Shown here: in pieces, positions 1-64,000 of the stretch
Numbering within the stretch: the first letter of the stretch is position 1
Layout of the letters: every line of letters starts with the position of its first letter
Origin: Acidobacteriota bacterium
GTDB lineage: Bacteria > Actinomycetota > Acidimicrobiia > Acidimicrobiales > Microtrichaceae
Reading direction: 5' to 3'
Assembly: GCA_003577145.1 (NCBI GenBank)
Contig: QEUP01000005.1
Location: forward strand, 1-64,000
Length of the DNA stretch: 64,000 nucleotides
Made by a program: the position numbers and the translations under genes
The notes under the pieces: generated by a model
The model's input: only the letters and a program-made list of their open reading frames with translations
What the model was told of the DNA's origin: nothing
The model's database searches: none

Positions 1-117
1 CTCGATCGACTCCACGCCCACCGGCCCGGCGGGCTCTGTGGGCTCTGTGCGAGCCGCAGCCGGGGCCTCGGCGGGATCGATGCTCACGACGCTCATGGCT
101 CCCACTATGAGGACCAC
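1..117 (-). CDS. Possible N-terminus of an exported protein, cut by the window edge
   Basis: A leftward open frame begins at GTG 117 (or ATG 96), just after an in-frame TGA at 127-129, and runs off the left edge. Its first residues (VVLIVGAMSVVSI) are hydrophobic and are followed by an Ala/Pro/Glu-rich stretch, as in a signal peptide or membrane anchor leading into a linker. Only about 39 residues are visible, so no family can be named. If real, the repeat array at 150-866 lies between two divergent genes. The call is weak because no clear ribosome binding site is visible. Confidence 0.3.
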   Translation of the reverse strand, partial: MVLIVGAMSVVSIDPAEAPAAARTEPTEPAGPVGVESIE

Positions 118-149
118 CAGTGACAGTCAAGGGCCAGAGGGAGTACGGC

Positions 150-866
150 TGCGGAGGCGCCAGCCGCAGCAGCGGGTACCCCAGAACCGGATCCGCGAAG
201 CGGGGTGTCACCTGCGGTGACGCCAAGGCAGCAGGGCGGAGGCGCCAGCCGCAGCAGCGGGTAGGGAGCACCCGATCCGCGAAGCGGGGCGTTGCCTGTG
301 GCAACGCCAAGCCAGCACTGCGGAGGCGCCAGCCGCAGCAGCGGGTGGGCGAGAACCCGATCCGCGAAGCGGGGTGTCACCTGCGGTGACGCCAAGCCAA
401 CACTGCGGAGGCGCCAGCCGCAGCAGCGGGAGGCGAGAACCGGATCCGCGAAGCGGGACGTCACCTGCGGTGACGCCAAGCCAGCAGGGCCAAGCCGGCA
501 CTGCGGAGGCGCCAGCCGCAGCAGCGGGTACCCCAGAACCGGATGGCGAAGCCAGGCGTCACCCGCGGTGACGCCAAGCCAGCAGGGCCAAGCCAGCGCT
601 GCGGAGGCGCCAGCCGCAGCAGCGGGTACCCCAGAACGCGATGGCGAAGCCCGCGCCACCTGCGGTGGCGCCAAGCCAGTAGAGAACGCGATGGCGAAGC
701 CGGCGTCACCCGCGGTGACGCCAAGCCAGCAGAGAACCCGATCCGCGAAGCGGGGCGTTGCCTGCGGCAGCGCCAAGCCAGCGCTGCGGAGGCGCCAGCC
801 GCAGCAGCGGGTACCCCAGAACCCGATCCGCGAAGCGGGGCGTCACCCGCGGTGACGCCAAGCCAA
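150..866. repeat. Mosaic array of three hairpin modules, nine B-C units
   Basis: Three short modules recur. Module A (core gcggaggcgccagccgcag, 7 copies) can pair CTGCGG with CCGCAG. Module B (9 copies) always contains GCGAAGC, within either ccGCGAAGCgg or gGCGAAGCc. Module C (9 copies) is a stem with a 3-nt loop followed by gccaagcc. B is always followed directly by C; A is missing between units 6-7 and 7-8. The C stems differ in sequence but stay paired: GTCACC/GGTGAC at 207-221, GCGTTGCC/GGCAACGC at 289-307, GCGCCACC/GGTGGCGC at 653-671, GCGTCACC/GGTGACGC at 840-858. Long open frames cross the array in several frames but are low-complexity products of the repeats. There are no CRISPR-like unique spacers and no other copy in the window. 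This array fills the otherwise gene-free stretch 118-903. Confidence 0.9.
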
Positions 867-890
867 CGCTGCAGCGGGAAGTACCCTCGG

Positions 891-896
891 TACCCT
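891..896 (+). promoter_or_regulatory. Candidate -10 box for a near-leaderless transcript
   Basis: TACCCT lies 7 nt before ATG 904, the spacing expected for a leaderless or nearly leaderless actinobacterial mRNA. It sits in a small direct repeat (gtaccctcggtaccct). No convincing -35 is visible. Predicted from spacing only. Confidence 0.35.
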
Positions 897-903
897 TCTT
901 GGA

Positions 904-2202
904 ATGCAGCGCTTCTTCAAGAACGACGACATGAACTTCGCCACCCTGATCGCACTGGGGTCGGCATACCGGGGGTGTGCGGATGTCGGCGAGGTGCTCG
1001 CAACCATCGAAGCCATACCTGACGGGGATCGCGAGGCCTGGATCAGCCGCTGGTGCGAGACGGCCGACCGACTCGCCGGGGCCGCAAAGGAGAGCCTCGA
1101 GCGCGGCCACCGGGTGAGCGCCAGGACCTCCTGGCTGCGGGCGTCGCTCTACTACGACCACGCCTCCGCCATGTCACCGGGCAGCTCGGATCCCGACAGG
1201 TACCGCCAGCTCTGGGAGCGTCAGCGCGATTGCTGGGACGAGGCGGCGCCCCTCTTCTCCCCGGCGGTGGAGAAGGTGGCCATCCCCTATGAGGGGACGA
1301 CCCTGGAGGGCTACGTCTTCAGGCCCGACGGGTCAGCGACCCCTGGGCCGTGGGTGATCCTGAACAACGGCAGCGACGGGCCGGTCGTGTCCATGTGGTC
1401 CCAGGGAGGAGCGGCCGCTCTCGACCGGGGCTGGTCGGCGCTCACCTTCGACGGACCTGGGCAGGGAGCGGCATTCCACCGCCAGGGCCTGCCCTTCCGC
1501 CCGGACTGGGAGAACGTGATCACTCCGGTCCTCGACTGGCTGCTTGCCCGCGACGACGTCGACCCCGAGCGGGTCGCCCTCCATGGTGTGTCCCAGGCGG
1601 GATACTGGGTGCCGCGGGCCGCCGCCTACGAACACCGCTTGGCGGCGATCGTCGCCGACCCCGGAGTGGTCGATGTCGCCGACAGCTTCCTGCGCCACCT
1701 ACCCGACGGGATGCGCCGGCTCCTCGAGAGCGGGGACAAGGAATCCTTCGACAGCTTCATGGCGGTGGGCATGGAGCAGGACCCCGCGATGGGTGCCATG
1801 TTGCGATGGCGCATGGCACCTTACGGTACCGACTCGTTCTTCGAGTGCTACCGGATGGCCATGGCCATGCACCTCGACGACGACACCATCGCCGGGATCG
1901 AGTGCCCGACACTCGTCACCGACCCCGCGGACGAACAGTTCTGGCCCCGCCAGGCTCGGCAGCTGTACGACCGCCTGAGTTGCCCGAAGAAGATCGTCCA
2001 CTTCACCCGCAAGGAGGGCGCCAACTGGCACTGCGAGGTGGCCGCGCAGGGACTGCGAGACGAGCGGGTCTTCGACTGGCTCGAAACGGTGCTGTTGAAC
2101 CCTGGAGCGGGTAGCAGCGGCGGCTCCCACCGCCGCCGGATCGTCCCACGCGGTACGCAGAAGACCGCCGGAAGGAAGCGAATCCCTGCCGGTGGTCGCT
2201 GA
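904..2202 (+). CDS. Alpha/beta hydrolase of the FrsA/DUF1100 or pseudooxynicotine-hydrolase type
   Basis: The 432-residue protein has an alpha-helical N-terminal half and an alpha/beta-hydrolase C-terminal half. The nucleophile elbow GVSQAG lies near residue 228, an oxyanion-type stretch ILNNGSDG near 150, a candidate acid in TDPADEQFW and a candidate histidine in GANWHCE. This order matches esterases and C-C hydrolases such as 2,6-dihydroxypseudooxynicotine hydrolase. The substrate cannot be told from sequence. ATG 904 is favoured by the -10-like box 7 nt upstream; ATG 931 is the alternative. The last 30 residues (Gly/Ser/Arg-rich) look like an unconserved tail. It stands alone beside the repeat array. 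Confidence 0.8.
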   Translation: MQRFFKNDDMNFATLIALGSAYRGCADVGEVLATIEAIPDGDREAWISRWCETADRLAGAAKESLERGHRVSARTSWLRASLYYDHASAMSPGSSDPDRYRQLWERQRDCWDEAAPLFSPAVEKVAIPYEGTTLEGYVFRPDGSATPGPWVILNNGSDGPVVSMWSQGGAAALDRGWSALTFDGPGQGAAFHRQGLPFRPDWENVITPVLDWLLARDDVDPERVALHGVSQAGYWVPRAAAYEHRLAAIVADPGVVDVADSFLRHLPDGMRRLLESGDKESFDSFMAVGMEQDPAMGAMLRWRMAPYGTDSFFECYRMAMAMHLDDDTIAGIECPTLVTDPADEQFWPRQARQLYDRLSCPKKIVHFTRKEGANWHCEVAAQGLRDERVFDWLETVLLNPGAGSSGGSHRRRIVPRGTQKTAGRKRIPAGGR

Positions 2203-2317
2203 GGCCTCCGAGCGCGCCGACAGTCTGGTCCGGGGCGTCCCCGCTACCTGCGCCGGCGCCGTGTGACACTCGACGCCGGCCGGCCGGCGAGTAGGCGTTC
2301 CGGGGAGTCGCTGCCCG

Positions 2318-3055
2318 TCACCCACGAGTGCCGACGATGGCATGGAGGCCGGCCGGCAGCTCCTCGGCGCCGAAAGAGGTGAGAACCCTGGCGCTCACAC
2401 CCTCAGAGTGCAGGGCCTGGGCTACCAGCTTCGTGTCGATCAAAACGTTGTCGTGGCGTTCGTCGTCGCGGCGCCAGGAGCCGTCGGCATTGGCCACGAA
2501 GGTCGTCATCTGTCGTACGAACCGATCCGGTGATGGGATGGAGAACTTGGTGAACAGGGCCCAGTCCTGCTCGATGCGGGCGAGAGGTGGGCTGTCGCGC
2601 CTCGCCTCAGCCCACTCCAGGTCACAGAGATCGATGGCGATCAGGCCGCCCGGCCGCAGTGCCCGCGTCGCCGCGGTGACGGCTCTGAGCAGCGATGCCT
2701 CGTCCGGTAGGTAGTTGAGCACGTGCCCGACCGAGACGATCGCGTCCGCCGGGGGGATCGGATCGTCGGGCAGCACGAGCTGTCTCAGCTCCTCGGCGTT
2801 GCCGACGTTCTCCCGTGCCAGGTCGAGCATCGACGGGGAGGCGTCGGTGGCGATGACTCGATGACCCGCGTCGATGAGGTGACGGGTCAATAGACCGCTC
2901 CCGCAGCCGAGCTCCAGCACGAGCCCCTTTCGATCCAGGGCAGGCTCGAGGAGAGCGAGGATGCCGGGGGCGCAGGCGTCGGCGTGGAAGCCGAAGCCAC
3001 GGTGATGGATCAGTGACAGGTCTCGCCGGTAGTACTGCGCTGGACGACGTTGCAT
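2318..3055 (-). CDS. Class I SAM-dependent methyltransferase
   Basis: The 245-residue protein carries the SAM-binding motif I LELGCGSG (residues 48-55), an acidic residue closing strand 2 (VIATDAS) and a post-motif LRPGGLIAIDLCD, the layout of Rossmann-fold small-molecule methyltransferases of the UbiE/Methyltransf_25 type. Nothing shows the acceptor. It is a single gene between a hydrolase on the opposite strand and a beta-helix lipoprotein on the same strand, with 68 nt to the latter, so an operon is possible but not evident. Confidence 0.85.
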   Translation of the reverse strand: MQRRPAQYYRRDLSLIHHRGFGFHADACAPGILALLEPALDRKGLVLELGCGSGLLTRHLIDAGHRVIATDASPSMLDLARENVGNAEELRQLVLPDDPIPPADAIVSVGHVLNYLPDEASLLRAVTAATRALRPGGLIAIDLCDLEWAEARRDSPPLARIEQDWALFTKFSIPSPDRFVRQMTTFVANADGSWRRDDERHDNVLIDTKLVAQALHSEGVSARVLTSFGAEELPAGLHAIVGTRG

Positions 3056-3123
3056 GGGCTCGGACGATCAGTTCCCCGGAACGGCCTGGGTCCAAGACCG
3101 TCGTGGGCGAGGCTAGCCCTGGT

Positions 3124-4461
3124 TCAGCTGAGGTACTCGTCGGCGCCGATGTCGGGTGGGCCGAGGGCATGCGGGAAGCCGTCGAGGTCCCGCCCGGCCA
3201 GCGTCGAGCCCAGAGCGAGCCCGCGGTTGATCGCACCGGCGGCGGTGTTCCGCACGTGTACGTTGCCCGCAGCAGCGTTCACGAACCACGAGACCGGTAC
3301 GTTCTCGACGTTGTGGCTCACCGTTCCCACCGCGCCGTTCCGCACCGTGATGCGGCGGACGAGGTTGTTGTGGACCGACACCGACGTGTTGGGGAAGCGG
3401 TAGTCGATCGAGCTGAACGACCCGGTGGCAGAGCCCGTCTCGACGACGGTGTTGTGGACGACCTTCGATCCGCGTGCCTGATCCAGTTCGATGCCGGTGT
3501 CGTACTGGGGGATGTCCGCGATGATCACGTTGTTGCGGATGGTGCCCCCGTAGTGGCCGACGAACATGCCCGGGTAGGGGTTGTCCGGATAGGCCCGGCT
3601 GGGACCGTTCTCGACCAACCCGAACCCGATGCCGCGGGATGTGTTTTGGATGAAGTTGTTCTCGACGATGGTGTCCCGCGACCCCACCCAGAAGTGGATG
3701 GCGTGCTCGGCCACCTCGCCGTCCTCGCAGTAGATGCCCTGGAAGGTGTTGCTGCGCACGATCCAGTCGCGTCCGGAGTGGACGTCGATCCCGCCGGTGT
3801 AGCAGCCATAGGCACGCTCGATGTTGGCGCGGCCGGCCGAGGTCATGGTGAACTCCGAGCACAGCACCCTTCCGGCATCCACGAAGTTGGCGCGGGTGAC
3901 GTTGGGGTTGACCTTCAGGAACTGCTCACCGGAATCGATCATCCGCACCCGGTGCAGGGTCAAGCCCTTCACGTCGGGCCCCGACGGCCCCGGGTAGCTG
4001 TGGACGAGGTGGTCCTCGGCGCGTTTGAGGGTCAGGTCCGTGATCGTGGCGTCATCGGCGGACACGTAGACGATCGCGCCGATGGAGTACTGGCCATCCA
4101 GTACCACCTTGGCGGGATCGCCAGATGCGCCACGCAGCGTTATTCCCGGCTTCGAGATCACCAGGCTCTTGGAGTAGTCGCCGGTCACGGGATACACGCC
4201 ATCGGCGAAGCGGATTGTCGTACCCGGCCGGGCTGAACGCACGATGTCGCCGAGGCGCCCGGCATCGGCAGGGGTGACATCGATCACCGGTCCGGCCGGA
4301 GCCCCGAGCCGGACACAGCCCCTCGTAGCCCACGCAGGGACGCCGCTGCCTGGTGGAGCGGGCGTCGTCGGTATGCAACCGGTGAGAACGGCCAGCACCG
4401 ATGCGACGGTGAGCAGCGCGCGGTGTGTCGGGCGCCTGGCGGCGGTTCTGTGTTCCCCCAC
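3124..4461 (-). CDS. Exported right-handed beta-helix lipoprotein
   Basis: From GTG 4461 the N-terminus has basic residues, a hydrophobic segment and a lipobox-like LTGC near residue 29, so it is probably a lipoprotein or exported protein. An upstream GTG at 4524 is also in frame; the later start is preferred for its compact signal sequence and an AAGGT about 8 nt upstream. The body contains pectate-lyase-like elements (TIRFADGVYPV, ITLRGASG) followed by many Asn-rich beta-helix turns such as IVRSNTFQG, TIVENNFIQN and TIRNNVIIAD, and ends with DIGADEY, common in secreted polysaccharide-acting beta-helix proteins. Catalytic residues cannot be assigned. It faces the acyltransferase gene at 4588. 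Confidence 0.75.
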   Translation of the reverse strand: MGEHRTAARRPTHRALLTVASVLAVLTGCIPTTPAPPGSGVPAWATRGCVRLGAPAGPVIDVTPADAGRLGDIVRSARPGTTIRFADGVYPVTGDYSKSLVISKPGITLRGASGDPAKVVLDGQYSIGAIVYVSADDATITDLTLKRAEDHLVHSYPGPSGPDVKGLTLHRVRMIDSGEQFLKVNPNVTRANFVDAGRVLCSEFTMTSAGRANIERAYGCYTGGIDVHSGRDWIVRSNTFQGIYCEDGEVAEHAIHFWVGSRDTIVENNFIQNTSRGIGFGLVENGPSRAYPDNPYPGMFVGHYGGTIRNNVIIADIPQYDTGIELDQARGSKVVHNTVVETGSATGSFSSIDYRFPNTSVSVHNNLVRRITVRNGAVGTVSHNVENVPVSWFVNAAAGNVHVRNTAAGAINRGLALGSTLAGRDLDGFPHALGPPDIGADEYLS

Positions 4462-4575
4462 GCCATGACCTTCGGCCGGTGCAGCGGGTTTCTTGACCCG
4501 GGGGAGCCGACCCTTCAGGTTCACCCCAGGAAGGTTTGGGGGGTTTCCGTGATTCCGGGGGGTGAACGGGTCCCG

Positions 4576-4581
4576 TACGTT
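4576..4581 (+). promoter_or_regulatory. Candidate -10 box for a leaderless transcript
   Basis: TACGTT ends 6 nt before ATG 4588, and that ATG has no clear ribosome binding site. The spacing suggests transcription starting at or next to the start codon. No convincing -35 is visible. Confidence 0.4.
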
Positions 4582-4587
4582 TCGAGC

Positions 4588-5715
4588 ATGACCTCACCAA
4601 ATGAACCGGCGGGGCTGCTCGAGATGGCCGTCGACGCCACTCCCGCGTCGCGGGACCGCTTCGTCGACTTCGCTCGTGCCCTCTCGATCGCAGTGGTTGT
4701 CGCATGGCACACGGTGTTCTCGTTGACCCAGTGGCGCAACGGCACCGTCGTGATGCCGAACCCCATCGACTCGATTCCATTCGGTGGCCTGGCCACCTGG
4801 CTGTTGCAGATCATGCCGGTGTTCTTCATCGTCGGCGGCTTCACGAGCTACCGCGGCGTGGCGACCAAGGCCCCGGGCCAGTTCCTTCGCGAACGCCTGC
4901 AACGCTTGGCGCGACCGGTTCTGGGCTTCGCGGGCGTGATCGTGTGCCTCGAGGCCGGCCTGCGCCTCGTGGGTGGTCCCGGGTTCCTGGAGATGGGCCA
5001 CCTCGTCCTCGTCCCGCTCTGGTTCCTGGGCTTCTACGCGATCTGCATCGCGGCGGCGCCGATAACGGTCAGATGGCACCGACGTCGACCGCTCACGACG
5101 ATCGTCACGCTGGCCGCAGTCGTGGCGGCGGGTGACCTGCTTCGTTTCGCCGGCGGTGTGCCGCTCGCGGGTTACCTCACCTCGGCGGTGGTGTTCATCA
5201 TCTGCCACCAGATCGGGTACTTCTATGCCGATGGGTCGCTGCTGGCCGCGGGCCGCAGGGTGTGGTTGGGTCTGACCGCGCTCGGGCTCGTCGCGCTCGC
5301 GCTGCTCACTGCCCTCGGGCCGTATCCCACGTCGATGGTCGCGACGAACGCCAGCCGCATATCCAACATGTCCCCGGCGAATCTGACGATCGTCGCCCTC
5401 GCCGTTCTCCAGACCGGAGTCCTGATGCTCGCCCGAGAAGGCGTTCTCCGATGGCTCCAACGACGCCGGGTTTGGATGGCGGTCGTGGCGATCAACGTGT
5501 ACGCGATGACGATCTACCTCTATCACGGCCTCGCATACGCGCTGCTGTTCGCCGGGGCATGGGAGATCGGATTCCGCCCACGGGACCCCAACCTCGACTG
5601 GTGGATGCTGCGGCCGGTGTGGGCAGTCCTCGTTCTGCTCGCCGTCGGTGTCGCCGTCAGGCTCTTCGGCAGGATCGAGCGCCCCGCGCTCAACTCGGCG
5701 CAATCAATCCGGTAG
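4588..5715 (+). CDS. Acyltransferase family 3 membrane protein
   Basis: The 375-residue protein has about ten hydrophobic segments and the family hallmark near its N-terminus: RFVDFARALSI leading into the helix VVVAWH, where His41 is the conserved residue. The RER sequence after the second membrane segment (FLRERLQRL) is also typical. Family members O-acylate sugars, lipids or peptidoglycan at the membrane; the substrate here is unknown. The frame stays open upstream to about 4423, but ATG 4588 gives the normal family N-terminus and has a -10-like box. Its upstream region is shared with the divergent beta-helix lipoprotein. Confidence 0.85.
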   Translation: MTSPNEPAGLLEMAVDATPASRDRFVDFARALSIAVVVAWHTVFSLTQWRNGTVVMPNPIDSIPFGGLATWLLQIMPVFFIVGGFTSYRGVATKAPGQFLRERLQRLARPVLGFAGVIVCLEAGLRLVGGPGFLEMGHLVLVPLWFLGFYAICIAAAPITVRWHRRRPLTTIVTLAAVVAAGDLLRFAGGVPLAGYLTSAVVFIICHQIGYFYADGSLLAAGRRVWLGLTALGLVALALLTALGPYPTSMVATNASRISNMSPANLTIVALAVLQTGVLMLAREGVLRWLQRRRVWMAVVAINVYAMTIYLYHGLAYALLFAGAWEIGFRPRDPNLDWWMLRPVWAVLVLLAVGVAVRLFGRIERPALNSAQSIR

Positions 5716-5718
5716 GTC

Positions 5719-6513
5719 TCAGCGGGATGCCGGGCCGTCGGTGGGCGGCCCGGCGAAGGCCTGGGCCAGTTCCAGCCATTCACGCGCCGCCTCCCCGGCC
5801 ACCTCGAGGGAGGTGTCGTCCAGATGGCGCCGCTGCGTCACGACCAGGCAGAAGTCCTCGGCGGGACCGCTGACGCGGTTGGGGGCGTCCTCAGAACCCC
5901 AGCTCCAGGTATCGTCCCCGCAGGGCGATGTCAGCTCGACTCGCACATCCTCCTCAGGTGGCTCGAGGCCGCGGTTGACATACGACCAGCCTCGGGTGAT
6001 GACACCGAGTTGAGCGACATGGCGAAGGCGGTCGGTCGCGGGTCGCACAGCACCGACGGCGTCGACGATGTCCTGTCCGTGAGCCCACACCTCCATCAGG
6101 CGCGCAGTGAGGAAGGACTTGGCGCTCATAGACGGGCCGTACCAGTTGATGCGCCGGCCATCGTCGAGGGTGGCCGCGGCTGCTGCGAGACGGCCACGGG
6201 CGTCTCGCCAGGTAGCGAGCAGCTCGGCAGGTGCCAAGCCCCGGCAGCTGCCCAAGGTGAACTCGTCGACGCCGAGGTCGCCATCAGCCGCGGCAGCGAA
6301 GAGGCCGTCTCGTTCGGTCGCAAACGCCTCGGGGTCGGTAATGGCCATGGCGGCCACGTGGTCGAAGTACCTGAGATGTGCAACCTGATCGGCCACTGTC
6401 CAGCGTGGGCTGGGCGTGTCGAGATCCCACTGCTCGTCGCTGAGATCGGCGACCAATTCGTCGAGATCATCCTGCTCGGCGCTGAGGTCGGCGGACACTG
6501 CGGTGACATCCAC
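5719..6513 (-). CDS. MDMPI/DinB-like protein, TIGR03084 type
   Basis: The 264-residue protein has the four-helix N-terminal domain of mycothiol-dependent maleylpyruvate isomerase-like proteins: WTVADQVAHLRYFD with a candidate metal histidine near residue 46, and a second candidate ligand in MEVWAHGQDIVDA. Its length and wording fit the actinobacterial TIGR03084 group, whose reaction is not established. The C-terminal part is beta-rich (VRVELTSP, TWSWGS), as in the SCP2-like or DUF domain of this family. It runs opposite to, and 3 nt from the end of, the acyltransferase gene. Confidence 0.75.
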   Translation of the reverse strand: MDVTAVSADLSAEQDDLDELVADLSDEQWDLDTPSPRWTVADQVAHLRYFDHVAAMAITDPEAFATERDGLFAAAADGDLGVDEFTLGSCRGLAPAELLATWRDARGRLAAAAATLDDGRRINWYGPSMSAKSFLTARLMEVWAHGQDIVDAVGAVRPATDRLRHVAQLGVITRGWSYVNRGLEPPEEDVRVELTSPCGDDTWSWGSEDAPNRVSGPAEDFCLVVTQRRHLDDTSLEVAGEAAREWLELAQAFAGPPTDGPASR

Positions 6514-6532
6514 GGGTTGCTCCTGGTACCGG

Positions 6533-6562
6533 TTGCACGGGTTTGGTACCTCAGCTTATGGT
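6533..6562 (+). promoter_or_regulatory. Candidate sigma-70-type promoter of the acyl-CoA carboxylase operon
   Basis: TTGCAC (6533-6538) and TATGGT (6557-6562) are separated by 18 nt and lie about 50 nt upstream of the TTG start at 6611. This is the best -35/-10 pair before the operon. It overlaps no other coding sequence except the first bases upstream of the divergent MDMPI-like gene. Confidence 0.4.
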
Positions 6563-6610
6563 CGTCCGCATGTCGCTGCACCACGCGCCGCACGCGAGGG
6601 GGCACGCGCG

Positions 6611-8221
6611 TTGAGTCTCGTCGGCGCCCCGGTGCTGCACAGCCGGCTCGACACGCGAACTGAGGAATACCGGATCAACCGGGCGGCCATGGCCGACCTC
6701 TGGCAGGCGGTCGAGGACGAGATGGTCGCGGTGCCGCACATAGGCGGCCAGAAGTACATCGACCGGCACCGCCGCCGGGGCAAGATGCTGGTTCGCGAGC
6801 GCATCGAGGCTCTGCTCGACCCCGACACCCCGTTCCTGGAGCTGATGCCCCTCGCGGCGTGGGGTACCGGCGACCCGGTCGGCGGTGGTGTGGCCTGCGG
6901 CATCGGTGTGGTCGCAGGCACCGAGGTGATGATCACGGGCACCGACATGACCGTCCGAGGCGGATCGGCCAACCCCAACACCGTCGCCAAGTTCATGCGG
7001 ATGTACGAGATCGTCGAGCGAAACCGGCTGCCGTTGGTGATCCTCAACGAGGCAGCTGGTGCCGACCTCCCCCGGCAGGCCGACATCTTCGTACCCGGTG
7101 GTGCGCAGTTCAAGCACCTGACGCAGCTCTCGCGGGCCGGTGTTCCCACCATCTGCATCGGGTTCGGGCCCGCCACGGCGGGGGGCGCCTACGTGCCGGG
7201 CATGAGCGACTACGTGGTCATGGTGAAGGAAAAGGCCACGGCGTACCTCGGAGGACCGCCGCTGGTGAAGATGGCCATAGACGAGATCGTCGACGAGGAG
7301 ACGCTGGGAGGAGCCGAGATGCACTCCCGTACCAGCGGGCTGTCGGACTACTTGGCTGTCGACGAGATGGACGCCCTTCGCATCGGCCGTGACGTGGTAC
7401 GCCATCTGCGGTGGGAGAAGCTCGGTCCAGGGCCGAGCGAGCCTGCTGATCCACCCCTCTACGACCCCGACGAGCTGCTGGGGTGCGCCACAGCCGACGT
7501 TCGCATCCCGTTCGAGGTCAAAGAGATACTCGCTCGCACGCTCGATGGCAGTCGCTTCGAGGAGTTCAAGCCCCTCTACGGCACTCAACTCGTTTGCGGG
7601 TGGGCGTCGCTGTGCGGTTTCCCCATCGGTGTCCTGGCGAACAACGGCATCCTGTTCTCCGAGGAGTCAGAGAAGGGGGCCCAGTTCATCCAGCTGTGCA
7701 ACAAGACCGACACCCCCTTGCTGTTCGTGCAGAACATCACAGGCTTCATGGTGGGTAGCAAGGCTGAGCAGCGAGGGATCATCAAGAACGGCGCCAAGCT
7801 GATAAACGCCGTGTCCAACTCGACGGTTCCGCACATCGTCCTCATGGTCGGGGCCAGCTACGGCGCAGGCAACTACGGCATGTCGGGCAAGGCATACGAC
7901 CCACGATTCATCTTCACCTGGCCAAACCACCGGATTGCCGTCATGGGACCCCAGCAGCTGGCGGGGGTCATGGAGATAGTGGCCCGGAACGCCGCGGCAG
8001 GACGAGGTGTCGAAGTGGACGAGGAAGCCCTTGCCGAACAGACCCAGGCGCTCGAAGGGCTCGTTGAGCACGAGTCCACCGCCCTCTACGCGACCGGAAG
8101 GGTGTGGGACGACGGGATCATCCACCCGCGAGACACCCGCACGGTGCTCGGGATGGCGCTCTCGGCCGCCCACAGCAACGAGGTCCGGGGCACCGAAGCC
8201 TACGGGGTGTGGAGGCACTAG
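6611..8221 (+). CDS. Acyl-CoA carboxylase beta subunit (carboxyltransferase), MCC/geranyl type
   Basis: This is the carboxyltransferase half of a biotin-dependent acyl-CoA carboxylase, about 536 residues and full length. Motifs include GGSANPNTVAKFMRMYEI, GPATAGGAYVPGMSDY in the N-terminal domain and GASYGAGNYGMSGKAYDPRF in the C-terminal domain. The latter closely follows the methylcrotonyl-CoA carboxylase beta pattern rather than the propionyl-CoA one, so a branched or unsaturated acyl-CoA is the likely substrate (inference). TTG 6611 is chosen because GAGGGGG lies 8 nt before it and the protein then begins at the usual family position; the frame stays open upstream without homology. Its stop overlaps the next start by one base (TAGTG), so the two subunits are translationally coupled. 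Confidence 0.9.
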   Translation: MSLVGAPVLHSRLDTRTEEYRINRAAMADLWQAVEDEMVAVPHIGGQKYIDRHRRRGKMLVRERIEALLDPDTPFLELMPLAAWGTGDPVGGGVACGIGVVAGTEVMITGTDMTVRGGSANPNTVAKFMRMYEIVERNRLPLVILNEAAGADLPRQADIFVPGGAQFKHLTQLSRAGVPTICIGFGPATAGGAYVPGMSDYVVMVKEKATAYLGGPPLVKMAIDEIVDEETLGGAEMHSRTSGLSDYLAVDEMDALRIGRDVVRHLRWEKLGPGPSEPADPPLYDPDELLGCATADVRIPFEVKEILARTLDGSRFEEFKPLYGTQLVCGWASLCGFPIGVLANNGILFSEESEKGAQFIQLCNKTDTPLLFVQNITGFMVGSKAEQRGIIKNGAKLINAVSNSTVPHIVLMVGASYGAGNYGMSGKAYDPRFIFTWPNHRIAVMGPQQLAGVMEIVARNAAAGRGVEVDEEALAEQTQALEGLVEHESTALYATGRVWDDGIIHPRDTRTVLGMALSAAHSNEVRGTEAYGVWRH

Positions 8222-10224
8222 TGAGCATCGGCCGCCTCCTCATCGCCAACCGAGGCGAGATCGCGGTGCGTATCGCTGCCACGGCCCGTCGTCTCGGGAT
8301 CGAAACCGTCGGCATCTACTCGGAGCCGGACAGGAATGCCCTGCATGTCGACTCCGTCGAGCGAGCGGTCGCCCTCGGGGGCGCCACACCCACCGAGTCG
8401 TACCTGAGATCGACGGCGGTGCTCGAAGCGGCGCTCCACACTGGCTGTGAGGCAGTTCATCCCGGGTACGGCTTCCTGGCGGAGAACGCAGCCTTCGCGC
8501 GGTCGGTGGAAGAAGCCGGACTCATCTGGGTGGGGCCCACACCTGAGCAGATGTCGTCGCTCGGCGACAAGGTGGTGGCCAAACAGACCGCGGTCGAGGC
8601 CGGCGTCCCGACCGGACCGGTCATCACCGCGGCTCCGGGGTTCGTCCCCGACGGGCTCGAGCTCCCCGTGCTCGTCAAGGCGGCCGCCGGAGGTGGGGGT
8701 CGCGGCATGCGTATCGTCAGGACCACCGCTGAGCTCGGCGATGCGGTAGTCGCCGCAGCGAGGGAGGCCGAGTCCGCCTTCGGTGACGGCACCGTCTTCA
8801 TCGAGCCGTTCATCGAGCGTGGGCGACACGTCGAGGTGCAGATCATGGGTGATGCCCACGGCAACGTGATCCACCTGGGCGAGCGCGAATGCTCGATCCA
8901 ACGTCGCAACCAGAAGATCATCGAGGAGGCACCGTCGCCGGGTATCACCGAAGCCACCCGCTCGGCGCTACTCGATGGCGCGCTCGCGCTGGCGCGACAC
9001 GTCGGCTACCGCAGCGCCGGTACAGTCGAGTTCCTGGTGGCCGATGACGGGACGATCGACTTCCTGGAGGTCAACACCCGCCTGCAGGTGGAGCACCCGG
9101 TGACCGAAGCGGTCACGGGTCTGGACCTCGTAGAGATCCAACTCGAGGTGGCCGCCGGGGAGGTACTGTCGGTCAGCCAGGCCGACGTGCGCTTGGACGG
9201 TCACGCCATCGAGGCTCGGTTGGTGGCGGAGGACCCAGCTGCGGGCTGGGTACCCGCCAGCGGCTTGATCAGCCGCTTCGAGGTAACCGCTGAGGTCCGG
9301 GTCGACGCCGGGGTACGTGCCGGAGACCTCGTCTCATCCGACTACGACTCGCTGCTGGCAAAGGTCATCAGCCACGGCGCCAGCCGCCGCGAGGCGATCG
9401 GCCGGCTCCACCAGGCCCTGCGGAGAGCTCGCGTCTTCGGTCCACGAACGAACCACGACACCCTTGTGGCCATCCTCGAAGACGAGGATTTCGGTGCGGC
9501 CCGGACACCGACCACGTACCTGGCTCAACACCCCGAGCTGGCGGCGGCGACGGGTCCTGAAGGTGACGCGCGCCTCGCCCTTCTCCTGGGGGCGGTCTTC
9601 AACGAGGAACGGCTGAACAGGAGGAGCGACCCGGTCTGGGGCTTCGCCTTGTCCGGCTGGCGCAACCTGCGCACGCAAGGGCAGCGACAGCGCTGGCTCG
9701 ACCTCACAACCGGTCGTGAGGAATACGTCGAGTATGAGTTCAAGACGGCTGAGCAGGTCGAGGTGCTGGTGGGTGAGTGGCCCATTCCAGGCGATGACGG
9801 GTCGCTGAGCAGCGATCGCCGGCGCCGGGTCGCCCTGCGGCTCCTCCAACGGGACGACGAGGCGATGGTCCTCGAAGTGGACGGGACTCGCTGGTCGGTT
9901 GCCGTGGAGGCCTGCGAAGGCACTGTGCACACCGCGAGCAGCGCCGGGCAGGCGAGCTGGCGTCTCGCGCCCGTCTTCGTCGACCACGACGCAGAGCTGG
10001 TTGCCGGCGGACCGGTGGCCCCACTGCCGGGCACGGTCATAGCCATCGAGATCGCGGTTGGCGACGAGGTCGAGGAAGGTCAGACCCTGATCGTGCTCGA
10101 AGCCATGAAGATGGAGCACCGGATCGGCGCGCCGGGCCACGCCATCGTCACCGATGTCTGCGTGGTCGAGGGCGATCGGGTCGACGCCGGCGACATGCTG
10201 GTCATGCTCGAGGCAGTGGAATAG
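8221..10224 (+). CDS. Acyl-CoA carboxylase alpha subunit (biotin carboxylase + BCCP)
   Basis: The 667-residue protein starts at GTG 8221 with the biotin-carboxylase opening LLIANRGEIAVRI. It continues through the ATP-grasp glycine-rich loop KAAAGGGGRGMRIV and the catalytic region RECSIQRRNQKIIEEAPSP, to LEVNTRLQVEHPVTE. The C-terminus is a biotinyl domain with EAMKMEH; the biotin lysine is near residue 630. It has a BT-like linker domain, as in methylcrotonyl-CoA and long-chain acyl-CoA carboxylase alpha chains. It pairs with the upstream beta subunit (1-nt overlap). The cytosolic complex carboxylates an acyl-CoA with ATP and bicarbonate. Confidence 0.92.
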   Translation: MSIGRLLIANRGEIAVRIAATARRLGIETVGIYSEPDRNALHVDSVERAVALGGATPTESYLRSTAVLEAALHTGCEAVHPGYGFLAENAAFARSVEEAGLIWVGPTPEQMSSLGDKVVAKQTAVEAGVPTGPVITAAPGFVPDGLELPVLVKAAAGGGGRGMRIVRTTAELGDAVVAAAREAESAFGDGTVFIEPFIERGRHVEVQIMGDAHGNVIHLGERECSIQRRNQKIIEEAPSPGITEATRSALLDGALALARHVGYRSAGTVEFLVADDGTIDFLEVNTRLQVEHPVTEAVTGLDLVEIQLEVAAGEVLSVSQADVRLDGHAIEARLVAEDPAAGWVPASGLISRFEVTAEVRVDAGVRAGDLVSSDYDSLLAKVISHGASRREAIGRLHQALRRARVFGPRTNHDTLVAILEDEDFGAARTPTTYLAQHPELAAATGPEGDARLALLLGAVFNEERLNRRSDPVWGFALSGWRNLRTQGQRQRWLDLTTGREEYVEYEFKTAEQVEVLVGEWPIPGDDGSLSSDRRRRVALRLLQRDDEAMVLEVDGTRWSVAVEACEGTVHTASSAGQASWRLAPVFVDHDAELVAGGPVAPLPGTVIAIEIAVGDEVEEGQTLIVLEAMKMEHRIGAPGHAIVTDVCVVEGDRVDAGDMLVMLEAVE

Positions 10225-10236
10225 GGAGGCCCACCC

Positions 10237-11376
10237 ATGCAGACGACGGTCACCGAGATGCTCGGAATCGAGTTCCCGATCTTCGCGTTCAGTCATTGCC
10301 GTGACGTGGTCGCAGCCGTGTCGAAAGCGGGTGGCCTCGGTGTACTCGGCGCGGCGGCCCATTCTCCGGATCAACTCGAGACCGACATCGCCTGGATCGA
10401 GGAGCACCTCGGTGAGCGGCCTTTCGGTGTCGATCTGATAGTCCCTGCGCGGTATGCCGGCGATGAACGGGGCGGGTTCTCGATCGACGACATCCGAGAG
10501 CTCATCCCCGACGAGCACCGGGCGTTCGTGGCCGACATCCTCGAACGCTACGAGGTACCGGACCTCCCTGTTGAGGACGGCGAGAGCGTTGCGAGATCCG
10601 GCTCGATCGACGCACCGCTCTCCGCCAACCGGGCGGCTCCGCAGCTCGATGTGGCGCTGGCTCACCGGACGGCGTTCGTCGCCAACGCTCTCGGGCCTCC
10701 TCCGCCGGAGATGGTGGAGCGGGTGAAAGAGGCCGGCCGCCTCGTCGGTGCGCTGGCGGGAAAGGCCGTTCACGCCGAGCGCCACGTGAACGCCGGCGTG
10801 GACATAATCATCGCCCAGGGCTCCGAGGCCGGTGGCCACACCGGCGAGATCGGCAGCATCGTGCTCATCCCGGAGGTCGTCGATGCCGTCGCGCCCGTGC
10901 CGGTTCTAGGAGCAGGTGGGATCGGGCGGGGCCGCCAGATGGCGGCGGCGATGGCGCTGGGCGCGCAAGGGGTCTGGTGTGGCTCGGTGTGGCTCACGAC
11001 CGACGAGGCCGAGACCCACCCGGTCGTCAAGCAGAAGATGCTCCAAGCCACCTCCTCGGACACCATCCGCTCGCGTTCGATCACCGGCAAGCACGCTCGG
11101 ATGCTCAAGTCGGCCTGGACCGAGGAGTGGGAGCGAGAGGACACGCCTGATCCCCTCGCGATGCCGCTGCAACCGGTGCTAGCCGAGCCGGCCATGCGGC
11201 GGATCGAGCGCGCGTCGTACCGCGCGGGCTCCGGTGCCGAGAAGCTGGCCAACTACTTCGTCGGACAGATAGTGGGGTCCATGAGCAAGGTGAAGACGAC
11301 CAGACAGGTGGTCTACGAGATGGTCGAGGAGTTCATCGAGTCAGTCGAGATCCTCGCTCATCAGCTGGAGAGCTGA
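10237..11376 (+). CDS. Nitronate monooxygenase / 2-nitropropane dioxygenase-like flavoprotein
   Basis: The 379-residue TIM-barrel protein begins EMLGIEFPIFAFSH and contains the FMN-phosphate motifs QGSEAGGHTGEIGS and VPVLGAGGIGRG, followed by ALGAQGVWCGS, the standard order for the NMO/NPD family. GGAGG lies upstream of ATG 10237, 12 nt after the carboxylase alpha gene, so it is the third gene of the operon. NMO-family members oxidise nitronates or act as enoyl reductase-like flavoproteins. The linkage to acyl-CoA carboxylase suggests a role in acyl-CoA catabolism (inference). Confidence 0.85.
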   Translation: MQTTVTEMLGIEFPIFAFSHCRDVVAAVSKAGGLGVLGAAAHSPDQLETDIAWIEEHLGERPFGVDLIVPARYAGDERGGFSIDDIRELIPDEHRAFVADILERYEVPDLPVEDGESVARSGSIDAPLSANRAAPQLDVALAHRTAFVANALGPPPPEMVERVKEAGRLVGALAGKAVHAERHVNAGVDIIIAQGSEAGGHTGEIGSIVLIPEVVDAVAPVPVLGAGGIGRGRQMAAAMALGAQGVWCGSVWLTTDEAETHPVVKQKMLQATSSDTIRSRSITGKHARMLKSAWTEEWEREDTPDPLAMPLQPVLAEPAMRRIERASYRAGSGAEKLANYFVGQIVGSMSKVKTTRQVVYEMVEEFIESVEILAHQLES

Positions 11377-12050
11377 TCTTCGTCGCGAGGGTCGGTAAGG
11401 GAGCGCAGCACGAGGTCGAGCACTTCGTTCGTGGCATCGGCTCGCGAGAGCCCGAGATCACCACGCACATCGGGCTGGCTCAGGTACAGACCGCTCCCGG
11501 CCAGGACCGCCGCCACGACAGCTGGGCTGACCGTGCGGAACTCGCCCTGGTCGATCCCCTGGCGCACCAGGTGCTCGATCACAGCCATGACATAGCGGAA
11601 GTGGCGGTCGAGCAGCCGTTTTGCCGACGGCTGGTCGGCGATGTCCTCGGCGAAGACCGCCGTCTGACGCTGCAACTCGACCCCACCGAGGAAGTAGGAG
11701 CGGATCTGCTCGGCGAACGAGGTGTCGGGATCCATCGACGCGAGCGCGGAGCGACCGACCCGGTGAAGGAAGCGATCGAGCACGATGAGCACCAACTCGT
11801 CCTTCGAGGGCGCAAGCTCGTAGAGCGTTCGTCGGGAGCAGCCCACCCCGGCGGCGAGCTCACCCACCGTGAACGAGGCGAAGCCCTCGTCGAGGAAGAG
11901 GGATTCGAGCTCATCGAGGATCTCGCGGTGACGGGGACCGAGGTGAACCTCGGCGCGCTGGGACAGCAAGGGCCGCGGCGCGCTGACGTTCAACTCGGTG
12001 CCGGCGCGTAAGTGGGCATTGTGAGTGCTTTGCGTCATGTCGGCCGCCAA
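11361..12050 (-). CDS. TetR-family transcriptional regulator
   Basis: The 229-residue protein has the TetR helix-turn-helix near residues 40-85 (REILDELESLFLDEGFASFTVGEL, then AGVGCSRRTLYE) and an all-helical ligand-binding C-terminus. It is convergent with the NMO-like gene and overlaps its 3' end by 16 nt, which makes the carboxylase-NMO operon a plausible but unproven target. ATG 12050 and ATG 12038 are both possible starts. The residues before about 35 are not part of the domain. Confidence 0.85.
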   Translation of the reverse strand: MAADMTQSTHNAHLRAGTELNVSAPRPLLSQRAEVHLGPRHREILDELESLFLDEGFASFTVGELAAGVGCSRRTLYELAPSKDELVLIVLDRFLHRVGRSALASMDPDTSFAEQIRSYFLGGVELQRQTAVFAEDIADQPSAKRLLDRHFRYVMAVIEHLVRQGIDQGEFRTVSPAVVAAVLAGSGLYLSQPDVRGDLGLSRADATNEVLDLVLRSLTDPRDEDQLSS

Positions 12051-12120
12051 CGAGGATAGTGAGCGTCACGATTGGTTCCGCTACCTTGGGCACCGGCGAA
12101 TTCAAGCAGGGGAGTGGCGG

Positions 12121-13785
12121 ATGAGAACACGGATGGCGGTGGCTGTCGCAACAGCGTTGCTCATGGCATTCAGCGGCTACGTGCCGGCGGCTGCGGAGGG
12201 ACCGGCGGAGCCAAGGCTCAACCAGGTGCAGGTCATCGGTACCCACAACAGCTACCACCTCGAGCAGCCACCGGAGGTACTGGACTTCTTCGAGCTCTTC
12301 GTGCCCGACGCTGCGCTGCTCGCCTACTACCACACGCCGCTCGACACCCAACTCGAATCCGAAGGCGTCCGGCAGATGGAGCTCGACATCTACGCCGACG
12401 GCCAAGGCGGCTTCGACGTGTTCCACATCGATGTCATCGACCCGCTCACGAGCTGTGAGCGACTCGTCGACTGCCTCGGAGTTATCGAAACATGGTCCGA
12501 CGCGAACCCCGACCACATGCCGCTCATGATCCTCATCGAAGCAAAGGACTCAAACGACTTCCCGCTGACACCCGCCCCTCCGGAGTTCACACCTGACGTG
12601 TTCAGAGATCTCGACGGGGTCATCGAGTCGGTCTTCGAGCCCGATCAACTGCTGGTCCCCGATGAGGTCCGGGAGGGGCACGCCACGCTGGAGGAGGCCA
12701 TTCTCGAGGACGGTTGGCCCACGATCGAGGAGGCCCGCGGACAGGTGATGTTCGCACTCGACAACGCCGACGAGCGCGAGGACTACCTGGATGGCAACGA
12801 GAACCTCGCTGACCGGGTCCTCTTCACCAACTCGGCACCAGGCCTGCCCGATGCAGGTTTCGTGAAGATGAACGATCCGACCGGTGACAACACTGCCGAG
12901 ATCCAGCAACTCGTGGCCCAGGGCTACGTCGTGCGCACCAGAGCCGACGGGCCCGTGACGCAGGCGAAGGCGGGCGACACGAGCCAGCTCGACGCTGCGT
13001 TGGCCAGCGGCGCTCAATGGATCAGCACCGACTACCCGGTCCCGAGTCGCGCCGAGCGCTTCGGGACCGGGTACGTGGCGCGGATACCGGACGGGTATCC
13101 CGCCAGGTGCAACCCGATCAACGCCCCAGTCGGATGCACACCTCAACAGATCGAGTACCTGCCTCGACCTCCCGGTGTCGAGGACCTGAACTTGCAGGTG
13201 ACCAGAGGAACGAGCGTCGCGTTCTCACTTCCGGCGACCGATCCCAACGGTGATCCGCTGGCCTTCGAGCTGACGGGACTTCCCGAGCACGGTGAGTTGA
13301 GCGGGACGGCCCCCGATCTCGTTTACCTAGCCGACGAGAACTACGAAGGACCCGATTCCCTGTCCTTCGAGGTGAGCGACGGTGTGACCGGTAGTGCCAA
13401 CGGCGCGGTGTCCTTCGAGGTCGTCGGCCCGGAGAGAGATGGTGCGGCTCTGGACCTCGGTGGCATCCAGCCGCTGAACCTGGATCTGGAGACAACCGTT
13501 GACGAGGTGACACTCACCCGGGACGGCAGCGGGCTCGTCGCGGTGAGCGCCGACCTGGGAGAAGGACCGAACCGCCTGCAGCTCGAGGCTGTCCGAGTGC
13601 TGGGTCCGGTTGCCGTGGGCGTGGTCCGGGCCGAGACAGCTGCCGGAGTGAGATCGTTCTTCGTCATCACCGCACTGAGCGATCAGGGCAACGGCGCCGG
13701 CCTCGCAGGCGTGGCGATCGAGACGACGGTGCTGCCCTGGACCGTGGCACCGCTTGCGATCTCCCTCCGGGACGAGGTCGGCTGA
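12121..13785 (+). CDS. Secreted Ca2+-dependent PLC-like phosphodiesterase with a C-terminal Ig/cadherin-like domain
   Basis: The 554-residue protein has a signal peptide (cleavage likely after VPAAAEG, near residue 27) and then the PLC-like TIM-barrel start VQVIGTHNSYH, with catalytic-type His42. The second acidic and histidine cluster MELDIYADGQGGFDVFHID follows. This matches the phosphoinositide-type 'Ca2+-dependent PLC' family in bacteria, whose substrates are largely unknown. After residue about 350, a beta-sandwich with ATDPNGDPLAFELTG and YEGPDSLSFEVSDG matches tandem Ig-like/cadherin-like repeats of bacterial surface proteins. ATG 12121 is chosen for GGGGAG 7 nt upstream and the compact signal peptide. 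Confidence 0.8.
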   Translation: MRTRMAVAVATALLMAFSGYVPAAAEGPAEPRLNQVQVIGTHNSYHLEQPPEVLDFFELFVPDAALLAYYHTPLDTQLESEGVRQMELDIYADGQGGFDVFHIDVIDPLTSCERLVDCLGVIETWSDANPDHMPLMILIEAKDSNDFPLTPAPPEFTPDVFRDLDGVIESVFEPDQLLVPDEVREGHATLEEAILEDGWPTIEEARGQVMFALDNADEREDYLDGNENLADRVLFTNSAPGLPDAGFVKMNDPTGDNTAEIQQLVAQGYVVRTRADGPVTQAKAGDTSQLDAALASGAQWISTDYPVPSRAERFGTGYVARIPDGYPARCNPINAPVGCTPQQIEYLPRPPGVEDLNLQVTRGTSVAFSLPATDPNGDPLAFELTGLPEHGELSGTAPDLVYLADENYEGPDSLSFEVSDGVTGSANGAVSFEVVGPERDGAALDLGGIQPLNLDLETTVDEVTLTRDGSGLVAVSADLGEGPNRLQLEAVRVLGPVAVGVVRAETAAGVRSFFVITALSDQGNGAGLAGVAIETTVLPWTVAPLAISLRDEVG

Positions 13786-13889
13786 GGCGGTAGCGCTTGG
13801 GGGGTACCCAGGGCCGCCAATCGGCTGTGCGGCACCTCGCGCAGGACGCAGTGGCACAGGGCGCCTTGTGCTACACCCGTACACCGAGA

Positions 13890-13917
13890 GCGAGCTCTTG
13901 AGTGCGAGCTCTTGAGT
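13890..13917 (+). repeat. Tandem duplication of a 14-bp unit before the PPK2 gene
   Basis: gcgagctcttgagt occurs twice in direct succession (13890-13903 and 13904-13917), ending 12 nt before the chosen PPK2 start. Each copy contains the palindrome GAGCTC. It may be a slippage product in the 5' untranslated region or a paired binding site. Confidence 0.8.
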
Positions 13918-13929
13918 GGGGATCAGAGG

Positions 13930-14727
13930 ATGAGTGACGGAGCGAAGATCGAGAAGCTCTCCAACAAGGTCTACGAGAAGGAACTGGTGAGGCTCCAGCG
14001 TGAGCTGGTGAAGCTCCAGGAGTGGGTCCGCTACAAAGGACTCAAGATGTGCGTGCTGTTCGAGGGGCGCGACGCCGCCGGCAAGGGTGGGACCATCAAG
14101 CGCATCGCCGAGAGGACGAATCCGCGCATCGTGAGGGTTGTGGCCCTGGACAAGCCGACCGAGAAGGAGGCGACGCAGTGGTACTTCCAGCGCTACGTCG
14201 AGCACCTTCCCGCAAGTGGAGAGATAGTGCTGTTCGACCGGAGCTGGTACAACCGGGCCGGCGTGGAGCACGTCATGGGCTATTGCACCCAGGAGGAGTA
14301 CGAGGAGTTCCTGCGATCCTGTCCCGAGTTCGAGCGGATGCTCATAAGGTCGGGGATCATCCTCGTCAAGTACTGGTTCTCGGTCAGTGACGAGGAGCAG
14401 GAGCGCCGCTTCCAGGTCAGGATCAACAACCCCGAGAAGCGCTGGAAGCTGAGCGAGATGGACCTGGAGTCGAGGGCGCGTTGGGTCGACTACTCACGTG
14501 CAAAGGACCGGATGTTCCAGTTCACCGACACGAAGTGGTCTCCGTGGTGGGTGGTGGAGGCCGACGACAAGAAGCGGGCCCGGCTCAACTGCATCAGTCA
14601 CCTCCTCAGCCAGGTCGACTACGGCGACCTGAGCTCGAAAGAGCTGAAGATGCCGGCGCGCCAGCCCGACACGTATGTCCGCCCGCCGGTCTCGGATCAG
14701 TCGTTCGTCCCCGACATCTTCGACTGA
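13930..14727 (+). CDS. ppk2: Polyphosphate kinase 2 family protein
   Basis: The 265-residue protein is a single-domain PPK2. It has a Walker A GRDAAGKGG (residues 46-54), a Walker B/lid region LFDRSWYNRAGVE near 105-118, and the conserved WFSVSDEEQERRF and KRWKLSEMD blocks. PPK2 enzymes transfer phosphate between polyphosphate and nucleotides. The short form with this wording fits class I, which makes ATP or GTP from ADP or GDP plus polyP (inference). ATG 13930 is preferred with GGGGA 7 nt upstream; TTG 13912 is in frame but lies inside the tandem 14-bp repeat. Confidence 0.9.
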   Translation: MSDGAKIEKLSNKVYEKELVRLQRELVKLQEWVRYKGLKMCVLFEGRDAAGKGGTIKRIAERTNPRIVRVVALDKPTEKEATQWYFQRYVEHLPASGEIVLFDRSWYNRAGVEHVMGYCTQEEYEEFLRSCPEFERMLIRSGIILVKYWFSVSDEEQERRFQVRINNPEKRWKLSEMDLESRARWVDYSRAKDRMFQFTDTKWSPWWVVEADDKKRARLNCISHLLSQVDYGDLSSKELKMPARQPDTYVRPPVSDQSFVPDIFD

Positions 14728-14892
14728 CGGCAAGACCCGCCCGGTAGCCCGCATCGCGGTCGCGTAGGCCATATGACCCATATGCCGGAGCGCGCGTAAA
14801 CGATTGGTGGTGATAGGCGTCTTTGAGCGCGGCGGATCGCTGCTGACGCGGTTCACCTTCGGCGTTCACGTTCCTTCAAGAGGGAGGAAGCA

Positions 14893-15387
14893 ATGATGGG
14901 GTTGATAGCTCGTATCCGATCGGTCAGGGGGCGGCGCCTGCTCGTCCTGCTGGTGGGCTCGACGCTGCTGCTGGCGGCTTGCGACCAGGCCACGTTCATG
15001 ATGCAGAACGGGCCCGAGCCCAGGGCCGAGGGGGACATCGTCGGCAATGTCACGATCACCGAGGGATACGCCTGCGGCGATACGAGGGTCGTGGACATCC
15101 AGGCCCTGGGGATGATCAAGACCACCTCGGGCAAGTGGGCGAACCTCGAAGCCGACATCGATCTCGTCGAGTTGGTCCCGGGCGATTGCGTCTACCGGGG
15201 CGAGATCGGCCTCTACTTCAAGAACTGGCCGGGGTCGCCCGAGTGCTGGTGGGAGGTCGCCAACCCGATCCTTCCGATGGAAGAGGGCGGAAAGCACGGA
15301 GTGATGGGCAGCACCACCGGTCCGGCGGATTGCGGGGCCTTGCTGCCGCTGTGGTCGATCCGGGACGAGAACTACACGCCGAGCTGA
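14893..15387 (+). CDS. Small secreted lipoprotein of unknown function
   Basis: The 164-residue protein has an N-terminal basic stretch, a hydrophobic segment and a lipobox LLAAC (Cys31), so it is probably anchored to the outer face of the membrane. Six more cysteines follow (YACGD, GDCVY, PECWW, ADCGA among them), consistent with disulfides. I recognise no family. AGGGAGG sits just before the start and supports the ATG pair at 14893/14896. It is flanked by PPK2 and a PhoX-like gene on the same strand but separated by 165 and 138 nt. Confidence 0.75.
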   Translation: MMGLIARIRSVRGRRLLVLLVGSTLLLAACDQATFMMQNGPEPRAEGDIVGNVTITEGYACGDTRVVDIQALGMIKTTSGKWANLEADIDLVELVPGDCVYRGEIGLYFKNWPGSPECWWEVANPILPMEEGGKHGVMGSTTGPADCGALLPLWSIRDENYTPS

Positions 15388-15469
15388 GCCGGGTGCGGCG
15401 CTGACGACACGACAGACACGAGCGTGTGCGCGCTTGACGGTGCTGCCCTACAGTGATGTGAACAGCGGG

Positions 15470-15501
15470 TGAACCGAGGGTGGACCTCCACCCTCGGTTC
15501 A
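15470..15501. promoter_or_regulatory. Perfect 15-bp inverted repeat upstream of the PhoX-like gene
   Basis: TGAACCGAGGGTGGA (15470-15484) is followed by CC and its exact reverse complement (15487-15501), ending 24 nt before ATG 15526. A TTGACG at 15434-15439 could be the -35 of a promoter whose start lies just ahead of the repeat. There is no T-run on either side, so an operator or 5'-UTR hairpin is likelier than an intrinsic terminator. Confidence 0.65.
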
Positions 15502-15525
15502 ACCAGATCCTGACCGGGGGGCCCG

Positions 15526-16644
15526 ATGGATAGGCGGGAGTTCATCAAGATCGGCCTGACTGCTGGAGCGGTCGTCGCCGTCGGGCCTACGTTTCTCGCT
15601 GCCTGTCACGGCAGCGGCTCCTACGGGAGGTTGCTGGCCCCGGATGCCAACGGGCTCTCGCTGCCAGCCGGGTTCTCGTCGCGGGTGATAGCGAGCACCG
15701 GCAGCACCGTCAGCGGGACGTCGTATGTCTGGCACAGCGCACCCGACGGGGGAGCGACCTTCCCCACCGGCGACGGCGGCTGGGTGTACGTGTCCAACAG
15801 CGAGGTCGGATCCGGTGGCGGCGGGGTGGGCATGGTCCGCTTCGACCCCGTCGGTCAGATCGTCGACGCCAAGTCCATCCTGTCGGGCACCAACCGCAAC
15901 TGTGCGGGTGGCCCCACGCCGTGGGGCACGTGGCTGTCCTGCGAGGAGGTGTCCCGGGGGGCTGTCTACGAGTGCGACCCCCTGGGTGTCGACACCGCTA
16001 CTCGCCACGACTCGCTCGGTTGGTTCAACCACGAAGCGGCTGCGGTGGACCCGACGGGTGAGGCTGTCTACATGACCGAGGACCAATCGGACGGAGGGTT
16101 GTACCGCTTCCGTCCCGACTCCTATCCGGATCTCTCCTCGGGGGTGTTGGAGGTTCTGGTGGAGAACGGCGGGGCCTTGAGCTGGGCCGCCTTGCCCAAC
16201 CCCAACCCTTCGGAGGCCGAGACCTCCACGCGTGACCAGGTCGCCGACATGAAGGTCTTCAACGGGGGCGAGGGCGCCTTCTACTTCGGCGGGCTGATCT
16301 ACTTCACGACCAAGGGGGACAACCGGGTCTGGTCATATGACCCGGTGGCCAACGACCTCGGAACGCTCTACGACGACGACACCTCCGCTCACCCGGTGCT
16401 GACCGGTGTCGACAACATCACCGCGGCAGCCAACGGCGACCTGTACGTCGCCGAGGACGGCGGCAACATGGAGGTCGTGTTGTTGAAGCCCGACGGCACC
16501 GTCGGTGAGTTCGCCCGTGTCAACGGCGTCATCGGATCCGAGATCACCGGGCCGGCGTTCGACCCGTCAGGTACGCGCCTCTACTTCTCGTCGCAGCGCT
16601 TCCCTGGGCGCACCTACGAGGTGAGCGGGCCGTTCGACTCCTGA
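15526..16644 (+). CDS. Tat-exported PhoX/DUF839-like phosphatase-family lipoprotein
   Basis: The 372-residue protein begins with a twin-arginine signal (DRREFIKIG) that ends in a lipobox-like LAAC (Cys27), so it is folded before export and probably lipid-anchored. The body is a beta-propeller with family motifs: GGWVYVSNSE, NCAGGPTPWGTWLSCEE, FNHEAAAVDP, VYMTEDQSDGGLYRF and LTGVDNITAAANGDLYVAED. These match the PhoX/DUF839 group, in which acidic residues bind Ca2+ and an Fe cluster for phosphate-ester hydrolysis. It is shorter than classical PhoX, so hydrolase activity is an inference. The 15-bp inverted repeat upstream suggests dedicated regulation. Confidence 0.8.
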   Translation: MDRREFIKIGLTAGAVVAVGPTFLAACHGSGSYGRLLAPDANGLSLPAGFSSRVIASTGSTVSGTSYVWHSAPDGGATFPTGDGGWVYVSNSEVGSGGGGVGMVRFDPVGQIVDAKSILSGTNRNCAGGPTPWGTWLSCEEVSRGAVYECDPLGVDTATRHDSLGWFNHEAAAVDPTGEAVYMTEDQSDGGLYRFRPDSYPDLSSGVLEVLVENGGALSWAALPNPNPSEAETSTRDQVADMKVFNGGEGAFYFGGLIYFTTKGDNRVWSYDPVANDLGTLYDDDTSAHPVLTGVDNITAAANGDLYVAEDGGNMEVVLLKPDGTVGEFARVNGVIGSEITGPAFDPSGTRLYFSSQRFPGRTYEVSGPFDS

Positions 16645-16661
16645 TTGTGAAGGTGACGGGG

Positions 16662-17462
16662 TCAGGCTCCGGGCAGGTTGACGAAATCGGGTTGGCGCTT
16701 TTCGCGGAATGCGGCCACTGCTTCGCGGTTCGCGGGCCCTCCGGCGAGAGTTGCCCAAACCTTGTTCTCCCGCGCCCTTGCTGACGTGACGGAATCGAGG
16801 CGGGCTCCGATCAGTAGCTGCTTGGTCGCTACCAGGGACGGGATCGGCATGGCGGCGATCGTGCGGGCGAGCTCCATCGTCTCCACGAGAAGTGATCCTG
16901 GCGAGCACTTCCGCAACGCAAGCCCCGATTCGACCGCCTGATCAGCGTCGAGCCACCCCGCGGTGAACAGCAGGTTGGCGGCATGTTGCCACCCCATCCG
17001 CTCGGGCATGAGAAAGGAGCTAGCCGCTTCGGCTGTCACCCCGAGCCGGACGAACGGTGTCTGCAGCCTGGCGTCCTCGCTGACGAGGACCTGATCGCAG
17101 TGCAGGAGCAGCGTCAGGCCGATGCCCACGCCGAGACCGTTCACCGCGGCGATGAGCGGCTTGGGGAACGCCTGGACGGCGTCCATGAAGGATTGGAACC
17201 CGTGTGGCTCGCCGTCGTCGTGTCGGCGAGGCCGGGCCATCTCCGCGAGGTCCTGGCCGGCAGTGAAGGCCCTGCCTTCGCCGGTGAGGACCACCACGGC
17301 GATCTCGTCACACCCGGCAGCTTCGAGAAGCCCGTCGCGCACGGCGTCGTAGAGGTCGTCGTTGAACGCGTTCAGCGATCGCGGGCGGTCGAGAACCATC
17401 ACCCGAACCCTGTCGGCGTCCTCCATGCGTAGAACCCTGATGGGCTCGTCCTCGTCGGACAT
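16662..17462 (-). CDS. Enoyl-CoA hydratase/isomerase family protein
   Basis: The 266-residue crotonase-fold protein has RPRSLNAFNDDL, the oxyanion-hole stretch GRAFTAGQDLAEM, and AAVNGLGVGIGLTLLLHCD. The first catalytic glutamate position of classical hydratases (GGG-E) reads GVGIGLTLL here, with no Glu, and the second-region residues LGVTAEAASS contain a Glu. The exact reaction (hydration, isomerisation or other) is therefore uncertain. It has GGAGGG 6 nt before ATG 17462 and begins 2 nt after the VOC gene, so they form an operon. Confidence 0.85.
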   Translation of the reverse strand: MSDEDEPIRVLRMEDADRVRVMVLDRPRSLNAFNDDLYDAVRDGLLEAAGCDEIAVVVLTGEGRAFTAGQDLAEMARPRRHDDGEPHGFQSFMDAVQAFPKPLIAAVNGLGVGIGLTLLLHCDQVLVSEDARLQTPFVRLGVTAEAASSFLMPERMGWQHAANLLFTAGWLDADQAVESGLALRKCSPGSLLVETMELARTIAAMPIPSLVATKQLLIGARLDSVTSARARENKVWATLAGGPANREAVAAFREKRQPDFVNLPGA

Positions 17463-17464
17463 GA

Positions 17465-18325
17465 TCAGCCCTCCACCCGTTCGGGCTTACCAGACCATTG
17501 CCAGGCCTGCGTCGGCCTCGACAGACCGAGCATCATTCCTCCCAGGGCAGGAGGGTGGAGGAAGATCGTCTGGATGGCTCCTGTGCCGCGGGCCGGCTCG
17601 GGAGGTACCGCGGTGTAGCCGGCCCCCGCCTCTCGGGCTCGTTCCTCGATCAACTCGAGGTCGCCCGACTCGGCGAACGCCATGTACAGGCTCTCGCCGA
17701 ATCGCGCGAAGAACCGACCCATGGTGTTGTCGGGCACTTGCGGCGTGATGACCTCGAGGCGGTCGAGCCGGCGGTGATCGAAGAGGGTGAGGGTTCCCTC
17801 GTAGCCGTAGAACGAGGATGAGATCGGCTCGAATGAGGTGGCGTCGAGACCGAAGAGGTCCGAGTAGTCAGCGGTGACCGCTGGGGCGTCAGCTACGAGG
17901 TTCGTCACCTCGTAGAGCGCGGCGACAACACCCACGGGTTCACGCGGCTCGTCGGGGCTGACGACGAGACGTAGGCCGTGGTTGCCGGTGGCTCCAGGAT
18001 CGAGGAAGGCCTGGCCGGCCTCGACGGGCACCTCGAGGCCGCGCTCGCGGAGCCGAGTAGCGAAGACGCCGACGTCCGCAGTCGTGGCACCGCCCGCGAA
18101 GAGGTGGCCGCCACGTTCCGCGACGGCTTGCGAAACCGGGCCCGCTCCATCGGGCTCGAGGATCTCGACGCAGCCGGTCCCGAGGCGGAGGATGGCGCGC
18201 CGGCAGGCCAGAGCCGACACCTTGTCGTCCCGCTCCAGCTCGGCGCCCAGCAGCGCAACCCAGCCCTTCGCAGCGGCAGTTCGATCGGGAACCACCAGCT
18301 GGACACGGTCGATAGTGTTGAGCAC
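17465..18325 (-). CDS. Two-domain VOC (glyoxalase/dioxygenase fold) protein
   Basis: The 286-residue protein contains two vicinal-oxygen-chelate modules. The first starts TIDRVQLVVPDRTAAAKGW and the second YEVTNLVADAPAVTADYSDLFG. Metal ligands of active VOC enzymes (His/Glu on paired strands) are not obvious: the first-strand His is Gln in VQLVV and only a late Glu (VEILEP) is seen. It may be a binding protein or bind metal differently. Start is GTG 18325. It is co-transcribed with the crotonase, so a role in acyl-CoA metabolism is possible. Confidence 0.7.
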   Translation of the reverse strand: MLNTIDRVQLVVPDRTAAAKGWVALLGAELERDDKVSALACRRAILRLGTGCVEILEPDGAGPVSQAVAERGGHLFAGGATTADVGVFATRLRERGLEVPVEAGQAFLDPGATGNHGLRLVVSPDEPREPVGVVAALYEVTNLVADAPAVTADYSDLFGLDATSFEPISSSFYGYEGTLTLFDHRRLDRLEVITPQVPDNTMGRFFARFGESLYMAFAESGDLELIEERAREAGAGYTAVPPEPARGTGAIQTIFLHPPALGGMMLGLSRPTQAWQWSGKPERVEG

Positions 18326-18360
18326 CGGATGAGTCTGTCACACGAGAACGAGGAGGAGTG

Positions 18361-18711
18361 ATGAGCGAGACCGAGCGGGATTCCATCGCCGAGCTCAAAG
18401 CGGAGGTGGGAGAGCTGCGAGAGCGCATGGCCGAACTGAACAAGAAGGTCCTCGACGCCCAGCTCGAGGCGTGGCGCAGCCGTTTCGACGAGCTCGACCT
18501 GCAGACGCATCTGGGGGGCATGGATCTGCGGGACAAGGTCCAACCAATCCTTGACCAGCTCAACGACCAGTGGGCCAAGGCCCGTGCCCAGCTCGACGAG
18601 ATGGGATCAGGGGCGGGCGAGGCGGCGAAGGCGATCAACGACGCCGTCCAGTCGGCCGTCGACGAGTTCAGGGCTGGTTTCAAGAAGGCGCTGGAGGCGC
18701 TACGGACCTGA
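18361..18711 (+). CDS. Small helical, coiled-coil protein
   Basis: The 116-residue protein is almost entirely charged amphipathic helix with heptad-like spacing (SIAELKAEVGELRERMAELNKKV), then a second helical part ending EFRAGFKKALEALRT. It has no cysteine, no membrane segment and no signal peptide. It resembles apolipoprotein-like or phasin-like helical proteins only in composition; I recognise no family. GAGGAGGAG precedes ATG 18361. It is divergent from the VOC gene and converges on the FABP-like gene with a 12-nt overlap. Confidence 0.7.
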   Translation: MSETERDSIAELKAEVGELRERMAELNKKVLDAQLEAWRSRFDELDLQTHLGGMDLRDKVQPILDQLNDQWAKARAQLDEMGSGAGEAAKAINDAVQSAVDEFRAGFKKALEALRT

Positions 18712-19275
18712 ACGGTCGGCAGCCCTGCGAAGGGTGTTGCGGTCGGTGTGGTGGAGCAGGTCGTCCATGAAGTCCATTGCCAGGACGGTGTCCTCTTCGT
18801 AGGAGTAGGTGTCGTCGTCGAGCACGGTGATCGTCACCAGGTACTCCACCGTCCTGGCCGTCCTGTCGAGGTGGGGGTTGGAGAGGATTCCGAAGACCTC
18901 GGAGCCGATCACGGCGCGCATGGCGAAGCAACGACTGTCGGGTGACGCCTCGCCACCGGCGATCACGACCGTGCCACGCGGCACCATGAAGCAGCGCATC
19001 ACCTGACCGGCGTCGGCGTCCCAGAGCCAGTAGCCGACCTCGGTGTGAAAGGGTTCGTCCTCTTCTGCCCGCCACGCCGCGGTTCTGTAGTCGAGTCCGT
19101 AGAGGATCTGCTTGCCGTTCTCGACTGGTCCGAATGGGGCGAACGTCGTGCGCTCCTTGTACGGTGTCTCGGCTACTTTGCCCAGCGCGTGATTGAAGGA
19201 GATGTCCAAGCCCTGGTCGCCCTCCCAGCTTCCTGCCAGCGGCGCCAAGGGCCCGAGGTTCCCGAGCTGATCCAT
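18700..19275 (-). CDS. FABP/nitrobindin-like beta-barrel protein
   Basis: The protein (191 residues from ATG 19275; a TTG at 19308 would add 11) has the nitrobindin-type opening LAPLAGSWEGDQGLD and the typical body: PYKERTTFAPFG, ILYGLDYRTAAWR and HTEVGYWLWD. Members form a ten-stranded lipocalin-like barrel; nitrobindins bind haem through a histidine near the C-terminus. Here HLDRTARTVEYL and DLLHHTDRNTL offer candidates, but haem binding is not certain. It is often annotated as a FABP family or DUF1794-like protein in actinobacteria. Confidence 0.7.
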   Translation of the reverse strand: MDQLGNLGPLAPLAGSWEGDQGLDISFNHALGKVAETPYKERTTFAPFGPVENGKQILYGLDYRTAAWRAEEDEPFHTEVGYWLWDADAGQVMRCFMVPRGTVVIAGGEASPDSRCFAMRAVIGSEVFGILSNPHLDRTARTVEYLVTITVLDDDTYSYEEDTVLAMDFMDDLLHHTDRNTLRRAADRSGP

Positions 19276-19418
19276 GGTCGGCGATGCTAGTCCTGGCCCG
19301 GTTCGCAAGTTGTCGTGTGCTGTACGTCACCCCTCAGGCCATGATTGATGCGGTAGACAGGGAACAAGGCGGTCCCCGAAGATGCTGAGCAAGGAGAAAG
19401 CCGTGCTGAGGTTCCGGA

Positions 19419-20492
19419 ATGGACGATGAACGCCTCCCAATTGGCAGTGCCGTCGATGTCGGGGTCCGCGTCTGGCCCCGGCCTTCGGTGGATCACACCG
19501 CGGCCGACTCACAGGTCGAGTCCGACGACGAGATCGCCTCGATGGGCGACACGGAGTTGGTCGAGGGAATCGAACGCCTCCGGGCCGAGAAGCAGGCGAT
19601 CATCCTGGCCCACAACTACCAGATCCCACCCATCCAGGACCTCGCCGACTTCGTCGGGGACTCGCTACAGCTCTCACAGCAGGCCGCGGCTGCCGACGCC
19701 CGTCTCATCGTGTTCTGCGGCGTGCACTTCATGGCTGAGACCGCGGCGATCCTCTGCCCGGAGAAGAAGGTCCTCATCCCCGACGTCGAGGCGGGCTGCT
19801 CGCTCGCGGCCACGGTGACGGCCGAGCAGGTGCGCGAGTGGCGACGGGAGAACCCTGACGGCGTGGTCGTCTCCTACGTCAACACCGATGCCGAGGTCAA
19901 GGCTGAGTCCGACTACTGCTGTACGTCGTCCAACGCAGTCGATGTCGTGCGTTCGGTGCCGGAGGGGAGGGAGATCCTCTTCCTGCCCGACATGTTCCTC
20001 GGGCTCTTCGTCGAGCGGCAATCCGGCCGGAGGCTGCAGCTCTGGTTGGGGGAGTGCCACGTCCATGCGGGCATCCGACCCGATGACATCGGCGACCTCT
20101 TGGACGAGCACCGAGATGCACACCTCCTCCTGCATCCGGAGTGCGGCTGCGTGAGCCAGTGCCTCTACGCGCTGGGAGAGGGCGACCTGCCGGCGGACCG
20201 CACGTTCGTGCTGAGCACAGGGGGCATGGTCAGGCACGGTCGCGAATGCAGTGCCGGGCACGACTACGTGGGGACAGAGACCGGTCTGCTCCACCGCCTC
20301 CGCACCGAGAACCCCGACAAGGAGTTCATCCCGCTACGCGAGGATGCGATCTGTGAGTACATGAAGAAGATCACGCTGCCCAAGCTCTACCGGAGCCTAC
20401 GAGACGAGGTGGAACAGGTCGTGGTGCCGGAACCGATTGCCACCAGGGCTCGCGTCGCGATCGATCGCATGATGAAGGTCCCTGCCCTCTGA
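19419..20492 (+). CDS. nadA: Quinolinate synthase NadA
   Basis: The 357-residue enzyme condenses iminoaspartate with dihydroxyacetone phosphate to give quinolinate for NAD synthesis. Visible motifs are AIILAHNYQIPPIQDLADF, VFCGVHFMAETAAIL, the ESDYCCTSSNAV block, LLHPECGC and MVRHGREC, which include the cysteines that hold the oxygen-sensitive [4Fe-4S] cluster. The N-terminus is about 40 residues longer than the conserved core. ATG 19419 has TGAGGT about 6 nt upstream; ATG 19542 would give the shorter form. nadB and nadC are not adjacent. Confidence 0.93.
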   Translation: MDDERLPIGSAVDVGVRVWPRPSVDHTAADSQVESDDEIASMGDTELVEGIERLRAEKQAIILAHNYQIPPIQDLADFVGDSLQLSQQAAAADARLIVFCGVHFMAETAAILCPEKKVLIPDVEAGCSLAATVTAEQVREWRRENPDGVVVSYVNTDAEVKAESDYCCTSSNAVDVVRSVPEGREILFLPDMFLGLFVERQSGRRLQLWLGECHVHAGIRPDDIGDLLDEHRDAHLLLHPECGCVSQCLYALGEGDLPADRTFVLSTGGMVRHGRECSAGHDYVGTETGLLHRLRTENPDKEFIPLREDAICEYMKKITLPKLYRSLRDEVEQVVVPEPIATRARVAIDRMMKVPAL

Positions 20493-20501
20493 GAGCCGCG
20501 G

Positions 20502-20693
20502 TCAGGCCTGATCGAAAACCTCCAGCACTTGCAGGCGCCACTTGTGGAGTGGCTCCTTGCAGCCCTCGGGTGTCTTGCCGAGCCTCACCACCACCAGGTC
20601 GTTGGCTGGGCAAACCGTGATCTGTTGACCCTCGTAGCCGCTGGCCATGAAGGGCAGTTGGGCGGTGGCTCGCGTCGATGTTGCGACCCAGTC
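20502..20693 (-). pseudogene. C-terminal remnant of a beta-lactamase-family serine hydrolase
   Basis: Directly after the TGA stop of the FAD oxidoreductase, and in the same frame, an open stretch of 63 codons reads ...QLPFMASGYEGQQITVCP, then ANDLVVVRLGKTPEGC, and ends at TGA 20502-20504. This is the typical C-terminal end of class C beta-lactamase-like serine hydrolases (a GYxGQ strand, then DLVVVRLGKT). There is no start codon of its own and the SxxK and YxN catalytic parts are absent. It is best read as the leftover of a gene whose 5' part was lost, perhaps when the oxidoreductase gene was joined to it. Confidence 0.6.
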
Positions 20694-22100
20694 TCACTCG
20701 AGGGCGCGCAGGACCTTCATCGCCAGCGGCTCGCTCAGGTAGTCGGTCTTCCCCTGCTGAGCCAGATCGTCCTGCTTGCGCAGCGCCCGGCGACTCAGTT
20801 CGGCTGCGATCGATGCGATCGGCTCCGGTGGGAACGAAGGTTCCCGCGAGTCGACGAAGCAGAGTCCGTTCAGATCGCCGGCGACACCGAGCACCTTGTC
20901 TCTCAGGATCTTCCCGCCGGTGTGGCTGGGCGCCACCCCGTGGCCCGAGTAGGCCGCACCGTAATGAAGGCGACTGTTCACGCTGCCGAACACCGGGACG
21001 AACCGGGTGGTGAGCCCCACCGGGCCGCCCCAGTGGTGGGTGAACCTCACGTCAGCGAGTTGGGGAAAGGTGTCCCGGAAGGTCCCGAGCAGCCGGTGGA
21101 ACACCCCGTTGTTGCGGTCATGGCCGGCGGCGATGCGCCGCCCGGGGAACACGATGCCGTCGCTCCCACCCCAAAGGATCCGACCGTCGAGAGTGCGGCG
21201 GTAGTAGTGGACGAAGTTGCGCTTGTCCTCGATCCCGCAGTGGCTCGCCCAGCCGACCTCATCCCATTGCCGGTCGTCGAGCGGTTCGGTCAGCGCTATG
21301 TAGGTGTAGAGGGGGAGAACCTTCCGGCCGATCCGGGGGTCGGCGTGAGCCCACGCGTTGGTTGCCAGTACGGCTTGATCGGCTTCCAGCACAGCACCGT
21401 CGCGGGTTCTCAGCGCCACCCGGTCGGTGAGGACCTCGATGTCGTCCACCGCGGTTGCCTCGAAGACCGTGACGCCCCTTGCCTCGACGACCGAAGCGAG
21501 ACCGCGGGCAAGCTTGGCAGGGTGCATGACACCGCAGTGCTCCTCCCTGAGACCTCCCACGTAGGTCGGGGAGTGCACCTCGGCTTGCACCTCTTCGGCT
21601 GACAGGCGCTTGAACCCGCTCAACCCGAGCTCCTCTGCAGCCTCCATGTCCTGGTCGATGCGCGCCCGTTGAGCCTGGTTTGTAGCCACGACCATCAATC
21701 CGCCACGAACCCACTCGCAGTCGATCTGCTCGCGCCTTATCGTCTCGCCGATCTCGTCGACCGAGGCTGCCACCGCCTCGTGGGCCTCGCGAGCGGCAAC
21801 GTCGCCATTGTTCTCGCGGAGCTGGTGCAGGCTGAGATCGAGGAGCGTCATGGCGAAGCCACCGTTGCGGCCGCTGGCCCCGAATCCGATCGTCTCCCTC
21901 TCGACAACTGCAACACTCATCGACGGGTCGGCCTGGGTGAGGTGGTAGGCCGTCCACAGCCCGGTGAAGCCACCGCCCACGATCACGACATCGAAGCGTT
22001 GACCACCCGAGGCGGACGGCCGCCGTTGAGCCTCGGACGTCTCCAGCCAGTAGATCGACGAGCCGAACAGCTCGGGGAGATGGGGGTGTTGCTCGGGCAT
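20694..22100 (-). CDS. FAD-dependent amine/glycine oxidase-type oxidoreductase (DAO family)
   Basis: The 468-residue flavoprotein has the dinucleotide-binding motif VVIVGGGFTGLWTAYHL near residues 38-54, then VVERETIGFGASGRNGGFAM, a block shared with gamma-glutamylputrescine oxidase (PuuB/OrdL)-type enzymes. The C-terminal FAD loop is YGAAYSGHGVAPSHTGGKIL. Such enzymes oxidise secondary or primary amines with O2 or another acceptor; the substrate here is unknown. ATG 22100 has GGAGG 7 nt upstream. The stop is followed in frame by the serine-hydrolase remnant. Confidence 0.85.
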   Translation of the reverse strand: MPEQHPHLPELFGSSIYWLETSEAQRRPSASGGQRFDVVIVGGGFTGLWTAYHLTQADPSMSVAVVERETIGFGASGRNGGFAMTLLDLSLHQLRENNGDVAAREAHEAVAASVDEIGETIRREQIDCEWVRGGLMVVATNQAQRARIDQDMEAAEELGLSGFKRLSAEEVQAEVHSPTYVGGLREEHCGVMHPAKLARGLASVVEARGVTVFEATAVDDIEVLTDRVALRTRDGAVLEADQAVLATNAWAHADPRIGRKVLPLYTYIALTEPLDDRQWDEVGWASHCGIEDKRNFVHYYRRTLDGRILWGGSDGIVFPGRRIAAGHDRNNGVFHRLLGTFRDTFPQLADVRFTHHWGGPVGLTTRFVPVFGSVNSRLHYGAAYSGHGVAPSHTGGKILRDKVLGVAGDLNGLCFVDSREPSFPPEPIASIAAELSRRALRKQDDLAQQGKTDYLSEPLAMKVLRALE

Positions 22101-22164
22101 GAACGGTCCTCCGTCCAGGATCGTACGCGACGACGGTTATGGGGTCGACAAGGGGCTTGCCGTC

Positions 22165-22197
22165 GGAATCCGGAGTGCTCCGGTGAGCTCCGATTCC
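22165..22197. repeat. Imperfect inverted repeat in a divergent intergenic region
   Basis: GGAATCCGGAG and CTCCGATTCC can pair with one bulged C, and the inner CGGAGTGCTCCG is itself palindromic. It lies between the divergent oxidoreductase and the small gene at 22370. It could be an operator; nothing further supports a role. Confidence 0.4.
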
Positions 22198-22369
22198 GGA
22201 GGTCGCTCATCACGGTGACTCAGGGGCGAGATGGGATGAGCCGCGCCACCCAGAGTGACCTGGTCGGGAAATCTGGATTCCGGCCGACAACCTCATACGC
22301 TTTGTGGTGAACTCGTCGTCGGCGTGCGGCAGGGGGCTGCACGCCGATGTCCAGCCACAAGGGGGAATC

Positions 22370-22732
22370 ATGGCTGATCATGGATTGAGTGCCGCGTGGA
22401 AAGGCACCGTAGCGGGCCGCGAGAAGCAGAGCATGGATCTGTGGGCCGACGCGCTGACCTTTGCCGAGAAGCAGAAGGCCGACGCCAACATCGAGGAGTA
22501 CACGGTTCAGCTCTTCACGCCGACCGGGGGCGCGATCCCAGCAGGGATACTCACCTACTGGGGTAGCGAGGAGCAGGTCCTGGCCTTGCTCGCCGACGAG
22601 GAACGCACCCGGATCGCCCAGCGGGCCAACCTCTTGCTGGAAGGCTTCGCAGAGGCGAGGACCATGCGGGGCGAGGCCGTCATGGAGGGCGTGAACGAGT
22701 ACAGCGAGATCATCGACTCCCTGGATCGCTGA
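22370..22732 (+). CDS. Small soluble protein of unknown function
   Basis: The 120-residue protein has no signal peptide, membrane segment or cysteine. It reads as a helical N-terminus (LWADALTFAEKQKADANIEEY), a short strand pair (YTVQLFTPTGG) and a helical C-terminus. AAGGGGG lies just before ATG 22370; an in-frame GTG at 22304 would add 22 residues, and a TACGCT box lies directly before it. No family is recognised. It ends 20 nt from the convergent epimerase gene. Confidence 0.65.
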   Translation: MADHGLSAAWKGTVAGREKQSMDLWADALTFAEKQKADANIEEYTVQLFTPTGGAIPAGILTYWGSEEQVLALLADEERTRIAQRANLLLEGFAEARTMRGEAVMEGVNEYSEIIDSLDR

Positions 22733-22752
22733 TCCGCGGCCGGAGCCGGTCG

Positions 22753-23745
22753 TCAGGGAAGCAGACCGTTGGCGCGCAGCCACTTCTCGGTTCGTTGCAT
22801 GCCCTCGTCGAGGTCGACCTGCGGCTCCCAACCCAGCAGGTCGCCGGCCCTGGCGATCGACACCGACCCCGTCGCCGCCAGCATCCGCATGGTGGAGGCG
22901 TTGGCTTCGCTGCGGCGGCCCAGGAGGCGTAGGACGCGCCCGATCACCTCGGCGAGGGCGACGGCGACCGGCGTGGGGGCTACCCGCGGGCCGTCGATGC
23001 CCAGCATCCGGCAGTAGTAGGCGAAGAACTCACGGGCCTCGACGGCGACGCCCCCTGTGACGTTGAACACCTGTCCACGAGCCACCTCCGAGGTCGCCGC
23101 GCGCCAGACGAAGTCGGTCAGATCGTCGATGTACACCGGGACGAACGTCCCGTGACCACGGGCCGGAAGGACGACCTGGTGAGCCTTCAGCATCTGGATC
23201 GGGATGATGGTCCAAGGCCGCGAGCCGGGTCCGTAGACATCGCCGGGCCGCAAGATGGTCACGTCGATCTCACCGGCGGCATGTGACTGGAGGGCAACCT
23301 GCTCGGTTGCGATCTTCGTGTCGCCGTACGCTCCGCCCGAGGGTCGCACAGGGGTCAGTTCGGTGACCCCGCCCTCGCGGTGGTGCGAGTACACCGCACA
23401 CGACGAGAACACAACGATCCGGCTCGTACCGGCAGCGACTGCCGCCTCGATGACGTTGCGAGTGCCGCGCACGTTCACCGCCCACGCCTCGTCGACGGTC
23501 GCGGTGTTCGACACCAGGGCGGCGGTGTGGACGACGAGATCGCTTCCCGAGACGGAATCCTGCCAGGGTCCCGGTTCGGAGACATCGCCCGCGACGATCG
23601 GAACCGCTGGATCGCCGTCGGCGCCGTCCATCAGGTCGACTCCTGTCACTTCCCAACCTTCGTCGAGGAAGCGTTGCGACACGGCACGTCCGATGAAGCC
23701 GGCCGCACCCGTGACGAGGAGGCGGGGCGTGCCCGAGCGTGTCAT
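22753..23745 (-). CDS. NAD-dependent epimerase/dehydratase (3-beta-HSD-like extended SDR)
   Basis: The 330-residue extended SDR has the nucleotide motif VTGAAGFIGRAV (residues 11-22), an aspartate after strand 2 (GVDLMDGAD), the active-site pair in YGDTK, and RPGDVYGPGSRPW in the substrate domain. The wording is close to 3-beta-hydroxysteroid dehydrogenase/isomerase-like and UDP-sugar epimerase families. The start overlaps the end of the upstream ThDP enzyme by 4 nt (ATGA), so the two are translationally coupled, although a shared pathway is not obvious. Confidence 0.8.
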   Translation of the reverse strand: MTRSGTPRLLVTGAAGFIGRAVSQRFLDEGWEVTGVDLMDGADGDPAVPIVAGDVSEPGPWQDSVSGSDLVVHTAALVSNTATVDEAWAVNVRGTRNVIEAAVAAGTSRIVVFSSCAVYSHHREGGVTELTPVRPSGGAYGDTKIATEQVALQSHAAGEIDVTILRPGDVYGPGSRPWTIIPIQMLKAHQVVLPARGHGTFVPVYIDDLTDFVWRAATSEVARGQVFNVTGGVAVEAREFFAYYCRMLGIDGPRVAPTPVAVALAEVIGRVLRLLGRRSEANASTMRMLAATGSVSIARAGDLLGWEPQVDLDEGMQRTEKWLRANGLLP

Positions 23746-25445
23746 GTGGACTCGGCGGCGTACATGCCGGTGAAATCATCGAGGCCGGGTGGGTTGATGT
23801 TCTCGCGGTCGTCGACGACGACTTGTACCACGGCCGGCCCGCCGCTGGCGACCGACCTCTCGAGGGCGGGCCGCAGTTCGGTGGGTTTGTCGACCAGCTC
23901 GCCGTGACAGCCGAGCGCCCTGGCCACCTCGTCATAGCGGACCACCGAGTGCTTCACCCCTACCGTCGTGCCGGCGACCTTCTGCATGTACACCTCCTCC
24001 ATGCCCCACGCGTAGTCGCAGTTGATCACTGCCAGCAGAGGGATCCCCACTCGTGCCGCTGTCTCCAGCTCCTGGAGGTTGAAGCCGAAGGCGCCGTCGC
24101 CACTGAAGAGGACCACCGGACGGTCCGGGTTCGCCAACTTGGCGCCCATCGCGTACGGCAAGCCGGTTCCCAGGTGGCCGAAATGGCCCGTCCAGAGCAG
24201 AGAACGCGGGTGGTTGATGGTCATGGCGAGATGGGCCCAGAGTCCGGTGTTGCCGCCGTCGATGCAGACAATTGTGTCGTCGGATATGAAATGCGCCAGC
24301 TCGGCAGCGAGCCGACCGGGGTGTACCGGTGCGCTGTCGATGGTCAGATACGGGTCGACCAGGGCCCGCTTGAGCTCGTGATACTCCCTTGCGTAGGTCG
24401 ACGCCTCGTCGATCGGCTCACGCGCTTCGGTCCGGTGGCGCAAAGCTGCGAGGAGCGCCGCGAGACCTTTCTTGGCGTCGCCGACCAGAGCGATGTCGAC
24501 GCTGCGGTTCACGCCGATGTGTGTCGGGTCAACGTCGAGGTGGACGACCTTCTGGACCGCCGGATCGGCCCATCCCGGGGGGCTCAGGTACTGCACCGTC
24601 TCTCCGAGCTGTGTCCCGACCGCCAGGACCACGTCGGACTGGAGGTGGGCGGGGGTGCCCCACGGGAACGACATCCCTACCGACTGAGGGTGGTCCTCGG
24701 GGACGGCACCCCGTGCGCCGGCGCTCGTCATCACGAGCGCACCGAGGAACTCGGCGAGCTGGAGGAGCTCGGTGGCGGCGTCCCCCCGGTGCACGCCGTG
24801 CCCTGCGAGGATGAGGGGGAACCGCGCAGTAGCCAGCATCTCGGCGGCCGCCGCAATCGCTTCGGCATCGGGCGTTCCCGGGGTGAAGCGGTGGTGGACA
24901 GGATCGGAGATGGTGACCTCGTCCTCGTCTACCTCTTCGAGCAGGACGTCGGTCGGGAGCTCGAGGAAGACCGGCCCCTGGCGCCCGCTGAGGGCTTGTC
25001 GGGTCGCTTCTCTGACGAATTCGGGGATGCGAGACGCCGATTCGACGGTCGCCGCGAACTTGGTCACCGGTTTCAGGACATCCACCTGAGGGCCGTACTG
25101 GAAGCGGCCCCGCCGGATGGCCTGTAACGAGCGACGTACTCGTTGTGTTCCGATGGCGAAGACCGGCACCCCCTCCATCCAGGCGCACATCAGCCCCGGA
25201 ACCATGTTGGCGACACCCGGTCCGGCGGCGGCGGCCACCGCGGCCATCTGGCCGGAGCTGCGCGCCCAGGCGTCGGCCATGTGCACGCCCGCGCTCTCGT
25301 GGCGCGGCCCGATGAGCGCCATCCCGGCATTCTCAGCACTTCGCAGCATGGGACTCTGTCCGATGTCGGAGATGGTGAAGATGACCGGAATTCCCTCGGC
25401 CTGCATCGCCCTGATCATCAGCTCGCCGCCGTCTATGCGTGTCAT
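23742..25445 (-). CDS. Thiamine-diphosphate-dependent enzyme, acetolactate synthase-like
   Basis: The 567-residue protein has the three-domain IlvB/oxalyl-CoA decarboxylase architecture. The catalytic glutamate lies in GPRHESAGVHMADAWAR near residue 50. The central domain has AAEMLATARFPLILAGHGVHRG, and the C-terminal ThDP-Mg motif runs from FSGDGAFGFNLQE to LLAVINCDYAWG. It belongs with acetolactate synthase-like enzymes. No small regulatory subunit is nearby, so a catabolic decarboxylase or carboligase role is as likely as valine synthesis. ATG 25445 is chosen for GGAGGT 6 nt upstream. It is followed by the coupled epimerase. Confidence 0.85.
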   Translation of the reverse strand: MTRIDGGELMIRAMQAEGIPVIFTISDIGQSPMLRSAENAGMALIGPRHESAGVHMADAWARSSGQMAAVAAAAGPGVANMVPGLMCAWMEGVPVFAIGTQRVRRSLQAIRRGRFQYGPQVDVLKPVTKFAATVESASRIPEFVREATRQALSGRQGPVFLELPTDVLLEEVDEDEVTISDPVHHRFTPGTPDAEAIAAAAEMLATARFPLILAGHGVHRGDAATELLQLAEFLGALVMTSAGARGAVPEDHPQSVGMSFPWGTPAHLQSDVVLAVGTQLGETVQYLSPPGWADPAVQKVVHLDVDPTHIGVNRSVDIALVGDAKKGLAALLAALRHRTEAREPIDEASTYAREYHELKRALVDPYLTIDSAPVHPGRLAAELAHFISDDTIVCIDGGNTGLWAHLAMTINHPRSLLWTGHFGHLGTGLPYAMGAKLANPDRPVVLFSGDGAFGFNLQELETAARVGIPLLAVINCDYAWGMEEVYMQKVAGTTVGVKHSVVRYDEVARALGCHGELVDKPTELRPALERSVASGGPAVVQVVVDDRENINPPGLDDFTGMYAAEST

Positions 25446-25502
25446 GCTCGACCTCCGCCTTCTCTTGGTGAAGCGGGCCGGTTGCACAACCGGCCCTGTG
25501 GG

Positions 25503-25934
25503 TCAGGGACGACCGCGGCTACGGCGGTGGACGCTCGTGTAGTCGCTGTCGTACTCGTCGTGTCGGACCCAGCCCTGGTCGGTGGCGAAGCCCCAGGTCT
25601 GGCGGCGAGGTCCGTGGATGAACAGCGACCAGACCTCCCCGTTCTCCAGGGCGATCCGGTGCAGGTCGTCTGGGCTGTGTACCGTGACCGCGGGTGCCTC
25701 GATGTGCCGGGACCCCTCTGGGGTCTGTTCGACATAACCGCCCTTCAGCAGGACTGACATGAATGCCCAGGGGTGATCGTGCAGATCGCGCCCGGCATCG
25801 GAGGTGCGGATGTTGTGCAGGAACACGCCCCCGAAGGGGCTCCTGAAGAGGTAGTGCCTGCGCATGTAGACCTGATCGGCGTCGGGGTCGTACAGGTCCC
25901 GGTGCGGAAGGAGTTTCAGCAGACATCGAAGCAT
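25503..25934 (-). CDS. Cupin-like protein
   Basis: The 143-residue protein has a cupin core: FLHNIRTSDAGRDLHDHPWAFMSVLLKGGY, with HDH as candidate metal ligands, then SPDDLHRIALENGEVWSLFIHGPR. This resembles small cysteine-dioxygenase-like or phosphate-hypothetical cupins; the substrate is unknown. AAGGA 6 nt upstream supports ATG 25934 rather than longer starts. It lies 57 nt upstream of the ThDP-enzyme gene and may be the first gene of that operon. Confidence 0.75.
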   Translation of the reverse strand: MLRCLLKLLPHRDLYDPDADQVYMRRHYLFRSPFGGVFLHNIRTSDAGRDLHDHPWAFMSVLLKGGYVEQTPEGSRHIEAPAVTVHSPDDLHRIALENGEVWSLFIHGPRRQTWGFATDQGWVRHDEYDSDYTSVHRRSRGRP

Positions 25935-26183
25935 CGGCGGTCCTTGTCGCAAATCGTCGCTGATCACCGCGGCACCGCGCCATTCGACGAGACCTGGGTC
26001 ACCCACGGTGGCTACCAGGCTCGGAGATGGGCCGGATGGCCCATGCCCGTGCTGGTTCCGTGACGGAAATGTGACTTGGGCTCAGGCGCGGCGCTCTGGT
26101 GCCGATAGTCGCCGTGATGCAGTCGGCACCTGCCCTGCACTCCGATCCCTGTTCTCAGGGGTGAAGAGGAGGAATGAAAGGGA

Positions 26184-26864
26184 ATGAGCTCGTATGCCAC
26201 CAACGTGATCGTCGACTACGGCGATGGTCACCGGAGCCGGGGCCTTGCCATCCTCGGCATCCTCCATCCGCTGAAGCTGCTCGCAGCGATACCACACCTC
26301 ATCGTCCTCTACTTCCTGCACATCGTAGCGGGACTCGTGGCCTGGATCGGCTACTGGGTCACCCTGTTCGCGGGGCGGCTACCGAACAGCTTCCAGGACC
26401 TCATCGGCGGCGTGGTGAGGTGGTCAGTCCGGGTCCAGGCCTGGGTCGCCCAGCTCGTCGACGACTACCCGCCGTTCCGCCTGTCCGGGGGGGACTTCCC
26501 GGTCGACTTCGTCAACGAGGACGGCACCGATGAGCGTCACCGGGTGCTCGGGCTGCTCGGCATCATCCTGTTGAAGCCCCTGCTCCTGTTGCCGCACATG
26601 GTCGTGCTCTTCTTCGTCAGCGTGGCCGCCCTCGTGATGGGTTGGATCGGCTATTGGGCCGTCCTGTTCACCGGGCGTTTCCCCGAATCGCTGTTCCGGC
26701 TCCTGGAGGGCACGATCCGCTGGTCCGCCCGGCTGACCGCATGGCATTTCGGGCTCACCGACCACTATCCGCCGTTCGCCCTCGACAACCCGCCACCCAA
26801 CACGCCTGGGGACACCGGCTCGAGCGGCGGCGGTACCCCGGAAGCGCCGGCAAGAGCAGCCTGA
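26184..26864 (+). CDS. Membrane protein with two DUF4389 repeats
   Basis: The 226-residue protein is an internal duplication. Each half has a cytosolic strand start (VIVDYGDGHRSR; FVNEDGTDERHR), two membrane helices, then WIGYWxxLFxGRxPxSxxxL, RWSxRxxAWxxxLxDxYPPF, the hallmark of DUF4389. The function of the family is unknown. AGGAGGA lies 10 nt upstream of ATG 26184. The C-terminal tail is Gly/Ser/Pro-rich. A strong hairpin follows the gene. Confidence 0.85.
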   Translation: MSSYATNVIVDYGDGHRSRGLAILGILHPLKLLAAIPHLIVLYFLHIVAGLVAWIGYWVTLFAGRLPNSFQDLIGGVVRWSVRVQAWVAQLVDDYPPFRLSGGDFPVDFVNEDGTDERHRVLGLLGIILLKPLLLLPHMVVLFFVSVAALVMGWIGYWAVLFTGRFPESLFRLLEGTIRWSARLTAWHFGLTDHYPPFALDNPPPNTPGDTGSSGGGTPEAPARAA

Positions 26865-26879
26865 CAAGCAGCCTGTAGA

Positions 26880-26919
26880 CGCGCATCATCCGGGTTCTCG
26901 CCGCCCCGGGTGATGCGCG
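26880..26919 (+). terminator. Strong hairpin after the DUF4389 gene, likely terminator
   Basis: CGCGCATCATCCGGG (26880-26894) and CCCGGGTGATGCGCG (26905-26919) form a 15-bp stem with one G-T wobble around a 10-nt loop, 15 nt after the stop. No U-tract follows, as is common for actinobacterial stem-only terminators. It separates this gene from ppdK. Confidence 0.6.
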
Positions 26920-26992
26920 CCCCTGCCGACAGGACGGAGGGTAGCGTAGGGGTCTCCGGCTCCAGCCGTGGCCATCGACCCAAGGTGCGAGA

Positions 26993-29638
26993 ATGTACGT
27001 ATTCGCCTTCGATCACGAACACCCGCGTCCGGCCATGGAACTGAAGGATCTGCTCGGGGGCAAGGGCGCGAACCTGGCCGAGATGACGACAGGTCTTGAT
27101 CTTCCCGTCCCACCGGGGTTCACGATCACGACCGACGCCTGCCGCGGGTACATGCACGATGGCTGGCCCGACGGGCTGACCGAGGAGATCGACGCCCGTT
27201 TGAGTGAGCTCGAAGCCCGCGCGGCACGGCGTCTCGGTGACCCCGCGGATCCGTTGCTCGTGAGCGTCCGGTCGGGGGCGAAGTTCTCGATGCCCGGCAT
27301 GATGGACACTGTTCTCGACCTGGGACTCAACGACGACTCGGTCAAGGGTTTGGCGGCACAGACCGACGACGAGCGCTTCGCGCTGGACTCGTACCGGCGA
27401 TTCATCCAGATGTACGGCAAGATCGTCCTCGAAGTTCCGGGGGAGGACTTCGACGCGATCTTCGAGGGCGCTCGGGATGCGTCCGGGGCAGGTGCGGATC
27501 ACGAGGTGCCTGCCGAGGTGCTGCGCGAGATCGTCGACGCATACATGGAGCTCGTTCGAAGCTCCACCGGAGAGCCCTTTCCCCAGAGCCCCGATGCGCA
27601 GCTGCGTGGAGCCGTGGAGGCTGTGTTCCGCTCATGGAACTCGCCCCGGGCGCGGGCATATCGCCAACGCGAGCACATACCGCACGATCTGGGAACCGCG
27701 GTCAACGTCCAGATGATGGTGTTCGGGAATCGCGACGAGAACTCGGGAACCGGTGTCGGCTTCACCCGCAACCCCGCCACCGGTGAGCCGGGGGCCTACG
27801 GCGACTTCCTCGTGAACGCCCAGGGAGAAGACGTCGTTGCCGGGATCCGGGCCACCGAGCCCCTCGCTGCCATGGCGGATCGCTTTCCTGCCTGCTACGA
27901 CGAGCTGCTGGACATCTTCGATCGTCTCGAGCTCCACTACCGCGACATGCTCGACACGGAGTTCACGATCGAGCAGGGCAAGCTGTGGATGCTGCAGACC
28001 CGTGTCGGCAAGCGGGCAGGCGCGGCGGCACTACGGCTGGCCGTGGCCATGTACAGCGATCCGAAGATCCGCCTCACCAAGGAAGAGGCCGTCGTGCGGG
28101 TCAGCCCCGATCACCTCGAACAGGTTCTGCACCCGCAGATGGTCGGCACCGACCTGCCGGTCATCGCCACGGGGTTGCCCGCTTCGCCGGGAGCGGCGGT
28201 GGGGAGGGTCTACTTCAGCGCCGACGACAGCGTCGACGCGGCTGAGCGGGGGGAGCGCGTCATCCTCGTGCGCCAGGAGACCTCACCCGAGGACGTCCAC
28301 GGCATGGAAGCGGCCGAGGGCATCCTCACCTCGCGCGGCGGGCTGGTCAGTCACGCAGCGGTGGTGGCGCGTGGATGGGGCAAACCGGCGGTTTGCGGCG
28401 CGGACGAGGTGGTCATCGGCGAGGGCTCCTTCAGCGCCAATGGTGTCACCGTCGTCGAGGGCGAATACATCTCCATCGACGGCACCACCGGCAGGGTGGT
28501 TTTGGGTGAGGCCGAGCTCGATGCCGGCACCCACCCCGAGGAGTTCGACCTCGTCCTCTCCTGGGCCGACGAGATTCGTTCCAACAGGATCGGCGTGCGC
28601 GCCAACGCCGACAACGGACCTGACGCCCTACGAGCCCGATCCAACGGAGCCGAGGGCATCGGCCTCTGCCGGACCGAGCACATGTTCCTCGGTGAGCGTC
28701 TGCCCATAGTGCGTCGCATGATTCTCGCCACGACCGACGAGGAAGAAGAGGCGGCGCTGGCAGACCTGCTGGAGGCTCAGCGAAGCGACTTCGTCGAGGT
28801 GTTCGAGGCCATGGACGGCCTCCCCGTCACAGTCCGCTTGCTCGACCCGCCGCTTCATGAGTTCCTGCCGTCGATCGAGGAGTTGGTCGCCAGCGAGGCG
28901 GCGGGGGAGAAGCTCGACGAGGCAACCCGGAGGCTGTTCGCCGCGGCTCGGACGTGGCAGGAGCAGAACCCCATGCTCGGTACCCGGGGGGTGAGGCTCG
29001 GAATCATGAAGGCCGGCCTCTACAACATGCAGGTGCGCGCCATCGCCGAGGCCGCCTTCATCCGCAAGGAATCCGGCGGTGAGCCGGTGGTCGAGATCAT
29101 GGTGCCGCTCATCGTCACGCAGGCCGAGTTGATGCTGGTGCGACGCTGGGTAGAGCAGACACTCGACGAGACCCTGGGGCCCGATTCGGGGATCTCGATG
29201 AAGATAGGCACCATGATCGAGACTCCGCGTGCAGCGCTGAGGGGCGACGACATCGCCGAAGCGGCCGACTTCTTCTCCTTCGGCACCAACGACCTCACAC
29301 AGATGACCTTCGGCTTCAGTCGCGACGACGTCGAGGGTCGCATGATGTCCCGCTACCTGGAAGAGGGTCTCCTTCCGCGAAACCCGTTTGAGACCATCGA
29401 CCACCGCGGCGTCGGCGAGCTGGTGAGGCTCGCCGCGCAGCGTGGACGGGCCACCAACCCCGACCTGCATCTCGGGGTGTGCGGTGAGCACGGAGGCGAT
29501 CCGGAGTCGATCCGGCTCTTCTGGGACGTGGGACTCGACTACGTATCGTGCTCCCCGTTCCGTGTACCCATCGCGCGCCTCGCCCTCGCGCAGGCGATCA
29601 TCGAGTCCGAGGGCCGCTCAGAGCCCGAACCGCAGTGA
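26993..29638 (+). CDS. ppdK: Pyruvate, phosphate dikinase
   Basis: The 881-residue enzyme interconverts pyruvate + ATP + Pi and PEP + AMP + PPi. The N-terminal ATP-grasp part begins DLLGGKGANLAEMT and contains VRSGAKFSMPGMMDTVLDLG. The swivelling phosphohistidine domain has LTSRGGLVSHAAVVARG, with the catalytic His near residue 453. The C-terminal PEP-binding TIM barrel has GIGLCRTEHMF and GVCGEHGGDP with the catalytic Cys. Length is standard for the family. AAGGTGCGAGA precedes ATG 26993. The 3' end overlaps the convergent GH65 gene by 21 nt. Confidence 0.95.
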   Translation: MYVFAFDHEHPRPAMELKDLLGGKGANLAEMTTGLDLPVPPGFTITTDACRGYMHDGWPDGLTEEIDARLSELEARAARRLGDPADPLLVSVRSGAKFSMPGMMDTVLDLGLNDDSVKGLAAQTDDERFALDSYRRFIQMYGKIVLEVPGEDFDAIFEGARDASGAGADHEVPAEVLREIVDAYMELVRSSTGEPFPQSPDAQLRGAVEAVFRSWNSPRARAYRQREHIPHDLGTAVNVQMMVFGNRDENSGTGVGFTRNPATGEPGAYGDFLVNAQGEDVVAGIRATEPLAAMADRFPACYDELLDIFDRLELHYRDMLDTEFTIEQGKLWMLQTRVGKRAGAAALRLAVAMYSDPKIRLTKEEAVVRVSPDHLEQVLHPQMVGTDLPVIATGLPASPGAAVGRVYFSADDSVDAAERGERVILVRQETSPEDVHGMEAAEGILTSRGGLVSHAAVVARGWGKPAVCGADEVVIGEGSFSANGVTVVEGEYISIDGTTGRVVLGEAELDAGTHPEEFDLVLSWADEIRSNRIGVRANADNGPDALRARSNGAEGIGLCRTEHMFLGERLPIVRRMILATTDEEEEAALADLLEAQRSDFVEVFEAMDGLPVTVRLLDPPLHEFLPSIEELVASEAAGEKLDEATRRLFAAARTWQEQNPMLGTRGVRLGIMKAGLYNMQVRAIAEAAFIRKESGGEPVVEIMVPLIVTQAELMLVRRWVEQTLDETLGPDSGISMKIGTMIETPRAALRGDDIAEAADFFSFGTNDLTQMTFGFSRDDVEGRMMSRYLEEGLLPRNPFETIDHRGVGELVRLAAQRGRATNPDLHLGVCGEHGGDPESIRLFWDVGLDYVSCSPFRVPIARLALAQAIIESEGRSEPEPQ

Positions 29639-32008
29639 GCAGCCGGGCGCTAGCTCCTGCGCGACTCCGCTGACGTTGACGCTGACGGGGGACAATCCCT
29701 CGTCCATTCGCAGCGATACCTCGTCATCGAGGTAGTCGAGGTGGATCTGGCACCCGCGGAACTGGATGTCGAAGGAGAGATGGCTCACTTCTGCGGGCAA
29801 CCGAGGATCGATGAAGAGCATGTCGGCCCGGGTGTCGATCCCTGCGAAGCAGCGCTGGACCAGGTCCACCGTTCCTGCCATCGCGCCGAGATGGATTCCT
29901 TCGCGGGTGGTGCCCCCTTGCACATCGGCGACATCGGCGACGAGGGCATCCTTGAAGTGCTCCCACGCCCGCTCGCAGTCGGTGCGGGAATGAATCCATG
30001 CGTGGACCACCCGACTCAGGGTTGACCCGTGAGCGGTTCGCTCCTCGTAGTAGTCGATGTTCCTCTCCATGAGATCGGCACCCCATTCGTAGCCGAGAGT
30101 CATCATCAGCTCGTCGAGGTCGTTCGGCGACAACAGGTAGAACAGCATGACCACGTCTGCCTGCTTGGCCACCTTGTAGCGGTTGGTCGAATCGCCTTCC
30201 GCCTCGAGGATTCGGTCGAGCCGGGAGATGTCACCGTAGCGTTCGGTGTAGCTGAGCCAGTCGAACTCGTCGAGATCCTCATAGCCGTCGAACTGGGAGA
30301 TGATGCCCTGGTCATGGAACGGGACCTTGATCCGCCGACGGACGTGGTCCCATCGGTTGAGCTCCTCTGCCGATACCCCCAGCTTCTCCTTCAGTTCCTC
30401 GGCGCGTCGGTGTGGGAGGGCTTCGAGCGTGTCGAGGGCCCTAGCGAGGACCCACGCCGCCATGAGGTTCGTGTAGGCGTTGTTGTCGACTCCTGGCGTA
30501 TCGGCGCCCGGATAGGCGTCGTGGTACTCGTCGGGCCCCATCACGGCGAGTATCTCGTAGCGGTCGATGGTGCGGTTGTAGGTGGAGATGCTCGCCCAGA
30601 ACCGAGCTATCTCGAGGATGATCTCGCCACCCCAGAAGCGGAGGAACTCGGAGTCGGCGGTGGCCTGGTAGTAGTGCCAGATGTTGTAGGCGATGGCTGA
30701 GTTGATGTGGCGCTGGAGGTGGCTCGCATCGGGGAGCCACCTGCCCGAGTCGGGGTTCAGGTGGTAGCGCTGTGTCTCCTCTCTGCCGCTGCTCCCGCTC
30801 TGCCACGGGTACATCGCGCCGCTGAGACCGGCAAGGGAAGCTGCGTACCGGGCCTGGTCGAGCCGGCGGTACCGGTACCGCAGCAGCGCCCGCGTGAGCT
30901 CGGGCACCCGCAGGTTGAGGAAAGGGAGTATGAAGAGCTCGTCCCAGAAGATATGCCCCCGGTAGGCCTCGCCGTGCAGTCCACGCGCCGGGACACCGGC
31001 ATCGGTTTCCACCGTGTTCTTCGAGACGGTCTGCAGCAGGTGGAAGATGTGGAGGTTCAGCACCCTGCCGGTCTTGTTCTCCCCGTCGCCAATGGCGATC
31101 TCGCTGCGGTTCCAAGCGTGGCGCCAGGACACGAGGTGGCGATCGAGGAGGGTATCGAAGCCCGGTGCCACCGCCGCCCAGTTGCTCGCGTCGATGCTCG
31201 GTTCGGAGATACCCGCATCCCGCGAGGTGAAGATGGTGGCGATCTTCTCGATCGTGACTTCGGCACCTTGCCTCATCTCGACATCGAGGCGGTGCGCCAC
31301 GAAGCGATCGTGCTCGACGTACGCCCGCTCTTCGGGCATATCGGTGCCGGTTCCGTAGAGCCGAGTTCGTACTGCTTCGGCGACTGCGATGCGTGATTGG
31401 GAGGTCTGAACCAGGAGGCAGATCGTGTCAGGCGTCGCCTGGTGGGCGGACACCATCTCGAGATGGTCGTTCGCCAGGTCCCTGTATCGCTGAACTCCGG
31501 CGTTGAGCACCGTTCCATCGATCGCTGATTGCAGCGTCAAAGGCCCGGACCAGTTCTCGGCAACGAGGGTCGTTTCCAGAGCGGCGTGATGAGGATCTCG
31601 GAGGCTGACGAACCGCCGCTGCGTGACCCGCAGCATCCGCCCCTGCTCGTCCCGGTAGCGGGTCTGACGCGACAGCACAGCCCGTCTGATGTCGAGGTCG
31701 AACTGGTGGTGGATGACCTCGGTGTGCTGCGGATCGAACGGGCTTCGGTCCGGGTGCCTGAAGGTGAGGCTGAGCCAGTTGGGGACGTTCACCAGGTCCT
31801 CGTTCTCGATCGAGCGCCCGGCGATGTGACTGGTCAGGCGGTTGTAGGTTCCCGCTATGTAGGTTGCCGGGTAGTGCACTTGGTCGGCCGCACATTCCGG
31901 CAACGCTCCGCGGGTGGCGAAGTAGCCGTTGCCGAGCGTGCAGAGCGTCTCCCTCAGGCCTTGCTGAGCCGGGTCGAACCCTCGATAGTTGAGTTGCCAG
32001 TCCGACAC
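29618..32008 (-). CDS. Glycoside hydrolase family 65 disaccharide phosphorylase (trehalose/maltose/kojibiose type)
   Basis: The 796-residue protein has the GH65 order: an N-terminal beta-sandwich (TLCTLGNGYFATRGA), a linker, then an alpha6/alpha6 barrel with the substrate region GEAYRGHIFWDELFILPF. The general-acid glutamate lies in VMGPDEYHDAYPG near residue 494, and KQADVVMLFYLL follows. Family members phosphorolyse alpha-linked disaccharides to beta-glucose 1-phosphate plus glucose. GTG 32008 is chosen for GGAGGGG 9 nt upstream; an earlier start at 32068 would overlap the upstream gene. With the beta-phosphoglucomutase upstream it makes a complete route to glucose 6-phosphate. Confidence 0.9.
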   Translation of the reverse strand: MSDWQLNYRGFDPAQQGLRETLCTLGNGYFATRGALPECAADQVHYPATYIAGTYNRLTSHIAGRSIENEDLVNVPNWLSLTFRHPDRSPFDPQHTEVIHHQFDLDIRRAVLSRQTRYRDEQGRMLRVTQRRFVSLRDPHHAALETTLVAENWSGPLTLQSAIDGTVLNAGVQRYRDLANDHLEMVSAHQATPDTICLLVQTSQSRIAVAEAVRTRLYGTGTDMPEERAYVEHDRFVAHRLDVEMRQGAEVTIEKIATIFTSRDAGISEPSIDASNWAAVAPGFDTLLDRHLVSWRHAWNRSEIAIGDGENKTGRVLNLHIFHLLQTVSKNTVETDAGVPARGLHGEAYRGHIFWDELFILPFLNLRVPELTRALLRYRYRRLDQARYAASLAGLSGAMYPWQSGSSGREETQRYHLNPDSGRWLPDASHLQRHINSAIAYNIWHYYQATADSEFLRFWGGEIILEIARFWASISTYNRTIDRYEILAVMGPDEYHDAYPGADTPGVDNNAYTNLMAAWVLARALDTLEALPHRRAEELKEKLGVSAEELNRWDHVRRRIKVPFHDQGIISQFDGYEDLDEFDWLSYTERYGDISRLDRILEAEGDSTNRYKVAKQADVVMLFYLLSPNDLDELMMTLGYEWGADLMERNIDYYEERTAHGSTLSRVVHAWIHSRTDCERAWEHFKDALVADVADVQGGTTREGIHLGAMAGTVDLVQRCFAGIDTRADMLFIDPRLPAEVSHLSFDIQFRGCQIHLDYLDDEVSLRMDEGLSPVSVNVSGVAQELAPGCSLRFGL

Positions 32009-32033
32009 GGAGCCGTCCCCCTCCGGATCGCGT

Positions 32034-32792
32034 TCAAGCCCGCGTGTGGATCCCGCTGTCGTCGACACTCAGCTCCGACAGATCGGACACGACGACATCG
32101 GCGCCGCGGGCGGCCAGCTCTTCGGGGTGACCGGTGCGGTCGACTCCGACGACGAGGCCGAACTCGCCACGTCTTCCCGCTTCGACGCCGGCTATGGCAT
32201 CTTCGACTACGGCCGCGTCAGCGGGTGACACACGGAGTCGACGCGCCGCCTCGAGGAAGACCGCCGGGTCGGGCTTGCCTGCCAGGCCGAGCTCGGCGCT
32301 GACGACGCCATCCACCCTGACCTCGAACAGGTCGAGGACACCCGCGGCCTCGAGTACCTCCTTGCAGTTCTTGCTGGCCGAGATGACGGCCGTGTGGATC
32401 CCCCGCGCCTGAAGCTCGTGGATGAACTCGACCGTGGACGCGAACGCCTCCACCCCCTGGGTTCGGAGGTGGTCGACGAAGAACAGGTTCTTCTGGTTTC
32501 CCAGCCCGCAGACGGTGTTGTCCGAGGGCGGATCGTCGGGCGCACCACGCGGGAGCGAGATGCCACGTGATTCCAGGAAGCTCGCCACACCGTCATAGCG
32601 GGGCTTGCCGTCGACGTACCGGCGATAGTCCTCGCCGGGGTCGAAGGGCACGAACTCCCCACCTTGGGCTCGGGCCCTCTGTTCGAGATAGGAGTCGAAC
32701 AGCTGCTTCCAGGCAGCGGCGTGTACGGCCGCCGTGTCAGTGATCACCCCATCGGTGTCGAAGATCACCGCTTGGACTGTGTTGGTTGCCAC
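32034..32792 (-). CDS. pgmB: HAD hydrolase, beta-phosphoglucomutase family
   Basis: The 252-residue HAD protein has the nucleophile motif VIFDTDGVITDTAAVH (Asp12/Asp14), the helical cap with DYRRYVDGKPRYDGV that is diagnostic for beta-phosphoglucomutases, motif II VISASKN, and motif III KPDPAVFLEAA...VVEDAIAGVEAG. It converts beta-glucose 1-phosphate, the product of the GH65 enzyme encoded 25 nt downstream, to glucose 6-phosphate. The operon order mutase-phosphorylase supports both calls. Confidence 0.9.
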   Translation of the reverse strand: MATNTVQAVIFDTDGVITDTAAVHAAAWKQLFDSYLEQRARAQGGEFVPFDPGEDYRRYVDGKPRYDGVASFLESRGISLPRGAPDDPPSDNTVCGLGNQKNLFFVDHLRTQGVEAFASTVEFIHELQARGIHTAVISASKNCKEVLEAAGVLDLFEVRVDGVVSAELGLAGKPDPAVFLEAARRLRVSPADAAVVEDAIAGVEAGRRGEFGLVVGVDRTGHPEELAARGADVVVSDLSELSVDDSGIHTRA

Positions 32793-32899
32793 TGTGCGAG
32801 GGCTCCTCCGTCGTTGCGGACTTCAGACCATATCTGCCTCGGTCCGTGTCCCGCCGAGATGCACACCTGTGCTGATCGGACCCCCGGTGGCGGCATCAG

Positions 32900-33895
32900 T
32901 CATTCGTAGGAGGCCAGCGTCCGCATGTAGTTGGTTCGTTCGAAGGCCGCAGGGTTGGCCGCACCCTGGTAGCTGACGCTGCCCTTGAGCTGAGTGACCG
33001 ACTCGTAATCGTTGGCCTCCATCCACCTCACGAGGTTGGCCTCGACCAGCGGTAAGTAGCGAACACCGTGCAGCAACATCGCGCTGGCCATCATCGCCAC
33101 ATCCGCACCCGCCAGCAATACCTTGGCCACACCCTCGGCGTCGCTCACGCCGGAGCTTGCCGCCAACGACGCTGTGACACGACCGTAGAGGACGGCGATC
33201 CAGCGCAGGGGGAGACGGAGTTCCCATGGCTGGCTGAGCTCGATGCTGGGTACGACCTCGAGGGTGTCGAGGTCGAGATCGGGCTGGTAGAAGCGGTTGA
33301 ACATCACCAGCCCGTCGGCACCCGCCGCGTCGATGCGCACAGCCATGTTGGCGAGGGACGAGAAGTAGGGTGACAGCTTCACCGCCATAGGGATGTCGAG
33401 AGCCGCGCGGACATCACCTACCAGTTGGAGGTACTCGTCCTCCACTTGGGAAGCGGTCTTACCGGTGTCAGCCGCGATCAGATAGACGTTCAGCTCGACT
33501 GCGTCGGCTCCGGCCTTTTGGAGGAGCTCGGCGTAGCGAACCCAGCCGCCGGTGGAGTCGGCGTTCAGGCTGGCGATGACGGGTATCGACAATCGCGCTT
33601 TGGCGCTGCTGACCAGATCGAGGTAGGCGTCGGGCCCAACCCCATAGTCGGGCATGTCCGGGAAGTACGTGAGTGATTCGCCGAAGGCATAGGCGCCCTG
33701 TTCCAGGACCTGATCGAGGTGCAGCTCGTCTCTCACGAGTTGCTCCTCGAACAGGGATGGCAGGACGACGGCCGCAGCACCGGCCTGTTCGATCTCGGCC
33801 AGGGTGTCGAGATCGCCGGTCAGTGGACAGCTCGAGACCATCAGCGGTGAGCGCAGGGACAGACCGAGGTAGGTGGTGGTCAGATCTGGGCTCAT
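32900..33895 (-). CDS. Dihydroorotate-dehydrogenase-like flavoprotein
   Basis: The 331-residue protein is a TIM-barrel FMN enzyme of the DHOD class: TTTYLGLSLRSPLMVSSCPLT at the N-terminus, PVIASLNADSTGGW, DAVELNVYLIAAD, and AVKLSPYF with the FMN lysine. The DHOD catalytic Cys/Ser loop reads LIAADTGK here, so the true substrate may not be dihydroorotate. It overlaps the end of the nifJ gene by 4 nt (ATGA). This adjacency to pyruvate:ferredoxin oxidoreductase suggests a redox partner role, perhaps ferredoxin- or NAD(P)-linked (inference). Confidence 0.8.
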   Translation of the reverse strand: MSPDLTTTYLGLSLRSPLMVSSCPLTGDLDTLAEIEQAGAAAVVLPSLFEEQLVRDELHLDQVLEQGAYAFGESLTYFPDMPDYGVGPDAYLDLVSSAKARLSIPVIASLNADSTGGWVRYAELLQKAGADAVELNVYLIAADTGKTASQVEDEYLQLVGDVRAALDIPMAVKLSPYFSSLANMAVRIDAAGADGLVMFNRFYQPDLDLDTLEVVPSIELSQPWELRLPLRWIAVLYGRVTASLAASSGVSDAEGVAKVLLAGADVAMMASAMLLHGVRYLPLVEANLVRWMEANDYESVTQLKGSVSYQGAANPAAFERTNYMRTLASYE

Positions 33896-36800
33896 TCGGG
33901 GGTCTCCTCGTCGAGGCTCTGTCCTACATCATCTTCGAGGTGGGGGACAGTTCGCTCCAAACCGGCGAGCTGGGAGTAGTAGCGCCAACGCTCGTCGGCA
34001 TCGGCCTGGGCCAACGAGATCAACTCGTCCGAACGCCGGGGGTCTGTGCGCGCCAGCATCGCCCAACGAGCCTCTTGCAGGGCGAAATCGCGGATCGGCA
34101 TGGTCGCCTGGCGCGAGTCGAGATGAAGTGGATGTCCGTGCTCCCCCTCAGTCGGCCGATAGCGGTAGAGGGGCCAGAATCCGCTCTTCACCGCATCTCG
34201 CTGGCGTGCCATGGAGGTAGACGCCTCCACTCCGTGAGCCGGAATGCAGGTGCTGTAGGCGATGATGAGGGACGGGCCGATCCAAGCGTCGGCTTCGAGG
34301 AAGGCCTTGACGGTCTGGCGATCGTTGGATCCCATGGCGACCTGGGCGACGTAGACGTTGCCGTAGGCCATGGCCATGGCGCCGAGGTCCTTGCGCGGTG
34401 TCTCCTTCCCGAAGGCAGCGAACTTGGCCACTGCCCCACGAGGCGTGGCTTTGGATGCCTGCCCGCCGGTGTTCGAGTAGACCTCGGTGTCGAGGACAAG
34501 GACGTTCAAGTCGCGTCCGCTGCCAAGCACGTGGTCGAGCCCTCCGTAGCCGATGTCGTAGGCCCAGCCGTCGCCGCCGACGATCCAGATGCTCTTGCGG
34601 ACAAGATCATCAGCCATCACCCGGAGCCGTCTTGCCGGGCCGGCGTGCACGCCGTCGGCGCCCGAGAGCCGCTGCTTCAGGGCTACCACCCGTTCGCGTT
34701 GTGCCGCGATCTCGGCTTCGGTGCTCTGAGGAGAGTCGAGCAGGGCCCGTGCCAGTCCGTCGCCCACCAGGGCACTCAGCTCCTCGGTGAGCCGTCGCGC
34801 CTCGGCGACGCTGTGTTCGTGACCCAGACGCAGTCCGAGCCCGAACTCGGCGTTGTCCTCGAACAGGGAGTTGGACCATGCCGGACCGCGACCCTCGAGG
34901 TTGGTGGCCCACGGTGTCGTCGGTAGGTTGCCTCCGTAGATGGACGAGCAACCGGTCGCGTTGGCGACGACGATACGGTCCCCGAACAGCTGCGTGAGGA
35001 GCTTCAGGTAGGGGGTCTCACCACAGCCGGCACAGGCACCGGAGAACTCGAACAGCGGCTGAAGCGCTTGTGCGCCCTTGACCGTCTGGTGGTCGAGCAG
35101 CGACCGGTCGATCTCGGGTATGCCGAGGAAGAAGTCGAAGTTCGCCCGCTCGACCGAGCGGTGAGCTCCGATCGGCTCCATGTTGATGGACTTGTGCCGA
35201 GCCCGTTCCTTGCTCTTGGCGGGGCACACCTCGACGCAAACCCCGCAGCCGGTGCAGTCGTCTGGAGCGACCTGGATGGTGAGCTGGTAGCCGTCGATCT
35301 CCTTGGAGCGGAAGTCCTTCGTCTTGAAGGACGCCGGCGACCCCTCGATCATCTCGGGCCGGTACACCTTCATGCGGATGGCGGCGTGCGGACAGACGAT
35401 GGCGCACCTGCCGCAGTCGATGCAGATCCCGGGGTCCCAGATGGGTATCTCCTGGGCGATGTCGCGCTTCTCGTACCTCGCGGTGCCGGTTGGGAAGGTG
35501 CCGTCCACGGGCATCGCACTCACCGGGAGGAGGTCTCCCTCGCCAGCAAGCATCCGCGCCGTTACCCGCTGAACGAAGTCGGGAGCGTTTGCGGGAACGG
35601 GAGGGCGACGATGGAGCAGTCCATCGACCGCGGACGGGACGCTCACCTGCTGGAGGGCTTCGAGAGCCCGGTCCACAGCGGCGAAGTTCTGCTCGACGAC
35701 GGCCCGGCCACGCTTGCCGTAGTTCTTCTCGATGGATTCCTTGATGGCAACGACCGCTCGCTCGCGTGGCAGCACACCCGACAGGGCGAAGAAGCAGGGC
35801 TGCATGACGGTGTTGATCCGAGCACCCATGCCGAGGTCCCGTGCGAGTTCGTACGCATCGATCACCCACACGTCGAGGCCCTTGTCGATGATCTGGGCCT
35901 GCACCTCCACGGGCAGTTGCTTCCAGACGGAGGTTGCGTCATGCGGACTGTTCAGCAACACCGTCGCACCGCGCTTGGCGCGACCCAGGACATCCAGGTG
36001 TTCGAGGAAGTTGAACTGGTGACAAGCGATGAAGTCGGCTTCTTCGACGAGATAGGTGGATCGGATCGGACGAGGGCCGAATCGGAGGTGCGAGCAGGTG
36101 ACAGCCCCTGACTTCTTGGAGTCGTAGACGAAGTAGCCCTGTGCGTAGTTGTCGGTGTGTTCGCCGATTATCTTCACCGACGACTTGTTTGCACTGACGG
36201 TGCCGTCACTGCCGAGGCCGTGGAAGACGGCCTGCACGCCCTCGAAGCCGACGTGGAAGTCCTCTGCCGTGGGGATGCTCGTGTTGGTCACGTCGTCGAC
36301 TATCCCCACAGTCACGTGGCGCCTGGGGGAGGCCTCGGCCAGTTCGCGGTACAGGGCGTAGACCATGGAGGGGGTGAACTCCTTGGAGGAGAGCCCGTAA
36401 CGCCCTCCGATCACGGAGACGGCCTCCTCACGAAGCGACTCGTGCAGGGATGCAATGACGTCGGTGTACAGCGGTTCGCCGACCGCACCCGGCTCTTTGG
36501 TGCGGTCGAGGACGGCGATAGCGCGCACAGACGAGGGCAGTGCTTCGGCCAGCCGGCGCGAGGGGAACGGTCGGTACAGGCGTAACTTCAGCGCACCCAC
36601 CTTCTCGCCTTGGTCGACCATTGCCTCGACGGTCTCGTCCACGGCGCCGGTTCCCGAGCCCATCAGGATCAAAGCGCGCTCGGGATCGGGGGCGCCGATG
36701 TAGTCGACCAGGGAGTAGCGTCGCCCTGTTCGGCGAGCCAGGTGCTCCATCAGGTCCTCCACGACCGTCGGGACTCCCTCGTAGAAGGGATTGACCGCTT

Positions 36801-37488
36801 CCCTGGCCTGGAAGAAGACATCGGGGTTCTGGGCCGAGCCGCGCAGTACCGGGCGATCCGGGCTCAGGCCCCGTGCCCGGTGCTCCAGAAGCGCGTCCTC
36901 GTCGACCAGCGCCCTCATGTCGTCGTCCTCCAGGAGCGCGATCTTGTTGATCTCGTGGGAGGTTCGGAATCCGTCGAAGAAGTGGAGGAACGGAACGCGG
37001 GTCCTAAGGGTTGCCGCGTGGGCGATCAAGGCGAAGTCGTGGGCCTCCTGGACCGATCCGGCAGCCAGCATCGCCCATCCGGCCGTACGGGCGGCCATGA
37101 CGTCGCTGTGATCACCGAAGATCGACAGCGCGTGGGTCGCGACGCTGCGTGCTGCCACATGGATCACGGCCGGGTTCAGTTCCCCGGCCATCTTGAACAT
37201 GTTGGGCAACATGAGGAGGAGGCCCTGGGACGCGGTGAAGGTCGTCGCCAGCGCACCCTTCTGGGCGGCGCCGTGGAGTGAGCCCGAAGCGCCGGCCTCG
37301 GACTGCATCTCGACGACTTCGGGGACCGAGCCCCAGAGGTTGGTCCGACCAGCGGCCGTCCACGCATCGGCCAGCTCCCCCATCGGCGATGCCGGTGTTA
37401 TCGGGTAGATGGCGATGACCTCGCTGAGTTTGTGGGCGACGCGGGCCGTGGCCTCGTTGCCGTCGATGCACTCCCATCTCTGCCTCAT
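33892..37488 (-). CDS. nifJ: Pyruvate:ferredoxin (flavodoxin) oxidoreductase, single-chain
   Basis: The 1198-residue protein is the full fused form. It has the pyrimidine-binding domain (AIYPITPASPMGELAD, QSEAGASGSLHGAAQKGA), the gamma domain, and two [4Fe-4S] ferredoxin motifs (CIDCGRCAIVCP near 686, CTGCGVCVEVCP near 749). The ThDP domain has SGACAGCGETPYLKL, ATGCSSIYGGNLPTTPW and VGGDGWAYDIGYGGLDHV. It oxidises pyruvate to acetyl-CoA and reduces ferredoxin or flavodoxin. ATG 37488 has AGGGGG just upstream. It is co-transcribed with the DHOD-like flavoprotein. Confidence 0.95.
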   Translation of the reverse strand: MRQRWECIDGNEATARVAHKLSEVIAIYPITPASPMGELADAWTAAGRTNLWGSVPEVVEMQSEAGASGSLHGAAQKGALATTFTASQGLLLMLPNMFKMAGELNPAVIHVAARSVATHALSIFGDHSDVMAARTAGWAMLAAGSVQEAHDFALIAHAATLRTRVPFLHFFDGFRTSHEINKIALLEDDDMRALVDEDALLEHRARGLSPDRPVLRGSAQNPDVFFQAREAVNPFYEGVPTVVEDLMEHLARRTGRRYSLVDYIGAPDPERALILMGSGTGAVDETVEAMVDQGEKVGALKLRLYRPFPSRRLAEALPSSVRAIAVLDRTKEPGAVGEPLYTDVIASLHESLREEAVSVIGGRYGLSSKEFTPSMVYALYRELAEASPRRHVTVGIVDDVTNTSIPTAEDFHVGFEGVQAVFHGLGSDGTVSANKSSVKIIGEHTDNYAQGYFVYDSKKSGAVTCSHLRFGPRPIRSTYLVEEADFIACHQFNFLEHLDVLGRAKRGATVLLNSPHDATSVWKQLPVEVQAQIIDKGLDVWVIDAYELARDLGMGARINTVMQPCFFALSGVLPRERAVVAIKESIEKNYGKRGRAVVEQNFAAVDRALEALQQVSVPSAVDGLLHRRPPVPANAPDFVQRVTARMLAGEGDLLPVSAMPVDGTFPTGTARYEKRDIAQEIPIWDPGICIDCGRCAIVCPHAAIRMKVYRPEMIEGSPASFKTKDFRSKEIDGYQLTIQVAPDDCTGCGVCVEVCPAKSKERARHKSINMEPIGAHRSVERANFDFFLGIPEIDRSLLDHQTVKGAQALQPLFEFSGACAGCGETPYLKLLTQLFGDRIVVANATGCSSIYGGNLPTTPWATNLEGRGPAWSNSLFEDNAEFGLGLRLGHEHSVAEARRLTEELSALVGDGLARALLDSPQSTEAEIAAQRERVVALKQRLSGADGVHAGPARRLRVMADDLVRKSIWIVGGDGWAYDIGYGGLDHVLGSGRDLNVLVLDTEVYSNTGGQASKATPRGAVAKFAAFGKETPRKDLGAMAMAYGNVYVAQVAMGSNDRQTVKAFLEADAWIGPSLIIAYSTCIPAHGVEASTSMARQRDAVKSGFWPLYRYRPTEGEHGHPLHLDSRQATMPIRDFALQEARWAMLARTDPRRSDELISLAQADADERWRYYSQLAGLERTVPHLEDDVGQSLDEETPE

Positions 37489-37581
37489 TCGGCCCCCTGG
37501 CTCAATCGGCTTCGAAGGCGGGTCGCGTGGGACGCTACCAACCACGACGGTCGTTTCAACGGGGGGCCGCTGAGATTCGGG

Positions 37582-38484
37582 TCAATCTGCCGGACGGTTC
37601 AGCAGGTGCCGCAATGCGGGTTCGATCTCTGGGTGGAGGAAACGGAATCCGCTACGTTGCAGAGCCCGGGGGGCCACGCGTTGACTCACTCCGACGAGTG
37701 CCTCGGTGAGCTCGGATCCGTAGAGCAGCTTCAGCGCGAACTTGGGTGTGATGGAGGTCGGCCGGTGCAGCACACGGCCCAGGGCCTTGGTGAACTCGCT
37801 GTTGGTGACCGGATTCGGGGCCGTCAGGTTCACCGGTCCCTCCACTGCTGCGTCGAGCAGGTGCTCGATGGCTCGCACCTCGTCGTCCAGCGATATCCAG
37901 CTCTGCCACTGGCGTCCCGAGCCGATACGTCCACCCAATCCCCAGCGGAAGAACGGGAGCTGGCGTCGGAGTGCCCCGCCGTTGCGCGAGAGCACGATTC
38001 CGCTGCGCAGCAACGTCACCGCGACCCCCGCATCCCGGGCAGCGCTGGTGGCCCTCTCCCAGGCAGCGCAGACCTCGGCGAGGAAGTCGTTGCCCGGCGC
38101 GGAGGCCTCGTCGAGGACAGCGTCACCGCGGTCGCCGTAGTAACCGATGGCAGAGCCCGACAAGAAGGAATCCGGGGGCCGGCCGAGTTGGGCCAGGGTG
38201 GTTGCCAGTAGCTCTGTACCGGCGGCCCGACTATGGAGGATGAGTTGCTTGCGGTCGGCACTCCAGCGCCTCTCCCCGACGCCGGCGCCTGCCAGATGGA
38301 CGACCGCGCCGATCCCTTCGAGTGACTCGGAGTCGACGTAGCCCTCCTGGGGTCTCCAGCCGGCCTCGTCCGAACCCAGAGGATCTCGCCGCACCAGCCG
38401 GAGGACTCGGTGCCCCGAGGCGCCGAGCCGCTTCGTCAGCGCCGAGCCGATGAGCCCGCTCGCTCCGGTCACGGCGATGTCCAT
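37582..38484 (-). CDS. TIGR01777-family NAD-dependent epimerase/oxidoreductase
   Basis: The 300-residue protein begins [20 protein letters not shown], continues with [15 protein letters not shown] and [12 protein letters not shown], and ends with a C-terminal segment [16 protein letters not shown] then [18 protein letters not shown]. Those C-terminal blocks are diagnostic of the TIGR01777 (YfcH/SulA-like) family, whose reaction is not known. The frame is open for 41 more codons upstream, but ATG 38484 gives the true Rossmann start. It lies 4 nt after the WS/DGAT gene, so they share a transcript. Confidence 0.88.
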
Positions 38485-38488
38485 GAGC

Positions 38489-39874
38489 TCAGGGCACCAC
38501 GCCGGACACCGGTAGGACCACCGGGCGATGGTCGCCTGACAGATCGAGGATCTCCTCGAAGCCTTCGCGGAGGCAGTCCATGAGGACACCCGGATCGGGT
38601 ACGGCACCGGCGTCTGTGGTCACACCCACGTTGCAGGTGTCCCGGTAGGACATGAGCGTGACGTTGGCGGCCGAGCCGATCGTGGGACCGAAGCCGTAGA
38701 AGGACTCGAGCTCGGCACCGGCCAGGTAGACGGGGAGGTCGAAGCCGGGGACGTTGCTGGCCAGGAAGTCGATGTGCTTGAGCATGCTCCCGGTGACAGC
38801 GTGGGGCAGGAGGTTCATGGCGCCGGCGATCACGTCCGAGTAGGGGATGGCCGGCTCGTGGCGCCATGACCGGCACAGCTCGTCGATGGCGGTCATCCGG
38901 GCTGCGGGGTCTTCTATGCCGACCGGGACCTTGAACCGAGCAAGCGTGATCCGGTTGCCGCCCTCGGGATCGCTTTCGGACCTGACGCTGATGGGCATGG
39001 TGAGCCTGAGCTCCTCGACATGGGCGTCGTGGCGTTCGTGGTAGCGCGCCAGGCCACCGGCGATCCCCCCCACGAAACCGTCGTTGAGAGTGCCGCCGAC
39101 GTTGTGGGCGGCGTCGCGCAGCTCACTCAGCGGCACGTCGAGGACGTCGTAGTGCCAGAGAAGCTTGCGCTGGGTCATGATCGGCGAGAGGGTGTGGCTG
39201 ACGGGCTGGACCATCCGGCCGACGGACCTGGCGGTTCGCACGAGGTCGCTGACCGCTCGTGAGGGATGGCGCAACGCGTGTGAGGCACCGCGACTCAGCG
39301 ACCGGGCGGTGCCGCCGGCACGTCGGGCGTTGTACTCGAGGGTGTCCCGCATCTGCTCGGCGATGCTGAGCCGGTGACCGCTGGGAACCGGCGGCATCGC
39401 TCCGGGGTCGGAGAGCTCCCGTTCGAGATCCACGACGTGAGCTGCTATTTGGATGCCTCCGATGCCGTCGGTGAGGGAGTGGTGGACTTTCATGACCAGG
39501 GCGGCGCGGCCCCCCTGGAGTCCCTCGACGAGGGTGAACTCCCACAACGGCCGGGCGGGATCGAAGGCGGTCATCCCGGTAGTCCGGGCGAACTCGAGCA
39601 CCGGTGCCAGCGTGTGCGGCGCAGGGGCAGCCATCCGCCGGACATGCCAGCTGAGGTCGAAAGCAGGATCGGTCTCCCAGCGAGGGGGAACGAGACCGAG
39701 CGGGGAGGGGACCAGCACATCCCGGAACTCCGGAGCCAGGCGGGTGGCGCGATCGATCCTCTCGAGTAGCACCGGCCACTCGGGTGCCCGGTCGAACACA
39801 CCCACCGCCACTATGGTCGAGCGGAGCAGCGGATCCCGTTCCATGTGGAGAGCGAAGGCGTCGCTCTCGCGCAC
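38489..39874 (-). CDS. Wax ester synthase/diacylglycerol acyltransferase (WS/DGAT)
   Basis: The 461-residue protein has the catalytic HHSLTDG (His131-Gly137), the PLWEFTLVEGL block before it, and C-terminal NVPGFDLPVYLAGAELESFYGFGPTI, typical of actinobacterial WS/DGAT enzymes. They make triacylglycerol or wax esters from acyl-CoA and act at the membrane surface. GTG 39874 is the only usable in-frame start near the family N-terminus and its ribosome binding site is weak, so the start is uncertain. The enzyme points to neutral-lipid storage. Confidence 0.88.
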   Translation of the reverse strand: MRESDAFALHMERDPLLRSTIVAVGVFDRAPEWPVLLERIDRATRLAPEFRDVLVPSPLGLVPPRWETDPAFDLSWHVRRMAAPAPHTLAPVLEFARTTGMTAFDPARPLWEFTLVEGLQGGRAALVMKVHHSLTDGIGGIQIAAHVVDLERELSDPGAMPPVPSGHRLSIAEQMRDTLEYNARRAGGTARSLSRGASHALRHPSRAVSDLVRTARSVGRMVQPVSHTLSPIMTQRKLLWHYDVLDVPLSELRDAAHNVGGTLNDGFVGGIAGGLARYHERHDAHVEELRLTMPISVRSESDPEGGNRITLARFKVPVGIEDPAARMTAIDELCRSWRHEPAIPYSDVIAGAMNLLPHAVTGSMLKHIDFLASNVPGFDLPVYLAGAELESFYGFGPTIGSAANVTLMSYRDTCNVGVTTDAGAVPDPGVLMDCLREGFEEILDLSGDHRPVVLPVSGVVP

Positions 39875-40058
39875 ATGGACCTGGTCGCGAGCAGCTCGAC
39901 CGGTCGGCGCAGCGTTTGAGTCGTTCTCGGCCAGGATGTCACCCTCCGACCTGCGGCGAGCGTGCCTGAACTGATTGGGCGGGCGCCGACACTAGCACGC
40001 GCCTTCGGATTCCGAGACCCCGGAGTGTCGCGCGACCGTGCCGAGCGCGCAGAATGTG

Positions 40059-41033
<975 letters not shown>

Positions 41034-41099
41034 GCCGGCGAGTTGCCGCGGAAGACCAAGAGCGGGTCCTTGCCGTGGATGATCAGGGCTAGAGCTGGG

Positions 41100-42242
41100 C
41101 TAGAGCAGCTCCGACTCCACTATTTCGTGTCGTTTCAGGTAGGTCGTGAGGAAGGCCTGGACGATGGCGATGAAGGGCAGAGCCAGCAACGCTCCGGTGA
41201 TTCCCATCAGCTCGGAGCCGGCGAGCACGGCCCCCAGCGCCACCCCTGTGCTGACGTTCATCTTGTTGGCTGCGACACGGGGCGAGATGAAGTAGTCCTC
41301 GAACTGCTTGTAGACGAGGATCGCCGCGAGCAGGATGACAGCGCCCCACACGTTCCCTGAGATCAGAACCAGGAGCAAAGGCAGCGCGGCGCCCACATAG
41401 GCGCCCAGTAACGGGATGAATGCGTCCCATGCCCCGTAGAAGAGACCGCCGATGATCGCCAATCCCCTGATCTCGGGATCGGAGTCGGGGACGAAGCTGA
41501 CGAAGTAGATGCCGGCGGTGACGACGGTGGACGCCACGAGGAAGATGACGCCTCGGGAGTAGAAGTACCCTCCGGTCTTCTCGATCGACAAGTCCCACAC
41601 GCGCAGGACCATCCGCTGACGCTCCGGTGCCATGACCGAGCAGATGCTTCGCCGGATCTTGGGTCCGTTGGCGGTGAAGATGACGGTGAAGAGGATGATC
41701 GTCACCAGCCGGAAGAGCGCCGACACCACCTCGCTCACGAGACCCACGGCGCTCTGGGCGATGTCACCCACGGAGTGCTCATTGAGGAAACCGGTGACGG
41801 ACGAGGTGCTGATGGTGTAGTCGACGTTCATCCGGTCGAGGAGGCGGTTGAGGTCGTCGACAACGCCGGGAACAGCTCTGCGCAGGTGCGACCCTTCCCG
41901 GACCATCAGGTCGATGACGAGGGGGATGACGACGAGGACCACGACGGCGAAGATCAGGAACACCACCGCGGTTGCCTGACCCCGGCTCATGCGTCCCCGT
42001 GACAGACGGTTCACGGCCGGCTCGAGCGCGAACGACAAGAAGAGGGAGGTCAACAAGATGCTGAGGAAGTCCTCGAGTCGCAGGAATGCCCAAGCGAACA
42101 CCAGGGCGGCGAAGGTCACGGCTATCACGAGCAGCAGGAACCGAAGGGTCCACTGAGGTTGACGCAGCCAGTCGACGAGTCGCACGGTGACCGGCTCGTC
42201 GACGTTGCTGCCGGGCTGCTCGGGAACGTCGGCTGTGCTCAC
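41100..42242 (-). CDS. AI-2E family membrane transporter
   Basis: The 380-residue protein has about eight membrane helices. The family pattern runs from FLSILLTSLFLSFALEPAVNRL and RGQATAVVFLIFAVVVLV, through a soluble loop, to ADSDPEIRGL-like sequence and FIPLLGAYVGAALPLLL, then VSTGVALGAVLAGSELMG. Members include TqsA and Na+/H+ antiporters; the substrate is not predictable. GTG 42242 has AGGAGAG 6 nt upstream and is preferred to a longer start at 42338. It is divergent from the M23 peptidase gene, with 267 nt between them in which I see no confident motif. Confidence 0.85.
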   Translation of the reverse strand: MSTADVPEQPGSNVDEPVTVRLVDWLRQPQWTLRFLLLVIAVTFAALVFAWAFLRLEDFLSILLTSLFLSFALEPAVNRLSRGRMSRGQATAVVFLIFAVVVLVVIPLVIDLMVREGSHLRRAVPGVVDDLNRLLDRMNVDYTISTSSVTGFLNEHSVGDIAQSAVGLVSEVVSALFRLVTIILFTVIFTANGPKIRRSICSVMAPERQRMVLRVWDLSIEKTGGYFYSRGVIFLVASTVVTAGIYFVSFVPDSDPEIRGLAIIGGLFYGAWDAFIPLLGAYVGAALPLLLVLISGNVWGAVILLAAILVYKQFEDYFISPRVAANKMNVSTGVALGAVLAGSELMGITGALLALPFIAIVQAFLTTYLKRHEIVESELL

Positions 42243-42509
42243 CGCAGACTCTCCTGCGACTGGGGGAAGGACGGATGGCCCATCGTCACGTCCGACCGCA
42301 CGGCTGTCGTGTGCGAACCTACCCGCCGGGTTCGTCACCGGCGTGGATACCCGCGGGCCGGTGGCCGGGACCTGGCGGTGCTCCGGCCGCGCGTCTTGTG
42401 TCGGCTGTCGCGCAATCTGTGGCAGAAGCTAAAAGGATTGTGGCATTTGGCCGACAGGACGTAGTAGAACCGTAATGTTCGCGGGCGCAACCGCTGGGAG
42501 CCGGAGAAC

Positions 42510-43544
42510 ATGACCGACATGACCAACGCCACCGGGCACACCCCCGGTGCTCGTTCGGTGCGAGTCAGCAGTCCGCTGCGGCTGGCGGTGGCCCTCGCCG
42601 TCGTGGCCGCGGTGCTCACCATCATCCCCGCACCGAGTCCGTCTGGGGCGACGGGCTCCACGGGGGAAGCCGCCGGTGGTGGCACCGCGCGAGCCCAGAG
42701 CAGCAACAGCCCCGATGTGGTCCCGTTCATCGGGACCTTCGCCGTGTCCTGCGCCTACCAGACCGGTTCGTACTGCGGTGGCCATCACGGCTACTGGGCG
42801 ATTGACACGGGCATGCCGATCGGCACCCCCGTCTACGCCGCCGGGCCAGGGACCGTCACCAGCATCTTGAACCACTCCGCCGGCGGGCTGAGCCTCTACA
42901 TCACCCACCCCGACGGTCGCATCTCGGGCTACCTGCACCTGAGCCAGACCCTGGTGAGCGTCGGTCAGTCGGTGGACCGTTACGACCAGGTCGCACGCTC
43001 CGGGAACACAGGGAACGCGGGTTCGTACTCGCATCTTCACTACGAAGAGCAGAAGCCGGCCTGGACCAAGATCGACCCCGGCAAGATGTGGGCCTGTCAC
43101 GGATCGACTCCGGTGCTGTACCCCGACGCCGCCGGCTACAGCACCTGGCAGGGCCTCCCGTACGGCGTCACGATCCGCAACGACGGCTACGGCTGCCTCG
43201 GGGGACCCGGTGGACAGGTCTGGGAGTACACGACCGGCTACAGCAACGCCGACGCCAATGCTGTCGCGGCGGCCGCGGCTCACTTCGGGATGAGCCCCTC
43301 GGAACTGCAGAAACAGGGCGTCGGGCTGTTGGGTTGGATGCTGCTGGTGGCGGGCGCCAGCGGCACTTCCCCGCTGGTGCCGCCACCGCCGTCCACCGGC
43401 CCGGTCCAGCACGAGACGGCCTACAACAGCTACGAGAAGCAGTACCTGGATCTCGTCAGGGGCTACTACGTCTTGACGCCCGAACAGGCCCAGGCCGGCG
43501 GTGCCTCCCTGCTGGTCTTCTTTGCGGCCATGGCCGGCGCTTGA
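42510..43544 (+). CDS. Secreted M23 (LytM-like) peptidase
   Basis: The 344-residue protein has an N-terminal membrane/signal segment (LRLAVALAVVAAVLTIIPA), then a peptidase M23 domain. The Zn ligands are in HHGYWAIDTG (HxxxxD) and SHLHYE (HxH), with GTPVYAAGPGTVTS between them. This fold hydrolyses peptidoglycan cross-bridges or is a degenerate binding module; both metal motifs are intact here. The C-terminal third is a helical and Pro-rich extension with no known domain. GGAG precedes ATG 42510. It stands 74 nt upstream of the MauE-MauA-MauD-like operon on the same strand. Confidence 0.85.
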   Translation: MTDMTNATGHTPGARSVRVSSPLRLAVALAVVAAVLTIIPAPSPSGATGSTGEAAGGGTARAQSSNSPDVVPFIGTFAVSCAYQTGSYCGGHHGYWAIDTGMPIGTPVYAAGPGTVTSILNHSAGGLSLYITHPDGRISGYLHLSQTLVSVGQSVDRYDQVARSGNTGNAGSYSHLHYEEQKPAWTKIDPGKMWACHGSTPVLYPDAAGYSTWQGLPYGVTIRNDGYGCLGGPGGQVWEYTTGYSNADANAVAAAAAHFGMSPSELQKQGVGLLGWMLLVAGASGTSPLVPPPPSTGPVQHETAYNSYEKQYLDLVRGYYVLTPEQAQAGGASLLVFFAAMAGA

Positions 43545-43574
43545 CCCACCACCGGCTCGGCCGCACGTCGAGCG

Positions 43575-43593
43575 TCGGGGGCGCAACCCCCGA
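43575..43593 (+). terminator. Short GC hairpin after the M23 gene
   Basis: TCGGGGG and CCCCCGA form a 7-bp stem around CGCAA, 30 nt after the M23 stop and 26 nt before the next start. There is no U-tract. It may end the M23 transcript or attenuate read-through into the downstream operon. Confidence 0.4.
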
Positions 43594-43603
43594 GGGAAAC
43601 CGG

Positions 43604-43609
43604 TAGCCT
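43604..43609 (+). promoter_or_regulatory. Candidate -10 box of the Mau-like operon
   Basis: TAGCCT lies 9 nt before GTG 43619, which has no ribosome binding site. A near-leaderless transcript is likely. It follows the hairpin, so the operon probably has its own promoter. Confidence 0.4.
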
Positions 43610-43618
43610 CGTCGCGTT

Positions 43619-44179
43619 GTGACCGGACTGGCAATAGCTGGGGCGTTTGACATCATCGCCCTGGTGGTGGCGTTGGGCGGGGCTCTCAAGCTGGTGCGCC
43701 CGCTGCCGACCGAGCAGGCGCTGCAATCGGTGGGCCTACCTCACCGACGAGGCGCAGCGCTGTGGCTGGGAGCGACCGAGTTGGTCCTCGGCAGTGCGGC
43801 GTTCGTGTTCGGAGGCCGGGTGCTCGCCTTGGCGCTAGGCATCGCCTACACGGGATTCGGGGTTTTCGTTGCGGTGGCGATGCGGCAGGACGGCAACTCC
43901 CGGTGCGGGTGCTTCGGTCGAGCAGACACACCGCCGACAATGATCCATCTGATCCTCAACGTGGTCTCCGCCGGCGTGGCTGTGGCGGCCTTCACCTATC
44001 CGGTCCCGTCGCTCGAGGTGATCATCAGCGAGCAACCGGCGTGGGGGCTGCCGTACTTGGGGTTCGTGCTGCTCGGCACGTATCTCGTCTATATCATCGA
44101 CACAGCTCTTCCTGAGGTGCTGGACGCCGGTAGGGGAGTTCGACCCGCCGATCCCGGACCGGTCGGCAGTCGGGGGTAG
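43619..44179 (+). CDS. MauE/DoxX-like integral membrane redox protein
   Basis: The 186-residue protein has four or five membrane helices. The MauE-like core contains KLVRPLPTEQALQSVGLP, then ATELVLGSAAFVFGG and the paired cysteines CGCFGRADTPP after the third helix, then a helix ending in a cytosolic tail. MauE is needed with MauD to make active methylamine dehydrogenase light chain, with its six disulfides, in the periplasm. The next two genes encode MauA- and MauD-like proteins, which strengthens the call. Start is GTG 43619, 3 nt upstream gap to the next gene. It probably transfers electrons or oxidising equivalents across the membrane (inference). Confidence 0.75.
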   Translation: MTGLAIAGAFDIIALVVALGGALKLVRPLPTEQALQSVGLPHRRGAALWLGATELVLGSAAFVFGGRVLALALGIAYTGFGVFVAVAMRQDGNSRCGCFGRADTPPTMIHLILNVVSAGVAVAAFTYPVPSLEVIISEQPAWGLPYLGFVLLGTYLVYIIDTALPEVLDAGRGVRPADPGPVGSRG

Positions 44180-44182
44180 CCA

Positions 44183-45733
44183 GTGGCCACGAAGTTGATC
44201 GAACGAACTGCGAGGTTCCTCGAGACAAGGCTCGACCGTCGCGGCTTTCTCGCGCGAGGTGCTCTGGCGGGCACTGCGGTCGCGGTTGCCCCGAGCGAGT
44301 TCATCCTCAGGCCCAACTCCGCGTATGCGGCCATCTGCAACTGCAACGGATCGAGCTGCAGCTGCTCGGCAACCTGTTGCGACGGGTACACGGAGTTCTG
44401 CTGCCATACCCATCCCGGCAACGGCAACCGCTGTCCTCCCGGGACCCGCCTCGGTGGGTGGTGGAAGGTCGACGGATCGAACTTCTGCGGCGGTGGCCCT
44501 CGCTACTACATGGACTGCAACGCATCCTGCGGCGGCTGCGGCTGCGGGGGCAGCGGCATCTGCAGCGGATCCTGTTCCGGTACGGGGTGTGGCTGCGCCC
44601 ACGGCGACTGCGGCAACCGGAAATCCGGTTGCACCGGATTCCGTTACGGTCAGTGCAACAATCAGATCGCTTGCCTCGGGCCCATAGTGTGCAGGGTGGT
44701 CACCTGTACTGCCCCGTGGGCCATCGATCCGACATGCAACACCACCGTGAGGGTCGACGAAGCCACCAGGTACCACAACCGTCCCTGCCTGCAGCAGTCC
44801 GACAACCCGTTCGGCGCGGTCGACTTCGTCAGTGACGAGAAGGGCGCGCTGCGTCTCAGGGGCTGGGTCATCGATCCCAACACCGGGTGGCCCGCCTACG
44901 CCCACGTCTACGTCGACGGGGCAGCGGTTGCCTCGACGCTGGCGAAGCTGGCGCGCCCCGACGTCGCTCGTCGCTACCCGGCCTATGGGCCTCATCACGG
45001 CTTCGACATCACCGTGCCCATGTCATCGGGCCTCCACGTCGTCTGCGTCGCCGCCATCAACCACGGCCCCGGCAACAACCAGTTCCTTGGGTGTGCCTTC
45101 GCCTATCTCTCCCCTGAACCGTTCGGTGCCCTCGACCTGGTCCAGGCCAAGCCGGGTTCCACCAGGATCACCGGCTGGGCCGCCGACCCCGACAAGGGGA
45201 CGGGGCCGATCTCGGTGCACACCTACATCGACGGAAGGCTGCACTCGGCCACGCGGGCAGATCGATACCGTCCTGACATCGAGCGCGCCTACCCTCACCT
45301 GGGGCCTTACCACGGCTTCGACGCGACCCTCCCCAGCTCGGGTGGCGACCACGAGGTCTGCGTCTACGCCTTCAACGAAGGGAGCGGCCACAACCAGAGA
45401 CTCGGGTGCAGGAAGGTCGGCCAGCCCTTCGGTAACGTCGACGTAGTCCGCGACGAGGGTGGGGCCATCCGGGTGTCAGGCTGGACGATCGACCCGGACA
45501 CGGTCGACCCGATCAAGGTACACGTCTACATCGACGGCCACGCCACCCGGTCGCTGGATGCCAACCGCAGCCGCTCCGACGTGGAACGCGTATACCCCGA
45601 GTACGGGCCGGCCCACGGCTTCAACGACCTGATCCCCGCGGTTCGAGGGGAACACGTCGTCTGCGTCTTCGCGATCAGCCACGGACGAGGCACCGCCGAG
45701 TATCTCGGCTGGAAGAAGGTCGTGGTCGCGTGA
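44183..45733 (+). CDS. Tat-exported cysteine-rich MauA-like protein fused to three secreted repeat domains
   Basis: The 516-residue protein starts with a Tat signal (LDRRGFLARGAL, residues 17-28; likely cleavage after NSAYA, 49). Residues 50-205 hold 26 cysteines and resemble methylamine dehydrogenase light chain: RCPPGTRLGGWWKVDGSNFC aligns with the MauA stretch around the first TTQ tryptophan (W93/W94 here). At the second TTQ site MauA has Ile-Trp-Cys; here it is Ile-Ala-Cys (QIACLG, Ala163), so TTQ probably cannot form. Residues about 209-305, 313-410 and 415-514 are three copies of a roughly 97-residue domain (GW-DP...VHVYVDG...RPDV...YP-YG-HGF...VCV...LGC). The third copy has Trp in place of the last Cys. 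GGGGGT lies 7 nt before GTG 44183. The MauE-like gene precedes it, and a MauD-like gene overlaps its stop by 4 nt. Confidence 0.8.
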   Translation: MATKLIERTARFLETRLDRRGFLARGALAGTAVAVAPSEFILRPNSAYAAICNCNGSSCSCSATCCDGYTEFCCHTHPGNGNRCPPGTRLGGWWKVDGSNFCGGGPRYYMDCNASCGGCGCGGSGICSGSCSGTGCGCAHGDCGNRKSGCTGFRYGQCNNQIACLGPIVCRVVTCTAPWAIDPTCNTTVRVDEATRYHNRPCLQQSDNPFGAVDFVSDEKGALRLRGWVIDPNTGWPAYAHVYVDGAAVASTLAKLARPDVARRYPAYGPHHGFDITVPMSSGLHVVCVAAINHGPGNNQFLGCAFAYLSPEPFGALDLVQAKPGSTRITGWAADPDKGTGPISVHTYIDGRLHSATRADRYRPDIERAYPHLGPYHGFDATLPSSGGDHEVCVYAFNEGSGHNQRLGCRKVGQPFGNVDVVRDEGGAIRVSGWTIDPDTVDPIKVHVYIDGHATRSLDANRSRSDVERVYPEYGPAHGFNDLIPAVRGEHVVCVFAISHGRGTAEYLGWKKVVVA

Positions 45734-46512
45734 CGGCACTGGTCATCATCGAGGGCGTGGTCATCCTGTTGCTGGCCATCCTGGTTGTCGGGCTGCTACG
45801 CAGTCACGCCGATGTGCTCCGGGCGCTCCACGAGCTCGGCGTCAACCCGCACGAGCGAACCCCGTTGGGTGGAGCTGCCGGCAACTTCGAGATCGCAACC
45901 AGGCCCGGCGTTCCCGAGCCCAGAGCCCACGCCGATCTCGGGGCCCACGACATAGCGGGATCGACGATCGACGGGGGGAGTGCGGTGGTGAGCGTAGCCG
46001 GCGTCGACCACACCACCCTGATCGCGTTCTTGTCGAGTGGCTGCTCGACCTGCGCCGATTTCTGGGCGGCTTTCGAGCACGGGGAAGCCGACCAGATCCC
46101 AGGGGTGAGTACCCGGCTGGTCGTCGTCACACAAGGCCCGGAACTGGAGAGCGTCTCCACTTTGGCAGAGCTCGCGGCCCCCGGCCTGACCACGGTCATG
46201 TCCTCCGAAGCCTGGGACGACTACGGGGTACCGGTTTCTCCGTACTTCGTTCTGGTTGATGGCCCCAGCGGTCGCGTGGCCGGCGAGGGAGCCGCCAGCT
46301 CGTGGCCACAGGTGCTCGACCTGCTTCGCAAGGCTGTCGCCGACGGGGGCATGGATCTGCGACCCAGACGCACCAGGCGGGAGTTCCTCACCGGCAGCCA
46401 GCGCGAGGAACGAGCCGACCGCGAGCTGGCGACCGCGGGCATCCACCCGGGTCATGCGAGTCTGTACCCCGAGACCCTCGACGACGTGGAGGGCGACGGT
46501 GACGACGATTGA
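45730..46512 (+). CDS. MauD-like membrane-anchored thioredoxin-fold protein
   Basis: The 260-residue protein has one N-terminal membrane helix (residues 3-23), a linker, and a thioredoxin-like domain with the active-site motif CSTC (Cys105-Cys108) in FLSSGCSTCADFW and a cis-Pro region GVPVSPYFVLVDG. This matches MauD, the disulfide oxidoreductase or isomerase required for methylamine dehydrogenase light chain folding. Its likely client is the 26-Cys protein encoded directly upstream, whose stop overlaps its GTG start (GTGA). The acidic C-terminal tail is not part of the family. Confidence 0.78.
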   Translation: MTALVIIEGVVILLLAILVVGLLRSHADVLRALHELGVNPHERTPLGGAAGNFEIATRPGVPEPRAHADLGAHDIAGSTIDGGSAVVSVAGVDHTTLIAFLSSGCSTCADFWAAFEHGEADQIPGVSTRLVVVTQGPELESVSTLAELAAPGLTTVMSSEAWDDYGVPVSPYFVLVDGPSGRVAGEGAASSWPQVLDLLRKAVADGGMDLRPRRTRREFLTGSQREERADRELATAGIHPGHASLYPETLDDVEGDGDDD

Positions 46513-46591
46513 GCTCTCGGGCGCTGCTGTGATGGCGGTTGGCCTGGCGGTTGCGGTGGTCGGCGCCGTACGGGCCAGCTGGTCACCCTGA
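46499..46591 (+). CDS. 30-residue single-helix membrane peptide
   Basis: GTG 46499 opens a 30-codon frame ending at TGA 46589-46591. GGAGGG lies 5 nt before it inside the end of the MauD-like gene, which it overlaps by 14 nt. The product MTTIELSGAAVMAVGLAVAV... is one hydrophobic helix with a basic residue near the C-terminus, like small subunits of membrane complexes. The next gene starts 9 nt later, so it fills an otherwise empty gap in the operon. Not proven to be translated. Confidence 0.45.
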   Translation: MTTIELSGAAVMAVGLAVAVVGAVRASWSP

Positions 46592-46600
46592 GGCGAGTCG

Positions 46601-47197
46601 ATGCTTTCGAGCATCCACCCGCTCGGTGAGCGGGCCAAGGGCAATCGATACGGTGTCACGCTGGCCGCCTACATGCTCGGTTCGCTTGCGGGTGGCCTGG
46701 TGCTGGGCGCGGCTCTCGGGCTGGCGGGCTCCGTGCTCAGGGAGCTCATCGATCCTGCGTTTGCTGCAATGACATTCGGAGCCGTCTGCATGGTCGCCTT
46801 CGTTGCCGACCGGGGCCGTTGGCTTTCCCGGCTCCCGTCATGGCATCGGCAGGTGAACGAGGACTGGCTGGCTGAGTTCCGCGGATGGGTCTACGGGTCA
46901 GGATTCGGGTTCCAGCTCGGCCTAGGTGTCGTCACCATCATCCCGTCGGCCATCTTCTACGCGGTGATGGCTGCCGGTCTTCTCGTGGGCTCCGTCCAGG
47001 GTGCGGTCGTCATCGGCGGCGCTTTCGGTCTGGTCAGGGGACTGGTCTTGATCACCGGCCGCCGGATCGTGGACACCCAGTCCCTGCTGGCATACCACCG
47101 CTCCTTTCAACGCCGCGCGCGGCTCGCTGACACCGCCACCTCCACCGCCCTGCTGGTGGGGGCGGGCACGCTGCTCCTGTCGACGGTGATGGCGTGA
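46601..47197 (+). CDS. Multi-pass membrane protein of the Mau-like operon
   Basis: The 198-residue protein has about five hydrophobic segments, including LAAYMLGSLAGGLVLGAALGLAG near the N-terminus, a soluble loop with DRGRWLSRLPSWHRQVNEDWL, and a second bundle from GSGFGFQLGLGVVTIIPSA onward. The Gly-rich first helices recall CcdA/DsbD-type electron carriers, but the paired membrane cysteines of that family are missing (one Cys, in GAVCMV). I therefore call only a membrane protein. It ends in GTGA, overlapping the next gene by 4 nt. Confidence 0.7.
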   Translation: MLSSIHPLGERAKGNRYGVTLAAYMLGSLAGGLVLGAALGLAGSVLRELIDPAFAAMTFGAVCMVAFVADRGRWLSRLPSWHRQVNEDWLAEFRGWVYGSGFGFQLGLGVVTIIPSAIFYAVMAAGLLVGSVQGAVVIGGAFGLVRGLVLITGRRIVDTQSLLAYHRSFQRRARLADTATSTALLVGAGTLLLSTVMA

Positions 47198-47673
47198 GCA
47201 CGAACATCGAGTCATTCGGCATCTCAGTCGAGGTACCCGACGGTTGGAACGGGCAGATATTCCGCCGCCCCGGCGACGCAGGAGCGCAGCCACAGGCTGT
47301 CGACGAGGGCGACTCGAGCACGTTCCCGGTCGTTCACGTCGGCAACTTCTGGCTACCTGCAGTACGAGGCGACTTCGGCTCAGGTGCCGTCGAGCAGATG
47401 AGCCACGACGACGTGCTCGTGTGCCTGCTCGAATACGAGCCCGAGGCTGCCTCCACTGCACTTTTCGCGCATGAAGGGATACCTCGGTTCACCGCTGGTG
47501 ATTTCGATCCACGGACGATGCAGAGAAGCGTGGCCGGTATGGCCGGTGCCCAAGCGTTCTTCCGGGTCAACGGTCGCGCCTTTTGCGTCTACGCGGTGGT
47601 GGGCAGCTATGCCCGAAGGAGCCACCTCGCACCTTCGGTGAACCGCGTGCTGGAGGGGATCGAGATCGGGTGA
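47194..47673 (+). CDS. Small soluble protein of unknown function
   Basis: The 159-residue protein begins ESFGISVEVPDGWNGQIF, a start shared by many actinobacterial PsbP/Mog1-like 'wall-associated' sequences, and contains ALFAHEGIPRFTAGDFDP. It has no signal peptide or membrane helix. A PsbP-like alpha/beta sandwich is a guess. Its GTG overlaps the previous stop (GTGA), so it belongs to the operon. Function unknown. Confidence 0.65.
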   Translation: MSTNIESFGISVEVPDGWNGQIFRRPGDAGAQPQAVDEGDSSTFPVVHVGNFWLPAVRGDFGSGAVEQMSHDDVLVCLLEYEPEAASTALFAHEGIPRFTAGDFDPRTMQRSVAGMAGAQAFFRVNGRAFCVYAVVGSYARRSHLAPSVNRVLEGIEIG

Positions 47674-47711
47674 GCGGCGGGTCGACAGCCCGGCAATTCC
47701 TGTGCGCCGCG

Positions 47712-47717
47712 TAACCT
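47712..47717 (+). promoter_or_regulatory. Candidate -10 box for a leaderless transcript
   Basis: TAACCT ends 6 nt before GTG 47724, which has no ribosome binding site. Suggests that the last membrane gene of the group has its own leaderless transcript besides read-through. Confidence 0.4.
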
Positions 47718-47723
47718 GACTTG

Positions 47724-48254
47724 GTGACCGATGTCGGCTTCCTGATCGTCTATCTGGCGTGGGGATTCGGTGTCGCAACCATCGTCGCAGGTCTGGCTCT
47801 GCTCGGGCGATCGCAGGATCGGAGCCCTTCGCCGTCGGGAAGGCAACTGATCGGGTTGGCCGTCACGCTCGTTGGCTGTCTCGGGCTGCTGGCCTCGTTG
47901 GCGTTGCCGTGGATCAGCGGGTTGTCAGCAGGCGACCAGAGGGAGCTGGTGGAATCCGGCTGGACCGGCTTGGACCCGCTGACGACCGGAGCGATCGCGG
48001 GGCTCTGCGGGCTGGCCGGACTGTACGTGCTCTACCGGCGAGGGGGCGGTGTGTACCGCCGGCTCCTGATGCTCTCGACCGGCTGGTGCGTGCTCGGCCT
48101 CGTCGTGGGCAATCTGGTCATCCAGTCGACGACGTCGCGTGGTTCGAGCATGGAGTGGGGTGCCTTCGTGTCCCTGGGCGCGGCACTCGTGGTGATCACC
48201 GGCCTGTACTTGGCCGCGTCAGCTGGCGCACCTGGCTCTCAGGCGGCGCTCTAG
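47724..48254 (+). CDS. Four-helix membrane protein of unknown function
   Basis: The 176-residue protein has four clear membrane helices (FLIVYLAWGFGVATIVAGLAL; LIGLAVTLVGCLGLLASLAL; TGAIAGLCGLAGLYVLY; MLSTGWCVLGLVVGNLVI) plus a last one near the C-terminus. After helix 2 it has LPWISGLSAG, a loop found in many uncharacterised actinobacterial membrane proteins. It lies 50 nt after the previous gene with a -10-like box between them. The 3' end overlaps the convergent GGDEF-EAL gene by 36 nt. Confidence 0.7.
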   Translation: MTDVGFLIVYLAWGFGVATIVAGLALLGRSQDRSPSPSGRQLIGLAVTLVGCLGLLASLALPWISGLSAGDQRELVESGWTGLDPLTTGAIAGLCGLAGLYVLYRRGGGVYRRLLMLSTGWCVLGLVVGNLVIQSTTSRGSSMEWGAFVSLGAALVVITGLYLAASAGAPGSQAAL

Positions 48255-49565
48255 CTGTTCGGCCAGTTCGGGGCGGCCGAAGTAGAAGCCCTGGGCGAGT
48301 GGGCAGTCCATCTCGACCAGTTGCTGAGCCTGCTCTGCCTCCTCGACGCCCTGGGCGCAGGGGGCTATCTGCAGCTCTTGGGCGAGTCGTACGACGTTCC
48401 TGACTATCGTGGTGTCCTCCTCGGACATCCCCAGGCCCTGAACGAAGCTTCTGGGGATCCGCAGCAGGTCGAGCGAGAGCTCGCGTATGGACGAGAGAGT
48501 TGAGTAGCCCGTCCCGAAGTCATCGAGCGCCAGCCGTACCCCGCGCTTCTTCAGCTCTCTGAGCTTGGGCCAGAGGACGCGCCTGTTGTGGCGCAAGGCG
48601 TTCTCGGTCACATCGAGCACCAGATGCTCAGGCGGAAGCCCCGCCGCTTCGTAGGCGGCGACGATGCTACCGACGAACGCCCTGTCCGTCAGTTGACTCG
48701 CCGCGAGGTTCACAGCCACGAAGTAGTCAGGCGCTCCGGGAGTCAAGTTCGACCAGATCTTCACCTGGCGGCAGGCACGCTCGGCCACCCAAGAGCTGAC
48801 TGGAACGGCCAAGGAGGTACGCCTGAGGACCGAGAGGAACGCGCTCGCAGGTATGAGCTTGGTGCCCGACGTCGGGTCCAGCCAGCGCCATCGCAGCAGC
48901 GCCTCGAACCCCACCATGTTTCCCTGGGACGGGGACACGATCGGCTGATAGACGACACGGAACTCGTCCTCCTCGAACGCCTTGCGTATTCGCTCCGGAG
49001 TCACCTCGAAGTTCAGCCAGCTCCTGCTCGTGAAGTCCCTGATGAAGCAACCACCGGGTCCGTCCTCGCGGGCTTCGGTAACCGCCAACCTCGCCTCACG
49101 AACGACCGTTGTCGGATTCAGCTGGCGGTCATGGCTGAGGGTCCCGCCGATGTACCCGATCACCGGCACGGCGTCGCTGCCGACGGTGACCGGGTCAGCC
49201 AGCGCGATGAAGATGTGGTCGCAGATCTGTTGCGCCGCCTCTATCGTGCTGACACGCCGGCAGAGGACTGCGAACTCGGCGCCTTCGTAACGGGCGACGT
49301 CGGCATTGGGGCCCATCAGCTTGCTCAAACGGCCACCGATGGTGCGTAGCACGTAGTCACCGTGGTCAGGGCCGTAGATCTCGTTGATGTCACGGAGGTT
49401 GTCGATTGTTATCAGCAGGAGCACGAAGCGCTCACTGGGATATCTCGCCTGCTCGAGTGCCGCCGAGAGGAATGTGTCGAGTTGCTGGCGGTCAGGTAGG
49501 CCTGTCAGCTTGTCGACAGTGTCACCTGCTGCATTGGGCTGTCTGCGTCTCACCATGGCGGTCAA
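48219..49565 (-). CDS. Degenerate GGDEF-EAL protein (probably inactive in cyclic-di-GMP turnover)
   Basis: The 448-residue cytosolic protein has a GGDEF domain (residues about 17-180) and an EAL domain (about 187-440) and no sensor. The GGDEF site reads EGAEF (94-98), incompatible with diguanylate cyclase activity. In the EAL domain, EALLR (221-225), Asn286 and DDFGTGYS (348-355) are kept. The LExTE motif is LDVTE (317-321), the KID lysine/aspartate is RIP (369-371), and AEGVE is AQGVE (Gln405). Loss of the catalytic-site Lys, Asp and Glu makes phosphodiesterase activity unlikely. Binding of cyclic-di-GMP without turnover, or another signalling role, is possible. It converges on the membrane gene at 47724. 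Confidence 0.88.
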   Translation of the reverse strand: MTAMVRRRQPNAAGDTVDKLTGLPDRQQLDTFLSAALEQARYPSERFVLLLITIDNLRDINEIYGPDHGDYVLRTIGGRLSKLMGPNADVARYEGAEFAVLCRRVSTIEAAQQICDHIFIALADPVTVGSDAVPVIGYIGGTLSHDRQLNPTTVVREARLAVTEAREDGPGGCFIRDFTSRSWLNFEVTPERIRKAFEEDEFRVVYQPIVSPSQGNMVGFEALLRWRWLDPTSGTKLIPASAFLSVLRRTSLAVPVSSWVAERACRQVKIWSNLTPGAPDYFVAVNLAASQLTDRAFVGSIVAAYEAAGLPPEHLVLDVTENALRHNRRVLWPKLRELKKRGVRLALDDFGTGYSTLSSIRELSLDLLRIPRSFVQGLGMSEEDTTIVRNVVRLAQELQIAPCAQGVEEAEQAQQLVEMDCPLAQGFYFGRPELAEQLERRLRARCAS

Positions 49566-49607
49566 AGTCCTGCGGATCGGGGTCGACTTCTGGTCTGCGC
49601 GGATTGG

Positions 49608-50390
49608 TCAGGTCTGTCGCTCCTGAGCGTCCACCTCAGCAGGCTGCACTCGGCTCGACACGACGCTGTCTAGCTGGGGCCTGCGCCGTTCGGTTCGGTC
49701 CCTCAACGATTCATCGGCACTTTTCCGGTCGGGCTGAGCAGCGGGCAGATCGAGGGGTGCGGTCCAGCGCAGGCGTGTCCCCGCTTGGGAGGACTCGATG
49801 CAGAAGGACCCGCCGAGCTGGTCGGCGCGGTCTTGCATGTCGTGGACACCGAGCCCCCCTTGTCTCGGCCCGGAATACCCGATTCCGTTGTCGGCGACGT
49901 CGAGAACGACGAGGTCCGATCGGACCGTGACCTGAACCGTGGCAGCAGACGCGTCTGCATGTCGGGCTACATTGAGCAGGGCCTCGCGGAGCGTGCTCGT
50001 CAGGTGCTCCGCGGTCATGCCGGCCACCGATCCGTCGACAGGACCCGAGAATGTGACCGCCGGTTCGAATCCGAGGGCTGATCTGGCCTCCTCGACGGTT
50101 CGGAGCACCGACAGGCGGAGCTCGGCAGTCGGGGGCGAGCGAAGCTGATGGATCACTGCCCTCACCTCGCCGATGGCGCCGTTGATGTCGGCCACGACGC
50201 GTCGCATGGTCGGACCTGTCTCGCTGCCCCCGGCTCGGTTGGCGACGGAGTCGAGCGTCATCGCCGCGCAGAAGAGCTTCTGGATGACGCGGTCGTGGAG
50301 GTCTGCGGCGATACGGCGGCGTTCCCGCAGGATCTCCGGGCTGGCGACGACGCGGGACGGCATCGGCTTCATGTCGTCGCAGCAGCTCAT
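49608..50390 (-). CDS. Sensor-domain-less histidine kinase (NarL-partner type)
   Basis: The 260-residue protein has only a HisKA_3 dimerisation domain (RIAADLHDRVIQKLF, phospho-acceptor His32) and a HATPase domain (TLREALLNVARHADAS N-box; VADNGIGY, GGLGVHDMQDRAD). The wording resembles DevS/DosS-type kinases, but no GAF or other sensor precedes it: the start ATG 50390 overlaps the response-regulator stop by 4 nt and leaves about 20 residues before the H-box. The Cys-Cys pair near the start (MSCCDD) could be a redox handle. The C-terminal 40 residues are charged and unconserved. Soluble. Confidence 0.85.
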   Translation of the reverse strand: MSCCDDMKPMPSRVVASPEILRERRRIAADLHDRVIQKLFCAAMTLDSVANRAGGSETGPTMRRVVADINGAIGEVRAVIHQLRSPPTAELRLSVLRTVEEARSALGFEPAVTFSGPVDGSVAGMTAEHLTSTLREALLNVARHADASAATVQVTVRSDLVVLDVADNGIGYSGPRQGGLGVHDMQDRADQLGGSFCIESSQAGTRLRWTAPLDLPAAQPDRKSADESLRDRTERRRPQLDSVVSSRVQPAEVDAQERQT

Positions 50391-51040
50391 GCGCTCATTG
50401 CAAAGGGTTCGTTTCGTGATTCGAGGGCGAAGATGGCGGCTTGGGTCCGGGACTCCACCCCCAACTTGGTGAGCAGGTGGGAGACGTAGTTCTTCACGGT
50501 CTTCTCGCTCAGGTGGGTCGCCTGGGCTATCTGCTTGTTGGAGTGCCCATCGGCGATCAGGTCCAGGATCTCGGCCTCCCGGCGGGTCAAAGAGCCGACC
50601 AGGCGCCGTCGCTCTTCGTTGCGGCGGATCTTGTCGAAGACGCGGTTCGTGACCGCCGGGTCGAGCAGCGATTGCCCGTCTGCTACCCGCCGGATGCCGT
50701 CGACGAGGTCCTGATCGCTGATCTCCTTCAGCAGGTAGCCGGCCGCTCCCGCTTTGATGGCGTTGAACAACAGATCATCGTCGAGGTACGAACTCAGCAT
50801 CAGACAGCTCATCGAGGGGTGTGCCTCGCTCAGCTGGCGGCACAAGGACACGCCGTCCATGTCGGGTAGGCGGATGTCGAGCAAGGCGATGTCGGCCCGG
50901 GTCTCGGTGAGCGCCGCCACGGCGCCGGCGGCAGTCGCGGAATCACCGACGAGCTGCATGTCGTCCTGTGCGGATAGCAGGGTCTTCAGTCCCCGTCGCA
51001 CAAGAGGGTGGTCATCGACGACGAAGATCCGCGTCCGCAT
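50387..51040 (-). CDS. NarL/FixJ-family response regulator
   Basis: The 217-residue regulator has a receiver domain (RIFVVDDHPLVRRGL; phospho-acceptor Asp55 in ALLDIRLPD; Lys in GYLLKEISD) and a LuxR-type HTH (LTRREAEILDLIADGHSNKQIA...SEKTVKNYVSHLL). This wording fits the DevR/DosR-like group. GGAGG lies 8 nt before ATG 51040; the frame is open further upstream without homology. It is the first gene of the two-gene system and its stop overlaps the kinase start, so the pair is coupled. Targets are unknown. Confidence 0.9.
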   Translation of the reverse strand: MRTRIFVVDDHPLVRRGLKTLLSAQDDMQLVGDSATAAGAVAALTETRADIALLDIRLPDMDGVSLCRQLSEAHPSMSCLMLSSYLDDDLLFNAIKAGAAGYLLKEISDQDLVDGIRRVADGQSLLDPAVTNRVFDKIRRNEERRRLVGSLTRREAEILDLIADGHSNKQIAQATHLSEKTVKNYVSHLLTKLGVESRTQAAIFALESRNEPFAMSA

Positions 51041-51297
51041 CGATTGTTGCCTCCAGGTCGCCTTGCTTGCTGGTAACTGCCACCCGATGCCGAATGCCCA
51101 CATGGCCACCGTAGGTGCCAATCCTGGGAATCCCATGGGCCGTTCGACTCATAGGTCCTCTATCGGAGGTCGCGGGCCGGGTTGTACCCCTCAGAACCGG
51201 ATTTGGCTACGCTCGCGGCGCCGGGCCGGCGGCGGGGCCTCGGTGTGTCTGCGGGCGGGAATTGGCAGGATCGCGAAAGGACACGAGAGGAGCCGTG

Positions 51298-52857
51298 GTG
51301 AGCAGAACCATCCCGGGGCGGTGGGCCAGCCGGTTGTGCCGAGCCGTACCGGCGTTCGCCCGAGTGGCCGGCGCCGCCGTGCTGGTGGTGGCCGTGGCGT
51401 TTCTCCCGGGAGCCGACCATTCAGCCCGGGCCGGCACCGGTGCGGTACCGGCGGCTGGTATGGCCTCGCCCCTGGCAGGATCGGTGGCCGCGGCGAACAG
51501 GACGACCGCGGCAATCGGCAACCTACCCGACACCAAGGTCCTCATGGTGGGTGACTCGATCGCCTGGACCATGGGTTTCGACATGACCGGTGCGGTCCTG
51601 ACCGATCACCACATCAGCTCGTTCACCAACGGGGCCCTTCCCTGGTGCGAGCTGATCATAAGGTCACCACTGGTGACGGAATGGGGGACGCTGCAGGAGC
51701 CCTCGAACGCCTGTGACGACTGGCGAGGTGAATGGCAAAGAGCGGTGGACGCCCTGCGTCCTGACGTCGTCCTCTTCTACGTCGGCGGCTGGGAGGTGTA
51801 CAGCCGCATCCTCGGCTACCTCTTCTACATGCCTTTCGCGGGGTCGCTCTACAACGCAGTGGAAGCCGACATCCTCGATGACGCGATCAAGATCCTCTCG
51901 TCGAGGGGCGCTCATGTGGGCTTGGTCACCGCGGGCATCTACATGCGCGAGGACGGCTCCTATTGGTCTTCGAAGCACAAGTGGCGCACCGACCACTTCA
52001 ACAACCTGCTCCGTCAGGCGAATGCGAAGTATCCGTCGCAGACCTCGATGGTGGAGATGGAGGCCTGGCTGTGCCCCAACGATCGCTGCCCGCAGTACGT
52101 GGACGGTTACTGGGTACGGCCCGACGGCATTCACTTCGGACATCAGTTGATGTTCCCGCACCTGCCTCCGAACCCGGCCACCTACTGGATGGCCTCTGAG
52201 GCCCGTCGGCTGCATCTGAAGGTCCTCGGTCGCCCAATCGGTGCCTACGATTCGCTCCAGCGGGCGCCCGGGGGTGCCAGAGCAACCGGTTGGGTCCTCG
52301 ATAGGGACACAGCAGACCCGACCTCGGCGAGTTTCTGGGAGGGGCTGTATCCACATGTGGTCGCGGTCGCAGATCGGTACCGATCCGACATCGAGCGCAT
52401 CTACGGCTTGGGCCCGAACCACGGATTGGTCGTCGACATCCCGTTGTCGGAGGGGTCCCACACTCTGTGCGGCTACGCCCACGACGCCACCGGCGGTGCA
52501 CCGTACGGGGCGATCGGCTGCAAGAGCGTCCACATAACGGGAACACCGTCGGGTGCCTGGGACTCCGTCGCCACCTCACCCGGCAGCCTCACCGTCAATG
52601 GCTGGATGGTCGACTGGGACAGCGCCTCACCCGGCTACGTTCACGTGTACGTCGACGGTGTCGCCACGGCGTCGACTCTCGCAACCGCCAGCCGTTCTGA
52701 CATCGCCCGGCTCTACCCTGCATACGGCAGCCTGCACGGATTCAACCGAGTCGTGCCGGTCGCGTCGGGGCGACACCAGGTCTGCCTCTACGCGATCAAC
52801 CTGACCGGTCCGGGAACGAACCCGTCGCTGGGCTGCCGGTCGGTGGTGGTGCCCTGA
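51298..52857 (+). CDS. Exported SGNH-hydrolase-like protein with two C-terminal secreted repeats
   Basis: The 519-residue protein has a signal or anchor helix (VAGAAVLVVAVAFLPGA) and an SGNH domain with the Ser block VLMVGDSIAWTMGFD, a Gly block LFYVGGWEVYS and the Asp-His pair PDGIHFGH. This is the arrangement seen in the extracellular SGNH domains of acyltransferases such as OafA. After about residue 320 it carries two copies of the domain also present in the MauA-like protein (second copy: GWMVDWDSASPGYVHVYVDG ... GFNRVVPVASGRHQVC). The likely role is O-acetyl-ester chemistry on the cell wall or glycans (inference). GTG 51298 has GAGGAG 5 nt upstream. Confidence 0.78.
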   Translation: MSRTIPGRWASRLCRAVPAFARVAGAAVLVVAVAFLPGADHSARAGTGAVPAAGMASPLAGSVAAANRTTAAIGNLPDTKVLMVGDSIAWTMGFDMTGAVLTDHHISSFTNGALPWCELIIRSPLVTEWGTLQEPSNACDDWRGEWQRAVDALRPDVVLFYVGGWEVYSRILGYLFYMPFAGSLYNAVEADILDDAIKILSSRGAHVGLVTAGIYMREDGSYWSSKHKWRTDHFNNLLRQANAKYPSQTSMVEMEAWLCPNDRCPQYVDGYWVRPDGIHFGHQLMFPHLPPNPATYWMASEARRLHLKVLGRPIGAYDSLQRAPGGARATGWVLDRDTADPTSASFWEGLYPHVVAVADRYRSDIERIYGLGPNHGLVVDIPLSEGSHTLCGYAHDATGGAPYGAIGCKSVHITGTPSGAWDSVATSPGSLTVNGWMVDWDSASPGYVHVYVDGVATASTLATASRSDIARLYPAYGSLHGFNRVVPVASGRHQVCLYAINLTGPGTNPSLGCRSVVVP

Positions 52858-52887
52858 GAAGCGCCCGCACCGGGCGGCGGGTCAGGG

Positions 52888-53955
52888 CTAGAGGTCGAGC
52901 TCGTCACGCATCAACCCCCGGACCTCGACGAGCTCGTCGTAGTCGTAGAAGAACTGCACCTTCTCATCGATGACACTCGATCCGGTGGGGGGATCGTTGA
53001 GGACGAACTCCACGAAGTGCTCGGCGAAGTCCTCCTCGGGGCTGGCCATGGCGTAGTCGGTGACGAACTCCTCGCTGCCGCCGGGCTGCCCGTCGGGCCA
53101 GAACGCATCGCCCCAGGCTTGGAGATAGGAGTCGGCACGGGCGCAGGAGTCGACGAGGTTGAGCTGTTCTCCGCATTCGGCCTGACCGTTGGGAGATACG
53201 TCCTCGATCTGGCCGGGCTCGAGCGAGAGGAGGTGGGAGATCTCATGGACCACGGTGTGCAGGAACTCCTGGCGGTAGCGGCTGTCTACGATGTCGAGTT
53301 CCAGAGACCAGGTCGAATGGTCGCTGCTGGTGGGCGAGACCGCCCCCAGGATGTTCTGGCGGCCATCGGTGAAGATGACGAAGGTGTCCATTGCCTCCAC
53401 CGTGGCTTCGGGCATCAGCTCACGGGCGAAGTGCCACATGGCGACATGCGCCGGCTCGGGCTCCGGGTAGGGGCCACCCTCGAGCTCGCCGTCCACTATG
53501 TCGTAGACCGCGATGACACTGTCCTCGGGGATCGCCTCGGGCTGTTCCCAGGGTGCCTGTCCACCCCCGCCACCCTCGCCGCCGGGTTGTTGTTCACCGC
53601 CACCCTCGCCGCCGCCGGGTTGTTCGCCGCCGGGTTGTTCGCCGCCGCCGGGTTGTTCTTCACCGCCGGGCTGTTGTCCACCGCCACCCCCGTCCCCGCC
53701 GGGCTCTTCGCCGCCACCGGGTTCTTGGCCGATGGGGCCGCCGTCCCAGGGGACAACCACCTCACCCTCGGGATCGGGGATGAGCTGACCCGTGTCGGGC
53801 CCGACCCCCGGAGGGGCGGTATGGACCGTCGGATTCGTGTTCGCATCCTCAGCGGTCTCAACGGGCCGACTGGTGGCCTGTCCGGCGAGCACGATGCCCA
53901 CGATGAGCAGCGCGGCTATCACCGTCGCCAGAAGTGCCCGTTGTCTCGACGCCAT
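52888..53955 (-). CDS. Membrane-anchored HEXXH metalloprotease-like protein with a Gly/Pro/Glu/Gln linker
   Basis: The 355-residue protein has an N-terminal membrane helix (ALLATVIAALLIVGIVLAG), then about 75 residues of low-complexity GGGEQPGG-like repeats, and a C-terminal domain with the zinc motif VVHEISHLLSL and a downstream EEDFAEHFVEF that could give a third ligand. Four cysteines (ECGEQ, DSCAR) follow. This fits a small gluzincin-type secreted protease; the exact family is not clear. ATG 53955 has AGGAGG upstream. The linker probably spans the cell wall. Confidence 0.7.
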   Translation of the reverse strand: MASRQRALLATVIAALLIVGIVLAGQATSRPVETAEDANTNPTVHTAPPGVGPDTGQLIPDPEGEVVVPWDGGPIGQEPGGGEEPGGDGGGGGQQPGGEEQPGGGEQPGGEQPGGGEGGGEQQPGGEGGGGGQAPWEQPEAIPEDSVIAVYDIVDGELEGGPYPEPEPAHVAMWHFARELMPEATVEAMDTFVIFTDGRQNILGAVSPTSSDHSTWSLELDIVDSRYRQEFLHTVVHEISHLLSLEPGQIEDVSPNGQAECGEQLNLVDSCARADSYLQAWGDAFWPDGQPGGSEEFVTDYAMASPEEDFAEHFVEFVLNDPPTGSSVIDEKVQFFYDYDELVEVRGLMRDELDL

Positions 53956-54093
53956 GGTCGTATTGCCTCCTGAGCGGACCTGCCAACCAGCTTGGCCTCT
54001 TTTCACCAGGATGTGGCATCGGGCCCCTCCCTGGTACTGCGCCGTAGGCTCCGCAGCGTTGTCGGCTGGGTGCTACCACAGGTAGCGCCTCGG

Positions 54094-55926
54094 TCAGCGT
54101 CCCCTCTGGTGCTGGATGAAGAACTGCCAGATGAGTTCGTTGGCGCTGATCTCGTAGCTGGTAGGGCCGACCAACTCCTCGATCCGCTCTTGCTCATCGG
54201 AGCCGGGCCAGGTGTGGCCTGCCGCTCCGACCACGTACAGCATGGCGACCGCTTCGTCGTCGCAGCCGGCGGAGTACGTGAGAAGGCTGACGTTGTCGGT
54301 CACCTGCTCGTCGGTCATCTCGTCTCGGCACCCGTTCCGCAGCGCCCACAGCTGGACAGCCTCGTCCATCGGCTGCAGATCGATGTTCTCGCGGGTCAGC
54401 GTGTAGTCCTCGGTGTAGGACCCGTACGGGTCCCCGGCTCCGTACTCGCCCTCGATGGTGATCCACTCGTCGTCGGTCCCGTGGAACGCCAGGTACGGGA
54501 CCGGTGAACCGGTCTCGCAACCCGGCGGCATCCAGGCGCCTGCCACCACGGCCACAGCCGCGACGCGATCCGAGAGCCGGCAGGCGAGGAGGCTGGCCAT
54601 CTGAGCACCGTTCTCCAGGCCGGTTACGTACACCATCGCCGGGTTGACGCAGGCAAACGCCTCGACCTCGTCCAGCACGGCGCTGATGAACGCCACGTCG
54701 TCGGCGCCCGCTGGCTCCTCGGTCACGTTCCACGAGGGTATTTCGCCGAGCCCCTGAGGGGCGATCGTGATGAAGCCGTTCTCCTCGGCGTACTGGTCCA
54801 TCTCGGACAGGTTGGACTGGACGTTCGCCGGGCTCGAGTAGGCGTGGAGGTTGATCACGGCGGGCAATGGCGTATCCGGATCGTATGACGAGGGCACGAA
54901 GACCTGATAGGAGCGGTCCAGTGAGCCGGCAGAAAGCTCGCGTGCCTGAGCTTCACCGAGCACCAGGCCCGAGTTCGTGCCACAACCCGACGATCGCGTC
55001 ACGAGAGGCGCCGAGCTCTCCTCGGACCCGGATTCGCCCTCCGAGGCAGCCGGATCCGCTGCCTCGGTCTCAGCTTGGACCTCGGTACCGGCGGGCTCGA
55101 CTGCGGTCGTCGTCTCCGAGTCGTCACCTCCGCGCACAGCGAACATGATCGCCAGCAGCGCGATCACGACGAGGACGATGGTGGTCACCAGCAAGGCCAG
55201 GCGGGCCGGTGTCCGTGGGCTGTCCTCGGACGGGTCCGCAGGCGACGTGCTCACTCGGTGCTCGACCGGAGGGGTCACCGGATCGCCGGGCGGGCCACCG
55301 TTGTCAGTTCGTGCGGCAGCGCTCGGTGGGTGGGGGCGAAGTGTCGGTGGCGGGGGTGCAGCGTGCACGGTGCCCGGAAGTGCTGGACGATTGCCGTTGT
55401 CGTGGCTCACTGCGCCTATGCCGAGCTCGCCAAGGGTAGGAGGATCCGGGTCGTCGAGGTGTGAGTAGTCCTCGGCGGAGACCGTGTTCCACGGATCGGC
55501 TACCGCGGCGACGTCGTCGAGGTCTCGCCCGAGCAGTTCGGCCACCTCGGGTATCGAGAAGTCACTCAGGTGACGCAGCGCGATGATCGTGCGGTCAGCC
55601 ACGGACATGGATTCCAGACGTGTGGCCAGCTCAGCCCGTTCGGTCGCGTGAGCATCGCCGGTGACAGATGTGGCGTACAGCGGTTGTTGGCGTCGGTCCA
55701 GCGCCAGGTGCAAGGACATCGCCGCAGCCCACGGGATCGGCCTGTTGCTGACCTTCTGCCAGCGCTCCTCGATGCGCAGCAGTGATTCCTTGGCTACCTC
55801 GATCGCCGAGGTCTGATCACCGAGCAGCCGAAATGCGATGTCGTAGGCAAGCGCTGTCAGCTCCGGTCGTTGGACCTCGAAATCGGAGACGGGCTGAGCT
55901 TCCTGGGTAGGTCGATCTGTCGTCAT
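54094..55926 (-). CDS. Transmembrane protein: sigma-70-like N-terminus, extracellular esterase fold with Ser replaced by Glu
   Basis: The 610-residue protein has three parts. Residues about 20-145 resemble an ECF sigma factor: a region-2-like segment (ALAYDIAFRLLGDQTSAIEVAKESLLRI) and a region-4-like HTH (MSVADRTIIALRHLSDFSIPEVAELLGRDL). After a Pro-rich linker, one membrane helix spans 243-264 (LALLVTTIVLVVIALLAIMF). Residues 315-610 match LpqC/PHB-depolymerase-like esterases (RSYQVFVPSSYD, FHGTDDEW, GAAGHTWPG). The nucleophile elbow, normally GxSxG, reads GLENG (436-440), with Glu438 in place of Ser. It may sense an extracellular ligand and act through a tethered sigma-like domain, or be structural. 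ATG 55926 is chosen; the frame is open for 20 more codons. Confidence 0.75.
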   Translation of the reverse strand: MTTDRPTQEAQPVSDFEVQRPELTALAYDIAFRLLGDQTSAIEVAKESLLRIEERWQKVSNRPIPWAAAMSLHLALDRRQQPLYATSVTGDAHATERAELATRLESMSVADRTIIALRHLSDFSIPEVAELLGRDLDDVAAVADPWNTVSAEDYSHLDDPDPPTLGELGIGAVSHDNGNRPALPGTVHAAPPPPTLRPHPPSAAARTDNGGPPGDPVTPPVEHRVSTSPADPSEDSPRTPARLALLVTTIVLVVIALLAIMFAVRGGDDSETTTAVEPAGTEVQAETEAADPAASEGESGSEESSAPLVTRSSGCGTNSGLVLGEAQARELSAGSLDRSYQVFVPSSYDPDTPLPAVINLHAYSSPANVQSNLSEMDQYAEENGFITIAPQGLGEIPSWNVTEEPAGADDVAFISAVLDEVEAFACVNPAMVYVTGLENGAQMASLLACRLSDRVAAVAVVAGAWMPPGCETGSPVPYLAFHGTDDEWITIEGEYGAGDPYGSYTEDYTLTRENIDLQPMDEAVQLWALRNGCRDEMTDEQVTDNVSLLTYSAGCDDEAVAMLYVVGAAGHTWPGSDEQERIEELVGPTSYEISANELIWQFFIQHQRGR

Positions 55927-56121
55927 CTGGGGTCTCCAACGTCGCCCTTGAGGACCCCGGAAATCCGCGGTCCCCGAACCGCGCACGAACAGGGCTCAAC
56001 CAAGCGAAGTACGCCCCGCCGTGTCGAGCCATCGGTACATGACCCGGTGGAACCCACGCTACGCGTTGCATGCGCCACCTGACAAGGCCTGCCTCGACAT
56101 CGGTCGACGGCGGATGCGACA

Positions 56122-56982
56122 GTGAGCTTCATGCTCAAGAACGTGTTGGTCACCGGCACGTCCACGGGGATCGGTGAGGCAACCGCTCTTCATCTCGATG
56201 AGCTCGGGTACCGGGTGTTCGCAGGGGTGAGACGAGACGCCGACGCGGAGTCGTTGGCGGAGCGGGGCAGTGAACGGCTGCATCCGGTCATCGTCGACGT
56301 CACCGATGAATCACGGGTGGAGACGGTCCTCGATGACATCCGGTCGATCGTCGGGCCGGCCGGTCTTCACGGGGTGGTCAACAACGCGGCGATCGCAGTC
56401 GGTGGACCGATCGAGTATCTCCCTCTCGATTACTGGAGGCGGCAATTCGAGGTCAACGTGGTCGGATTGGTGTCGGTCACCCGCCTGGCCATGCCACTCG
56501 TTCGGGACGCGCTGGGGCGAGTGATACTGGTGGGATCCATCGGCGGCAAGATCGCAACGCCGATGCTGGGGCCCTATTCGGCCAGCAAGTTCGCGGTCGA
56601 AGCCATCGCCGACTGCCTTCGCATGGAGATGGCGGATTTCGGGATATCGGTGTCGCTCATAGAGCCGGGGCATACACGCAGTGCGATCCGCGCGAAGGGT
56701 CTCCGGATGATCGATGACCTCGAAGAGCAGTTGCCGGCAGAGGCGCTGGAGCGCTATCGACCCAGGTTCGAGCGAATCAGGATCGGTCTCGAGTCCCCGA
56801 CCGGCGACGGAACCGACCCGCTGGTGGTTGCCGGAGTCATAGCGAGGGCCCTCAGAACCGGCTATCCGAAGCCCCGCTATGCGGTGGGCCGAGATGCCAA
56901 GTTGGGTGCCGCGCTGGCCCGGCTGTTGCCGGATCGTGCCCGGGATGCGCTGCTTCGTCGACTGGCCGCGACGATTGAGTGA
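56122..56982 (+). CDS. Short-chain dehydrogenase/reductase
   Basis: The 286-residue classical SDR has TGxxxGIG (VTGTSTGIGEATA), NNAAIAVGGP, and the active-site block GPYSASKFAVEA with Tyr-Lys. The PGHTRS step after strand 6 is typical of hydroxysteroid-type or retinol-like SDRs; the substrate is unknown. GTG 56122 or ATG 56131 could start it. The stop overlaps the LCP start (GTGA), so the two are translationally coupled. Confidence 0.82.
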   Translation: MSFMLKNVLVTGTSTGIGEATALHLDELGYRVFAGVRRDADAESLAERGSERLHPVIVDVTDESRVETVLDDIRSIVGPAGLHGVVNNAAIAVGGPIEYLPLDYWRRQFEVNVVGLVSVTRLAMPLVRDALGRVILVGSIGGKIATPMLGPYSASKFAVEAIADCLRMEMADFGISVSLIEPGHTRSAIRAKGLRMIDDLEEQLPAEALERYRPRFERIRIGLESPTGDGTDPLVVAGVIARALRTGYPKPRYAVGRDAKLGAALARLLPDRARDALLRRLAATIE

Positions 56983-58163
56983 CCCGGCGGCGATCCAGCG
57001 ATGACCCATCGGTTGGCGAGCTGTCGGCCAGACTGAGTGTCATGGCAGAGCGTGGGTCCCGGAAGGGCTCGGGTGCAGAGGGTCCACCGGGTGGGCCTCC
57101 CAAGCAGTACTACGTGCCCGCGCCGGAACGACCACCGGTCGAGAGCCGAGCTCGGCCATCACCGCCCCGCCAGAAGGTGGCTCCACCGGCTCCACCCAAG
57201 GTGCCCCCGGCGCCACGGACCAAGAAGAAGCCGAGAACCCGTCGGTGGGTGCTCATAGGTCTGGGCACCCTGGTGGTGCTGGTCATGGTGTTCGCCGGGT
57301 TCATGTTGTGGAAGTTCTTCAGCATCGAGCGGCTCGACCTCAGCGATGCTCTGTCGACCTCCGGGAACGGGGGCACCAACTACCTGATCGTGGGCTCTGA
57401 CTCGAGGGAAGGTGTCGCAGCGGACGACCCGAACGCGGGGGCCTTCGGTGAGGTCTCGGGCCAGCGGGCGGACACGATGATCGTTCTGCGGGTCGAGCCC
57501 GACCGGTCGTTGATGATGTCGATTCCACGCGACCTGTACGTCACCCTGGCGGGTTCGGGTCAGGAGGAGAGGATCAACGCCGCCTACAACGACGGCCCCG
57601 CATCACTGGTCGACACCGTGGAACAGAACCTGGGCGTTCCCGTCAACCACTACCTCGAGGTGGACTTCGAGTCGTTCGGAGGAATGGTGGATGCCGTCGG
57701 CGGCGTGCCCATCGACTTCGAGTACCCGGCCTATGACTCGAACTCGGGCCTACAGGTCGACTCGGCGGGTACGGTCGTCCTCGACGGAACCCAGGCACTG
57801 GCTTACGTCAGGTCCAGGCACTACACCGAGATCATCGATGGACAGCCGACGACGGATCCGACGGGCGACCTCGGCAGAGTCGAACGCCAACAGGCTTTCA
57901 TGCGAACCGTTCTCGCGGAGATGGGACGCACACGCAACCCCATCGCCTTGATGCGGATCGGTAGCGCCCTTGCCGGTGGTGTACGCATCGACGGTCAGCT
58001 CGGGTTGTGGGACGCCTTCGGCCTGGCCCGACGTCTCGGAGCCCTCGACCCCCAGACCGTGGTGTTGCCAACAGAGCCGTTCACGACACCCGGAGGTGCA
58101 CAGGTGCTGTCGCTACAGGAGCCCGCAGCGGACGCGGTGCTGGCCGAGATGGGGCGAGCCTGA
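56979..58163 (+). CDS. LytR-CpsA-Psr (LCP) family cell-wall ligase
   Basis: The 394-residue protein has a Pro/Lys-rich cytosolic N-terminus, one membrane helix (WVLIGLGTLVVLVMVFAGFML) and the extracellular LCP domain: NYLIVGSDSREG, RADTMIVLRVEP, SIPRDLYV, INAAYNDG, GGMVDAVGGVPIDFEYP, and LAYVRSRHY with the polyprenyl-phosphate-binding arginines. These enzymes attach anionic polymers or arabinogalactan-like glycans to peptidoglycan. GTG 56979 overlaps the SDR stop; ATG 57042 is a shorter alternative without clear ribosome binding site. Confidence 0.9.
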   Translation: MTRRRSSDDPSVGELSARLSVMAERGSRKGSGAEGPPGGPPKQYYVPAPERPPVESRARPSPPRQKVAPPAPPKVPPAPRTKKKPRTRRWVLIGLGTLVVLVMVFAGFMLWKFFSIERLDLSDALSTSGNGGTNYLIVGSDSREGVAADDPNAGAFGEVSGQRADTMIVLRVEPDRSLMMSIPRDLYVTLAGSGQEERINAAYNDGPASLVDTVEQNLGVPVNHYLEVDFESFGGMVDAVGGVPIDFEYPAYDSNSGLQVDSAGTVVLDGTQALAYVRSRHYTEIIDGQPTTDPTGDLGRVERQQAFMRTVLAEMGRTRNPIALMRIGSALAGGVRIDGQLGLWDAFGLARRLGALDPQTVVLPTEPFTTPGGAQVLSLQEPAADAVLAEMGRA

Positions 58164-58180
58164 GCCCGGGTCCGCCTCGA

Positions 58181-59164
58181 TCAGTTGAGCCGAGGAAGTG
58201 CGAACGGGCCGGTTACCCGCGCGGTCAACCGCCTGCGGATGTCGAGCAGCTGATCGACCGTGATCGGTTCACGGATCTCGTCGACGGCAAGGCCGAGCGT
58301 CAGCTCCTGGCTGGACGCGTGGACCGACGTGACCCGCACGCCCTTGGCGAGCCTTGGTAGCGGGACCGTGAGGCGCTCGGTGAGCCGAGCCGGTGGGCGC
58401 ACATGGCGGCCGGCGACGTTGAGGTCGTGCACCCGCAGGCGGATGCTTCCATTGTGGGCTACGGGCTCCACCTCGACACCCCCCAGCGAACCGAGCCGAG
58501 GATGCTCCACATAGAGGCGGTTCTCCTCCTGAAGCCTCAACTGGAAGGGTGAGTGCATGGACGAAGCCCATTCGTCGAGAGCTCCCTGGCCTACGGATGC
58601 CTCGGCCCTGATCCCTTCGATCAACAACTCGAGGCGAGGGCTGCGCGCGAGGCCGTTGGCATACACGGCAGCGAGCGGCAGCGGATGGAGCGACGGGCCC
58701 GCGATCTTCATGTGGACGAAGTCAGCCCGGACCCACAACCTGTCGATCCGGTGACCGGACCACCTGACCTCCGATGCCTCCACTTCGACGCGACCGGTCA
58801 CAGGCACCTGACCACGCAGGAGGTACTTGGCTCGCATGGTCACAGCTCGTGTGGTGGAGGACTGCACTGCGTCGGTGGTGATCCGTCCGATTGCGGCGAT
58901 TCCGTCGGTGAGTGGGGTGAAAGGGTTGAACGCCAGGGCCTCGTCGCCCAGGCGGCGCATCATGGTCACGCTGTCGCCGAGCGGATCGAGGCGGGCCAGG
59001 TCCGCATCCGGCTCGACTCGCAAGCTGTCTAATACGAGATGTGCCTGATCCTCTCCGAACGGGAACTCGACCTCGCTGCCCAGGAGGCGCCGGCCGGCCT
59101 CGGTCAGGAGGTCCGCCAGCAGTCGATTGGGGGCACGGCGCGAAAGCTCGTCTGGGTCTTCCAC
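58181..59164 (-). CDS. DUF2993 (LmeA-like) lipid-binding protein
   Basis: The protein has the DUF2993 body: VTMRAKYLLRGQVPVTGRVEVEASEVRWSG, FVHMKIAGPSLHPLPLAAVY, and EPVAHNGSIRLRVHDLNVAGR. This beta-rich phospholipid-binding domain is found in mycobacterial LmeA, which takes part in lipomannan chain growth. GTG 59164 gives 327 residues without an obvious signal peptide; the frame remains open upstream but that part overlaps the divergent cyclophilin promoter and start. The start is therefore uncertain. It converges on the LCP gene. Confidence 0.7.
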   Translation of the reverse strand: MEDPDELSRRAPNRLLADLLTEAGRRLLGSEVEFPFGEDQAHLVLDSLRVEPDADLARLDPLGDSVTMMRRLGDEALAFNPFTPLTDGIAAIGRITTDAVQSSTTRAVTMRAKYLLRGQVPVTGRVEVEASEVRWSGHRIDRLWVRADFVHMKIAGPSLHPLPLAAVYANGLARSPRLELLIEGIRAEASVGQGALDEWASSMHSPFQLRLQEENRLYVEHPRLGSLGGVEVEPVAHNGSIRLRVHDLNVAGRHVRPPARLTERLTVPLPRLAKGVRVTSVHASSQELTLGLAVDEIREPITVDQLLDIRRRLTARVTGPFALPRLN

Positions 59165-59260
59165 GAAGACAGTCTGCCAGGATGCGGGCGAGCTCGGAGG
59201 TCTGCCTCCTGCCGACCGGTCGTATACGGTTGGCCGTCCGAATCGAGGCGAGAGGAAGAC

Positions 59261-59827
59261 ATGCCGAGCGAATGTCCACAGCCCGACGGCTCCAGCCCGC
59301 GCAAGACGAGCTTCGATGCCGCGATGCCGATGTGCATCGACCCAGCCCAGGAGTACCGGGCGGAGATATTGACGTCCATGGGAGCCATGTCGGCCTTCCT
59401 CCATCCGGGGAAGGCGCCCAACACGGTTAACAACTTCGTGTGCCTCGCGCGGTACCACTACTACGACGGCTTGGTGTTCCACCGCGTGATCCGGGGCTTC
59501 ATGATCCAGGGCGGCTGCCCGGAGGGATCGGGACGGGGCGGACCGGGGTATCGCTTCGCCGACGAGTTGCCCGCACCGGGCGCCTACCAACTCGGATCCC
59601 TGGCCATGGCCAATGCCGGGCCCGACACCAACGGGAGCCAGTTCTTCATCGTGAGCGGTCCTTCCGGCGTGAGCCTCCCGCCGCAGTATTCGCTGTTCGG
59701 TCAACTGATAGGCGGCTTGGAGGTCCTCGACGCGATCGAGAAGGTGGCAACCGGGCCACAGGACCGACCGGTCGAGCCGGTGACGATCGAACGTGTGATC
59801 ATCGAGGAGTCGACGGCTCAGAGCTGA
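59261..59827 (+). CDS. Cyclophilin-type peptidyl-prolyl isomerase
   Basis: The 188-residue protein has the cyclophilin core: APNTVNNFVCLARYHYYDGLVFHRVIRGFMIQGG, AMANAGPDTNGSQFFIV and YSLFGQLIGGLEVLDAIE, with Arg, Phe and Gln of the active site visible. It catalyses cis-trans isomerisation of prolyl bonds. No signal peptide or membrane helix: cytosolic. AGAGGAAG lies just before ATG 59261; the frame is open upstream but is antisense to the divergent DUF2993 gene. Its end overlaps the MFS gene by 10 nt. Confidence 0.93.
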   Translation: MPSECPQPDGSSPRKTSFDAAMPMCIDPAQEYRAEILTSMGAMSAFLHPGKAPNTVNNFVCLARYHYYDGLVFHRVIRGFMIQGGCPEGSGRGGPGYRFADELPAPGAYQLGSLAMANAGPDTNGSQFFIVSGPSGVSLPPQYSLFGQLIGGLEVLDAIEKVATGPQDRPVEPVTIERVIIEESTAQS

Positions 59828-61218
59828 GTGGCCTCGTCTTCGTCCGCGGGGGTCGGGGCGGGGGCATCTCCGGTACCCTCGGTCGTCTCGAGGGCTTGCG
59901 AACGGTCCAGAATGCTCTGGATGATCACCTGTGCGTCATCCGCAATCGTGAACCGGGCGCGTCGCAGCACGAGAGCTCCGACGATTACCGGCGGCATGAC
60001 GATGTAGAACGCGGTGACCAGCGAGCCGGTCAGGTCGGAGAGCAACCCTACGAGTGGTGGAGCCAGAGCCGTGCCGAAGATCGTCGATATCAGCGCGAAG
60101 GCAGAGGTGCTCATGCCTCGGGATTGCATGGGCGCGACGTCCATGAGCGCGGCTCGAAGCGCAGGGGCGCATGCCGAAGCAGCGACGAGGCCGAGAAACT
60201 GAAGGGGGAGCGTCAGTCTCAACGTAGAGACGGCGAACGAGATGATGAACGCCGCGGCGCAGGCAGTTATGGCGGAGCTGACGAGGTTGATGCGACCGGC
60301 CGGGCTGCTTCCATAGACACGGTCAGCGGCACGTCCGCCCCACAGCGTCCCGATGATTCCCCCCACACCGAGAACCAGGCCGACCACACCCGCTGCGTGG
60401 CCGGTCGACATGTCGAAGGTCCGCTCGTAGTAGGGGACCAGCCACTGCCCTATTGCCATGACCGTGAAGAGCATCACACTGACACCGATCAGTATGTAGC
60501 GCATGGTCCGGATGCTGAGGATCATCTTCAGCTCGGAGCGCAGCTCGGCCCAGGCGCGCACGGCCAGCTCGCGTGGTGGCAGTGCGTCCGGGAGGTCACG
60601 GCTGTCCTCGGTCACTCCGTCCGCCTCGCCCCGCAGCGGCTCACGAAGCCTGAAGACCGCGATGGCGGTGAGCGAACCCGGGACTCCGACGAGGAGGAAC
60701 GCCCACCTCCATCCCAGTGCGCCACCGACGAAGCCCCCGAGAGCCACACCTGCTCCCAGCCCCACGAAGAAGAGCACCTGTTGCACCGAGAAGACGCGGC
60801 CGCGTGCCCGGGCGGGGTAGTAGTCGGCCAGAAGGGATGTCGAAGAGGGGTCGTCGACAGCCTGTCCGAAGCCCAGCAGCGCTCGGGCGGCGAAGAGCTG
60901 AACGTAGTTGAGCGCGAGCGCCGCCATCGTGCTGAGAGCGCTCCAGCTCAACAGCACCCACCCGATGACCCTGGTCCGCGTGTAGCGATCGGCGACCCAA
61001 CCCGCGGGGATCGTCACGAGCGCATTGACGAAGACGAAGGCAAAGGACAGCGCACCGAGGGCGAAATCGGAAAGCTTGAAATCCTCCTTGATGAGCTCCT
61101 GAACCCCCCGCAGGATGCTGGTGTCGACCTGATCGACGAAGGTGACCAAGGCCAGGATCACCAGGGGCTTCTTGGCGTAGGTGAACCCCCCGGCTCGCGA
61201 CCGCCGGTGTCGAGCCAT
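59818..61218 (-). CDS. MFS transporter, spinster-like
   Basis: The 466-residue protein has twelve predicted helices. The early motifs FVDQVDTSILRGVQELIKEDFKLSDFALG and IPAGWVADRYTRTRVIGW, and ARALLGFGQAVDDPSSTSLLADYYP, match the spinster/hexuronate-like MFS group. The central loop has LRAWAELRSELKMILSIRTMR. The substrate is unknown. The start and next gene are divergent with a 176-nt region between. The C-terminal tail is acidic. Confidence 0.88.
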   Translation of the reverse strand: MARHRRSRAGGFTYAKKPLVILALVTFVDQVDTSILRGVQELIKEDFKLSDFALGALSFAFVFVNALVTIPAGWVADRYTRTRVIGWVLLSWSALSTMAALALNYVQLFAARALLGFGQAVDDPSSTSLLADYYPARARGRVFSVQQVLFFVGLGAGVALGGFVGGALGWRWAFLLVGVPGSLTAIAVFRLREPLRGEADGVTEDSRDLPDALPPRELAVRAWAELRSELKMILSIRTMRYILIGVSVMLFTVMAIGQWLVPYYERTFDMSTGHAAGVVGLVLGVGGIIGTLWGGRAADRVYGSSPAGRINLVSSAITACAAAFIISFAVSTLRLTLPLQFLGLVAASACAPALRAALMDVAPMQSRGMSTSAFALISTIFGTALAPPLVGLLSDLTGSLVTAFYIVMPPVIVGALVLRRARFTIADDAQVIIQSILDRSQALETTEGTGDAPAPTPADEDEATQL

Positions 61219-61381
61219 CGTCGCGATGCTAGGAGCGGGACGAGCCTGATGTCATGGCTCGGCCGCTCGAACGGCGGAAGTAGATCCATGGGTGAGGCGA
61301 TTGCGGACCGGGAGCCATCCCGTTGCGAGTGAGGGCCTGGCGGACCGGCACCCCCTCGCCCCGCCGCGGTGCAGGGGCGCG

Positions 61382-61387
61382 TAGTCT
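61382..61387 (+). promoter_or_regulatory. Candidate -10 box for a leaderless transcript
   Basis: TAGTCT ends 7 nt before ATG 61395, the spacing of a leaderless transcript. It supports that start over the later in-frame GTG 61461. Confidence 0.4.
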
Positions 61388-61394
61388 CGGATGG

Positions 61395-61922
61395 ATGCAA
61401 TCACTGGTCCTCCGAGAGGTGGTGGCGACAAGCGGGGCAGGAACCGCGCGCGCTCACCGGGTGATCAGCTTCCAGACAGCCAGGCGAGCCGTGACCCTGC
61501 TCGCGTTCGTCGTCGTGGTCGCGGCGTGTGGTGGGCCCAGCGAGCCGGTACGCCAAGACGGCGGTGTGGTCGAGGGTGGGGAATTGCGGCCCTCCGCGCT
61601 GCGGGTGGGGGACTGCATCACCGACCAGGAACCGACTCCTGGCTATGTGGAGGTGGTTCCGTGCGAGGAGTCCCACGTACGCGAGGTGTTCCTGCTGAGC
61701 GAGCTGGAGGTCGATCGCTACGACCGTGACGAGATCGACGAGTCCGCACGAGGGATCTGCGGGGACCCCGAGGCGGTTGCCGGGTACGCCGGTGGCACAG
61801 CGGACCTCGCCGTGTTCTGGTATGTGCCGACCGAAGCCGAGTACGACGAAGGCGAGAGCTTCTTGGTCTGCGCGCTCCGCAGCGCCTCCGACGAGCCCCT
61901 GACCGGGTCACTGCACCGTTAG
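61395..61922 (+). CDS. Septum-formation-family lipoprotein
   Basis: The 175-residue protein has a hydrophobic segment ending in a lipobox AAC (LLAFVVVVAAC). The domain LRVGDCITDQEPTPGYVEVVPC, then SHVREVFLLSEL, ends with paired cysteines (RGICGD, LVCAL), the pattern of the actinobacterial 'septum formation' domain. The name comes from homologues; a role in division is not shown. ATG 61395 fits the -10 box; GTG 61461 would give a more compact signal peptide. It ends 5 nt from the convergent PhoD-like gene. Confidence 0.75.
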   Translation: MQSLVLREVVATSGAGTARAHRVISFQTARRAVTLLAFVVVVAACGGPSEPVRQDGGVVEGGELRPSALRVGDCITDQEPTPGYVEVVPCEESHVREVFLLSELEVDRYDRDEIDESARGICGDPEAVAGYAGGTADLAVFWYVPTEAEYDEGESFLVCALRSASDEPLTGSLHR

Positions 61923-61927
61923 CGCGT

Positions 61928-63649
61928 TCACGAAACGCGTGTGAGACCGGGCTCGCCGGCGGTGAGCGCGAATTCGGCGTCATCGCCGATCGCGGAGGTC
62001 TCCTCGAGGGTGGTCTCAACCGTTCGGTAGGTCGTCACCCACTCGTCGCGGGACACGGTGCAACGAACGTAACCCCGCTCGTCCTTGTTGTAGTAGTCGA
62101 AGTTGGGGCCGTAGGCCGACTCGAGGATCGCGCCGAAGCCGCCGTCCTCGATTGCGGAGGAGATCGAGGTGCCAACGAACTCCGCACCGACGATCTCGGA
62201 CTCAGGATCATCGGCCAGCGCCCGCAGCGGACCGGCTGCGCTGGCGTGGATGTCACCGGTGAGCACCACGTTGTTCGGTGAGCCCGTGCCTGCGAGAGCC
62301 GACAGCAGGCGTTGACGCTGCTCCGGGTATCCGTCCCACTGGTCGAAGTTGAAACCCTCCAGCTCAGAGATGTCTTCACCGAGGGCGTTCTGAATCGTCA
62401 CCCCGAGCTCGCCCAGCTCTTCGAGATCGAGGTTCTCGCCCTCGATCGGTGTGGGGGTGACCACGACCTGCTGGGCGAGGACGTTCCAGAGGGACTCCGA
62501 GCCGCTGAGCCCGTCCAAGAGCCAGAGCTCCTGCTCCTCGCCCAGGATGAGCTGGTCCGGCGCGTGGATGTCGGGGCAATCGAGTCCGGCGTCGACACCG
62601 GGGATGATCGAGCACGCCTGGTTCGCACGGTATTGACGGGTGTCGAGCACCCAGAACCGGGCGAGGTCACCCCAGACGAACTCCCGGTAGATCTGCAGAT
62701 CGGGCCCGACAGGTGCTTCGGTCCTGATCGGCATCGACTCGTAGAAGACCTGATAGGCGGCCGCGCGACGTTCAAGGAACTGCTCGACTGGTGAGTCGTT
62801 CTGGTCGAAGTCGCCTGCGTAGTTGTTCTCGACCTCGTGATCGTCCCAGGTGACGATCCAGGGAAACGCCGCGTGTGCCTCCTGGAGGGCCACATCGCTC
62901 TTGTACAGCGCGTAGCGGTTGCGATAGCCGTCCACCGTGGTCGGCTCCGGCCCTTCGTGCTGCCGCACGCCGGTTTCACCGACACCCCCCTCGTAGATGT
63001 AATCACCGAGGAACAGGACGAAGTCGAGGTCCTCGGCCACGAGGTTGCCGTACGCGGTGAAGTAGCCGTCCTCCCAGTGCTGGCACGAGGCAAAGGCGAA
63101 GCGGAGCTCTTCGGGCGAGGAGTCGGCTGAGGGGAGCGTTCGCGTGCGACCGACCGGGCTGGTGAAGCCTTCCACACGGAAGCGGTAGTAGTACCAGCTG
63201 TCTGGCTGCAACCCCGTGGCGTCGACGTGGACGCTGTGACCGAAGGCCGCGGGTGCAGCGGCGATGCCCGTGGCGTGCAACTCGGAGAACTCCTCATCGG
63301 CCGCAACCTCCCACAAGACCTGGGCATCGGAATCGACCGGCAGGCCACCTCCGTTCAGTGGGTCAGGGGCGAGACGCGTCCACAGGATCACACTCGACGG
63401 AAGAGGGTCGCCGGAGGCCACGCCGAGGGTGAACGGGTCACGGTCGAGATCGGCGACAGCCGGCGGGTCGAGCGCGGCGATGCTCGGGTCGGTGGCTTCG
63501 GCGGAGGTTCCCTGGCCGCCGCCGCCGGGCTCGTCCTGGTCGGTGGAGCACGCAGCCGCCACGCCGGCCACGACCAACCCCAAGAAGCCCCGTCGGCTCA
63601 GGCCGACCCAGGGGGCGTCGGTGGCGGGCCTGTCTGGAGGATCGGGCAT
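61928..63649 (-). CDS. PhoD-family alkaline phosphatase/phosphodiesterase, Tat lipoprotein
   Basis: The 573-residue protein has a Tat signal (SRRGFLGLVVAGVAAAC, residues 18-34) that is also a lipobox, then a fibronectin-like N-terminal domain (LGVASGDPLPSSVILWTRLAP) and the metallophosphatase core: FLGDYIYEGG, VTWDDHEVENNYAGD, DTRQYR and NVVLTGDIHASAAG. PhoD enzymes hydrolyse phosphomonoesters and diesters with Ca2+ and Fe3+. The protein is exported folded. Together with the PhoX-like protein at 15.5 kb it suggests phosphate scavenging. ATG 63649 has GGAGG upstream. Confidence 0.92.
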   Translation of the reverse strand: MPDPPDRPATDAPWVGLSRRGFLGLVVAGVAAACSTDQDEPGGGGQGTSAEATDPSIAALDPPAVADLDRDPFTLGVASGDPLPSSVILWTRLAPDPLNGGGLPVDSDAQVLWEVAADEEFSELHATGIAAAPAAFGHSVHVDATGLQPDSWYYYRFRVEGFTSPVGRTRTLPSADSSPEELRFAFASCQHWEDGYFTAYGNLVAEDLDFVLFLGDYIYEGGVGETGVRQHEGPEPTTVDGYRNRYALYKSDVALQEAHAAFPWIVTWDDHEVENNYAGDFDQNDSPVEQFLERRAAAYQVFYESMPIRTEAPVGPDLQIYREFVWGDLARFWVLDTRQYRANQACSIIPGVDAGLDCPDIHAPDQLILGEEQELWLLDGLSGSESLWNVLAQQVVVTPTPIEGENLDLEELGELGVTIQNALGEDISELEGFNFDQWDGYPEQRQRLLSALAGTGSPNNVVLTGDIHASAAGPLRALADDPESEIVGAEFVGTSISSAIEDGGFGAILESAYGPNFDYYNKDERGYVRCTVSRDEWVTTYRTVETTLEETSAIGDDAEFALTAGEPGLTRVS

Positions 63650-63671
63650 GAACCGGTGAGGATAGCCAGTC

Positions 63672-63974
63672 TCAAAGCGCGCCGCTGAGAGCGTCGACGA
63701 CGATCCGGGTGACCTCTCCGATCGTGGGGGGCGGGTGCGGATGGTAGGACTCAACGGTCACGGAGAGCTCGGTCACGGCACCGGCGCCGTCACGCAGCGC
63801 CAACACGACCTGGCACGCGCCGTGCTGCTCGAACTCGACGAGGATCTCGACGAGTCCCGACCCTCGGTCGAGGTAGGTGATCTCACCCAACGAGACCACC
63901 TCGTCGACGACGAAGCGGAAGGCATCATCCCGCGGCGCGAAGATGCCAATTGCGTCCTCGGCGATCCTTCTCAC
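63672..63974 (-). CDS. Small protein of unknown function, possibly cut by the window edge
   Basis: The frame from GTG 63974 gives 100 residues with alternating beta-strand character (ITYLDRGSGLVEILVEF; QVVLALRDGAGAVTELSVTVES) and no signal or membrane helix. No in-frame stop is seen between 63974 and the right edge, so the gene may begin outside the window. It lies 22 nt upstream of the PhoD-like gene on the same strand and could share its transcript. Family not recognised. Confidence 0.55.
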   Translation of the reverse strand: MRRIAEDAIGIFAPRDDAFRFVVDEVVSLGEITYLDRGSGLVEILVEFEQHGACQVVLALRDGAGAVTELSVTVESYHPHPPPTIGEVTRIVVDALSGAL

Positions 63975-64000
63975 GGCAAGCGACGAAGTCGCCGCTGCTG

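Follow-up and report, generated by a model that had tools for sequence, protein, structure and literature searches.

A MauE-, MauD- and MauF-like gene cassette with a predicted selenocysteine, built around a Tat-exported cysteine-rich protein of Acidimicrobiia

In the mau operon of Paracoccus denitrificans (NC_008688), MauE, MauD and MauF act for the methylamine dehydrogenase light chain, MauA. Each of the three has a specific counterpart (E, D and F) in an Acidimicrobiia gene cassette lying in the 64,000-nucleotide stretch of DNA analysed here (the window). In both systems these partners adjoin a Tat-exported Cys-rich protein, and the redox cysteine of MauF aligns with the Sec/Cys position of F. 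Compared with the mau operon, the cassette lacks mauB, mauG, amicyanin and a mauJ-type gene, whereas it has a predicted selenocysteine in F, an extra gene, X5, and another gene order. Its substrate, A, would hold about 13 disulfides against six in the mau system, and its C-terminal modules are different.

Related arrangements are known elsewhere. In the part of the decRiPPter study of Streptomyces considered here, MauE, once together with MauD, adjoins a Cys-rich product (at least 8 Cys) while other mau genes are absent, and these loci were proposed as RiPP clusters; that part describes no MauF, selenocysteine, large Tat-exported protein or X5 (PMC7794033). In Thermomicrobium roseum (NC_011961; locus L095), arrays of Cys-rich proteins resembling MauA are accompanied by MauE- and MauD-like genes. 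Unlike A, these proteins keep both Trp positions and each adjoins a PQQ_2/BamB-like protein, and neither F nor X5 was seen in that stretch, in contrast to the Acidimicrobiia cassette. The NC_011961 record has no match to PF06433 or PF03150.

F resembles the DsbD/CcdA superfamily, one of its relatives matching DsbD_2 (PF13386) above the Pfam cut-off. A Sec-containing DsbD-type protein has a precedent, since TsoB (NF045694), a selenoprotein resembling a rhodanese/DsbD fusion, has been listed (PMC13188914). F differs from DsbD and TsoB in its single conserved redox residue (WSPUG), with neither a two-Cys pattern nor a rhodanese domain. Searches of the open-access literature found neither the cassette nor a selenoprotein of MauF type described.

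Gene content and recurrence of the cassette

The earlier note on this DNA described three consecutive forward-strand genes, E, A and D (43619-46512). Their order and tight junctions were borne out on re-reading of the sequence, A beginning 3 nt past E and D overlapping A by 4 nt, but F, which requires read-through, and a fifth gene had been overlooked. The remainder of the 43619-47197 interval is an ORF (46601-47197) that is MauF-like and whose true start lies near 46499, reached through a TGA. The cassette is thus larger than first noted, with five genes: E, A, D, F (X4) and X5. Its features are as follows.

43619..44179, forward strand: gene E, 186 aa, membrane protein of MauE type (PF07291) with CGCFG
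44183..45733, forward strand: gene A, 516 aa, Cys-rich protein exported through Tat
44324..44806, forward strand: residues 48-208 of A, the Cys-rich domain with 26 Cys, distantly MauA-like
44807..45730, forward strand: three repeats of about 100 residues, C-terminal part of A, FG.(V/L)D...GW..DP....HGF
45730..46512, forward strand: gene D, MauD-like, N-terminal membrane anchor and thioredoxin-like domain
46042-46053, forward strand: CSTC motif of D, C105 and C108 invariant in the family
46499..47197, forward strand: gene F (X4), predicted MauF-like membrane selenoprotein, 232 aa, start GTG 46499
46589-46591, forward strand: TGA within the F frame, predicted to encode selenocysteine (U31), at the position of the MauF Cys
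46600..46634, forward strand: bSECIS-like element, hairpins 46600-46615 and 46618-46634 (SECIS-type)
47194..47673, forward strand: gene X5, PsbP/Mog1/LpqN-like fold, 159 aa, no signal seen

An M23 peptidase gene (42510-43544) lies upstream of the cassette, a linkage that is not conserved.

A survey of other genomes, suggested when the E-A-D order was first described, showed that the arrangement recurs. The Cys-rich gene was found with the same partners at 80 loci (E at 78, D at 75, X5 at 70 and F at 59), the missing partners being mostly explained by contig ends or loci without F, and a further 60 loci also have it with the same partners. The recurrence at 80 loci in other genomes means that the cassette is not a local oddity. 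It is carried by Acidimicrobiia and related Actinobacteria, and searches of plasmid records with A and with F gave no match. At ten examined cassette loci no copy of F was found nearby and SelA was likewise absent; in loci without an adjacent F, this gene may be dispensable or encoded elsewhere.

E matches the Pfam MauE family (PF07291) at 6.6e-12 (46.3 bits, cut-off 27), as did all 27 E relatives scanned, and residues C96, C98 and G100 are invariant in its family. The D protein of the window has no match in Pfam or NCBIfam; it is nevertheless a membrane-anchored, thioredoxin-like protein with a CxxC motif and significant similarity to the MauD family (hhalign, 3e-11 across 107 columns). When compared with 11 mau proteins by hhalign, the three partners showed one-to-one specificity: E with P. 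denitrificans MauE (1.8e-8, the remaining mau proteins being null), D with P. denitrificans MauD (1.3e-8) and X4 with MauF (2.6e-13). These E-values are for single comparisons; reversed controls were null and the control matrix was clean. At the level of sequence, E, D and F are related to MauE, MauD and MauF. The AF2 model of X5 has a pLDDT of 94 and VIA Z-scores up to 7.3. We speculate that X5 may chaperone A or F.

The cysteine-rich protein and its relation to MauA

A carries an RR-x-FL Tat signal, and the Tat motif is present in 61/61 relatives. It has 31 Cys, of which 26 fall in residues 48-208, a domain modelled by AF2 as confidently globular (pLDDT 89). The three C-terminal repeats reported previously are present, and the equivalent regions are exchangeable among relatives, which have SLH, LGFP, ricin-B, DUF4214, other repeats, or none; several of these parts are surface or carbohydrate-binding modules. 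In some relatives A had been flagged as having a TGA inside; these proved to be genuine stops closing the Cys domain, giving a version with no module.

Resemblance to MauA and AauA (PF02975) is seen in a CPPGT block (CPPGTRLGGWW, residues 84-94), a Trp near MauA Trp57, Tat export, and a fold match that is the best found, though weak. On the other hand, A has many more Cys and lacks both a heavy chain and the second Trp required for TTQ. As had been pointed out, Ile162-Ala163-Cys164 stands where Ile-Trp-Cys would be expected, and Trp occurs at position 163 in 0/158 members of the Cys-domain family, although its equivalence to the second TTQ position rests on an alignment to MauA that is itself weak. 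Furthermore, the number of Cys is even in 152/158 members, residues being lost or gained pairwise. As Trp is never found at the second TTQ position and the Cys count is almost always even, the domain is expected to hold disulfides and no TTQ.

The absence of mauB and mauG from the window extends to the whole genome of the organism (completeness 96.6%), which has no MauB, MauG or PF02975 match, whereas a Paracoccus positive control worked. MauB (PF06433) is also absent from three other genomes (G190, G346 and G110), and MauG (PF03150) from G190 and G346; G110 has a weak PF03150 match in an unrelated context. With no second Trp, no MauG and no heavy chain, A appears to be without TTQ.

Direct identification of A as a MauA by HMMs failed. 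PF02975, the light-chain family against which the earlier note had proposed to compare A, was matched by 0/53 members, and the Cys domain had no match among PDB sequences (phmmer/hmmsearch profile searches). Comparison by hhalign with MauA, the T. roseum homologues or both gave 19.9-22.8, within the range of 60 column-shuffled nulls (maximum 23.95). This is what would be expected if the Cys domain were unrelated to MauA, mau-type accessory proteins having been recruited and the CPPGT/GWW resemblance being convergent, which we consider possible though rather unlikely. A Foldseek E-value of only 5.9 likewise fits such convergence. Against it, the top Foldseek match among 350,542 PDB chains was a methylamine dehydrogenase light chain, all 18 entries listed by VIA are MADH/AADH light chains (low Z, 2.1-2.5), MauA outranks every other of the 11 mau proteins compared with the Cys-domain profile, and Tat export and the MauE/D/F context are shared. 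The lack of a significant MauA match, named at the outset as grounds for rejecting homology, is therefore real at the sequence level, while the weak structural matches and the gene context still favour kinship with MauA. Descent of the Cys domain from MauA is likely, if weakly supported. Of the original proposal, that maturation machinery was kept for a disulfide-knotted MauA homologue, the MauE/D-type partners and the secreted Cys-rich protein stand, whereas the homology is weak.

W93 and W94 are invariant (158/158) and located at the quinone-bearing Trp57 of MauA, as they would be if A were an enzyme with another protein-derived cofactor on these residues. This is improbable, given that no member has Trp at 163, that the organism has neither MauG nor a heavy chain, and that, with an even Cys count, no single Cys is left over to form a Cys-Trp link. 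The very high Cys content might instead serve metal binding through thiolates, metallothionein-like, with E, D and F keeping the domain reduced; DsbD-type proteins do normally send reductant outwards. The even Cys number in 152/158, pairwise Cys loss and gain, Tat export into an oxidising space and the confident globular model all argue against metal binding, which we regard as very improbable.

An in-frame TGA in the MauF-like gene

Read through its TGA, full-length F is similar to MauF along most of its length (hhalign, E 6.2e-17, probability 98.8, 188 columns); neither MauF nor the window's F belongs to a Pfam family, and F has no NCBIfam match. The TGA falls on the Cys in ...STWSPCGYSS... 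of P. denitrificans MauF. Among 106 loci the codon at this site is TGA in 87, TGT in 12 and TGC in 7, with no other codon, and the reading frame is unbroken at the 19 Cys-codon loci. The frame is conserved on both sides of the TGA, with R25, W28, S29 and P30 invariant upstream, and F with TGA also occurs in other actinobacterial classes. TGA is the most frequent stop in the neighbouring cassette genes and in these genomes, so the missing TAA and TAG at the F site carry little weight by themselves; for the same reason genome-wide reassignment of TGA is ruled out. Alternative starts of F are GTG 46529 and ATG 46532, while naive ORF callers choose ATG 46601. A separate small peptide in the gap between D and F was considered and dropped in favour of read-through.

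Bacterial SECIS elements are defined by a loop of 3-9 nt with G in the first two positions, a stem of at least 4 bp, a distance of 16-37 nt from the UGA and an MFE of -7.5 or lower (PMC13188914). The hairpin in the window (CCCGCUC-GGU-GAGCGGG) has a 7-bp stem, a GGU loop starting 33 nt past the UGA and -11.5 kcal/mol. This model is fitted by 76/87 TGA loci versus 3/19 Cys loci. At the TGA loci the hairpin is 98.5% paired with 35 double-changed cells (0/500 shuffles), whereas the same region in Cys loci is 61.5% paired with no covariation signal.

The organism's genome encodes adjacent selA and selB, whose products match SelA TIGR00474 and SelB TIGR00475 above their cut-offs, and a tRNA-Sec with anticodon TCA. 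SelA is present in 36/37 TGA genomes versus 5/21 others (Fisher 3.8e-9, which is optimistic as related genomes are not independent), and SelA or tRNA-Sec in all 37 TGA genomes examined; tRNA-Sec calls use only the high-scoring RF01852 class, as this family matches every genome and scores below about 55 bits are uninformative (tRNA-Ser and other long tRNAs match).

It is very improbable that the TGA is an ordinary stop, as usual in these genomes, ending a leader peptide of about 30 codons ahead of a MauF-like protein from ATG 46601 (a start, rarely GTG, lies four codons downstream and is picked by ORF callers), since Cys replaces it in frame, the preceding peptide is conserved and MauF-homologous with the MauF Cys on the TGA, SECIS covariation is restricted to TGA loci, and SelA/tRNA-Sec co-occur. 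F very probably represents an undescribed selenoprotein family whose Sec codon is annotated as a stop; it is not among the 119 prokaryotic selenoprotein families of a 2026 catalogue.

A proposed selenium-dependent folding pathway

The conserved cassette, Sec/Cys exchange, SECIS covariation and Sec machinery (selA, selB and tRNA-Sec) are direct sequence observations, and the cassette is probably dedicated to the oxidative folding of A, with Sec-containing F as a member. A would be exported folded or partly folded via Tat and then need about 13 correct disulfides. These would be made and proofread by E (membrane, CGCFG), D (anchored thioredoxin, CxxC) and F (DsbD/CcdA-type), a role modelled on that of MauE, MauD and MauF for the light chain. 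Here, as in most relatives, the redox residue of F would be a selenocysteine beside the first membrane helix, inserted at the UGA under direction of the SECIS hairpin directly downstream. The disulfide-knotted head of A, on exchangeable surface-type modules, probably acts outside the cell, either structurally or in binding. Selenium incorporation, the direction of electron flow, the disulfide pairing and the roles of A and X5 are predictions of this model. We give a probability of roughly 0.55 to the joint reading of actinobacterial selenium-dependent envelope folding, in which an uncatalogued Sec-MauF and MauE/MauD-type partners would serve one Tat-exported multi-disulfide surface protein, descended from a quinoenzyme subunit that lost its cofactor.

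Many Acidimicrobiia, together with members of other actinobacterial classes, very probably have a new selenoprotein family, which current annotation truncates at the Sec codon. The MauE/D/F machinery seems separable from TTQ chemistry, as the trio accompanies a substrate apparently unable to make TTQ; this favours regarding the three proteins as a module for disulfide formation rather than as cofactor enzymes. Through the Cys/Sec exchange in F, one MauF residue stands out as the redox centre, making the role of MauF directly testable. Finally, the cassette leads one to expect selenium dependence of a surface protein in bacteria that are abundant and mostly uncultured.

The cassette and its spread

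The three genes described in the earlier note, encoding a MauE-like membrane protein (E), a Tat-exported Cys-rich protein (A) and a MauD-like thioredoxin-type protein (D), were confirmed with their positions, motifs and junctions (E/A +3 nt, A/D -4 nt).

Cassette genes and RNA hairpin in the window
43619-44179, + strand: E, Pfam MauE match (6.6e-12)
44183-45733, + strand: A, RR-x-FL Tat motif, 26 Cys within residues 48-208
45730-46512, + strand: D, CSTC motif
46601-47197, + strand: X4 (F) as called, neighbour-gene HMM, MauF counterpart by hhalign
46618-46634, + strand: second hairpin, SECIS-type, CCCGCUC-GGU-GAGCGGG
47194-47673, + strand: X5, neighbour-gene HMM, predicted PsbP/Mog1-like fold

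Of 395 genomes searched by tblastn within the class, 87 contain relatives of the A Cys domain; those at 48-76% identity have Cys patterns in common, and a Tat signal was present in 61 of 61. A pattern scan of GTDB contigs gave 282 loci, the best 80 of which, titled mostly Acidimicrobiia, Acidimicrobiales or Microthrixaceae, were retained for comparison. Neighbour HMMs detected E in 78, D in 75, X5 in 70 and X4 in 59 of these best 80, part of the missing neighbours being contig ends. The usual order, on a single strand, is E-A-D-X4-X5 or D-X4-X5-E-A. The A family is present in other classes of the phylum too, with X4 and X5 again close by. The cassette is not a local oddity.

Each cassette family was compared by hhalign with all eleven P. 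denitrificans mau-locus proteins. E matched MauE (1.8e-8), D matched MauD (1.3e-8; 3e-11 against a MauD alignment) and X4 matched MauF (2.6e-13), each solely its own counterpart, and reversed-sequence controls gave no match. Judged by these one-to-one matches, the cassette encodes homologues of all three: MauF, MauE and MauD. MauF is required for the methylamine dehydrogenase light chain. For MauE and MauD this requirement is established (van der Palen 1997, cited in PMC7794033). The lack of mauB and mauG claimed for the window extends to the whole genome (GCA_003577145.1), where PF06433 (MauB), PF02975 (MauA) and PF03150 (MauG) had no match; the Paracoccus record was positive for all three.

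The X5 model is confident (pLDDT 94) and its predicted fold is PsbP/Mog1/LpqN/Tsi3-like (best VIA Z 7.3), with EagT6 and SciW among the matches listed. Certain proteins of PsbP/Mog1-like fold are membrane-segment chaperones, and our guess is that X5 may be one for A or F. D60, G62, Q120, F122 and R128 are invariant in the X5 family, which has no Pfam match.

The Cys-rich protein A

In A, CPPGTRLGGWW occupies residues 84-94, and Ile162-Ala163-Cys164 lies downstream. Trp93 and Trp94 are invariant in 158 A-family sequences. Position 163 is occupied by Ala, Pro, Arg, Ser, Gly or another residue and in no case by Trp (0/158), in line with the missing second TTQ Trp reported earlier. The Cys number is even in 152 of the 158, and several Cys pairs were co-gained or co-lost, events that are not independent as the sequences are akin. 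The absence of Trp at 163 and the even Cys counts point to a protein that would be disulfide-bonded throughout, without TTQ.

The AlphaFold2 model of the Cys domain is confident (pLDDT 89). Its top Foldseek match in the PDB was a methylamine dehydrogenase (MADH) light chain (E 5.9), and in VIA-align 18 of 18 entries listed were MADH or AADH light chains (Z 2.1-2.5). MauA was its best hhalign match among the eleven mau proteins, at an insignificant level, and the sequence-profile score was not separable from column-shuffled nulls. The description of A as a MauA homologue is hence favoured by low-scoring fold matches but not by sequence profiles, and we consider this kinship likely.

The region 3' of the Cys domain varies (S-layer homology, LGFP repeats, ricin-type lectin, DUF4214, several repeat types, or none), making the Cys domain the constant part of A. 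Three more long open frames (window 52231-52851; contigs C68, 10235-10924, and C13, 78268-78945, of the same genome) carry the C-terminal GW..DP...HGF repeat of A, a recurrent surface module; no Pfam family was found for the window copy.

A probable selenocysteine site in the MauF-like gene

The called start of F falls directly after the position matching the MauF Cys. Paracoccus MauF reads ...LSTWSPCGYSSISLLRP... around this Cys, and the in-frame upstream reading in the window, from 46499, is VTTIELSGAAVMAVGLAVAVVGAVRASWSP-TGA-GESMLSSIHPLGER. With TGA (46589-46591) read as Sec, F aligns with MauF over 188 columns (profile alignment, E 6.2e-17) and the TGA aligns with the Cys. The site codon is TGA in 87, TGT in 12 and TGC in 7 of 106 loci, and TGA is also found here in other classes. 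An altered genetic code was ruled out, since genuine stops in these genomes are most often TGA.

Two hairpins lie directly 3' of the TGA. The second (-11.5 kcal/mol) combines a 7-bp stem with a GGU loop at 33 nt from the UGA and fits the published bacterial SECIS model, as do 76/87 TGA loci versus 3/19 Cys loci. Over 71 distinct TGA sequences 98.5% of cells were paired, 35 being altered on both sides; the covariation exceeded all 500 shuffles and was lost when the partner was slid. Pairing was 61.5% in 17 Cys sequences, with nothing above shuffles.

SelA was present in 36 of 37 TGA-type genomes, and the single exception (79% complete) has a high-scoring tRNA-Sec. SelA was found in 5 of 21 other cassette genomes (Fisher 3.8e-9, kinship ignored), with tRNA-Sec in the same 5. 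Neither was detected in 10/10 SelA-negative genomes whose locus lacks F, nor in 6/8 Cys-type genomes. In the genome studied, selA adjoins selB, both above NCBIfam cut-offs, and a tRNA-Sec (anticodon TCA) lies on the same contig.

Proposed mechanism and related systems

We propose that, outside the membrane, E, D and F form the disulfides in A and proofread them. The selenocysteine of F, a DsbD/CcdA-like protein with a single conserved redox residue, would react with the CxxC of D. Sequence underlies both the gene identities and the Sec site assignment; we infer the electron direction, the partners and the role of A.

Neither a MauF-type nor a WSPUG protein is among the 119 prokaryotic selenoprotein families catalogued in 2026 (PMC13188914), where TsoB, a selenoprotein resembling a rhodanese/DsbD fusion, comes closest in concept. 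The window F protein matched no NCBIfam or Pfam family. No description of the cassette was found in open-access papers. PMC7794033 interprets Streptomyces MauE/MauD beside Cys-rich genes as RiPP clusters. Thermomicrobium roseum NC_011961 (L095 11878-24225, about 479600-492000) encodes five or more MauA-like Cys-rich proteins, scoring above the PF02975 cut-off and alternating with ~400-aa PQQ_2/BamB-like proteins; after this array come a PQQ_2-MauE fusion and a gene of MauD-like type. Each of the MauA-like proteins keeps both Trp positions, unlike the A family, and the record has no PF06433 or PF03150 match; this is possibly a TTQ-like array with unusual partners.

Sec-type F genes lie between D and X5. 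Cys-type genes (L067, L069, L072, L074, L080, L087, L089 and others) tend instead to follow A or to be separated from D, a pattern that suggests an old split into two lineages and not a recent replacement of Sec by Cys. One genome, G378, carries two cassettes (L056/L060), with TGA-type F in one and Cys-type in the other, and offers a natural pair for comparing the Sec and Cys forms of F.

Follow-up and report, generated by a model that had tools for sequence, protein, structure and literature searches.

In groups ECF52 and ECF53, a sigma factor is tethered at the membrane and set free by proteolysis (PMC8999054, PMC5826349). These groups carry a sigma part that is taken to work and a zinc-finger anti-sigma (ZAS) module, and ECF52 has a carbohydrate-binding domain. 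A sigma-like domain is also found in PhyR, an anti-anti-sigma factor of Alphaproteobacteria. PhyR is soluble, ends in a C-terminal receiver domain, and has a NepR-like partner.

We analyzed a stretch of 64,000 nucleotides (contig QEUP01000005.1), here called the window, and found a gene whose product joins a sigma-like domain, a membrane helix, and an esterase-like domain (Table 1). The gene occupies one open frame of 610 codons, which starts with ATG at 55926, ends with the stop codon at 54094-54096, and has GGAG a few bases upstream of the ATG. The original prediction had seen one membrane helix, and we found it at residues 244-264. All six Cys residues of the fusion protein are in the ectodomain, with none in the N-terminal half and none before residue 315. 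This fits an N-in/C-out topology, the outside being oxidizing. Comparison with other genomes gave a more general picture than was first seen, in that the protein belongs to a conserved family whose members are ex-sigma proteins tethered to the membrane, many of them carrying a dead esterase on the outside.

Table 1. Features of the fusion gene and its neighborhood (window coordinates)
Feature	Coordinates	Strand	Basis
Whole gene: pseudo-sigma / TM / pseudo-esterase, 610 aa	54094..55926	-	ORF, translation, syntenic orthologues
Sigma2-like region, residues 13-79; RLLGD and W66 retained, region 2.2 Asp and region 2.4 Asn altered	55690..55890	-	
Sigma4-like region, residues 92-148; HTH core retained, recognition helix acidic and four residues shorter	55483..55653	-	
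Juxtadomain motif DYSHLDDPDPP, residues 153-163; counterpart of the family motif PPPG(V/I)SYRDLGDP	55438..55470	-	Alignments
Pro-rich, Cys-free linker (residues 164-243) and TM helix (residues 244-264)	55135..55437	-	
Extracytoplasmic alpha/beta-hydrolase domain (dPHAscl type 1 / feruloyl esterase-like), six Cys, residues 309-610	54097..55002	-	
Nucleophile elbow GLENG, residues 436-440; Ser replaced by Glu438	54607..54621	-	
Short-chain dehydrogenase, between fusion gene and LCP gene	56122..56982	+	
LytR-CpsA-Psr (LCP) gene, divergent neighbor at orthologous loci	56979..58163	+	
Cyclophilin-type PPIase, conserved neighborhood	59039..59827	+	

The N-terminus had been read as resembling sigma regions 2 and 4, and our comparisons bear this out. 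A profile of 18 N-terminal domains of the family matched 17 genuine ECFs by hhalign at 98.3% (E 1.7e-14). The NCBIfam model SigE-fam_strep matched the window protein at 4e-10, and residues 1-165 alone at 2.4e-11, with scores below the curated cut-off. Pfam Sigma70_r4_2 (5.9e-5) and Sigma70_r2 (0.051) also matched the N-terminus, both below their curated cut-offs. In a tree, the pseudo-sigma domains form one branch apart from all genuine ECFs (support 100/99). The alignments further show that the motif PPPG(V/I)SYRDLGDP directly follows the sigma-like domains of the family and is absent from genuine ECFs.

AlphaFold2 (AF2) predicts a sigma fold for the domain (pLDDT 90, pTM 0.83). Compact ECFs are commonly predicted by AF2, so the compactness of the model is weak evidence. 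Sigma factors or PhyR lead the PDB matches, with anti-sigma-bound CnrH and SigW the best (VIA Z 9.9); Foldseek E values reach no better than about 1e-3, and for helical proteins a Z below 13 counts as modest. Because these structural scores are modest, we rest sigma ancestry on the sequence evidence. Both sequence and prediction argue that the cytoplasmic domain derives from an ECF sigma2-sigma4 unit and keeps its predicted fold; in fold and ancestry it resembles a functional ECF.

The residues of a working sigma factor have fared differently. The original prediction had proposed a check of whether those contacting core RNA polymerase and the -10 and -35 DNA are kept. In most or all of the 18 members, the residues needed to contact the beta' clamp and the -10 and -35 elements are lost. 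Compared with genuine ECFs, the ED(V/L) motif of region 2.2 has its Asp in 1 of 18 and its Glu in 3 of 18. The region 2.4 Asn, the region 4.1 Arg, and the recognition-helix Lys are retained in none of the 18, and the region 4.1 Gln in one. The recognition helix lacks four residues in every member, and the net charge of this stretch ranges from -5 to 0, versus +1 to +5 in genuine ECFs. Family members retain 12 to 26 of 50 ECF consensus residues, versus 28 to 49 in genuine ECFs. As judged from the alignments, most residues for the three contacts are gone, together with the basic recognition helix. These losses favor the predicted alternative of a sigma scaffold without promoter function. For the family as a whole, they speak against the other alternative, outside-to-inside signaling with a working sigma output.

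By these measures the window copy has degenerated least, and it is basal in the family. It has the most consensus residues (26 of 50) and retains R51, W56, W66, and Asp77; its recognition helix has a net charge of -5 and the four-residue deletion. With its own sequence left out of the family profile, it scored 90 bits against that profile; against an ECF profile it scored 75 bits, whereas its orthologues scored 6 to 36 bits. It is the first branch on the pseudo-sigma side of the tree, a position within that side that is not firmly supported. Since its 26 residues fall just below the 28 of the least conserved genuine ECF, the window copy may have residual RNA polymerase binding, and a working sigma output in this copy stays weakly open.

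The most concrete rival to a scaffold role is sigma mimicry at the membrane, in the manner of PhyR. According to this model, the ectodomain senses an envelope ligand, upon which the degenerate sigma domain sequesters an anti-sigma factor and so frees a genuine ECF. The sigma-like domain of PhyR likewise has an ECF structure with degenerate promoter and RNA polymerase regions (PMC8103513), and our domain finds some of its best structural matches in PhyR and in ECFs bound to anti-sigma factors. A profile match to the PhyR family, though weak (E 0.0015), points the same way. In contrast, we recognized no anti-sigma gene beside the fusion gene. Helix 4 of class I anti-sigma factors binds the N-terminal part of region 2.1 (PMC7406223), and this part is shortened in most orthologues. 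Anti-sigma factors make a second contact with basic residues of the recognition helix, and these are lost as well. We regard mimicry of this kind as unlikely, though it is the rival that survives best.

A second rival is a one-component ECF that follows the ECF52/53 logic, with an outside ligand leading to cleavage at or near the TM helix and release of a working sigma factor. Its appeal lies in the order of sigma, TM helix, and ectodomain, which resembles that of ECF48, ECF52, and ECF53 (PMC8999054, PMC5826349), and in the ECF score and retained residues of the window copy. However, the recognition helix and contact residues are degraded, the cytoplasmic part has no Cys and no zinc anti-sigma module, and the window copy groups with its more degenerate relatives. 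We consider a one-component ECF improbable. A dead-esterase sensor that releases active sigma is likewise unlikely, and is least excluded for the window copy.

The outer domain had been described as PHB-depolymerase-like, and this description held. The ectodomain matched NF050058 (extracellular PHA-scl depolymerase type 1) with an E value of 1.8e-38 and 132.6 bits, short of the curated cut-off of 150. The nearest PDB sequences are feruloyl and acetylxylan esterases, with E values down to 2.4e-21. The AF2 model (pLDDT 95.7, pTM 0.94) has an alpha/beta-hydrolase fold and matched acetylxylan esterase 9j07/9j08 best, with a TM-score of about 0.80. In model numbering, a strand (119-129), Glu at 130, and a helix (131-142) have the geometry of a nucleophile elbow.

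The original prediction of GLENG at the nucleophile site, with the Asp and His kept, was correct. Glu438 aligns opposite the GxSxG Ser of feruloyl and acetylxylan esterases; Asp486 and His571 are retained, and the Ser-Asp-His triad is therefore incomplete. We also found a change that had escaped the earlier reading, the oxyanion-hole His-Gly having become His-Ala (residues 361-362). The absence of Ser extends to the orthologues, but Glu438 itself is not conserved: among 10 complete fusions, the elbow residue is Ser in none, Gly in 9, and Glu in 1, the window copy. Two partial fusions also lack Ser. GxSxG is present in nearly all standalone homologues, and many have a lipobox. Sequence and prediction together indicate that the outer domain is an intact predicted alpha/beta-hydrolase without its serine nucleophile.

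The window genome has two lipoprotein esterase paralogues, on contigs C27 and C45 (L002 and L003), in which Glu likewise replaces the nucleophile Ser (GNEMG and GHEMG). One Glu-type paralogue of this genome is in tandem with a Ser-type paralogue. We found no further Glu-type ectodomain homologues among the best matches fetched from 397 genomes of the order. Two families of the order contain a separate pseudo-esterase lineage (L029, L141, L147, and L140) in which Ala (GFAVG) or Gly (GFGVG) stands where the nucleophile should be. In a tree, the window ectodomain is placed with L002 and L003 (99/96), apart from the remaining fusion ectodomains, which form a separate group (98/97). A single origin of all fusion ectodomains was not rejected by the AU test (p 0.17). 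Either the ectodomain was exchanged in the window lineage, or the paralogues derive from the window copy, or long branches are misleading.

The Glu residue raises a third rival, in which the ectodomain has stayed an active enzyme that uses Glu438 as its nucleophile or base in place of Ser, and the sigma-like domain merely anchors or localizes the ectodomain. Glu is common to the three paralogues of the window genome (GLENG, GNEMG, GHEMG), which have the His in place and form one clade (99/96), and the kept Asp486 and His571 would allow chemistry via Glu438. Against this, the oxyanion His-Gly is altered in all three Glu-type paralogues, and in the syntenic orthologues the elbow residue is Gly, with other triad residues also missing from several. 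We think this no likelier than a one-component ECF.

We collected orthologues by whole-genome searches. Among 33 genomes of the Microthrixaceae (Acidimicrobiales), nine besides the window genome have a complete fusion. One more genome has an additional, more degenerate fusion (G008), and three have partial fusions (contig ends, frame breaks, or an absent sigma part). Orthologues with Ser and without sigma similarity had been named as the case against the initial reading; the syntenic fusions lack Ser and are sigma-derived. In three genera (five, one, and two genomes), the orthologue has just the sigma-like domain and TM helix, with only 26 to 39 residues outside; one of these, in G031, is cut at a contig end. 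Genus g10 has no fusion-type gene at the LCP locus, in loci read through on both sides. Beyond the family, we found no complete fusion in 397 sampled genomes of the order and no pseudo-sigma domain in the sampled order genomes, with few candidates scored per genome, a depth at which distant fusions may escape. Two outside matches to the sigma-part profile were rejected as pseudo-sigma domains because they are ordinary ECFs. At this locus, G005 and G012 also encode a second, soluble pseudo-sigma protein without a TM helix, beside the LCP gene (L076:3407-4348, plus strand, and L135:1986-2657, minus strand). Both fall on the pseudo-sigma side of the tree.

In the closest orthologue pairs, dN/dS is about 0.02-0.2 and synonymous changes far exceed non-synonymous ones, which indicates that the fusion protein is maintained by purifying selection. 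Long open frames and synteny are kept across about a dozen genera. Synteny, selection, and recurrence led us to reject chance or an annotation artifact. A recent independent fusion in the window genome is opposed by the grouping of its N-terminal domain with the family (100/99) and by the syntenic locus. A functionless chance fusion decaying in several lineages would account for the high divergence and for the genomes without an ectodomain or without an in-frame sigma part, but with dN/dS far below 1 in close pairs and with frames and synteny preserved so widely, we find such a relic very hard to believe.

A divergent (head-to-head) LCP gene and a cyclophilin gene recur at most orthologous loci. 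In the window, a short-chain dehydrogenase gene lies between the fusion gene and the LCP gene; we did not see it at this position in the orthologous loci that we compared. Since LCP proteins link glycopolymers to the cell wall, cell-wall assembly is the likeliest setting. The conserved neighborhood suggests a cell-wall role for the fusion protein.

Other genes nearby are recorded here as observations. Directly downstream of the fusion gene, a gene at 52888-54006 (minus strand) encodes a secreted-looking Gly/Glu/Pro-rich protein with a zinc-protease-like HEISH (HExxH) motif and no Pfam match. The protein encoded at 51115-52857 (plus strand) has a GDSI motif like that of SGNH hydrolases, and no Pfam match. 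At 48219-49565 (minus strand), the translation is that of a GGDEF-EAL-type protein, probably a degenerate cyclase, with YEGAEF at the GGDEF site. A lipoprotein-like gene at 61323-61922 (plus strand) has a weak Septum_form match just below the Pfam cut-off. In G012 and G008, translations reveal an FKBP-like lipoprotein gene within the same divergent cluster as the LCP gene.

On balance, we favor a membrane-anchored pseudo-sigma/pseudo-esterase that probably neither transcribes nor hydrolyzes and would instead serve as an envelope receptor or adaptor. Where present, the dead esterase pocket would bind a ligand in the envelope, which is probably a cell-wall glycopolymer that bears esters, or its precursor. 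Docking of a cytoplasmic partner at the membrane would fall to the repurposed sigma fold and the adjacent motif (SYRDLGDP; DYSHLDDP in the window), and this docking would be coupled to LCP-dependent cell-wall assembly. The originally predicted role of the dead esterase as a ligand sensor is plausible, with the esterase domain missing from several orthologues. The core of the function lies in the inner domain and TM helix, since an ectodomain is absent from several genera. More tentatively, the family might be a new class of transmembrane receptor, in which an ex-sigma interaction domain and a dead-hydrolase ligand-binding domain are wired to LCP-dependent cell-wall assembly and the window copy stands, as a living intermediate, partway from a tethered ECF to full repurposing.

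A sigma factor lineage has seemingly gone from transcription into a transmembrane protein, and its members form a gradient, with the window copy least degenerate and stripped-down forms at the far end. Confirmation of this would extend the repurposed sigma fold, best known from PhyR, to a membrane-tethered setting beyond Alphaproteobacteria. It is also a caution that profile matches alone do not suffice to call such proteins sigma factors or esterases, given that they lack the residues for either activity. A role in cell-wall assembly can be tested directly through the constant LCP neighbor.

In the open literature searched, with the group models of the ECF re-classification outside the comparison, we found no published account of such a fusion protein; its parts have known relatives, and their combination and degeneracy were not found described there. 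The esterase part shares its fold and, in the window, its Asp and His with type 1 PHA depolymerases and feruloyl/acetylxylan esterases (NF050058; 9j07), which include lipoprotein paralogues in the window genome. Unlike those enzymes, it has Glu for Ser (Gly in orthologues), has lost the oxyanion Gly, and has a TM helix after a cytoplasmic domain instead of a lipobox. A looser analogy is with the RsgI-type anti-sigma factors of Clostridium thermocellum, which are described as membrane proteins whose outer domain senses substrates and signals inward (PMC12203970). Their inner part is an anti-sigma domain, whereas that of the fusion protein is sigma-derived.

Like ECF52 and ECF53 (SCO4117 of Streptomyces coelicolor), the fusion protein is from Actinomycetota and has an ECF-type N-terminus, a TM helix, a Pro-rich stretch, and an extracytoplasmic binding domain. 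It has the TM helix and extracytoplasmic extension that mark ECF48, ECF52, and ECF53. It differs from all three in lacking a ZAS module between sigma domain and TM helix, as the position of its first Cys indicates, and from ECF52 and ECF53 also in its lost sigma contacts and in an ectodomain that is a dead esterase. Like PhyR, it has a degenerate sigma-like domain with the ECF fold, and the two match in structure. Unlike PhyR, it ends in a TM helix and an alpha/beta-hydrolase with no Response_reg match, and it has no known counterpart of the NepR-like partner. ECF52/53 and PhyR are thus the nearest known kinds, and the fusion protein departs from each in a defining feature.
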